This document shows positions 1 to 20,950 of a stretch of 20,950 nt of DNA, in pieces (the stretch's first letter is position 1; each line of letters opens with the position of its first letter). Under the pieces are notes generated by a model. The model was given only the letters and a program-made list of their open reading frames with translations. It ran no database searches and was not told the DNA's origin. The DNA lies in IMG/VR virus record IMGVR_UViG_3300020467_000070, positions 1-20,950 of that record; one strand, given 5' to 3'. The translations under genes were made by a program, and so were the position numbers. This DNA is from a virus.

Positions 1-2287
1 TATTATAAGTATTAGTATTATCAGTATCAAAAAGAACCTTATAACTGCTACTATTTATTTGAATTTCATTATTCGTAGTAGTAAGAATCGCTGCTTGACC
101 ATTAGGGAATGTAAGAGATTGATTACTTACTGCCGCCCAAGTTAAGCCACCTGTATTACCAGATTGAGCTGATAAGAAATATCCATTAACTGGACTATTA
201 CTTACCTTTAATTTAGCTTCACTTACAGCATCAGATTGTAATTTAGCTTCTGATACTGTGTTGTCATTTGGTGTACCTATGCCAACAGCAGATCCACATT
301 GAGTTACAAATAAGCTAGATCCAGCTGCTGGAGCTGTACAGAATTTAATTCCGTTGGCACCTTCTAAATAAAATCCTTCATTACTTGCATTGTATGAACC
401 ACTGTTGGGTTTCTGTATTACACCATTAAGACTAACTATAAGTTGTCCAGCACTTGTTACATTAGCAGCTGAAGTGTCATCTCTTAAATCGTATGATACA
501 ATACTACCATTAAATGTAGGTGTGCCTGATGTAGCTCCGTCAGGTACAACTGTTAATAGTTTAAAATCACCAACTGAAGTAACAGCATCATATTGTGTGT
601 TACCTAAGTCATAGACTTTCATTACATTAGCTGACGTATCAAACCAAAGGTCTCCGTCTCCTAGGGATGAACCGTCAGGATGAGTACTAGGAGCACTAGC
701 ACTTACTTGGTATCTGTCGTTAAAATCACTAACAAGTGTTTGTGCATTACTTACGCCTGCTGAGTCTACAACTTGTCTATGAAATACATAAGTATGTAGT
801 GTAGAGGTTGTTTCTACTAATATACCTAATCCAGCTGCTATAGTTGAGCTAGCTGTTAAACCATTAATAGTAATTGTAGCATTGCTACTTACGTTACCAT
901 TAGATATTGTAGCCACACCACTGCCGTTAGCAACAAGGTTAGCTGCTAAAGCTTTAATACTAACAATAGTACCAGCTCCATCATTGATGTCAGGGTTGGC
1001 GTCTGGGAAGTTGTTTTCATTAGGTATGGGTACAAAACCACCTACCTCTGTTACAACTTCTACAATACGCTCATTAACAGCTTGAGCTGATGGTATCTGT
1101 ACATCAGATGCACTACCACTAATAGTTGTAACTATACTTTTACCATCTAATAAGTTAAGTTCAGTTGTGGATGCAGTTACACCATCAAGTACTTCTACTT
1201 CAGCTTGAGATAAATCAGCTAAGGCACTAGCGGTACCACTACCCATAGTACCTAGCTCTGTAAGCTCAGAATCTAGTGGTTGTTTACCGTCTAGCTGTGG
1301 TTGTATAGAGCTACTAACTCCATCAACATAATTGATTTCTGCTGTAGATGCTGTTACACCGTCTAGCAAATTTAATTCTGTAGTGTCAGCTGTAACACCA
1401 TCTAACTTGTTTATTTCTGCTGTAGATGCAGTTACACCATCAAGTATATTTAACTCAGTGGTATCTGCTGTAACTCCGTCAAGTTTGTTAATTTCACCTG
1501 TAGTAGCTGTAACACCATCCATGATGTTTATTTCTGCTGTTGTAGCAGTTACACCATCTAATATGTTTAACTCTGATGTAGTTACAGTAGCATCATCTAA
1601 GATTGCTAATTCAGTTGTAGTTAAGTTATTAATAGTACCTGTTGTCTGTATATTTTGACTACCAAAATCAGGACTTATTTTTGTACCATCAATAGCAGCT
1701 GACGCATTTACATCAGCATTTACTATAGTTCCGTCTGCAATATCTGTAGAGGTAACTGTTCCGTCAGCTATCATAGTTGATGTAACGGTTCCAGTATCTC
1801 CAGTTGTTATAACTGTACCTGTTACGTTAGGTAGAGTTATAGTTCTATCTGCTGTAGGGTCGGCTACAGTCAAGGTGGTTTCATATGCATCATCAGTTGC
1901 ACCTTCAAATACTATGTCAACGTCTTCTCCCATATTGAGATCACCGACCATAGTACCGCCGAGAGCACTGATATAACGACCATTAACTTCCTGTGTAACG
2001 TATAAGTTCTGTGTGAAGTTGTCGTTAAGATCTTCTGATTTTATAGCTGAACCAGCATAGAATGTAGCTGATAGGCTGTCAATACCTGTCTCTCTGAATA
2101 TTTTGATTTTGGCTCCGTTAGCTGGAGCAGTATTAAATTGTACTGTCGTTGCATTGGCTAATGTAAAAGCCGTTGTATCGACTGCATCAAGACTACATTT
2201 TACGTCTGACGCCTTAAGATATGGAAATGTGAAAGAGTAATTGGTGGTGGAGCCATTACCCGTATAAGAGTTTTGTGTAACAGCCAT
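1..2287 (-). CDS. T7 gp17-like tail fibre, C-terminus beyond window
   Basis: The frame is open from the ATG at 2287 to the left window edge (762 codons, no stop), so the receptor-binding C-terminus is missing. The first ~110 residues look like the gp17 N-terminal domain that docks fibres to the tail: a YTGNGSTTNY start, an APANGAKIKIF strand, then a GSAIKSEDLNDNF segment typical of marine phage fibres. A run of 13-residue repeats follows (1307-1609), then a region with GGFVPIPNE, a GDLWFDTS segment near 640-665, and a second SLNGV...APAAGS module near 291-490. The role is host recognition at the virion tail. The gene starts 5 nt after the gp16-like stop with AAGG upstream of the ATG. The family assignment is by recognised motifs, not by alignment. 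The receptor cannot be inferred. Confidence 0.88.
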   Translation of the reverse strand, partial: MAVTQNSYTGNGSTTNYSFTFPYLKASDVKCSLDAVDTTAFTLANATTVQFNTAPANGAKIKIFRETGIDSLSATFYAGSAIKSEDLNDNFTQNLYVTQEVNGRYISALGGTMVGDLNMGEDVDIVFEGATDDAYETTLTVADPTADRTITLPNVTGTVITTGDTGTVTSTMIADGTVTSTDIADGTIVNADVNASAAIDGTKISPDFGSQNIQTTGTINNLTTTELAILDDATVTTSELNILDGVTATTAEINIMDGVTATTGEINKLDGVTADTTELNILDGVTASTAEINKLDGVTADTTELNLLDGVTASTAEINYVDGVSSSIQPQLDGKQPLDSELTELGTMGSGTASALADLSQAEVEVLDGVTASTTELNLLDGKSIVTTISGSASDVQIPSAQAVNERIVEVVTEVGGFVPIPNENNFPDANPDINDGAGTIVSIKALAANLVANGSGVATISNGNVSSNATITINGLTASSTIAAGLGILVETTSTLHTYVFHRQVVDSAGVSNAQTLVSDFNDRYQVSASAPSTHPDGSSLGDGDLWFDTSANVMKVYDLGNTQYDAVTSVGDFKLLTVVPDGATSGTPTFNGSIVSYDLRDDTSAANVTSAGQLIVSLNGVIQKPNSGSYNASNEGFYLEGANGIKFCTAPAAGSSLFVTQCGSAVGIGTPNDNTVSEAKLQSDAVSEAKLKVSNSPVNGYFLSAQSGNTGGLTWAAVSNQSLTFPNGQAAILTTTNNEIQINSSSYKVLFDTDNTNTYN
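1307..1609 (-). repeat. Tandem 39-bp in-frame repeat (13 residues) in the tail fibre
   Basis: Seven full units lie end to end at 1571-1609, 1532-1570, 1493-1531, 1454-1492, 1415-1453, 1376-1414 and 1337-1375, with a degenerate part-unit at 1307-1336. The consensus is (L/I)N-x-LDGVTAxTxE. Codons differ between copies while residues hold, so the repeat is kept at protein level. Units beginning LN and IN alternate in the inner part of the run. One further copy and a half (VLDGVTASTTE then LNLLDGK) lies downstream near 1150-1215. Such repeats are familiar in marine phage fibres and probably form part of a trimeric shaft. Confidence 0.9.
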
Positions 2288-2292
2288 AAGCC

Positions 2293-5200
2293 TTAGTTAC
2301 CGTATTTAATTAATTTGCGTGTTTTTAAATCCTTAGATTGTATTTTAGCTGCTCCTTCTACATCACCAGTTTTAAGTGCTGCTTTAGCTTCTTGAGCATT
2401 TCTGATAGCTTCTTGAATGTCAGGTTTATCTGATAAATATATCTGTTCGGCTAACTTTTGATAGTTACGAAGCATAGTATTTATTTCCTGATGTACAGGT
2501 AGAAGATCAGTTTTAAGTTTAATTCTATTTTTATCAAGTTCAGCATTATTTTTTCTATGATCCTTCATTGCTGAAATTTCATTCTTATAACGCTTAATCT
2601 TCATAATTCGTTGTATTTCCTTGTATGGCTGCATGCCACCTATAATGTTATTTATTTCTTCTACTGCCTCTGGAGGCCACTCATATGACCCTGTAGAGTC
2701 CATCTTTAACATTGACTGACCATTATAACCTATATCCATTAACCACTGTCTCCAAGGCTCTTCGCCTTCGCTAACCTTAATAGGACTAATAGCATTTAGT
2801 ACTTTAAGTACAGGGTTATTGATATCGTTTAAAGGTGTACCTGTCCAGAAATCTACTTGATTAGGTAAAGTATTCTTAAATCCGGGTAAACCGTTTTTAA
2901 CATAATCAGTCCATTCATCACCTAAATTTTTCTGAGCAGAGTCAATAGCATTTGCTACTACTCCTAAAGACCCACTTTGTGGAATCCAAGATCTAGCACT
3001 TTGAGCTACAAGTCTTCTAAATGCACGCACGTTACCATTTATAGCATCAAACAATGGTTCTACACCAGCTAAAGGAGACTCATTCAAGAATGTAGCACCT
3101 ATAGTCCATGTAAGTTTAGCCATGAAGTTCTCAATTACATGCTCATCAGCATCACGTAAATAATATGCCATATCTCCTACAAGAGTTAAGATATGATCTA
3201 TACCTACAATACCTTTAAAACTAACCCATTTATCTCCTATTTTAATAGTCTTAGGTTCATACCCCATTTCATCTCTTTCTTTGTTTCTACGAGATGCGTT
3301 GTAATGTCCGTTACCACGTATATTACCACCTAGAGCATAGCCAAATAATGAGCTACTTAATAGACCTCCAAAAGCTAATCTACCTATATATTCAGCTCGT
3401 AAGTTTTCAAAGATAACATCAGCAAAAGGTTCTTTAGACATAATAATGCCATGATCTAATAAAGCTTCTGCTATATCTTCTGCTGAGCGAGCATATATAG
3501 TTTTACTATACTTATTTAATCCGGGGATTAAAGTAACAGGAGTCCAAGATGAAGCAGCTTTCATTGAGTTAGAAGCTGTTCGTGGAAATGCCATAACTTC
3601 TTTTAGAATAGGATATGCTGTAGTAGCATCATTTAGCCAATTAGATAATCCATCATCTAAATTAAGTTGTATTTCTCCACCTATTGTTTTTAGCGTCTTA
3701 TCTTTGACTAACCCGTCAGCATCAAAGAATGATTGATAATGTTTCTTTTCTGCTATCTTTAATTTGTTCTGTGCTATATCACCAAAAGTACTACCAAATT
3801 CGTTAAATACTTCTTCATAAGCTTTTACTCTAGATAAGTAATGAGCTAGATGTGTGTTAGTAAATACGTCAGGAAAAACCATACCAGTCATACCATAACG
3901 TAAACCTTTCATACCACCAAGTTGTTTTAAAGTAGATGCAACTTTGTATTGATAAGCTTTACCCCAGTTACCTTGATTTTCCCATATTTTTGCTACATTA
4001 TCTAATATATCCCAAGCTTTATCTGTTTTAAACACATAATCTTTACGGAAGTTTTGTAACATAGCAGTAGGATCTTTGTGGGTTTTTTTCATCATTTGAA
4101 ATGCATCAGTTAGTGCACGTCTATTTGTCTCCCACATAGCACCATTATAATATAAAGTACGTCTAACACCTTCTATATTACCAGTAACACCATGACCTAA
4201 AATAGCAGTCAGAGGTCTCAAGAGAAGTTGTGCTCCATTACCTACACCAGCTCTAAAAGCTGATATACCTGACAACATATTATTATATCTAACTGCCCAA
4301 GCACCTTTTGCAAACAAATTCATGTTTTTAGGATCAGGACTTTTAAGTAGTCCAGTTGGTGTAACTTGTTCAGATGCCCACCTCATAAGTTTTGCAAAGC
4401 TATCTACATCCCCATTAGTATGTGCAAACGCATCAACTAAAGGACGTATTGCTTCTGGCATTTCTTTGTATAACTTTTTAAGTTCTTTAGTAAACTTTAA
4501 GTTTTTAGCATGTATAGCATTTTCTGCTGTCGTAAACTCTTTCAATAATGTTTCAATACCTTCTTCCATTGTTTCTGGAGGTAATTGATCAAACCAGTTC
4601 TTGTTACGTAGTGACCAACCAGATATATATTTGTTAAGAGCATATTCATCCATTAAGAATAATAGCTTATCAATAATAATATCCATAGCACGGTTATCAT
4701 CAATAGCTGGAGCCAAATCAGTTATAGCTTGTGAGATAGTAGCAGCTTCTCGACCAAGAGTATCCATAACTCTAGCAGAAGATTTAGTTATATCTCTACC
4801 TAAAAATTTATCTGTTAAGTATCTCATAGCAAACGCTGCTGCCCTTGCTTGATCTTCGTTAATAACTTCAACTTTAAATTTACCCATTAACAGGTTTTTA
4901 ACGTCTCTGTTTTCAAGAAATAACTCTTTAACTTGTTTAACAGTTTTATCAGGATCTATAATATCATTGTATATACCCCATGCTGCTGCGTTCATTTCTT
5001 TAGCACTTATTCTAAATCCATCAACAAGAGCATTAAATCTACCAGCTTCTCTAGCAGTTTCAGCTACACCCAGAACTGCATCTCTAGAAGTATCACCTAC
5101 CATAAGACCTTTTTTTCTCATAGAGTCTGTAATAATAGGTGCAGGGTCTCCAGATGAAGTACCATTCTTTATAGCTGTAGTATCGGCCATATTTCGTGCT

Positions 5201-6492
5201 ACATTTCCCGGAGGAGTAGTTTGTTTTGCAGTAGCTGCATCAGATAATAGATCTTTATTTATATCAGGATCTAATCCAGTTGTATTTAGATCTAATTCTA
5301 ATTGTTCAGTACTTGCAAGTTTACGATCAATAGCAGAATCTGCCTCGATATCTTCGATTGCACCGAGTTGTTTCATAGCATCGTCAATATTCTTTGCACT
5401 ACCTATTGCATCTTCAATTTGTAGTTTCTCATTAATTAGAATATCTTGCATTTGTTTACTAAGATTATCACCACCCATAGATAAGAGTTGATCTATTTCT
5501 TGTAAACGTATTAACTGTTCAGCATCTGCTCCTATCTGTTGACTAAGATTCTTGTATCTTACAGCATCCCCATCTATAGGTTCCATCCACTGCATGACTT
5601 TCTTAGCACCACCAGCAGTATTGTTATTTAAGAAAATACCTAAAATACTTCCAAATACACTAAAAGGTGCAGACTCTAGCATATTCTTTTTCTTTCTAAC
5701 CCCGGGACTATCACTGTCTGTAGTTCTAAATGCTTCCGGTAGAGGTATTCTACCTTTAGGTCCGAATGTCTCGGGGAACATTTCACTTACAGTTGTCGTC
5801 AGTGAATCATCCTCTCCTATATCACTTAGACCTAGAATTGACGCATCACCTAATCCGTGTACAGCCATAGTTGCTGCAAGATTACGCCACCATTTCAAAC
5901 CAAATCGTTCAGCTTGTGGTAATAATCTGCCAAGCTGTTTATCAGCAGCACTAGAATATAATAATGAAGGTAACACGATAGATGATACACGTCTTAATCC
6001 TTGATGCCACTCACTATCCAATTTAGTTTGTTCATCCCACGAATCATCTATTTTATCCATGCCGGGTATCATAGTACCAGCTGCATCTAAAAAGAAGTCT
6101 GCCAAACCTAAACCGGGTGCAGATAGACCTTGGAATGTATTGTCTAAAACTTTTAAAGGATTAGATGATCCATACATACTACCCATGTTCTGTCTCTTAG
6201 CTAATCTAGCTTCTTCTAAAGACATACCATAGTATTTCTGATGGAACTCATCACCTAAAATCTGACGTTGATCTTTGTCTCTTTCATTCCAATAAGCATC
6301 ATACTCTTCTAACATCTTATCGTTATTCTCTTTGATAGATAGATCTACTGAGCTATTACCATAAGTTGCTTTGAAAGGTGCGGGGAATACAGGAGCAGCA
6401 TCAACTTGCTTAGTTTCTGTTTCTGTTTCGGTAGTAGTGGTAGGAGTGTATAATCGTTTGTACTGTTCGGACTGTTCATATAAGTTAGTCAT
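2293..6492 (-). CDS. T7 gp16-like internal virion (core/ejectosome) protein
   Basis: This 1399-residue protein is close in size to T7 gp16 (about 1318) and sits in the gp16 position, between the gp15-like gene and the fibre. gp16 is ejected at infection and helps form the conduit across the cell envelope. Visible features are a Thr/Glu linker (residues ~17-30), an apolar Gly-rich stretch near residues 1036-1054 (LAFGGLLSSSLFGYALGG) that could contact membrane, and a highly charged helical C-terminus over the last ~100 residues. I see no lytic transglycosylase signature (no GLMQ-type motif), whereas T7 gp16 carries one at its N-terminus. The start overlaps the upstream stop by 8 nt and has AGGAG about 6 nt upstream, so the start is well supported. 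The assignment rests on position, size and general character. Confidence 0.8.
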   Translation of the reverse strand: MTNLYEQSEQYKRLYTPTTTTETETETKQVDAAPVFPAPFKATYGNSSVDLSIKENNDKMLEEYDAYWNERDKDQRQILGDEFHQKYYGMSLEEARLAKRQNMGSMYGSSNPLKVLDNTFQGLSAPGLGLADFFLDAAGTMIPGMDKIDDSWDEQTKLDSEWHQGLRRVSSIVLPSLLYSSAADKQLGRLLPQAERFGLKWWRNLAATMAVHGLGDASILGLSDIGEDDSLTTTVSEMFPETFGPKGRIPLPEAFRTTDSDSPGVRKKKNMLESAPFSVFGSILGIFLNNNTAGGAKKVMQWMEPIDGDAVRYKNLSQQIGADAEQLIRLQEIDQLLSMGGDNLSKQMQDILINEKLQIEDAIGSAKNIDDAMKQLGAIEDIEADSAIDRKLASTEQLELDLNTTGLDPDINKDLLSDAATAKQTTPPGNVARNMADTTAIKNGTSSGDPAPIITDSMRKKGLMVGDTSRDAVLGVAETAREAGRFNALVDGFRISAKEMNAAAWGIYNDIIDPDKTVKQVKELFLENRDVKNLLMGKFKVEVINEDQARAAAFAMRYLTDKFLGRDITKSSARVMDTLGREAATISQAITDLAPAIDDNRAMDIIIDKLLFLMDEYALNKYISGWSLRNKNWFDQLPPETMEEGIETLLKEFTTAENAIHAKNLKFTKELKKLYKEMPEAIRPLVDAFAHTNGDVDSFAKLMRWASEQVTPTGLLKSPDPKNMNLFAKGAWAVRYNNMLSGISAFRAGVGNGAQLLLRPLTAILGHGVTGNIEGVRRTLYYNGAMWETNRRALTDAFQMMKKTHKDPTAMLQNFRKDYVFKTDKAWDILDNVAKIWENQGNWGKAYQYKVASTLKQLGGMKGLRYGMTGMVFPDVFTNTHLAHYLSRVKAYEEVFNEFGSTFGDIAQNKLKIAEKKHYQSFFDADGLVKDKTLKTIGGEIQLNLDDGLSNWLNDATTAYPILKEVMAFPRTASNSMKAASSWTPVTLIPGLNKYSKTIYARSAEDIAEALLDHGIIMSKEPFADVIFENLRAEYIGRLAFGGLLSSSLFGYALGGNIRGNGHYNASRRNKERDEMGYEPKTIKIGDKWVSFKGIVGIDHILTLVGDMAYYLRDADEHVIENFMAKLTWTIGATFLNESPLAGVEPLFDAINGNVRAFRRLVAQSARSWIPQSGSLGVVANAIDSAQKNLGDEWTDYVKNGLPGFKNTLPNQVDFWTGTPLNDINNPVLKVLNAISPIKVSEGEEPWRQWLMDIGYNGQSMLKMDSTGSYEWPPEAVEEINNIIGGMQPYKEIQRIMKIKRYKNEISAMKDHRKNNAELDKNRIKLKTDLLPVHQEINTMLRNYQKLAEQIYLSDKPDIQEAIRNAQEAKAALKTGDVEGAAKIQSKDLKTRKLIKYGN

Positions 6493-8992
6493 CAGTTTCT
6501 CCTTGATCTAATTTTAATTTCTTGCTTATGTAATCTATAACTTTTAAATTACTACTACCTAACATAGCCGCTTCCCAAGGTTCTAATCCCATCTGTTTTT
6601 TGTATCTATCAAAAGCAGCTACCATCAATTTATCGTTTGGATCTTTAATATGTAAAGTACCATTTGTATTATCACACCAATCTTTTCCTGTCATTTCACA
6701 GAACAATTCATTACCTTCTTTGCCTGATCTGATAATACCAATGCTGTTTAAAAAGTCATACTCAGTTATATTTAACTTCTTTAAGTGTGGAAAGATTTGT
6801 CTTAAGAGAGGATGATTAGCCTTATGTCTTTTACTACTAAAAACTCTTAATAAGTCTTCATCTGTAAAATCATCTTGAGCTTCAATAGCAACAGCATTAA
6901 TAAGATATGAAATCTTCTCCTCTATTTCTTTACCGGGTTCAAATGGAAGAGTAAAATCACCATCAAGCATAGCTTGTATTTCTCCTGATGATGTGTTATT
7001 ATAAACATCCCCTACTTTAGATAAGAATACTACTCGGTTATCTCCCTTCATTCCTTTAGGTCTATGAGCAAACTGACCATAACCTGCAATACCTGCGTCA
7101 CTAACTTTTTCACCAAATCCTAACATAGCTTTAAGTTCAGCATTTGCTTCTCTCCAAGTCTCTTTAGCAGTTTCATTTTGATTTCTATTCTTTATATAAT
7201 AGTTTACAAGAAATGAAGCCATTTCTCTATCTATAAACTCAGTAGAAAAGTGTTGTTTCCTACCCCCTGCTAAAGAATTATTTACTACAATAGAATCGAG
7301 TAGTGCTTTAGTCTCCTTAAGTATTTCGTTATCTAATTTATTAAGGTCATATCCTAACGCATCAGCTAGTTCACCAAAGTTATCACGAGCCCAAGTAATA
7401 TTTTGATCTCCTTCTGGTGCAGTGAACCATGCGTCTACAGTAGAGCTTGTAATTCCAGCACGCATGTCTCTGAATAAATGACTATTAAGTAGACCTTTAT
7501 CTATTGTCTCATCTGAAAAAGCTAGGCTACGTCCTAGTGTTACAAGAGCTACTGGATTGTTTTGATACTGTTTAAAGTCTTTCCATAGTTTACCTTGGTT
7601 CTCAGGTTTTCTGTAATATCCACTATTAACTTTTTCAATAAAAGGTGCGGCGTCTGCTGCGTATTTAGCTTCTATTGATTTCTTTTCTGCTGCTTTAGTT
7701 GCATTATGTATTCGATTCCATTCTACAAGCATCTCATTTTCTAGATTAGGATGCTTACCAAGAAGACGATTATGTTTCTTATTAGGATCACCTTCTGGAT
7801 TTACAATTACGTAACCATACTCATTAGCTGCGTTTTTTCCATACATTTCTTCAGCAAACAAGGTATAATTATTAGCATACCTTGGATTGTACATCTGCTC
7901 CTTTAGTAAATCTTTAAAAGACTCTATCGGATTAACATTGACAGGTGGGGACCATTCTCCAGATCTACTTTCTACAGGTAAAGTTAGGTAAGTACTAAAC
8001 ATAATTTTCCAATTATTATTAGCACCTTCATAATCATTATTCTGATGTGAAACTTTAATAAGATCAGGTTGACCATTAACTACTGCTGAATCTCGATTGT
8101 ATTCATAACCTAGAGTATATTGTTGTTGATATTCTAAACCTTTAGTTCTAAAAGCTTTCTGTATTTCTAAACCTGATTTAGATTTAGGACTAATTCCTAA
8201 CTGTCTACAAACTTCTATACCACGAAACTGTATAAGTTGAGCTATATTTTTATGATCTACTTTGATTGGATTCCCACTTCTTGGGTCTTCAATCATAGAT
8301 ATCATATCACGAATCATGATATCAAGATTTGCTTTTATATCTGCAACTTTTAAATCCCGTAATTTAGGATTAGTAGTTTTAAGCTGATATAACAAAACAT
8401 CGTGTTCTTTTTTTGAAGCTAGATCACCAGTTTTTAAATAATGCTGTGCTTTTTTGGTAAGAAGATTTATAGCTTGACTCTGTAATTTATTAGCTTCTTT
8501 ATCTTGTGCGTCATGAAACTTTGATAAATTATTTAAATAACCGGATTGTATAAGATCTTCATAGTCATCAGCCGCAGCTCTTGTATCAAGAAACCCTCTA
8601 CTAGCTGACCAAAGCTCTGCACCAGCTTTAGCAAGAGTGGGAGATAGTTCTCCCCATGTAGCTGATAAATCCTCTTGTTCTTTTTGTTTTTGTTTAAATC
8701 GCTCTTGTAATCTTTGGTTGTTTTTTTCCAAAGCATTACCCCTCATCTTTCGAGGAGCGACCTCTTCTATTTCATATAACTCTTTTCTATTGTTAGCTTC
8801 CCGTGAGAGCTTACCTTCAAGAGCATTGATGAATATATTATCTTGTCTCTCTCGTTGACCGGAGAGTTTTTCTAACTGTCTGACTTGAGTATCGGACTGC
8901 TGTCTCATTGCTGTTAAGCCAGCATCCAACGTACTAAATCGTGGATTGCCTCCGGAAGCGTGCCTCCGGAAACTTTTACTCCTTTTTGCCAT
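6485..8992 (-). CDS. T7 gp15-like internal virion protein
   Basis: This 835-residue soluble protein (T7 gp15 is about 747) lies between the gp14-like and gp16-like genes, the invariant T7 order. gp15 is a core protein ejected with gp14 and gp16 to form the DNA-translocation channel. The first ~130 residues are strongly charged and helical (repeated Lys/Glu/Gln around residues 70-115), compatible with coiled coil. No signal peptide, membrane span or catalytic motif is visible. The ATG follows the previous stop directly (TAAATG) with a modest GGAAA upstream. Its own end overlaps the gp16-like start. Identification is mainly by synteny and size. Confidence 0.8.
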   Translation of the reverse strand: MAKRSKSFRRHASGGNPRFSTLDAGLTAMRQQSDTQVRQLEKLSGQRERQDNIFINALEGKLSREANNRKELYEIEEVAPRKMRGNALEKNNQRLQERFKQKQKEQEDLSATWGELSPTLAKAGAELWSASRGFLDTRAAADDYEDLIQSGYLNNLSKFHDAQDKEANKLQSQAINLLTKKAQHYLKTGDLASKKEHDVLLYQLKTTNPKLRDLKVADIKANLDIMIRDMISMIEDPRSGNPIKVDHKNIAQLIQFRGIEVCRQLGISPKSKSGLEIQKAFRTKGLEYQQQYTLGYEYNRDSAVVNGQPDLIKVSHQNNDYEGANNNWKIMFSTYLTLPVESRSGEWSPPVNVNPIESFKDLLKEQMYNPRYANNYTLFAEEMYGKNAANEYGYVIVNPEGDPNKKHNRLLGKHPNLENEMLVEWNRIHNATKAAEKKSIEAKYAADAAPFIEKVNSGYYRKPENQGKLWKDFKQYQNNPVALVTLGRSLAFSDETIDKGLLNSHLFRDMRAGITSSTVDAWFTAPEGDQNITWARDNFGELADALGYDLNKLDNEILKETKALLDSIVVNNSLAGGRKQHFSTEFIDREMASFLVNYYIKNRNQNETAKETWREANAELKAMLGFGEKVSDAGIAGYGQFAHRPKGMKGDNRVVFLSKVGDVYNNTSSGEIQAMLDGDFTLPFEPGKEIEEKISYLINAVAIEAQDDFTDEDLLRVFSSKRHKANHPLLRQIFPHLKKLNITEYDFLNSIGIIRSGKEGNELFCEMTGKDWCDNTNGTLHIKDPNDKLMVAAFDRYKKQMGLEPWEAAMLGSSNLKVIDYISKKLKLDQGETDD

Positions 8993-9865
8993 TTATTTCC
9001 AATTTGAAATTATATCCGATGCCGTGCCTGCAAGACTAATTAGAGAAGTTCCCCAGACTCTAGTAGCTGCTGCTGAAGGAGAAGCCATTGCTCCCCTAAT
9101 AGGCTGTGGTCCAAAGTCATAATCTTCAAATACCCGTGGGTATTGATATACTGCTTGAGGTGTTGGTAACGGTTGTACTGGTGTTGGTAAAATACCGGGA
9201 TCTAACATTTTTGATGCGTAAGCATTTAGGTCAGCAACAACTCGTCCTCGACTTATTTGGTTGACTGTACTTTGTGATTCTGCTGTAGCGTTATTTAATG
9301 CTAAATCTAATAAATTTAATTTAGTTCCAAATTCTAACATTTTGGTACTTCGAGCTTTGTCAACTGATCTACCAGTTTGACCTCTCGATCTGATTTCTCC
9401 CTCTGCTATTAAATAGTCAAGGTACTCATCATTTTGTTCATATAAATTTTCTGCTCTTATCTCTTTGAGTTTTCGTTGTTCATCATTTAAAGATGCTTGC
9501 TCTTCCAGACGATTCATTGTTGTCTGACCTAAGTAAATATTATCAGATTTCTCATACATCCGTTCATTGGTATCTTGTTCCATGTTACGGATTTGTAAAT
9601 TATAATTATATGTTCTTAGGTTTGTAGCATCTCTATATGCAGCTAGCTGTCCTTCTTGTTCAGCTTTAGCTTGTATCTCCTGTACAGCAAACTCTCTATC
9701 AGCAATAGCAGCTTGTTTTTGCATTTCCCAAGCTTGCATATCATATTGATATTGAGATTCTGTTGCTTCATTCTGTGTATTGGCTGCTGATTTGGCTGCC
9801 TGTGAACTCTTATGAGCCCCGTACAACCCTATAGCTCCGCCAATAATTGGTCCCCATATAGCCAT
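8993..9865 (-). CDS. T7 gp14-like internal virion protein
   Basis: This 290-residue protein has the architecture expected of gp14-type core proteins. A short Gly-zipper-like apolar N-terminus (GPIIGGAIGLYGA, residues 5-17) is followed by a long Gln/Glu/Ala-rich helical region (about residues 25-150), a Pro-rich stretch (LPTPVQPLPTPQ) and a hydrophobic C-terminus. T7 gp14 (about 196 residues) inserts into the host outer membrane during ejection; the apolar N-terminus could serve this. The start is the best supported in the window: a perfect AGGAGG at 9872-9877 and a TAAATG junction with the upstream gene. It is the first of the gp14-15-16 set. It is about half as long again as T7 gp14. Confidence 0.78.
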   Translation of the reverse strand: MAIWGPIIGGAIGLYGAHKSSQAAKSAANTQNEATESQYQYDMQAWEMQKQAAIADREFAVQEIQAKAEQEGQLAAYRDATNLRTYNYNLQIRNMEQDTNERMYEKSDNIYLGQTTMNRLEEQASLNDEQRKLKEIRAENLYEQNDEYLDYLIAEGEIRSRGQTGRSVDKARSTKMLEFGTKLNLLDLALNNATAESQSTVNQISRGRVVADLNAYASKMLDPGILPTPVQPLPTPQAVYQYPRVFEDYDFGPQPIRGAMASPSAAATRVWGTSLISLAGTASDIISNWK

Positions 9866-12466
9866 TTAAGTCCTCCTGTAAAATCTAGGTGAGTATATTC
9901 CTTCCCACATCATAGAGTTAAGAGAGACAGGGAACGGTGAATCGTTAAATAATCGTAGTGTAAAATTATCTGTTTTCTGGTGTATAGGTAAAGTAAATAC
10001 TGTTTGATCTGATACAGCAATATCATTAGCTAAATATTGATCTGCTAATGCAACTGGATTAATACTATACCATTCTTCAAGATATATCAGAATCTTCACA
10101 CCGTTAGCAGGTGCAGAATCAAATGTAATCTTGGGTACAGTACCGCTTGTAGTATCTATAGTAAAGGCTGTAGTTACCACATTATCAAGTTTAACTTTTA
10201 CCTGATCGTCGTCTACATAACTTAAATCATCATCTACCCAGTTATATACTGTAGTAGATCCATCACCAATGTACTCACGTTTACCTTGACGTATACCTTT
10301 AGATTTTAATTTAAAACCCATAACTCCCGATAACCCCACAGCAAACTTCATTCGAGCTATTGTAAGATTAGCTGAGAAGTCACTGATTTTCATATCATCG
10401 TCTACCTTGTAATAAGTCTTAGGTAATACTACATCAAAGTCATATTTATATCCTACTATAACATCACTCGCCACACTTGTTAAGTTTTTAAATGGTACTT
10501 TAAAATATGTGTTACCACTCTCTACTACACGTTCTGGAGATATAGTAAATCCCGATTCAATAAATTGACCTGTAGCTGTAGTACCTTTAATAACTATTAC
10601 AGGGGTCAAGTTAGTTGCATCGTTGTAAGGAATAAAACATTTAGAAAATTCATTAGTGGAATCCCAAACTACTGAGCTAGCTGTAGCATATAAATCTATA
10701 CATGGATTTAGTCTTTGACCATCATTATTAACAATAATAGCATCATCAGGACTCTGACTAAGACTTGCTCTACTAAGTGTAAACTGTCCGCCCTGTTTTG
10801 TGACAGCAAAAAATTCATCAGAATCTGCTGCTATAGTTTGTACAGTACCGGGTGCTTGCCAGTTAAACCATGTTTGTAGTCTTACATTATTATCTTCAGA
10901 ATACTGTCTAAAGAAATATATGTATCTACTGGCTTGTCCTGAGAATGCAATAAATTGGTTTTGTGCACTAGATATAAGTGTATCCATTGTAGATGGAATC
11001 CACTCGTTTACAACCTTACCTATGTCAGCTACTTGTGGGTTTTCGTTTTCTCCACGTGTGACCATAGCGAAGACTCTAGTATAACTAGGGGTTTTACTGA
11101 TAAAGTTAATTGTAGTACCAGTATCGACAGGGTCAATAACCGTATCCATTTCATAGTTAGCTATTGTCCGTATAACTGTTTTAGTTGGTGTTAGTATACC
11201 ATCATTAGACCCCATAAGAAACTGCTGATTAGCACTAAATAATACAAGACCTTGCGTAGATGGTATTACACTATGAAGTGCAACAGGTTTAACTGTACTA
11301 GCACTTAAATCAATAGGATCTGCATCTGTAACAACCTGTGCGGAAGTATGATAAAAGTTAAAGAACTTAGCTGATTGACTCATGGATACTGTGTCACCAG
11401 ATAAAAAACCTAGTCTGTTGTTATGAAAAAAAGACTGAGTTATTTTACTACCTACAAATGATGGATGAGCATTAGTCTCATCATCCCCTACAGTTCTAGC
11501 ATCATAGGTAACACGCTGAAATGTAAAGTTATTAACACTTGTATTTACTAATTCATGTGGCATAGTAGCATTATTTAGCCCTGTAGATGTATCAGGAGCT
11601 AATGTTTCTGCCCAGTAACCCGGTCCAGATGTGCTATTAGTAGCAATATATTTTAGGTAATATGCTTTAGTTAATGCACCACTATTAATAATTTTAACTA
11701 TATGATTATGTACTGACTCACTTGGTAGTTCATCTAGTGTAGCAACTTGATCTTGAAATACTGTTAATTGATTAGCGTAAGGTCCACCTGTACCTGTAAG
11801 TGTAAAAGATGCATTACGTGTTAAACGTAGACTATCTTTTAATTTAGTAGTAGTTAAACCTGATACATTTAAAGCATCAATAGCTGTCTTTATTTTAGTT
11901 AGTGCATCAGAGTATGTGTCATCACTATCTGTAGTTACTGTCCAGTTAGATCCAGCTACAGAACCACTATATACTGTACTGGTAGAAATACCTGTAAGCT
12001 TATACGTACCTTGTCTATTAGTATTAAATGTAGGGTCAGCATTCTTGGCTACAGTTGTAGTTTTGTTAGTAACTATAGATTTATCTTGTATAGTAAGCAC
12101 ATCATAATCTGTACGTACTCCTGTAAGGTATGCCTGAGCTCCTGTACCGTACGTAATAGTACATGCGGCGAAGGTTGCAGCATTCCATATAGCAATGGCT
12201 CCTGTAGAGCCTCCTGATGCTGGTGTAATACATCCTATATATTTTTCTGTTTCAGTTCTTGTTATAAAGAACCACTTAGAGTTGTCATATGTAGTGCCAG
12301 TACCTAGATTTCCTATATGTTGAAACCCCGGTCTTTTAGTAAGACCGAAGGTTGGATCAGGATAGCCGTTGATACACTCCTCGACTTGACCGGGAAGTTT
12401 CTTATCATCAGATTGTCTAGATACTCCACCAAGATAATCGTCAACTCGCTGAGTAACTGCTGGCAT
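9866..12466 (-). CDS. Tail tubular protein B / nozzle (T7 gp12-like)
   Basis: This 866-residue protein (T7 gp12 about 794) directly follows the gp11-like gene. It opens with a typical gp12 start (QRVDDYLGGVSRQ, then ECINGYPDPTFGLTKRPGF) and contains a DVLTIQDKSIVTNKT strand near residues 110-130. gp12 forms the tail nozzle through which DNA leaves. Residues ~732-798 (10073-10273) hold a module that closely resembles the N-terminus of the tail fibre in the same window (YIGDGSTTVY ... APANGVKILIY), then a short C-terminal segment ending RFYRRT. The ATG overlaps the previous stop (TAATG). Its last Arg codons, AGG AGG, form the ribosome binding site of the next gene. Confidence 0.9.
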   Translation of the reverse strand: MPAVTQRVDDYLGGVSRQSDDKKLPGQVEECINGYPDPTFGLTKRPGFQHIGNLGTGTTYDNSKWFFITRTETEKYIGCITPASGGSTGAIAIWNAATFAACTITYGTGAQAYLTGVRTDYDVLTIQDKSIVTNKTTTVAKNADPTFNTNRQGTYKLTGISTSTVYSGSVAGSNWTVTTDSDDTYSDALTKIKTAIDALNVSGLTTTKLKDSLRLTRNASFTLTGTGGPYANQLTVFQDQVATLDELPSESVHNHIVKIINSGALTKAYYLKYIATNSTSGPGYWAETLAPDTSTGLNNATMPHELVNTSVNNFTFQRVTYDARTVGDDETNAHPSFVGSKITQSFFHNNRLGFLSGDTVSMSQSAKFFNFYHTSAQVVTDADPIDLSASTVKPVALHSVIPSTQGLVLFSANQQFLMGSNDGILTPTKTVIRTIANYEMDTVIDPVDTGTTINFISKTPSYTRVFAMVTRGENENPQVADIGKVVNEWIPSTMDTLISSAQNQFIAFSGQASRYIYFFRQYSEDNNVRLQTWFNWQAPGTVQTIAADSDEFFAVTKQGGQFTLSRASLSQSPDDAIIVNNDGQRLNPCIDLYATASSVVWDSTNEFSKCFIPYNDATNLTPVIVIKGTTATGQFIESGFTISPERVVESGNTYFKVPFKNLTSVASDVIVGYKYDFDVVLPKTYYKVDDDMKISDFSANLTIARMKFAVGLSGVMGFKLKSKGIRQGKREYIGDGSTTVYNWVDDDLSYVDDDQVKVKLDNVVTTAFTIDTTSGTVPKITFDSAPANGVKILIYLEEWYSINPVALADQYLANDIAVSDQTVFTLPIHQKTDNFTLRLFNDSPFPVSLNSMMWEGIYSPRFYRRT
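9872..9877 (-). promoter_or_regulatory. Consensus ribosome binding site inside the tail tube B stop region
   Basis: The minus strand reads AGGAGG, six bases upstream of the gp14-like ATG at 9865. The same six bases are the AGG AGG Arg-Arg codons that end tail tube B, so the site is both coding and translational signal. It is the strongest Shine-Dalgarno match I see in the window. Confidence 0.8.
10073..10273 (-). other. Fibre-type GDGSTT...APANG module inside the nozzle gene
   Basis: Residues ~732-798 of the nozzle protein read YIGDGSTTVY, then KLDNVVTTAFTID, then FDSAPANGVKILIYLE. The fibre N-terminus (2084-2266) reads YTGNGSTTNY, SLDAVDTTAFTL, FNTAPANGAKIKIFRE in the same order and spacing. 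The shared core includes GSTT, TTAFT and APANG. A looser third version lies in the distal fibre (about 291-490: SLNGV, then CTAPAAGSSLFV). This is probably a small beta domain. Confidence 0.75.
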
Positions 12467-13086
12467 TATCGTTGTAAAGCGTGAAATGGTTGATAGCTTT
12501 GATAGTAGTTTTGAGCGTCTTGTGGATGACCAAACATTGTAAACTGCCCTTGGCTAGTTTCGTATTCAGTTGCTAAAGCTCTTGCTTCTATCTCTTGAGA
12601 TTTAAGTCGTGTGTATTGATCATCGTCTCCTACTATTCTACCAGACACAAGGGTAGCTGCTCTGGCTTTGATGTAATTTTGTATAGGTTCTGGAAGATCT
12701 ATAAAGTCAAACTCCCAGACTACATCACATTCTATAGGACTATACGTCCATTCAAACGTATGATTCTGTCTGTCATATAACTTACCACTTCGACGTACAG
12801 CATGGTAAGGTTTATTCTGTGCGTTTTCTGTTAGTTTTATTTGTATTATATTATTAGGTATCAATATTTCATTATTAGTATCTTTTGTAAACTCATAATG
12901 ATACTCTTTATTAAAAGTCCAGCCCTCTGATTGTACCTCTCGGGACACCTGTAACAGTGTATCATAAGCAATCGCAACTTCCGGGTTGGTTTGGTCTAGT
13001 GTAGTTACAGGAGCCTGACCACATGATGTGAGTATCTGGTTTATAGCTGGTAGCTCTTGTGTAGCATTTGTGGTTGGAAAAGGCAT
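12466..13086 (-). CDS. Tail tubular protein A (T7 gp11-like)
   Basis: The 206-residue product matches T7 gp11 (about 196) in size and place, between capsid and gp12. It reads like the gp11 family: an N-terminal helical part (LPAINQILTSCGQAPV), then EVQSEGWTFNKE near residue 55, an LYDRQNHTFEW segment, and FDFIDLPEPIQNYIKARAA in the C-terminal half. gp11 forms the ring between portal and nozzle where fibres attach. The ATG lies only a few bases after the U-tract of the intrinsic terminator and has no Shine-Dalgarno. Message reaching it must therefore read through the hairpin or be initiated or processed there. It overlaps the nozzle start by one base (TAATG). Confidence 0.88.
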   Translation of the reverse strand: MPFPTTNATQELPAINQILTSCGQAPVTTLDQTNPEVAIAYDTLLQVSREVQSEGWTFNKEYHYEFTKDTNNEILIPNNIIQIKLTENAQNKPYHAVRRSGKLYDRQNHTFEWTYSPIECDVVWEFDFIDLPEPIQNYIKARAATLVSGRIVGDDDQYTRLKSQEIEARALATEYETSQGQFTMFGHPQDAQNYYQSYQPFHALQR

Positions 13087-13090
13087 AATA

Positions 13091-13112
13091 AAAAAGGGGA
13101 GCCGAAGCTCCC
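13091..13112 (-). terminator. Rho-independent terminator after the capsid gene (T7 T-phi position)
   Basis: On the minus strand GGGAGC-TTCG-GCTCCC forms a perfect 6-bp stem with a stable TTCG tetraloop, followed by C and a run of Ts, 16 bases after the capsid stop. T7 places its main late terminator T-phi between genes 10 and 11, the same position. It would let capsid mRNA exceed tail mRNA. It is the only clear intrinsic terminator in the window. Confidence 0.9.
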
Positions 13113-13128
13113 GTATATAAAATAAAAA

Positions 13129-14298
13129 TTAAGCGTTAGCTGGATATGTTGTACCGAACGCAGCATTACCTGTAGATCCAGTAGCAGCACCAGCGATTAA
13201 CTCAACGCAAGCAGCAGGGTTTAAGAAGTCTGCTCCCATTGCGAGTCTACCGAGAATCACATCACCTTGGTATACCACTGAAACGTCTCCGCTTGTTATC
13301 TGAACCTGTGGTCCGATAGCTTCAACAACACCAGCTCCTTCCTTTTGGAAGATTAAGCCGCAGCTGTTAGCGAAGTCAGAGGCATTACCATAGTTGTTGT
13401 TGATACCAGTTACAGAAGCTCTACCGTCTTCAGCTGATTCACCAACGAATGATCCTACGTTTCCGGGGCTTGTTACACCGGGGTTTGTTGCAGATGCAGA
13501 ACCATACTTAGTACCGTATGAGCCAAAGAATGGAATGTTCATTGACTTGTAGATCTTGATGCCTGCAATTTCAATGATTCCGTTACCTGACTGTAACGCA
13601 GTACCTTGTGTGTCTCTATTGATAAGACCGTTAGAACCAACACCTTGTATTAATTCGTAGTACTGTCTTGGGTTCAACACAGCAACACGTCCTTCAGAGC
13701 TTACTCCTTTCTCGTCTAGTGCAGCAGCTGCATCGTAGAAAGCATTGATTAGAGAAGCTGGAACGTATGCGTCAGATGCTTGGTTGTTTGTACCAACTCT
13801 GATCTGTGTTCCGCCGGGCTCGACGAAGTTTGTTTTAGAAACTGGAGAAGCTTGTCTAGCACCTTTAGCGATAGCTCTAAAGATTAGTCTATCATATTTC
13901 TGTGCAAGAGCATATCCAATCTTCTTGGAAATCTCTCCTCTCAATTCATAATGTGCTAGTGTTTCATCTAGCTCATATACAAACGCTGAACTGATTAATA
14001 GGTCATCGATTGTAATGGTTTTCTCAGCAACTGGTGGTGCACCATCGGTGTTACCAAGAATGCTGTTTCCGGGTACGTGGTACTCGGCTTTTGTGTGTCC
14101 AGTGTAGACGAACTGAAGTGACTTACCGTTTGTAAGTGTTCTCTTCATTACAAGGTCTCTAGCTATTGCGTTGTGCTGGAAGCCTTTAAACATCTCTCCA
14201 CTGAACAATTTAAGGTAAAGTGCACGGGCGTCGTTTGCACTATTCAGTTGACCCGGGCGTGTAAGAGCCGTGGTCAATGTACTGTTCTGTTGAGCCAT
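13129..14298 (-). CDS. Major capsid protein (T7 gp10-like)
   Basis: This 389-residue protein matches the T7 gp10A family in length and in its opening (LTRPGQLNS, ALYLKLFSGEMFKGF, QHNAIARDLVMKRTLTNGKS). Further family-like segments are KAEYHVPGNSIL, ITIDDLLISSAFVYELDETLAHYELR, and the core around VLNPRQYYELIQ and GIKIYKSMNIPF. It forms the icosahedral shell with an HK97-type fold. It lies downstream of scaffold but is separated from it by six non-T7 genes. The ATG has no Shine-Dalgarno; a TATAAA box lies about 20 bases upstream in the longest non-coding stretch of the window, and the gene is followed by a strong terminator. Both suggest it is expressed as its own strong unit. No gp10B-type frameshift extension was looked for beyond the stop; the terminator lies right after it. 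Confidence 0.94.
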   Translation of the reverse strand: MAQQNSTLTTALTRPGQLNSANDARALYLKLFSGEMFKGFQHNAIARDLVMKRTLTNGKSLQFVYTGHTKAEYHVPGNSILGNTDGAPPVAEKTITIDDLLISSAFVYELDETLAHYELRGEISKKIGYALAQKYDRLIFRAIAKGARQASPVSKTNFVEPGGTQIRVGTNNQASDAYVPASLINAFYDAAAALDEKGVSSEGRVAVLNPRQYYELIQGVGSNGLINRDTQGTALQSGNGIIEIAGIKIYKSMNIPFFGSYGTKYGSASATNPGVTSPGNVGSFVGESAEDGRASVTGINNNYGNASDFANSCGLIFQKEGAGVVEAIGPQVQITSGDVSVVYQGDVILGRLAMGADFLNPAACVELIAGAATGSTGNAAFGTTYPANA

Positions 14299-14416
14299 TG
14301 ATATGGATTAGTAAAGATTTATATTGCTTAGTACTAATTTTTTTCGATCGTTTTTTTTGTGGTCTATCCCACCGTCTAGACGGCATGAGGTATCCGGCGT
14401 ACCGGGCAAATGCCAA
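14299..14416 (-). promoter_or_regulatory. Capsid leader: candidate promoter and palindromes
   Basis: This is the longest non-coding stretch (118 bases). In minus-strand order it holds a TTGGCA hexamer (14411-14416), a G+C-rich segment with the perfect palindrome CCGTCTAGACGG (14372-14383), an A-rich tract with CGATCG, the palindrome TTAGTACTAA (14328-14337) and TATAAA (14318-14323) about 20 bases before the capsid ATG. T7 has its strongest promoter, phi10, here. I cannot say whether this one would be read by host or phage RNA polymerase; no good -35 pairs with the TATAAA. Confidence 0.4.
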
Positions 14417-14548
14417 TTAAGAAGAGGTCCGACTCTGAGGTGCCTCTTCTTGCATGTGATAAATTACATGCGACCATTCTATAAATAGAAATAAGGAGAG
14501 CAGTCCGATGACTACTCCCCCTAAAAGATTAATCTGGAGACTTTTCAT
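14417..14548 (-). CDS. 43-residue single-span membrane protein, function unknown
   Basis: This frame is shorter than usual cut-offs. It begins at an ATG inside the end of the preceding small gene (20-base overlap, different frame) and stops at TAA, 14417-14419. The product starts MKSLQINLLGG, has one clear apolar helix (about residues 7-24, VVIGLLSLFLFIEW at its core) and ends in a polar tail (HMQEEAPQSRTSS). Topology is probably N-in with an acidic outer tail, which would suit a small holin-like or membrane-associated phage protein, but no family is recognised. The start has only a weak CTGAAG upstream, so translation may depend on coupling. A continuous 18-residue apolar run flanked by polar ends argues for real coding. 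Its 3' end overlaps a 9-bp inverted repeat. Confidence 0.55.
   Translation of the reverse strand: MKSLQINLLGGVVIGLLSLFLFIEWSHVIYHMQEEAPQSRTSS
14419..14451 (-). repeat. Perfect 9-bp inverted repeat before the capsid leader
   Basis: AAGAAGAGG and CCTCTTCTT are separated by 15 bases. The minus-strand RNA would form a hairpin at the end of the 43-residue ORF. There is no T-run after it, so it is not a classical terminator. It could be an RNA-processing or mRNA-stability element upstream of capsid. Confidence 0.6.
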
Positions 14549-14732
14549 CTTCAGTTTTATCTTCAGTTTTGTTTTCTGGTTCCGGAGCAGGGTATGTCTC
14601 AGGTGATAACCTTGTGACTGCTGCTCTCATAACCGAGCTTTGATGTGCCATTACTTGTGTCTTGTATAAACAACACCACGGTAAACGTAAGTTACTGTCA
14701 TAGTTCCCTCCGATACCAAGCCCCCGTTCCAT
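14529..14732 (-). CDS. Small Cys-containing hypothetical protein downstream of psbA
   Basis: The 67-residue frame from ATG 14732 has a MERGLGIGGNYDSNLRLPWCC start and an acidic repeat tail (KTEDKTEDEKSPD, encoded by two copies of AAAACTGAAGAT). I do not recognise it. No Shine-Dalgarno precedes the ATG. The frame is also open upstream for 15 codons, up to and in register with the psbA stop, and those codons read plausibly as protein (RPFIALCDACNQV), giving a CxxC that could pair with the later CC as a metal site. The true N-terminus is therefore uncertain; no ATG, GTG or TTG exists in those 15 codons. An internal Met at residue 28 (MAHQSS) is another possible start. The end overlaps the 43-residue ORF. 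Confidence 0.5.
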   Translation of the reverse strand: MERGLGIGGNYDSNLRLPWCCLYKTQVMAHQSSVMRAAVTRLSPETYPAPEPENKTEDKTEDEKSPD

Positions 14733-14777
14733 GACTTGATTACATGCGTCGCATAAAGCGATGAACGGACGTAGGAG

Positions 14778-15860
14778 TTAACCTATTTGTGGTGCAGTAA
14801 GTGCTACGTTTGTGGACTCAGCACATGCTAAGTCGAGTGGGAAGTTGTGAGCGTTACGTTCATGCATAACTTCAAAGCCAAGGTTGGCTCTGTTTAAGAC
14901 GTCAGCCCATGTAGGTACAACTTTACCGTTGGTATCTACTATAGATTGGTTAAAGTTAAAACCATTTAGGTTGAACGCCATTGTGCATATACCCATTGAG
15001 GTTAGCCATATGCCAACAACGGGCCATACACCCAGAAAAAAGTGTAAAGCACGAGAATTGTTAAAAGATGCATATTGGAAAATTAGTCTGCCAAAATAAC
15101 CATGAGCAGCCACAATATTATAAGTCTCTTCCTCCTGACCAAACTTGTAGCCATAGTTCTGAGACTCCAATCCAGTAGTTTCTCTAATGAGCGAAGAAGT
15201 AACAAGACTTCCATGCATAGCAGCGAAAAGAGCTCCACCGAATACCCCAGCAACACCGAGCATGTGGAACGGATGCATAAGGATATTGTGTTCTGCTTGG
15301 AATACGAACATGAAGTTAAAAGTACCAGAGATACCAAGAGGCATACCATCACTAAAACTCCCTTGTCCGAAAGGGTAGACCAAGAATACAGCAAGAGCTG
15401 CTGACAAAGGAGCTGTGTAAGCTACAAAGATCCAAGGTCTCATTCCTAATCTGTAGGATAGTTCCCACTGTCTTCCAGCGTAGGCTGCTACTCCTATTAA
15501 GAAGTGAAAGACAATAAGTTGATATGGTCCGCCGTTATATAGCCACTCGTCAAGTGTGCCGGCTTCCCAGATGGGGTAAAAATGTAGTCCGATTGCATTA
15601 GAGGAGGGGACGACTGCTCCTGATATAATATTGTTTCCATATAATAATGAGCCGGAAACTGGCTCTCTTATACCGTCAATGTCTACTGGCGGTGCAGCGA
15701 TGAAAGCGAGTATAAAGCAAGTGGTTGCAGCTAGTAAAGTAGGTATCATGAGAACACCAAACCACCCCACGTAGAGGCGGTTGTTGGTGCTGGTTACCCA
15801 CTCACAAAACCCTTCCCAGTTGCTGGTAGTTAGTTCTTTGTTGAGTTGGATAGTTGCCAT
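14778..15860 (-). CDS. psbA: Photosystem II reaction-centre protein D1
   Basis: This is a full-length 360-residue D1. Numbered locally (one more than standard), the redox Tyr is Y162, the Mn-cluster ligands are D171, E190, H333, E334, H338, D343 and the new C-terminal A345, the P680 ligand is H199, and the non-heme iron ligand H216 and the QB-site S265 are present. A 15-residue C-terminal extension follows A345 and would be cut by host CtpA. The residue equivalent to 130 is Gln (GRQWELSYR). The gene lacks any intron or frameshift. It follows hli with no gap (TAAATG). Phage D1 replaces turned-over host D1 and keeps photosynthetic energy available for phage replication. It is G+C-richer than its neighbours, as expected of a host-derived gene under strong protein constraint. 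Confidence 0.98.
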
Positions 15861-16085
15861 TTAAAAAATGCCGGGTATAATTTGTCCTGTTGTGACATAA
15901 GCTCCGATAGCTGCTACGAATCCGAGCATCGCTGCCCAGCCGTTGAATCTTTCTGCTTCGTTTGTCATAATAGGATTGGTGTTAGTAGTATGATGAGACA
16001 TAAGTCTTGAGGGTGTTTCGTTAGGAAAAATATTTTGTTTACCGTATTCGGTAGTAATCATGAGTTCGTTTTGGGTAGTATACAT
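15861..16085 (-). CDS. hli: High-light-inducible protein (Hli/Scp)
   Basis: The C-terminal half is a single-helix Hli: AERFNGWAAMLGF (residues 44-56) is the chlorophyll-binding ExxNGxxAMxGF motif, with Trp at the usual Arg position as common in marine forms, and the end TGQIIPGIF (66-74) is the signature of the phage-shared type. It sits in the thylakoid membrane near photosystem II and is thought to dissipate excess energy or hold chlorophyll during repair. The first ~40 residues are polar and not part of the conserved domain; in-frame Met at 9, 29 and 40 are alternative starts and none has a Shine-Dalgarno, so the N-terminus is uncertain. Its TAA is followed immediately by the psbA ATG. A structured leader precedes it. 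Confidence 0.95.
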   Translation of the reverse strand: MYTTQNELMITTEYGKQNIFPNETPSRLMSHHTTNTNPIMTNEAERFNGWAAMLGFVAAIGAYVTTGQIIPGIF

Positions 16086-16142
16086 CTGGCGAGGACGATG
16101 CGATTCGGGTCGCCGGTTGTTGTAAGACCTCCCTTACGGTTC
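16086..16142 (-). promoter_or_regulatory. Structured leader upstream of hli-psbA
   Basis: Two inverted repeats fill this 57-base gap. GTAAG-GGAGGT-CTTAC (16122-16137) puts a Shine-Dalgarno-like GGGAGG partly in a loop with no start codon at a usable distance. GGCGA...TCGCC (16088-16114) ends 2 bases before the hli ATG. The segment is much richer in G+C than flanking genes. It may be an RNA regulatory element, an internal promoter region or a recombination scar; sequence alone does not decide. Confidence 0.45.
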
Positions 16143-16901
16143 TTATACTGGATCAAGTCCTAAATAGTATTGGTCTACTAATCTTTGTTCAGCTAGTTGT
16201 CGGGCTAAAGGGTTAGTTATTTTGCGGATTTGTTTTAATGCAGCGTCATACTCGTCCTCTGTAATCACGTTACCATCACCTACTGTTTTCAGAAATGGTC
16301 CACCAGAGATTAACATACTTTGATTCTGCTGATACTGCTGAATTTTATTCTTATAGTCCGGTCCTAAGATACGTTCGTAATCAGAATCATTTAACGTTTT
16401 ATCCTTCCTAAGTTGTTCTATTAAGCTCTTTTCATCTCTAGGCTCACCAAAATGTTCTGTATGGTGAACTAGATCTTTGGGACCAAATCCGTCCTTAAAT
16501 CTAAGCGTCTCAAAATTGATTCTACCAGCCCCAAAGTTGGGCATTACGGTCTTTTTCTCTTTACCGGTGTAGTAATCCGTGTCTGTATAAATTTTGACTG
16601 GCGATCTAGGTCCGGCAGCTATCATCATATTATTTTGTTGTGATGCGTCAGCTTTTGGGAAGATCCAACCTCTAAGATAAGGTGGAACTTCATCTCTATT
16701 ATTTGGTAGAACTCCTGAGTCGGGTGGTAAACCTCTTTCAGTTCTCCAGTTTCTTAACCAAGCATCAGCATCTTCTTTGTAGCCCGCTTGAAGAGTACCT
16801 CTATTCCAGCCACCACTTATTCTAGGAGGTATGCTTAATTCTGTACCAAGTTGTTTCTGAATTGAAAGACTATTTGCCTCTGCCATTGTGCGGATATCCA
16901 T
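16143..16901 (-). CDS. Hypothetical protein, 252 residues, between scaffold and hli
   Basis: I do not recognise this protein. It is soluble, with no signal peptide or membrane span, rich in charged and aromatic residues, and has a His-rich spot (DLVHHTEHFGEPRDE, near residue 145-158) and a Gln-rich helix (KIQQYQQNQ) before a helical C-terminus ending LGLDPV. The start has no Shine-Dalgarno but lies 2 bases after the 34-residue gene stop. A second Met at residue 6 is possible. It has no T7 counterpart and belongs to the block inserted between scaffold and capsid. Its place in the late region suggests a virion or assembly function, but this is inference only. Confidence 0.8.
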   Translation of the reverse strand: MDIRTMAEANSLSIQKQLGTELSIPPRISGGWNRGTLQAGYKEDADAWLRNWRTERGLPPDSGVLPNNRDEVPPYLRGWIFPKADASQQNNMMIAAGPRSPVKIYTDTDYYTGKEKKTVMPNFGAGRINFETLRFKDGFGPKDLVHHTEHFGEPRDEKSLIEQLRKDKTLNDSDYERILGPDYKNKIQQYQQNQSMLISGGPFLKTVGDGNVITEDEYDAALKQIRKITNPLARQLAEQRLVDQYYLGLDPV

Positions 16902-16903
16902 GG

Positions 16904-17008
16904 TTAGTACTTCTTCTTAATTTTTTTCTTAGTTTTTTTGCCAGCTTTCTGTGCTGCTAACATCCCTGCTGGTGTGTAAGGATATTTTTTTCCGTTAACT
17001 TTTGGCAT
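16904..17008 (-). CDS. 34-residue lysine-rich small protein
   Basis: A short ORF starts at the ATG that overlaps the scaffold stop (TAATG) and ends 2 bases before the next ATG, so it fills the gap exactly. The product begins MPKVNGKKYPYTPAGM and ends in a strongly basic tail (KKTKKKIKKKY), about 12 Lys in 34 residues. Small proteins with a similar 'GKKFPYTxxGM' opening and Lys-rich tail are, to my recollection, common near structural genes of marine phages, which supports real coding. Function is unknown; nucleic-acid binding or a capsid/DNA packaging accessory role would fit the charge. Spacing shows it is translated in the scaffold operon. Confidence 0.75.
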   Translation of the reverse strand: MPKVNGKKYPYTPAGMLAAQKAGKKTKKKIKKKY

Positions 17009-17784
17009 TAGAATTTCACATTAGGTGATCTTTCAAGTTTGTCCATTATATCTCTACGATATGCTGGATCTTCTTCATAACGTGAATCACTCATAGCCTT
17101 AACAACTTCTGCTTGGCTACGGAATTGATCGTTACTTGCTTTTGGTGCTTTGCCTTGTACCATATTACCGTCGTATCCTATTGAATCATTGTATGCGTAG
17201 GCTAGAGATCTAACTGCAAAGAAAGCAGATAGTGGATCTCCTTTAGCCATAACAGCATCGAACATTTTAACCTCTTGTTCATTAAGAGATTTCTGTGCCC
17301 AGTTTAACATGTTAGTATAGTTAGCATCTCCACCTACTATACCTTTAAGTTGTGTAACTTCTTCTTCAGAGAAATCTCTTGCTTCTGCTGATGGTGCATC
17401 GTTACCTTTCTGTCTTTCTTCAAGATATAATTGTGCTAGATCCGTAGCACTCATACTTTCTAATTGCTTGAGAGTCTCTTCTGTATACTCTTTACCGGAG
17501 GTAGCTTCCTCCCATAATGTATCAAGAATTGAAGTAGTCTCTTCAGCTTCTTCCTGTTGAGGTTCTTCCTGTTCAGCTTTAGGTTCTTCTTTAGTATTAA
17601 GCTTCTGCTGTAATTCTAGATAACCTTTTTCTAATTCTTCGGCATTCTTATATTTGCCTGCAAGTAATTGTTCTTGTGCCTCTTGCATCTTCTCGCCTAC
17701 AGCAAGAGAATCCTGTTCCTCAGCGGATAGATTCTCGATGCTTGTAGTCTCGACGTTAGGCTCCATTGTTAATGTTTCTGCCAT
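17008..17784 (-). CDS. Capsid assembly scaffolding protein (T7 gp9-like)
   Basis: This 258-residue protein is very acidic over its first ~100 residues (repeated Glu/Gln, e.g. EEPKAEQEEPQQEEAEE) and predicted to be helical and flexible, with a basic-leaning C-terminus (FRSQAEVVKAM ... YRRDIMDKLERSPNVKF). This polarity is usual for gp9-type scaffolds, whose C-terminus contacts the capsid inner face. It follows the portal by one base (TAATATG), as in T7. It would be lost from the head during DNA packaging. Capsid normally follows directly in T7; here six genes intervene. The family call rests on synteny, composition and C-terminal character. Confidence 0.88.
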   Translation of the reverse strand: MAETLTMEPNVETTSIENLSAEEQDSLAVGEKMQEAQEQLLAGKYKNAEELEKGYLELQQKLNTKEEPKAEQEEPQQEEAEETTSILDTLWEEATSGKEYTEETLKQLESMSATDLAQLYLEERQKGNDAPSAEARDFSEEEVTQLKGIVGGDANYTNMLNWAQKSLNEQEVKMFDAVMAKGDPLSAFFAVRSLAYAYNDSIGYDGNMVQGKAPKASNDQFRSQAEVVKAMSDSRYEEDPAYRRDIMDKLERSPNVKF

Positions 17785-17785
17785 A

Positions 17786-19339
17786 TTATTGTGGTGGTAA
17801 TTGTTGTGCTAATTGTGGGTTTTGATTAGGGTCCATCATAGGAGTTTTCATCATAGCAGGGGTTTGTTTAATAGCTTCCATTTCCGCTTCTTGCTCGATG
17901 GCTTGCTGTTCTTCCGCTTGTATTTCTTGCATTGATCTAACTAAGTTAAGTACATCAATACCTTGTGCTGCTGCTAATCGTTTGATTACTTCTTCTGGAT
18001 TTATATATGTAGTGATGGCTTCTGGTCCCATTGTTTGTGCAATAGTCTGTAAGAATCCACCTAATGCTTGTGCATCTTGACCTCTACCTAGACTGTTAAT
18101 ACCAGCTACAATGATAGGCTTAACCATGCCTTTTGGTAGACGTGGAATCTGTCCTGTCTTCTGAAATATACTTAACTTTCTATTAAGGTAGGGTACTAGG
18201 AACTCAATCGTGAGCAATCCGAAGAGTCCGCCGAGCTGTTGTTCTAGTTCCATCTGTGTCATGCGTACCTCTTCTGCGGTTGTACGTTCTGACTGCCGAA
18301 CTGACAGGATTAGGAACGCTTCGTTCAATCGCTTCTCGAGTGTCATCATGTGCTCTAACGCCGTAGCGAAGTCAGCTGTTTTACCTACTTGTATTACGCC
18401 GATATCATCTGGTCTACCTTGTACGATAGCTCCGTTACCAGCTGCTGCTAGTGTCTGAGGTTTGGTAGTAGCTGATGGTGATACAGTAAATACAACTTTA
18501 GCTGCTGCTGCACTACCTTCTACTATAGCCTGAGACAATGCTTCAAGAGACTTGAGATCTCCAATGAACTGTCCAACTCTACCTCTACCATATGCTTCTC
18601 CATCTACTGTATTGAAACGTAGTGGTAGCCATGGTGTACTATCTATTGGTGACTTACCTTGTGAACCGGGTAGTTTTTTATCATGTACCTCTTGATGCCA
18701 TACAAATCTGTTGTTGTCACGCTTGACATGAGTGTATACATCACACTCTTCACTGTCTTCGTCTTCATCCATACTGTATGGTACGTTGGGTTTAATCTTA
18801 TCGTAGTCTGGAATAAGATCTTTATTGATGCTTTCTTTTGTAATAATTTCAATCACGTCGCCGTTGCCATCTCGTTCTATCACGTAGCGATTAAGAGGAT
18901 ATAACTTCAGTCCTTCTTTACCCATAAAGATAAGAGCATTACCACCTACAACTAGATGTTGTAATGCTTGGTGTATTACTACACGATCATCTGATGCAGC
19001 GATAGCGTCAAGAATAGTACGCTCTATCTTTGCAAAGGATAAGTCAAGTTCTGATTTTACTTCCGGACCAAACTCTTCTCCTAACTGAGACTCATCTAGC
19101 TGTAGCTTAAAGAAGCTAGTCTGTGGAGGAACGAGAGATAGCGATAGCTTTGATGCTAATGCTACAACTCCTTTAGCCCCTACAGACTGCCAAGGTGTCT
19201 TCAGTTGTTTCATACCTTTGGAGTAGTCTTCGTGACCACGAATAAGATATGGAAGTGTAAGTTTAGTTGCGTCTTCTGCTTCGGTCAAAAACTGGGAACG
19301 ATCACTGGATAAATTATCATACCTAGATTTTGCTGTCAT
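17786..19339 (-). CDS. Portal protein / head-tail connector (T7 gp8-like)
   Basis: This 517-residue protein matches T7 gp8 (about 535) in length and pattern. The N-terminus has LPYLIRG and KQLKTPWQSVGAKGVVALASKLSLSLVPPQTSFFKL, a typical T7 portal segment. The centre has WLPLRFNTVDGEAYGRGRVGQFIGDLKSLEALSQ, followed by the RTTAEEVRMTQMELEQQLGG helix. The C-terminus is Gln/Met/Pro-rich. Twelve copies form the ring at one vertex through which DNA is packaged and ejected and to which tail tube A binds. It begins 3 bases after the preceding stop (TAAACAATG) with no clear Shine-Dalgarno, so coupling is likely. Confidence 0.95.
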   Translation of the reverse strand: MTAKSRYDNLSSDRSQFLTEAEDATKLTLPYLIRGHEDYSKGMKQLKTPWQSVGAKGVVALASKLSLSLVPPQTSFFKLQLDESQLGEEFGPEVKSELDLSFAKIERTILDAIAASDDRVVIHQALQHLVVGGNALIFMGKEGLKLYPLNRYVIERDGNGDVIEIITKESINKDLIPDYDKIKPNVPYSMDEDEDSEECDVYTHVKRDNNRFVWHQEVHDKKLPGSQGKSPIDSTPWLPLRFNTVDGEAYGRGRVGQFIGDLKSLEALSQAIVEGSAAAAKVVFTVSPSATTKPQTLAAAGNGAIVQGRPDDIGVIQVGKTADFATALEHMMTLEKRLNEAFLILSVRQSERTTAEEVRMTQMELEQQLGGLFGLLTIEFLVPYLNRKLSIFQKTGQIPRLPKGMVKPIIVAGINSLGRGQDAQALGGFLQTIAQTMGPEAITTYINPEEVIKRLAAAQGIDVLNLVRSMQEIQAEEQQAIEQEAEMEAIKQTPAMMKTPMMDPNQNPQLAQQLPPQ

Positions 19340-19342
19340 TGT

Positions 19343-20698
19343 TTATACGAATTGAGAAAAATAATCTCTGTTAAAAATTTGTCTTTGACTAAGTGGGCGG
19401 ATGTTTTGTATTGATTGTAATCGGGCAGTATAATTAGGTGATCCATATATACTCATCTGTTGATTATATGCTTGGTTCTGTATGTTCTGTAAGTTCTGTA
19501 AGTTAGTACCACTTCCACTTGCTTGTGGTATAATTGGAGGTACTGCTGCTGCTTGGGATGTCTGTGATATTGGTAGTTGTCTTACTCCTTGTGCACCAAC
19601 AAGTCTACTTCCACGACTTCGATTTTGTTTAAGAACATTAGATGGGAAGTTAGGGTTATAACCTAAGTATCTACGCTGTGCTTCTTCAGCTACCGAGTTG
19701 ATTTTTAGATCAGGTAGCATGTTGATTACTGGAATCTTATTTTTAAATGTGTTAATTCCTTTAGTTATTGTAGCACCTAGTGTATCGGCATCAAACATAT
19801 CACTGAATCTCAGATCTCCACCTTCTGATAACATTTTATTAGAAGGAGTACTACTAAATACTCTACCTAATCTATCACTTTCCGCTGCGGATAGTCTGAA
19901 GTTACCTCCTATGTTAAGACCACCAGATGTAGTATCCATGCCTAAGCCTTGACGAATAACGCTGTCAAGTCCAGTCGTACTTGTATATGGAGAGGATGGT
20001 GTCGAACCAAGTCCAGTAAGTTGTGTCGGATCTGCTGCTGCTATTAAAGTGCCGGAAGTGTTAGGTGCACTAACAAGTCCTTTGCCTGCTTCTTGTATCT
20101 GTTTAAACAATCTTGAACCGGGCTCTAAATCATAGTTCTGAGGATTATCCCTCATTTTTATAATCTGATCTTTGGTTCTAAATACCCCATCACCTACATC
20201 TATATCGTTGCCAAACAAACCTGATCCAGCAGCGAATGAACTTGCTACGTTTTTATCAGTAGTCAGGTCATTTCTACCAGCTTCATTGAATCGTGCACCA
20301 CGAGAACCTGACATCCTGAGACTATCAGAAAAACTAGGTCCTGTTGGAGCTCCGGGAGCAAAAGGATTACCTTTCATTGCTCCTTCAAATGCAGAGTAGT
20401 CAATTTTACTTAAAGGTGTATCAAACTCTTTCTTCATCTCACCAGTTTTCACACCTTGATTAGTAGGTGCTCTGTTCAGTGGGTTCTTAGCTCCTCCAGT
20501 TACCTTACTAAAACTAAGCCCAGCTTTCTCAATAGCTCTTGCTTCAGATTTAGTGTAATTCTTTTTAGTACCGCCGAAAGTTTGTACTCTTTTACCTGTT
20601 TCTTTTGCAATCCTCTTAAAATTAGCGTGACGTTTAGCCGCAGCCTCTTGTAATTTAGTCCTCTTTTTCTTTGGTCTTGATTTTTTTTTACCACCCAT
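19343..20698 (-). CDS. Hypothetical Lys-rich/Gly-Ser protein just upstream of the portal
   Basis: I cannot assign this 451-residue protein to a family. The first ~45 residues are strongly basic (GGKKKSRPKKKRTKLQEAAAKRH). The body is rich in Gly, Ser, Asn and Pro with short repeats and looks partly disordered; the C-terminus is Gln/Asn-rich (LQNLQNIQNQAYNQQ) and ends DYFSQFV. T7 has the virion protein gene 7.3 in this position, also with a Lys-rich start, but that is only ~99 residues, so the comparison is positional and compositional. A virion-associated or head-tail accessory role is a guess. The ATG follows the upstream stop by 3 bases; GGAG in the end of the upstream gene (20705-20708) is its likely ribosome binding site. 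Confidence 0.85.
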   Translation of the reverse strand: MGGKKKSRPKKKRTKLQEAAAKRHANFKRIAKETGKRVQTFGGTKKNYTKSEARAIEKAGLSFSKVTGGAKNPLNRAPTNQGVKTGEMKKEFDTPLSKIDYSAFEGAMKGNPFAPGAPTGPSFSDSLRMSGSRGARFNEAGRNDLTTDKNVASSFAAGSGLFGNDIDVGDGVFRTKDQIIKMRDNPQNYDLEPGSRLFKQIQEAGKGLVSAPNTSGTLIAAADPTQLTGLGSTPSSPYTSTTGLDSVIRQGLGMDTTSGGLNIGGNFRLSAAESDRLGRVFSSTPSNKMLSEGGDLRFSDMFDADTLGATITKGINTFKNKIPVINMLPDLKINSVAEEAQRRYLGYNPNFPSNVLKQNRSRGSRLVGAQGVRQLPISQTSQAAAVPPIIPQASGSGTNLQNLQNIQNQAYNQQMSIYGSPNYTARLQSIQNIRPLSQRQIFNRDYFSQFV

Positions 20699-20701
20699 TG
20701 T

Positions 20702-20950
20702 TTACTCCATAGGTACGGGTTTACATATAACTGAATACTTATCATTCCAGTTACGTTTTGTTGTCATCTTTTTAGCCAAGCCTTTACGACACATTGTAGA
20801 TATATAATGACAGCCAGTATCGTTTGCTATCTCTAGCAGTGACTGTTCAAATAAATCTACCCAATCGTCAAAACCATAGCCAGTTTGAGTAGCCCAAGCA
20901 TGTACATACAGCTCTTTCTTTTGAGGGTGTACAATCTCTTCAGCTACTAT
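20702..20950 (-). CDS. C-terminal 82 residues of an unidentified protein, possibly GNAT-like
   Basis: The minus strand is open from the right edge to TAA at 20702-20704, in the same close packing as the other genes. The fragment contains GYGFDDWVDLFEQSLLEIAND, then GCHYISTMCRKGLAKKM and a final SVICKPVPME. A helix followed by a strand, then an RKGLAKK loop and a closing strand recalls the C-terminal half of acetyltransferase-fold phage proteins such as the T7 gp13 type. Without the N-terminus this is weak. The gene is cut by the window edge, not broken. Confidence 0.6.
   Translation of the reverse strand: MVAEEIVHPQKKELYVHAWATQTGYGFDDWVDLFEQSLLEIANDTGCHYISTMCRKGLAKKMTTKRNWNDKYSVICKPVPME

Follow-up and report, generated by a model that had tools for sequence, protein, structure and literature searches.

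The 20,950-base window (the whole stretch of DNA that was analysed) covers part of a T7-like cyanophage genome, in which psbA and a high-light-inducible gene, both named from sequence, lie beside the head and tail genes. The genes listed in Table 1 are encoded on the minus strand, as are those of the internal virion proteins. We also noted two open reading frames without assigned function on this strand: one of 252 aa (16143-16901) between the high-light-inducible gene and the scaffold gene, and a lysine- and serine-rich one of 451 aa (19343-20698) directly upstream of the portal gene.

Table 1. Tail-related features of the window, with positions in the window and the residues of the encoded protein.
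Feature	Position	Strand	Basis or remark
Capsid protein	13129-14298	-	
Adaptor (gp11, tail tubular protein A)	12466..13086	-	Pfam Tube PF17212, E 4e-36
Tail nozzle protein (gp12, tail tubular protein B), 866 aa	9866..12466	-	Pfam Phage_nozzle PF25675, 560 bits
Platform strand before insertion, nozzle 712-727, ...VMGFKLKSKGIRQ	10286..10333	-	Aligned to the equivalent strand of module-free nozzles
Inserted module, beta-barrel of fibre-N-terminus type in platform-domain hairpin, nozzle residues 728-798	10073..10285	-	Alignment, hhalign, fold
Platform strand after insertion, nozzle 799-815, WYSINPVALADQYLAND	10022..10072	-	Aligned to the equivalent strand of module-free nozzles
Tail fibre	2-2287	-	Cut by window end
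Homologous barrel of fibre N-terminus, fibre residues 6-67	2087..2272	-	Own-genome match E 3e-10; PF03906 at fibre residues 5-109, E 4e-15
Fibre helix segment after barrel, fibre residues ~70-110	1958..2080	-	No counterpart in nozzle module
Candidate remote third copy in distal fibre, fibre residues ~591-665	293..517	-	hhalign

The window nozzle was matched by phmmer to the solved nozzles 8i4m and 6r21, and its full-length AlphaFold model (pLDDT 84) aligned with T7 gp12 (9jyz_P; VIA Z 36.4, 754 residues) and with the P-SCSP1u nozzle (VIA Z 33). The full-length profile match and the propeller and platform fold place this protein in PF25675. It shares both with T7 gp12 and P-SCSP1u gp23 (VIA Z 33-36), but these two nozzles have only a short turn at the site where the window nozzle carries the module. 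The extent of the module (nozzle 728-798, positions 10073-10285) is slightly wider than the 10073-10273 given in the initial annotation.

The module resembles the N-terminus of the tail fibre encoded in the same window. The nozzle has one copy each of GSTT (at 736), TTAFT (765) and APANG (785), and the fibre repeats these motifs in unchanged order (at 12, 38 and 54). The equal spacing that had also been claimed for them did not hold, the nozzle having extra short stretches at 745-747 and ~774-777. A BLOSUM62 local alignment of nozzle 729-797 with fibre 5-66 scored 113, compared to a mean of 28 (sd 5, maximum 53) for 2000 shuffles, and when the window was searched with this segment, only the module itself and the fibre N-terminus (E 3e-10) came up. 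Profiles of 14 nozzle modules and 14 fibre N-termini matched over 61 columns (hhalign probability 99.7, E 1e-26). Moreover, when the nozzle-module HMM was run against the 7407 open reading frames of the first set of loci, it recovered about 57 fibre N-termini, most with E 1e-8 to 1e-19, and beyond these nothing but weak matches to distal-fibre repeats (E 0.02-0.09). The Pfam family PF03906 matched all 14 nozzle modules (best E 3.7e-10), although the window module itself (E 0.0026, 17.9 bits) fell below the Pfam cut-off of 25.2. The best matches of the module profile among solved structures were tail fibres of T7-like phages. Thus, we conclude from these alignments and profiles that the nozzle module and the fibre N-terminal barrel are homologous.

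The homology ends at the last barrel strand. A helix belongs to the solved fibre N-terminus (PMC10575957), and this segment of the fibre is without a counterpart in the nozzle, where the module sits internally and departs from the PF03906 layout of a fibre N-terminus followed by the docking helix. A looser copy in the distal fibre had also been reported in the initial annotation; it matched the nozzle module with an hhalign probability of 95 and the fibre N-terminus with 78, while its pairwise comparison was not significant, so that it is at best a remote relative of the module. Between the N-terminal and distal parts, the fibre has a run of ~14-residue repeats (TTELNILDGVTAS...) at residues ~235-330 (window 1290-1590, minus strand).

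The predicted fold of the module agrees with this relationship. The module was modelled alone, from 66 nozzle sequences and zero fibre sequences, as a compact beta-barrel (pLDDT 88.4). Its best matches in solved structures, each covering the full barrel, were the fibre N-termini of P-SCSP1u (8i4m_M residues 1-81; Z 9.2, 2.4 Å, 73 residues), HRP29 (Z 8.9), LME-1 (Z 8.9) and T7 (7ey9_a residues 4-82; Z 8.6), as the initial proposal of a shared fold implied; these chains were taken as fibre N-termini from residue ranges, entry titles and further searches, and in the case of LME-1 from the title alone. The best Foldseek match had an E of 0.002 and a TM of 0.78, and among predicted viral structures the first matches were a tail tubular protein B from a marine virus and cyanophage fibres (E ~5e-6). 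Thus, the modelled module has the fold of the solved fibre N-terminal barrels. It agrees with the T7-type fibre N-terminus (PF03906; T7 gp17, P-SCSP1u gp28) in fold and in strand order across the whole barrel, and the 14 modules match the profile of that family, although the window copy scores below its cut-off; in contrast to that domain, which begins a trimeric fibre, it lies inside a hexameric nozzle protein and has no helix.

We found that the module is an addition to the nozzle rather than a general part of it. In an alignment of the nozzles of 7B11-B, S-CBP3, DSL-LC07, S-CBP1, P-SSP7, Syn5, T7 and the environmental genome S28-C3, the module forms a single block between ...FKLKSKG and EWY..., which S28-C3 carries and for which the other seven have a short turn of 7-10 aa. 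The initial annotation had proposed to check for the module in T7 gp12 and in other cyanopodovirus nozzles: it is absent from T7 gp12, present in one clade of cyanopodoviruses and absent from P-SSP7, Syn5, S-CBP1, S-CBP3 and S-B28. Across 279 distinct nozzles, site length was bimodal, with 7-10 residues in 149, at least 71 residues in 130 and none between, numbers that depend on the queries chosen and differ from natural frequencies. The S-RIP1 nozzle, read in the frame holding its C-terminus, also has no module; its gene (L086:2059-4591) is unannotated and has its start and end in different frames, possibly a frameshift in the gene or in the sequence. Absence of the module from T7, P-SSP7, Syn5 and the 149 short nozzles led us to reject it as a general part of all gp12 proteins, and it is not a regular part of the PF25675 family. 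We considered that the likeness might be one of chance among Gly/Ser/Thr-rich beta strands, or of a gp12-wide part, since the fibre profile also weakly picks up antibody light chains and the motif is therefore of common make-up. The shuffles, the profile match, an HMM search that specifically recovered fibre N-termini, the agreement in fold and the absence of the module from most gp12 proteins leave this explanation with almost no probability, and we rejected it.

The distribution of the module on a nozzle tree (63 rows, module columns removed, T7 as outgroup) required three changes, all forced by well-supported branches. On this rooted tree, the history reads as one gain after the split of S-CBP3, followed by two losses, one in the S-B28/7B11-B lineage and one in L190, where the distinction between gain and loss is set by the rooting (on a long T7 outgroup branch) and not by the count of changes. 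The losses were exact: ...LQQTGRLPYELKF...FYIKEW... was replaced by ...LQSNGRSEW..., with flanks 87-90% identical. The module has been kept in most sampled members of the clade, its core residues are strongly conserved, and its median dN/dS is 0.18, compared to 0.15 for the rest of the nozzle. Judged by these substitution rates, the module is under purifying selection. It is also less variable than nozzle residues 106-280, the most variable stretch, which together with this selection points to a folded, structural role and away from a receptor tip that changes quickly.

When the modules themselves were placed in a tree, the fibre copies all fell in one clade (100/95) with the nozzle copies on the other side, a main split that is the only trustworthy one in a tree of so few columns. 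Since the fibre and nozzle copies are in separate clades, there is no sign of recent exchange between them, and we rejected a recent duplication or gene conversion within the genome. The swapping of adaptors between tail proteins, raised as a possibility in the initial annotation, likewise received no support from these clades. The same annotation had spoken of a duplication of the fibre fold into gp12. The barrel fold is general to T7-like fibre N-termini, and so this can be retained in the sense of an old shared origin of the domain, but not as an event within this genome.

The module has itself received inserts. In five relatives (L035, L055, L065, L066 and L074), the APANG loop of the first module holds a nested second barrel, related both to the nozzle module (E 6e-13) and to the fibre N-terminus (E 2e-12). 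The nested module, though clearly related, has its own long branch, and a simple tandem copy of the first is unsupported. In three others (L121, L132 and L133), the first loop of the module is interrupted by an unrelated insert. These nested and other inserts suggest that the region is a surface loop open to additions more than a close-packed interface, which weighs against the buttress discussed below. The insert of the latter three, ~70 residues of the type SGSGTGMTV...GSGY..., has two origins on the nozzle tree and resembles stretches of phage head and baseplate proteins (phrog_697, E 3e-9). Two of the nozzles with a nested barrel (L065 and L066) also have an insert of ~57 residues after the equivalent of window residue 106, which is like the CBM5/12 chitin-type carbohydrate-binding module with an E of 4e-5, just under Pfam's cut-off.

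To place the module on the tail, we relied on the alignment to solved nozzles, which puts the insertion between R736 and E738 of P-SCSP1u, i.e. at D737 (T7 ~724-726). In P-SCSP1u, D737 of the nozzle platform hydrogen-bonds N24 of the adaptor, the helical bundles of the fibre touch both the adaptors and the nozzle platform, and the fibre helix bundle, with ~15 hydrogen bonds, makes most of the docking contacts (PMC10575957). The third fibre barrel makes no hydrogen bond to the nozzle and so leaves a contact free (PMC10575957). Since the site corresponds to an adaptor-touching residue, the module is expected at the seam between adaptor and nozzle, close to the fibre root, where the fibres attach, and the adaptor gp11 is its expected neighbour in the virion. 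This mapping upholds the initial placement of the module near the fibre attachment. With six nozzle subunits and six fibre trimers, T7-type symmetry would give one module per fibre trimer, and thus six extra barrels per virion.

If the module and the fibre barrel formed a like-to-like docking pair, as the initial annotation suggested, the module would be a fourth barrel beside the fibre trimer that helps to attach or orient the fibre. The common fold, the location at the seam, the single module expected per trimer and the contact left free on the third fibre barrel all agree with such a pair. The sequences of modules and fibres point the other way. Modules showed no preference for their own fibre, which was outscored by, on average, 46% of the fibres of other genomes, and co-variation of module and fibre beyond the nozzle background was negligible (partial correlation 0.12, permutation p 0.036), such that we rejected module-fibre co-evolution as essentially absent. 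Moreover, the module is missing the docking helix, and in the S-B28-type lineage, the one of the two loss lineages in which the fibre is readable, the module-free L092 and L150 keep a fibre N-terminus near-identical to that of the module-bearing L097. Thus, these results speak against a docking pair, and we regard this explanation as unlikely.

Location, symmetry and fold favour a role at the fibre seat, and when these are taken with the evidence against pairing, we prefer, tentatively and at somewhat less than even confidence, to read the module as an accessory buttress at the seam, by the fibre root; docking comes second, followed by adhesion and by a passenger domain. The module might instead bind glycans, as one of several small beta domains of the nozzle that hold host surface sugars before injection. 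The CBM5/12-like insert elsewhere in two nozzles, the second insert inside the module of three others and the recurrence of similar barrels in distal fibres are in keeping with adhesion. Against it, the CBM match falls under Pfam's cut-off, the module lies distant from the nozzle tip, at the adaptor end, and its rate of evolution is only a little above that of the rest of the nozzle and below that of residues ~106-280; we consider this improbable. We are equally doubtful that the module is a stable barrel which recombination brought into a permissive loop and which is retained as foldable and harmless. Since two lineages have lost the module, it can be dispensed with, as either a passenger or a buttress could be, and the further inserts in the same loop region could be read as a sign of a passenger too, but retention in most sampled members of the clade, the low dN/dS and the conserved core speak against one.

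As a whole, an old platform insertion that acts at the fibre seat is the best explanation, one to which we give about even weight. A fibre-type barrel without the helix was inserted into the adaptor-facing platform hairpin in the ancestor of one marine cyanopodovirus clade; purifying selection has acted on it since, some lineages have added to it, and at least two have lost it, with the single gain and the losses read from the rooted tree. In the virion, the barrels would lie beside the fibre root at the adaptor-nozzle seam, where the module may pack against the adaptor or the fibre root and steady the fibre seat, without being essential for attachment. A more speculative extension, which we think rather unlikely, is that the nozzle co-opted the fibre base domain as a fourth barrel per seat that holds or tilts the trimer and tunes the trigger for nozzle opening, with lineages gaining and losing it cleanly.

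Fibre N-terminal barrels are well known, as are T7-like nozzles, and Ig-like and other small accessory domains occur inserted in phage virion proteins. The module is similar to the Ig-like insertions in being a small beta domain that is variably present among relatives; unlike them, it is a member of the fibre-base family of the phage itself and is found in the nozzle platform. We found no description of a fibre-type barrel in the nozzle platform, gained once and repeatedly lost, in the searchable literature, whose coverage is incomplete. The nearest structural precedent is in the nozzle of cyanophage A4 (PDB 9k09 chain U, residues 740-832; L351:29973-33020, minus strand), which has a barrel of the module's fold (Z 8.5, 2.4 Å, 73 residues). 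A sequence comparison of this barrel with the module found no similarity, and the A4 barrel comes after the propeller, a position taken in T7 gp12 by the fibre-dock barrel of that protein, in contrast to the module in the platform hairpin. Judged from domain order, it is probably the fibre dock of that phage, and we rejected it as an independent case of module insertion.

The window nozzle is a clear example of a T7-like phage whose tail tube has acquired a fibre-base domain, at a site that could be mapped; among natural relatives, the module occurs in zero, one or two copies. These natural variants offer a comparison for the coupling of fibre position to nozzle opening in T7-like phages, and the material for it includes module-free isolates, among them S-B28 and 7B11-B, and their module-bearing relatives from environmental DNA. 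Elsewhere in the nozzle, P-SSP7 (L089) and Syn5 (L090) have large inserts (35-101 residues) after the equivalents of window residues 170 and 191, within a variable region that is another hot spot for added domains.
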